Origin: Deltaproteobacteria bacterium RIFOXYA12_FULL_61_11
GTDB taxonomy: Bacteria > Bdellovibrionota_F > JAHFAK01 > YA12-FULL-61-11
Direction of reading: 5' to 3'
Length of the DNA: 5,458 bases
NCBI GenBank assembly: GCA_001799195.1
Contig: MGSU01000056.1
Location: 1 to 5,458, forward strand
Shown here piece after piece: positions 1-5,458 of this stretch; within the stretch, counting starts at the first letter, position 1; each line of letters opens with the position of its first letter. A model generated the notes under the pieces. That model did not search any database, was not told the origin of the DNA, and was given only the letters and a program-made list of their open reading frames with translations. A program made the position numbers and the translations under genes.

Positions 1-702
1 CACGAGGCAACACGAGCTGTCCCATTCGGTCAACAGCCGATCGGCCACGGGGAGCTGGGGTTGGTCATCCAGGAAGAGGGCCGATCGGGCCTCCGGGTCC
101 ACCCGCCTCGCCGCCTCGACGGCCTTGATGCTGATCAGGTAATTGACCCCGAGTTTCAGACAGCCCGTTCCATTACAGGCCACTGCCCTCACCAGGGAGG
201 GCACCACCACGCCGCGGAACGGTTCGCCCAGGTACGAGTCGTAACGGCAGACCACGGCCCGGATGGAGGGCAGTCCCGGGAAGTGGACCCCGATCGAGCG
301 ATCTTCGTCGACGGTGAAGGGGCGCAGATAGCCTTGGGCGCCCTTGTCGGCCAACTCGGTCAGGAAGGGGCGCAGTTCAGGAGAGGCCAGAAACCCGGAC
401 AGGAGTTCTTCGAGCACGCACACGGTCGGGACGAGATGTTGTTGGGTGGCGGAAAGGTTGAAGGCGATGCCTGCGCGGAAACGCTCCAGGTTGCAATGCC
501 AGTTGACCATGGTCACGGCGAGACCGCGACCTTCCCGACGGCAGCAGAAACGAATTCCCTCGAAAGCGAGACACAGGGCGTAGTGCAAGGATTTACTCAC
601 CGCGGGGACGCGGTCGTCGAGGGAGACCAGTTCGGGCTTCTCGGCCCCGAGCAGAAAGCGGAGTTGGTGTTGAGCCCATTGGATGCCCTCGAAGCCGGCC
701 AT
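1..702 (-). CDS. Branched-chain aminotransferase-like PLP enzyme (fold type IV), 3' end outside window
   Basis: Partial gene: 234 residues read from an ATG at 702-700 to the window edge with no stop. A strong Shine-Dalgarno AAGGAGG (713-707) sits 4 nt before the ATG, which decides the start. The layout fits class IV aminotransferases of the IlvE/BCAT type: a LHYALCLAFEGIRF block (residues 39-52), YLRPF (125-129, like YIRP in BCATs), then NGTGCLKLGVNY (177-188). K183 matches the lysine that forms the PLP Schiff base, followed by a helix like the family's NYxxSLxAxxEA stretch. Members normally transfer an amino group between branched-chain amino acids and 2-oxoglutarate in the cytosol. This copy is divergent: GVNY replaces the usual GGNY and the segment near 225-234 lacks the common EGxGxNLF pattern, so the substrate may differ. 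It lies 131 nt downstream of the acyltransferase gene in the same direction. The family call is fairly sure; the substrate is not known. Confidence 0.8.
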   Translation of the reverse strand, partial: MAGFEGIQWAQHQLRFLLGAEKPELVSLDDRVPAVSKSLHYALCLAFEGIRFCCRREGRGLAVTMVNWHCNLERFRAGIAFNLSATQQHLVPTVCVLEELLSGFLASPELRPFLTELADKGAQGYLRPFTVDEDRSIGVHFPGLPSIRAVVCRYDSYLGEPFRGVVVPSLVRAVACNGTGCLKLGVNYLISIKAVEAARRVDPEARSALFLDDQPQLPVADRLLTEWDSSCCLV

Positions 703-753
703 ACGTCCTCCTTCACCTCACAGTTGCGATCGCCGTGCCCTCGTCCGGACAGG

Positions 754-782
754 AGCATAACCCTTCAGCCAGGGGAGGGCAA
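754..782 (-). promoter_or_regulatory. Weak candidate promoter before the aminotransferase-like gene
   Basis: Reading the minus strand, TTGCCC (782-777) and TATGCT (759-754) are separated by 17 nt. Each matches the sigma70 consensus at 4 of 6 positions. Transcription would start roughly 45 nt before the ATG at 702. It lies in the 131-nt gap after the acyltransferase gene, which also contains an AGGGCA/TGCCCT inverted repeat without a T-tract. Read-through from the upstream genes is equally possible. Confidence 0.25.
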
Positions 783-833
783 GTCGCCCGGACTGCCCTT
801 GGGAGGGAGAGAAAATTGTGGAATAAATTGATA

Positions 834-1751
834 TTACTTGCCACTGCGTGGCTGATCCGGGGAGGGAAGGAGGGTGCCGAGAAGCTCGTCCTTGTGCTCC
901 CAGAGCTGGTTGACGAAGGTCTGGAAACGCTGGCGAAAGACAGGGTCGCCCTGGTAGTCCCCGGTCAGGAACTCGGCCGGCAGTTCGCGCTGCTCGACCC
1001 GGACGACGACCTCGTGCACCTTCCCGCTGCACAGCTCCCAGAACGTCGGACGCCCTCCCGGGTAGGCAATGGTCACGTCGAGCAACGAGTGGAAACGTTG
1101 TCCCATGGCCGTCAGGACGAACGCGAACCCGCCCGCCTTGGGCCTGAGCAGGTGGCGGTAGGGGGACTCCTGGGTCCGATGCTTGGCCGGGGTGAAGCGG
1201 GTACCTTCCAGGAAGTTCAGGACCGTGGTGGGCACCAGGCTGAACTTGCGGCAGGCCTCGAAGGTGACCGCGAGGTCCTGGCCCGCCAGCTCGGGCTTGG
1301 CCTCGAGGGCTGCCCGCGAGTGGCGTTGCATGAAGGGATAGTCCAGGGTCTGCCAGGCAAAACCGAGGATGGGGATCTTGCGCAGTTCTTTCTTGAGGAA
1401 GAACTTCGGGTAGGGGATACGCCGGTTGAGGACGTGTTGCAGGACGACGATGTCGACCCAGCTCTGGTGATTGCTGACGACGAAGTACCATGCCGCGCGC
1501 CGCAGCCCCTCGTTGCCGCGGATATCCCAACGCAGGTCCTGCGTGAGTCTCAAGATGAGGTCATTGCCCTGGACCCACCCTTCGCAAAGATACTCGAGGA
1601 AGCGCACCAGCTTGGCGCGGGTCCGTTCGTCTCTGAAGATGACCTTGAGGAGACCGACCAGGTACACCATGGGTGTGAAGAGGAGGATATTACTGATGAC
1701 CAGGAGTATCGTCAGCGAACCGAGCACGAGGGGTGGTAGGCGGTGGAACAC
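834..1751 (-). CDS. yihG: YihG-like lysophospholipid acyltransferase (PlsC/AGPAT family)
   Basis: 305 residues from a GTG at 1751-1749 to TAA at 836-834. YihG-type enzymes are inner-membrane acyltransferases that acylate lysophosphatidic acid or related lysophospholipids. Visible features: one hydrophobic segment at about residues 8-36; the HX4D catalytic motif in NHQSWVD (94-100, H95 and D100); block II-like KFFLKKEL (117-124); the glycerol-phosphate-binding FLEGTR (180-185); and a block IV-like VTIAYP (226-231). The stretches PFMQRHSR, LNFLEGTRFT and LLRPKAGGFA closely resemble E. coli YihG as recalled. Length is normal for the family. The frame is open upstream to 2324 but overlaps the CBS gene out of frame. 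GTG at 1751 is preferred because GGAGGT (1760-1755) lies just before it and the protein then begins directly before the membrane helix, as in YihG. The 3-nt spacing is short, so the next in-frame GTG (codon 9) is a minor alternative. It follows the CBS gene after 65 nt. Confidence 0.88.
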   Translation of the reverse strand: MFHRLPPLVLGSLTILLVISNILLFTPMVYLVGLLKVIFRDERTRAKLVRFLEYLCEGWVQGNDLILRLTQDLRWDIRGNEGLRRAAWYFVVSNHQSWVDIVVLQHVLNRRIPYPKFFLKKELRKIPILGFAWQTLDYPFMQRHSRAALEAKPELAGQDLAVTFEACRKFSLVPTTVLNFLEGTRFTPAKHRTQESPYRHLLRPKAGGFAFVLTAMGQRFHSLLDVTIAYPGGRPTFWELCSGKVHEVVVRVEQRELPAEFLTGDYQGDPVFRQRFQTFVNQLWEHKDELLGTLLPSPDQPRSGK

Positions 1752-1770
1752 AAGACCTCCTGGGGAGTGT

Positions 1771-1788
1771 GGGACGTCGAACGTCGCC
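1771..1788. other. Small hairpin between the CBS and acyltransferase genes
   Basis: GACGT (1773-1777) and ACGTC (1781-1785) form a perfect 5-bp inverted repeat with a 3-nt loop. An outer GG/CC clamp follows across one bulged base. It lies in the 65-nt intergenic gap, just upstream of the acyltransferase Shine-Dalgarno. There is no T-tract, so it is not a standard terminator. It could be an mRNA processing or stability element, or chance. Confidence 0.3.
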
Positions 1789-1816
1789 CCTGGCTTCCGG
1801 TCGGGGTGAGGGAGAG

Positions 1817-2263
1817 TCAGTCCTTGCGATTGCGGTACTGGAAATACTGGTAGGTCAGGCGGACCATGTCGCTCTCGGTGACGATGCCGACCAATTTGTT
1901 GTCCTTGACCACGGGGAGGCAGCCGATCTTGTGCTCCAACAACTGCTTGCACGCCGCTTCGATGCTGGTGTCCTCCTCGATAACGAGGACGTCCCGGTTC
2001 ATGATCTCGCTGACCGGGACCTTGCGCATCATCTCGTCGTGTTCTTCCCTGGAGATATCGGCGAGCAGCGACACCGAGACGGCCAGCAGGTCGCGGTGCG
2101 TGATCAAACCGATCACCCGGCCGTCCTGGGTGACCGGGAGATGGCGGACCTTGGCGGTGCGCATCAAGCGCTCGACCACGTACATGTCGTCGTCTTCTCT
2201 GACCGTGAGCGGTGCATGGGTCATGATCCGGCTCACCGGAATGATTTCGCGGGACTGGGTCAT
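1817..2263 (-). CDS. Tandem CBS-domain protein
   Basis: 148 residues ending at TGA (1819-1817). Two CBS domains make up nearly the whole protein: CBS1 at about residues 10-62 (SRIMTHAPLT, then GRVIGLITHRD) and CBS2 at about 83-137 (VSEIMNRDVL, then NKLVGIVTESD). GLITHRD (52-58) and GIVTESD (126-132) match the G-x-(I/V)-T-x-x-D signature that contacts ribose or phosphate of bound adenine nucleotides in this family. An acidic helical linker (about 66-82) joins them. There is no signal peptide, membrane helix or fused effector domain, so it is probably a soluble nucleotide-sensing or regulatory partner; its target is unknown. Two ATGs are available. ATG 2263 is chosen because GAGG lies 9 nt upstream. 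ATG 2272 (three residues longer) has that GAGG directly abutting it. It is the first gene of the possible three-gene run and lies 65 nt before the acyltransferase. Confidence 0.92.
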   Translation of the reverse strand: MTQSREIIPVSRIMTHAPLTVREDDDMYVVERLMRTAKVRHLPVTQDGRVIGLITHRDLLAVSVSLLADISREEHDEMMRKVPVSEIMNRDVLVIEEDTSIEAACKQLLEHKIGCLPVVKDNKLVGIVTESDMVRLTYQYFQYRNRKD

Positions 2264-2314
2264 CGTAGGCATCCTCGTGCGACGTTAAGTGTATCCCCTT
2301 CGGGTATGGCGATG

Positions 2315-2343
2315 ATTGTCGCAAGCCCCCGGCCCCTGGTCAA
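2315..2343 (-). promoter_or_regulatory. Candidate sigma70 promoter for the CBS-acyltransferase-aminotransferase run
   Basis: On the minus strand, TTGACC (2343-2338; 5 of 6 to TTGACA) is followed after exactly 17 nt by GACAAT (2320-2315; 4 of 6 to TATAAT). The predicted start near 2308 leaves a leader of about 45 nt before the ATG at 2263. The GC-rich spacer is unremarkable. No operator-like dyad is obvious. Confidence 0.4.
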
Positions 2344-2410
2344 GCGACATTGCCTGAAGAACGTATTCCATCAGTCTTAGGTGAGGTAAGGGGTCCTGTC
2401 GCCTCTCACC

Positions 2411-2462
2411 CCGACGCCGCGGCATCCTGCGCGTCGCTTGGAGGTCCGCATCCTTGCTGCCG
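2411..2462 (+). repeat. REP-like unit, copy 1
   Basis: The 34-nt head (2411-2444) is 33/34 identical to copy 2 and 31/34 to copy 3. The head can fold: GACGC (2413-2417) pairs with GCGTC (2431-2435), then a bulged CGCG, then GCA/TGC around a TCC loop. GGAG (2440-2443) is followed by a second hairpin, imperfect in this copy, with GCA (2448-2450) pairing TGC (2455-2457) around TCCT. A GGAG or GTAG tetranucleotide 5' of a palindrome is the reported layout of REP elements processed by RAYT transposases. Confidence 0.6.
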
Positions 2463-2496
2463 CCCCCACCATGCTCATGCTTGCACGTGGTGGGGG
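2463..2496. repeat. 9-bp inverted repeat next to REP copy 1
   Basis: CCCCCACCA (2463-2471) and TGGTGGGGG (2488-2496) are perfect inverse complements around a 16-nt loop, which itself contains TGC/GCA. The hairpin begins directly where the REP-like unit ends. No T-tract follows on either strand, so it is more likely part of the repeat cluster than a terminator. Confidence 0.5.
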
Positions 2497-2507
2497 TCCC
2501 CCGTCGG

Positions 2508-2525
2508 CGCCACCCCAACGTGGCG
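2508..2525. repeat. 6-bp inverted repeat
   Basis: CGCCAC (2508-2513) and GTGGCG (2520-2525) flank a 6-nt loop. It is the next hairpin after the one at 2463-2496, so three hairpin units follow each other within about 115 nt. Confidence 0.35.
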
Positions 2526-2553
2526 ACGAACAACCTGCAATCCACCCAAGACG

Positions 2554-2573
2554 GATCCCGGCTGATCCCGGCT
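2554..2573. repeat. Tandem 10-nt duplication
   Basis: GATCCCGGCT occurs twice in direct tandem (2554-2563 and 2564-2573) with no mismatch. It lies in the non-coding stretch between REP copy 1 and the transposase remnant. It may be replication slippage or a short direct repeat left by an insertion event. I see no gene between about 2344 and 2696. Confidence 0.5.
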
Positions 2574-2650
2574 CGGACTTCGAAGGATCGAATCGGTTTC
2601 GCGAACGCCGATAGAAGGTCGGGCCTGGAATCCCTATAAGTTCATGATAA

Positions 2651-2665
2651 TAGACGAATCGTCTA
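2651..2665. promoter_or_regulatory. Dyad symmetry upstream of the transposase remnant
   Basis: TAGACGA and TCGTCTA are perfect inverse complements around a single central A, giving a 15-nt near-palindrome. It lies 31 nt before the remnant ATG and directly after an AT-rich run containing TATAAG and GATAAT, which could serve as a -10 element. An odd-centred dyad overlapping a promoter suggests an operator or an end of the mobile unit. Neither is proven. Confidence 0.3.
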
Positions 2666-2696
2666 CCTGGCATCGATCCTGCTGTTTCCATCGCCC

Positions 2697-2897
2697 ATGA
2701 ACGCAAGGGTACCAAGGCATCTCCAGTTCTCGGACGGCGCACTGCTGCACATGTACTGGCAGTGTACCAACCACAACAAGCAGTACCTCCTCGAGAACGA
2801 CGACCTCAAAGAGCTCTACCTGGAGCTGGTGGCGAAGTACAAAAAGCAATACAATATCAAGCTTTTGGATTGCGCCCTCATGGGCAACCATTGCTAA
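2697..2897 (+). pseudogene. N-terminal fragment of a REP-associated tyrosine transposase (RAYT, Y1/HUH family)
   Basis: 66 residues from ATG 2697 to TAA 2895-2897. RAYTs cut and join single-stranded REP sequences, using an HxH metal motif and one catalytic tyrosine. The reading here fits the family N-terminus: a PRHLQF start, LHMYWQCTNHNKQYLL (about residues 17-32, like the usual H-x-Y-W-x-C/V-x-N-R pattern), a helix with ELYLELVAKYKKQYNI, then LLDCALMGNHC. Family members continue with a second His and a run of Leu/Ile (usually MPNHVHLL). Here the frame stops after NHC, while the +2 frame immediately reads LILLWEHL from 2894. A 4-nt loss at 2892-2894 that removed the second His would explain this; an insertion junction is the alternative. 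The catalytic Tyr region is absent, so the product is inactive. No Shine-Dalgarno precedes the ATG. Normal length would be well over twice this. Confidence 0.7.
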
Positions 2898-2942
2898 TTC
2901 TGCTCTGGGAGCATCTGGTTTCGACCTGCGGAGTGAGGTTGA

Positions 2943-2959
2943 CGGGATGATCGATCCCG
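2943..2959. repeat. 6-bp inverted repeat
   Basis: CGGGAT (2943-2948) and ATCCCG (2954-2959) flank a 5-nt loop. It is the first hairpin after the transposase N-terminal fragment and lies 8 nt before the 13-bp hairpin. Confidence 0.4.
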
Positions 2960-2967
2960 CCGGCCGA

Positions 2968-2999
2968 CCTTCTTTCTTGTTGGACGACAAGAAAGAAGG
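2968..2999. repeat. 13-bp perfect hairpin with pyrimidine/purine arms
   Basis: CCTTCTTTCTTGT (2968-2980) and ACAAGAAAGAAGG (2987-2999) are perfect inverse complements around the 6-nt loop TGGACG. It is the longest perfect stem in the window. One arm is almost purely pyrimidine and the other almost purely purine, which differs from the GC-rich surroundings. No T-tract follows, so it is not a classical terminator; a dispersed-repeat component is more likely. Confidence 0.7.
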
Positions 3000-3019
3000 C
3001 AAAGAAGCGTCCGCGTGGG

Positions 3020-3118
3020 CGCTCCGGGAGGACCAGCCCGGATCCCAGTGGCGCGCCAAGGTCGCGCCGCATACCGTTCGTGGTTCTTCGAAGCGGGCAC
3101 CCCAGGCCTCCCGGAGCG
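3020..3118. repeat. Long-range branched inverted repeat (12-bp closing stem)
   Basis: CGCTCCGGGAGG (3020-3031) pairs perfectly with CCTCCCGGAGCG (3107-3118). Inside, GCCCG (3036-3040) pairs with CGGGC (3094-3098), and GGCGCG (3050-3055) pairs with CGCGCC (3063-3068) around a 7-nt loop. A CTTCGAAG palindrome lies at 3085-3092. The roughly 99-nt unit can therefore fold as one branched structure. It could be a structured RNA, a compound REP (BIME-like) element or a small non-autonomous mobile element. I recognise no named RNA family. Confidence 0.55.
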
Positions 3119-3187
3119 AACACAGCTCTCTCTCTTTTGCCCGAACAGGGCGTCAGTCGACAGTCGATGTTGTTGGCGGACCGAAGC

Positions 3188-3202
3188 CGGGCTCGATGCC
3201 CG
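3188..3202. repeat. 5-bp inverted repeat before REP copy 2
   Basis: CGGGC (3188-3192) and GCCCG (3198-3202) flank the loop TCGAT. It ends 4 nt before REP copy 2. Alone it would be weak; it is noted because it belongs to the continuous run of hairpins. Confidence 0.25.
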
Positions 3203-3206
3203 AAGC

Positions 3207-3257
3207 CCGACGCCGCAGCATCCTGCGCGTCGCTTGGAGGGGAGCTTCCATGCTCCC
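3207..3257 (+). repeat. REP-like unit, copy 2
   Basis: The head at 3207-3240 differs from copy 1 by one base in 34. GGAG lies at 3236-3239. The second hairpin is strong here: GGGAGC (3240-3245) and GCTCCC (3252-3257) around TTCCAT. Both arms differ from those of copies 1 and 3, yet pairing and the TCC loop core are kept, which argues for selection on structure. This copy sits between the two transposase fragments. Confidence 0.62.
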
Positions 3258-3305
3258 ACGGTACCTGGCAAGAAACAATTCAGAACAATCGATGGATGCG
3301 GGCGA

Positions 3306-3320
3306 AACGCAGGAGGCGTT
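3306..3320. repeat. 5-bp inverted repeat
   Basis: AACGC (3306-3310) and GCGTT (3316-3320) flank AGGAG. It lies directly before the 10-bp hairpin at 3325-3355. Weak alone. Confidence 0.25.
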
Positions 3321-3324
3321 GAAT

Positions 3325-3355
3325 GTCGGCGATTGCATGAAGCCAAATCGCCGAC
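3325..3355. repeat. 10-bp perfect hairpin
   Basis: GTCGGCGATT (3325-3334) and AATCGCCGAC (3346-3355) are exact inverse complements around an 11-nt loop. No T-tract follows on either strand. It shares no obvious sequence with the REP-like units and may be a different repeat family. Confidence 0.55.
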
Positions 3356-3412
3356 GAAAGCGAGACACGAGACCAGCAAGGTTCGATCGACAGTTGTCTG
3401 CACACGTCTCGA

Positions 3413-3426
3413 GCCCTGATGAGGGC
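3413..3426. repeat. 5-bp hairpin with a 4-nt loop
   Basis: GCCCT (3413-3417) and AGGGC (3422-3426) close the tetraloop GATG. It lies 15 nt before the tandem hairpins at 3442-3491. Confidence 0.3.
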
Positions 3427-3441
3427 AGCAGCGACCTTTTG

Positions 3442-3471
3442 CCCACTTTTGGGGCGCAGGCCAAAAGTGGG
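3442..3471. repeat. 11-bp perfect hairpin
   Basis: CCCACTTTTGG (3442-3452) and CCAAAAGTGGG (3461-3471) are exact inverse complements around an 8-nt loop. It is immediately followed by another perfect hairpin (3473-3491). No T-tract follows, so termination is unlikely. It resembles the paired palindromes seen in compound REP arrays. Confidence 0.6.
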
Positions 3472-3472
3472 G

Positions 3473-3491
3473 CGCTGCCGGGAGGGCAGCG
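3473..3491. repeat. 7-bp perfect hairpin, tandem with the preceding one
   Basis: CGCTGCC (3473-3479) and GGCAGCG (3485-3491) flank the loop GGGAG. Only one base separates it from the 11-bp hairpin. The two probably form one unit. Confidence 0.5.
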
Positions 3492-3575
3492 AAACGGAGG
3501 TGCAGGAGGCACAAGTGAAGCTGCGGTCGGCCTTGACCCACTCTACCAGTACGACAACCTCGATCGCGTGTTAGG

Positions 3576-3713
3576 CACTACGCGGGGATCGAACGTGATG
3601 ATCGCATCGACACCTCGGAAGCCTGGTTGGGTCTGGGCGAGACCGATGCCGAGCGTTGTGCTGCCTATCGTGAGCTGGTAGAAGCCCATCGCCAAGAGCA
3701 GGGGAAACCCTCG
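3576..3713 (+). pseudogene. C-terminal-like fragment of the RAYT transposase
   Basis: The frame is open from 3537 (after TGA 3534-3536) to the stop at 3924-3926, with no credible start. The recognisable part runs HYAGIERDD (from 3576), then IDTSEAWLGLGETDAERC and AAYRELVEAHRQ (to about 3704). It resembles the C-terminal region of Y1/RAYT transposases, where a WSSxR-type segment is followed by TPHPLYLxLG, a few residues with R, then AYRxLF. It has the same orientation as the N-terminal fragment, about 0.65 kb downstream but in frame register unrelated to it. The two are most simply halves of one broken gene. The middle part carrying the catalytic Tyr was not found. Past residue Gly at about 3704 the frame runs through the hairpin at 3714-3734 and REP copy 3, so the natural stop appears lost. 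The match is made by eye and is less certain than that of the N-terminal part. Confidence 0.5.
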
Positions 3714-3741
3714 CGGGAGCATGACGAGCTCCCGTCCTTTT
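3714..3741 (+). terminator. Intrinsic-terminator-like hairpin after the transposase remnant
   Basis: CGGGAGC (3714-3720) and GCTCCCG (3728-3734) form a perfect 7-bp GC-rich stem with a 7-nt loop, followed by TCCTTTT (3735-3741). The T-run is short but correctly placed for plus-strand transcription coming from the transposase remnant. The stem shares GGGAGC/GCTCCC with the hairpin of REP copy 2, so it may have arisen from a repeat. Confidence 0.45.
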
Positions 3742-3849
3742 ACAGCGGCACCCCAGACTATTGCAGGACGCAGACTGAGCGACTCCTTCTGGCTTTCCGC
3801 GAGCACAACCGGGCTCTTGCCGCTGCCCGGGCTCTGAACCTCGCTATTT

Positions 3850-3900
3850 CCGACGCCGCTGCATCCTGCGCGTCTCCTGGAGGTCGGCATCCCTGCCGCC
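3850..3900 (+). repeat. REP-like unit, copy 3
   Basis: The head at 3850-3883 is 31/34 identical to copy 1. The head hairpin bases GACGC and GCGTC and the apical GCA-TCC-TGC are all unchanged. GGAG lies at 3879-3882. The second hairpin is CGGCA (3885-3889) and TGCCG (3894-3898) around TCCC, with an outer GG/CC clamp. It is in the same direction as copies 1 and 2 and lies downstream of the transposase C-terminal fragment. Confidence 0.6.
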
Positions 3901-3926
3901 ACCCCGACGCATCGAAAAAAGACTGA

Positions 3927-4241
3927 TCCCTCTTCCAGGTCAGCTCTTTGGTGATGCGCGAGGAAGGCCTTGGTGCGTCTGCTTTCTGGGTTAGCCCTGC
4001 TTTGCTTGCCGTCAAATCGACCCGATAGTACCCTTGTCCGCATGGAGAGGGTTGTGATGAGAGATGCGCGTGGAAACCGAGTCCGGCTTTGGAGTCCGGC
4101 TTCCTGGTTCCGACCCCGGGCGCCCAGTTGAAACCGAATGTGGTTTACAGGCTTAGAACCGCACCGACTGGCAGACGTTTCAACGTCAAGCTCAGGGTTC
4201 CGGACGACGAGAGCCTGGCTCGGATCCAAGTCCTGGCAGCC
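3927..4241. other. Intergenic stretch between the repeat cluster and the kinase gene, no gene seen
   Basis: About 315 nt with no credible coding frame on either strand. Small features: an 11-nt direct repeat GAGTCCGGCTT at 4079-4089 and 4092-4102 (period 13), and a 6-bp dyad GACGTT/AACGTC with a 2-nt centre at 4174-4187. The dyad lies 55 nt downstream of the kinase stop on the minus strand and has no T-tract, so no clear intrinsic terminator for the kinase is visible. Confidence 0.4.
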
Positions 4242-5458
4242 CTACGCGAGCAGCTTGTGAAGAACTCGCGCCAGGTCGCTCTTGCGAAACGGCTTGAGAA
4301 GCAACTCAGCGACCCCAGCGGCCCGAGCTTGGTCCGGGGTGATACCGTCAGCGTAGGCGGTCGTCAGAATTACCGGTAACCTCTTCGGACACACCCGCGC
4401 AGCCGCCGCCACTTCCAGACCGCCGACCTCGGGCATCCGTAAATCAGTCACTACCGCGTCATACTCGTCCGCGTGCAGGTCGAGTTCGGCGATTGCCTCC
4501 GACCCGCTGGTGAACCACCGGACGCGGTATCCCAGCGACTCGAGCAACTGACTGCTTGTATCACACACCCGCCGCTCGTCGTCTACGAACAGCACCCGCA
4601 GCCCATCGCCAGGCGCGTCCGGCTCGGGTTGCTCTGCTCGCTCTGGCTTCCCCTCGACGCGAGGCAGAAAGACCCGAAAGGTGCTGCCCTTGCCGATCCT
4701 GCTCTCGGCGAGGACCGTGCCACCGGAGCCGGTAACGATGCCGTGTACGAGCGCCAAACCCATGCCGTTCCCTTGGCCGACAGGCTTGGTAGTGAAGAAC
4801 GGCTCGAAGATGCGATCGAGAGTTCGCTGGTCCATGCCACAACCGGTATCCGTGACTTCAAGAACCCGGTAGGGACCTGCGGGGAAAGAGTCACCGACTC
4901 GCGGATCGCCGAGCTCGAGCACTTCGTCATGAAGCCGCACATCGAGTCGCCCACCGGACGCAGCCATGGCCTGGAGGGCGTTGGTGAGCAGATTGAGCAC
5001 CACCTGATGGACCTGCGTCGGGTTGGCCATGACCGTGAAGGGTCGGTCCGGCACGTCGAGGTGCAGCGCGATCGAGGGTTGGAGACTGCCCTGCACGAGC
5101 TTCGCCGTCTCTTTCACGAGCGACCCCAGATCCAAAGGATGTGGGTCGAGCTGGACCTGTCGGCTGAAGGTCAGCACCTGCCCAATGAGCTCCGCGGCGC
5201 GTTCGATCGCGGCAACGAGTTGCTCGACGTGGGGCGCCGCCGGACTCTTCTCGGGGAGCAAACCCTGCACGATGTCGGTGTAGGCAAACATGTAAGTGAG
5301 GATGTTGTTGAAGTCGTGCGCGATGCCGCCCGCCAGCGTTCCCACCGCCTCGAGTCGCTGCATCCTGGCGATACGCTCCTCGAGCAGCTGTTTCTCCCGC
5401 TCAACCCGACGCGCCTCGCTCCGATCGACAATGACCTCGAAGCCGCCGAGGATCTCTC
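4242..5458 (-). CDS. Hybrid sensor histidine kinase with C-terminal receiver domain, 5' end outside window
   Basis: 404 complete residues read from the window edge to TAG at 4244-4242; the real start is outside. It opens with GGFEVIVDRSEA, like the end of a PAS domain, then a charged linker helix (about residues 14-31). HisKA follows with LAGGIAHDFNNIL: phosphoacceptor H47, the HDFNN type. The HATPase domain shows an N-box (NLLTNALQ, N159), G1 (DTGCGMD, 203-209), an F-box (FEPFFTTK, 217-224) and G2 (GQGNGMGLAL, 227-236). A Pro/Glu-rich linker leads to a receiver domain with acidic pair D292-D293, phosphoacceptor D338 in VVTDLRMP, T366 and K388 in LKPF. All catalytic positions are intact, so autophosphorylation on H47 and transfer to D338 are expected. 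No output domain is attached; a separate Hpt protein or response regulator is probably needed. The input signal cannot be read here. It has no paired regulator within the window. Confidence 0.93.
   Translation of the reverse strand, partial: EILGGFEVIVDRSEARRVEREKQLLEERIARMQRLEAVGTLAGGIAHDFNNILTYMFAYTDIVQGLLPEKSPAAPHVEQLVAAIERAAELIGQVLTFSRQVQLDPHPLDLGSLVKETAKLVQGSLQPSIALHLDVPDRPFTVMANPTQVHQVVLNLLTNALQAMAASGGRLDVRLHDEVLELGDPRVGDSFPAGPYRVLEVTDTGCGMDQRTLDRIFEPFFTTKPVGQGNGMGLALVHGIVTGSGGTVLAESRIGKGSTFRVFLPRVEGKPERAEQPEPDAPGDGLRVLFVDDERRVCDTSSQLLESLGYRVRWFTSGSEAIAELDLHADEYDAVVTDLRMPEVGGLEVAAAARVCPKRLPVILTTAYADGITPDQARAAGVAELLLKPFRKSDLARVLHKLLA

Follow-up and report, generated by a model that had tools for sequence, protein, structure and literature searches.

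The DNA analysed here (the window, 5,458 nucleotides of a contig of Deltaproteobacteria bacterium RIFOXYA12_FULL_61_11) contains a dead copy of a multi-copy RAYT transposase gene and, in three copies, the presumed substrate of this transposase, a non-autonomous module of 54 bp, which in the reading that we regard as rather probable is moved by the intact RAYTs of the same genome, which would read its tag and loops. The three copies belong to one module family, each with a history of its own. The features on which this reading is built are, in order:

2363..2556, plus strand: MITE-like element with core TIRs ATCAGTCTTAGG (2370-2381) and CCCAAGACGGAT (2545-2556) and the left outer end GTATTCC
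2411..2464, plus strand: module 1, inserted at site 1 of the MITE (70.8 bits)
2565..2891, plus strand: 5' flank of RAYT with its N-terminal part (aa 1-65; the coding sequence begins at 2697), interrupted within the HxH motif
2892..3570, plus strand: foreign segment replacing about aa 66-147 of RAYT (paralogue alignment), with matches at contigs C325, C338, C332, C196 and C316
3207..3260, plus strand: module 2, whose hairpin B differs (GGGAGC-TTCCAT-GCTCCC; 70.8 bits; alignment A2)
3571..3848, plus strand: C-terminal part of RAYT (HYAGIERDD...ARALNLAIS), with about 69-73% amino acid identity to intact paralogues
3850..3903, plus strand: module 3, an in-frame 18-codon insertion of 54 bp just before the RAYT stop (77.3 bits)
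3904..4092, plus strand: native 3' end of RAYT, reading DASKKD up to the stop codon at 3924-3926, followed by a conserved 3' flank, with 85-92% DNA identity to the paralogues L061, L062 and L064

On both sides (1-2272 and 4242-5456) the window holds ordinary minus-strand genes, i.e. those of an acyltransferase (PF01553), a two-CBS protein (PF00571) and a hybrid histidine kinase with a receiver domain; the protein encoded at 1-702 has no Pfam match.

The module is a 54-bp pair of hairpins present in many copies

The first-pass annotation had described three same-direction repeats, each consisting of a 34-nt head and one palindrome. Three plus-strand copies at 2411, 3207 and 3850 indeed constitute the top repeat family and strongest direct repeat in a repeat search of the window; the unit itself had to be redrawn, since the 34-nt head makes up only the left portion of a double hairpin of 54 bp. 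When the window is scanned with a full covariance model, built from 24 distinct modules, these copies score 70.8-77.3 bits (E values of 1e-15 to 3e-17) and the next match reaches 10 bits. The same model finds 87 copies in the host assembly (4.64 Mb in 342 contigs, about 87% complete), and copy 1 with its flanks as a DNA query gives about 50 matches, which disposes of the concern that the repeat might occur nowhere else in the genome. For a 14-mer from the head, 30 exact occurrences were counted, as against none for its reversed control.

Beyond this genome, the model search revealed no module in 58 other genomes (only one of them in the same class), so that gain and loss of the module cannot be polarised from outside the host, and an Rfam search gave no match. 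The pattern of hairpin B has 42 scattered matches in a wider collection of genome contigs, which we treated as chance matches, because the best scores 25 bits with the model and none comprises a full module.

A unit length of 54 bp follows from insertion lengths that are exact and from tandem arrays with a period of 54 (at C287, C268 and C194); this periodicity also means that the 54 bp contain no extra target duplication. Across the host genome modules have always inserted as exactly 54 letters, also into other mobile elements and into the gene of the transposase itself. One module can even lie inside hairpin A of another (L029 on C269, L234 on C116 and L216 on C304), and at L226:1479-1534 (C188) a module stands in frame within a 263-aa ORF that resembles a real secreted protein, LamG-like by eye.

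Within the module, hairpin A, a G[GT]AG tag (mostly GGAG, in some copies GTAG) and hairpin B follow each other in this order, i.e. the tag is located 5' of hairpin B. The loop of hairpin A is close to GCATCCTGC, then comes TGGAGG (or GGTAGG), and the loop of hairpin B is close to ATCCCT. The stems differ strongly between module types, with variants such as CGACG/CGTCG, GGTGC/GCACC and GGGCC/GGCCC in hairpin A and CCGC/GCGG, CGGC/GCCG and GTGC/GCAC in hairpin B; tag and loops vary little, and loop conservation is somewhat overstated, since modules were partly collected with patterns containing tag and loop, which leaves the covariation of the stems unaffected. When the modules are aligned by sequence only, 97.9% of the cells in the two stems are paired, and double changes affect seven of the eight stem pairs. 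Altogether 45 cells show such double changes, as against 13.1 in shuffles (0 of 500 shuffles were as high), and the covariation score is 0.648, as against 0.02-0.10 in slid controls. These values were computed on alignment A2, with the GTAG-type modules left out, which are misaligned in the MAFFT alignment A1.

A REP is a tagged palindrome with many dispersed copies, and a G[GT]AG tag, covarying stems and the copy number of 87 all place the module in this category. A REPIN or BIME is made of two inverted REPs, each with a tag, and the module is built differently: no CTCC or CTAC counterpart was found at its other end, with the single tag being internal and the hairpin order fixed.

A decayed RAYT gene and its intact paralogues

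The two coding fragments between and around the modules had been taken for parts of one Y1 transposase gene, and alignment with paralogues bears this out. At the DNA level, 2565-2891 is 86-90% identical to L061, L062 and L064, which are the closest of the intact paralogues. The N-terminal protein fragment (2697-2891) shares 92-97% identity with four intact paralogues (L061-L064), and these align with most of 2565-2891, 3571-3854 and 3904-4092 in the window. With the Pfam profile of the Y1 transposase domain (PF01797), which had been proposed as a check, the N-terminal fragment alone stays below the cut-off of 23 bits (14.8 bits), whereas the intact paralogues exceed it with 39-40 bits. In the host genome, 12 loci exceed the search threshold of this profile, and the relatives of the window RAYT, complete and partial ones together, number about 42.

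Among the paralogues, NHxH and Tyr126 are invariant (alignment A4). In the window copy the N-terminal fragment ends inside the HxH motif (MGNH, then C, then a stop) and about 82 residues (roughly aa 66-147) are replaced, with loss of the second His of HxH and of the catalytic Tyr (Tyr126 in A4). Because the replaced part includes these two residues, the window gene is a RAYT/TnpA_REP pseudogene, i.e. a catalytically dead copy.

The predicted fold of an intact RAYT protein (pLDDT 89.7) has its best PDB match in 4er8, the solved structure of a RAYT bound to a REP hairpin (TM (target) 0.70, E 1.5e-6), followed by the IS608 and ISDra2 transposases. With Y---NR in the Y motif and NHQH at HxH, the paralogue group of the window departs from Y---NP, the class 2 signature (PMC6006769), and NP is present in the more distant L066 and L068. 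The NCBIfam equivalog model REP_Tyr_transpos gives 29-31 bits, below its cut-off of 80. Judged by its motifs (NHQH, Y---NR) and by the roughly 30 bits to this REP-transposase model, the RAYT of the host is a divergent member of its kind; a search for a named relative in the wider genome-contig collection confirmed none.

The RAYT proteins of L061, L062 and L064 contain a stretch of about 24 aa (LPSFCRAVVEQFVQAVSDSREHDD), which is absent from L063 and the window copy and looks like an internal partial duplication around 'DDLPSF'. In L301 (C192:1-2200), a short N-terminal RAYT piece (644-702) lies between modules in the region of about 451-764, beside a RAYT 3' flank. The modules found at codon ~11 of RAYT remnants, both here and at C289, suggest module-mediated deletions.

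Modules in the RAYT 3' end and in the segment that replaced its core

Of the units that had been placed in and around the RAYT gene, only module 3 is inserted in RAYT itself, as 18 codons in frame, and it is present in some paralogues only. Its site is uninterrupted in L061, L062 and L064, so that three of the four closest intact RAYTs have no module at the 3' end; 54 bases are added there in the window and 108 in L063. The two tandem modules of L063 are of different type. As 54 bp correspond to 18 codons, the reading frame of L063 continues up to the native SDALKKD end, and that of the window fragment up to DASKKD. In a second RAYT subgroup, at C199, an in-frame module occupies the place of module 3.

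Module 2 has another context. It sits in the unrelated repeat at 2892-3570, which is built partly from pieces of another dispersed repeat and which replaced the core of the gene. The first-pass annotation had proposed that decay included the gain of a further REP-bearing segment inside the gene; the segment with module 2 took the place of the gene's middle. Module 2 appears to have come in with this dispersed repeat segment or to have been already present in it. A related segment at C338 (C338:23513) carries a 54-bp module at another point (GGACCA/GCCCGG), and there the sequence corresponding to 3030-3040 of the window is uninterrupted.

A MITE-like carrier with empty and filled sites

Module 1 belongs to a separate, highly repeated TIR element just upstream of the RAYT gene (2363-2556). 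When about 30 related elements are aligned at their ends, the family TIR is GTAWNNNTTCAGTCTTGGG, which has 159 matches in the genome with at most one mismatch. Copies terminate in TTCAGTCTTGGG and its inverse, with the outer ends GTAW and WTAC, and in at least seven other copies these ends are bordered by 8-bp duplications, e.g. CATGAGGA (L009), CGGGAAGG (L015) and TACAGGTT (L019); the window copy has lost its right outer end and the target duplication. Starts of GTAA or GTAT and target duplications of 8 bp are features of the IS66 family. Having GTAA-type TIRs and such duplications in these other copies, the carrier elements are best described as IS66-like MITEs. No IS66 transposase with the ends of the MITE was found in the assembly (about 87% complete); the only strong one in the genome, L297 (C91:48544-49422), has ends that differ from those of the MITE family. 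We also considered common TIRs for RAYT and MITE (both share AAGACTGA) and rejected this, because the RAYT has no inverted upstream copy and because the MITE has outer ends of its own, which together with its 8-bp duplications are indicative of a DDE transposase.

Empty and filled sites can be compared directly in 47 element copies. The distance at site 1 is 4 (11 copies) or 57/58 (27 copies), with one copy at 111 that has a nested module; at site 2 it is 10 (31 copies) or 64 (12 copies), and at site 3 about 31 (40 copies) or about 85 (two copies). Empty and filled states thus differ by 53-54 bp at all three sites, with no intermediate lengths, and TIR-to-TIR sizes are 133-136, 187-190 or about 238-243, with whole elements centred on about 134, 188 and 242. 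Such two-state spacings mean that one fixed length was inserted at three unrelated positions. Since all four combinations of occupancy of sites 1 and 2 exist, recombination or precise loss is needed as well. Many filled copies probably descend from one insertion per site, with the events being far fewer than the copies.

How the module may move

Eighteen of the 37 modules outside MITEs, or 13 of 24 by cluster, directly adjoin RAYT-derived DNA, which is a very small part of the genome; the module therefore also has the second hallmark of REPs, i.e. copies next to a RAYT gene. With this association, a decayed RAYT, intact paralogues and a GGAG/GTAG tag 5' of a hairpin, it is fair to speak of a REPtron, as the first-pass annotation had done, except that the data do not support all three units as flanking substrates of this one gene. 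A lack of target duplication is what is expected for IS200/IS605-like single-strand transposition. RAYT association, tag and absence of target duplication fit RAYT-type transposition by this route, although association is not proof of mobilisation; cleavage of REPs in vitro has been described (PMC8266576).

We favour a scenario in which the module is most likely moved, by what would be a single-strand route, by the intact RAYT paralogues, which would recognise tag and loops rather than the sequence of the stems. Each insertion adds exactly 54 bp and leaves no visible target duplication. As 54 bp are 18 codons, stop-free in the frame used, the RAYT frame stays open after insertion at the 3' end; modules residing in IS66-like MITEs also spread secondarily when the MITEs transpose, and the window RAYT died when the unrelated repeat segment replaced the part coding for its active site. 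In a stricter version, the transposase would be blind to the stems, which could then drift freely as long as tag and loops are readable, and 54-bp, 18-codon modules would enter both IS66-like MITEs, i.e. a second layer of mobility, and the RAYT C-terminus with the frame intact; this complete chain we put forward tentatively, as possible but rather doubtful.

Alternatively, modules might not be mobilised by RAYT at all, their spread being due solely to the MITEs and RAYT elements that carry them as passengers and to recombination or gene conversion between repeats. About 50 of the 87 modules lie in MITEs with their own TIRs and target duplications, all combinations of occupancy of sites 1 and 2 exist, and at C34 a hybrid of MITE and RAYT has its junction within modules. 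Passenger spread, however, cannot make new exact insertions in unrelated DNA, and the 54-bp unit occurs alone in contexts as different as the RAYT 3' end, the C338 repeat, the C188 coding sequence and hairpin A of another module, which makes this alternative unlikely. Even less probable is that the empty sites are the derived ones, with modules being ancestral to MITE and RAYT ends and lost by precise excision. The mixed occupancy of sites 1 and 2 and the resemblance of RAYT 3' ends to the left end of the module (TTCCGACGCYGC) would agree with this, but three MITE sites, two RAYT subgroups and other modules are too scattered to be all ancestral, and tandem and nested copies require gain. The three window copies might also be transcriptional or RNA hairpins (terminators, attenuators) kept for their function rather than mobile DNA, and compensatory stem changes, as expected of a functional RNA or single-stranded DNA hairpin, would agree with this. 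It is very improbable, since the copies have no Rfam match, occur inside pseudogenes, other repeats and each other, and show no consistent gene context.

Comparison with known systems

Mobilisation by the intact RAYTs, the reading preferred here, bears on a field in which most inferences on how REPs spread still come from copy number and from cleavage in vitro. In the host genome, many exact empty and filled sites in repeated carriers make insert length, target and lack of target duplication directly readable. Moreover, a natural series of compensated stem changes shows which parts of the hairpins matter and can be compared with the behaviour in vitro of RAYTs that depend on the loop, recognition of this kind having been measured for group 3 RAYTs (PMC8266576).

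The closest relatives are REPtrons, i.e. REPs with their RAYT/TnpA_REP (subclasses 2.2, 2.4 and 2.5; Quentin et al. 2018, PMC6006769), which likewise combine an HUH/Tyr single-strand transposase gene with adjoining tagged hairpins, have a GTAG-type tag 5' of the hairpin and occur in many genome copies; subclass 2.4 has in-frame REP insertions within the tnpA_REP gene itself. In contrast to these, the module described here is an exact 54-bp hairpin pair with fixed order and one internal tag, its loops and tag are kept while the stems vary freely, the RAYT is multi-copy with NHQH and Y---NR, and the in-frame insertion is located at the extreme C terminus rather than between HuH and Y. TIRYTs, which form TIRtrons (Di Nocera et al. 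2013, PMC3733652), share a RAYT-like gene with a C-terminal extension and a GGGGTCAG-like motif (fitting GGGGWSAS) at the 3' end of the gene, as seen in L063 and L135. A TIRYT has inverted GGGGWSAS repeats on both sides of the gene, however, whereas the motif-like end is found here only 3', with no inverted upstream copy, and typical tagged hairpins are present.

REP units inside another palindromic repeat family are also known from A. variabilis GTAG-15 and H. neapolitanus CGTC-1 (PMC3733652), but here many empty target copies and three sites allow the insert length to be measured directly, and the repeats that receive the modules have TIRs and target duplications of 8 bp. The palindromic elements of Rickettsia are short repeats as well and lie in frame within protein genes (PMC3733652), as does module 3; they have no known dedicated transposase, whereas the gene that hosts the module here is the presumed transposase. 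With IS66-derived MITEs the carriers have GTAA/GTAT starts and 8-bp target duplications in common, yet they carry RAYT-type modules, and the ends of the one strong IS66 transposase found (C91) do not match theirs. Overall, in-frame REPs in tnpA_REP genes, REPs in palindromic carriers and loop-dependent recognition by RAYTs were already known; what is new here is a unit of exactly 54 bp that combines two hairpins and a single internal tag, together with empty MITE sites at which the insert can be measured and the degree to which the stems have changed with compensation.
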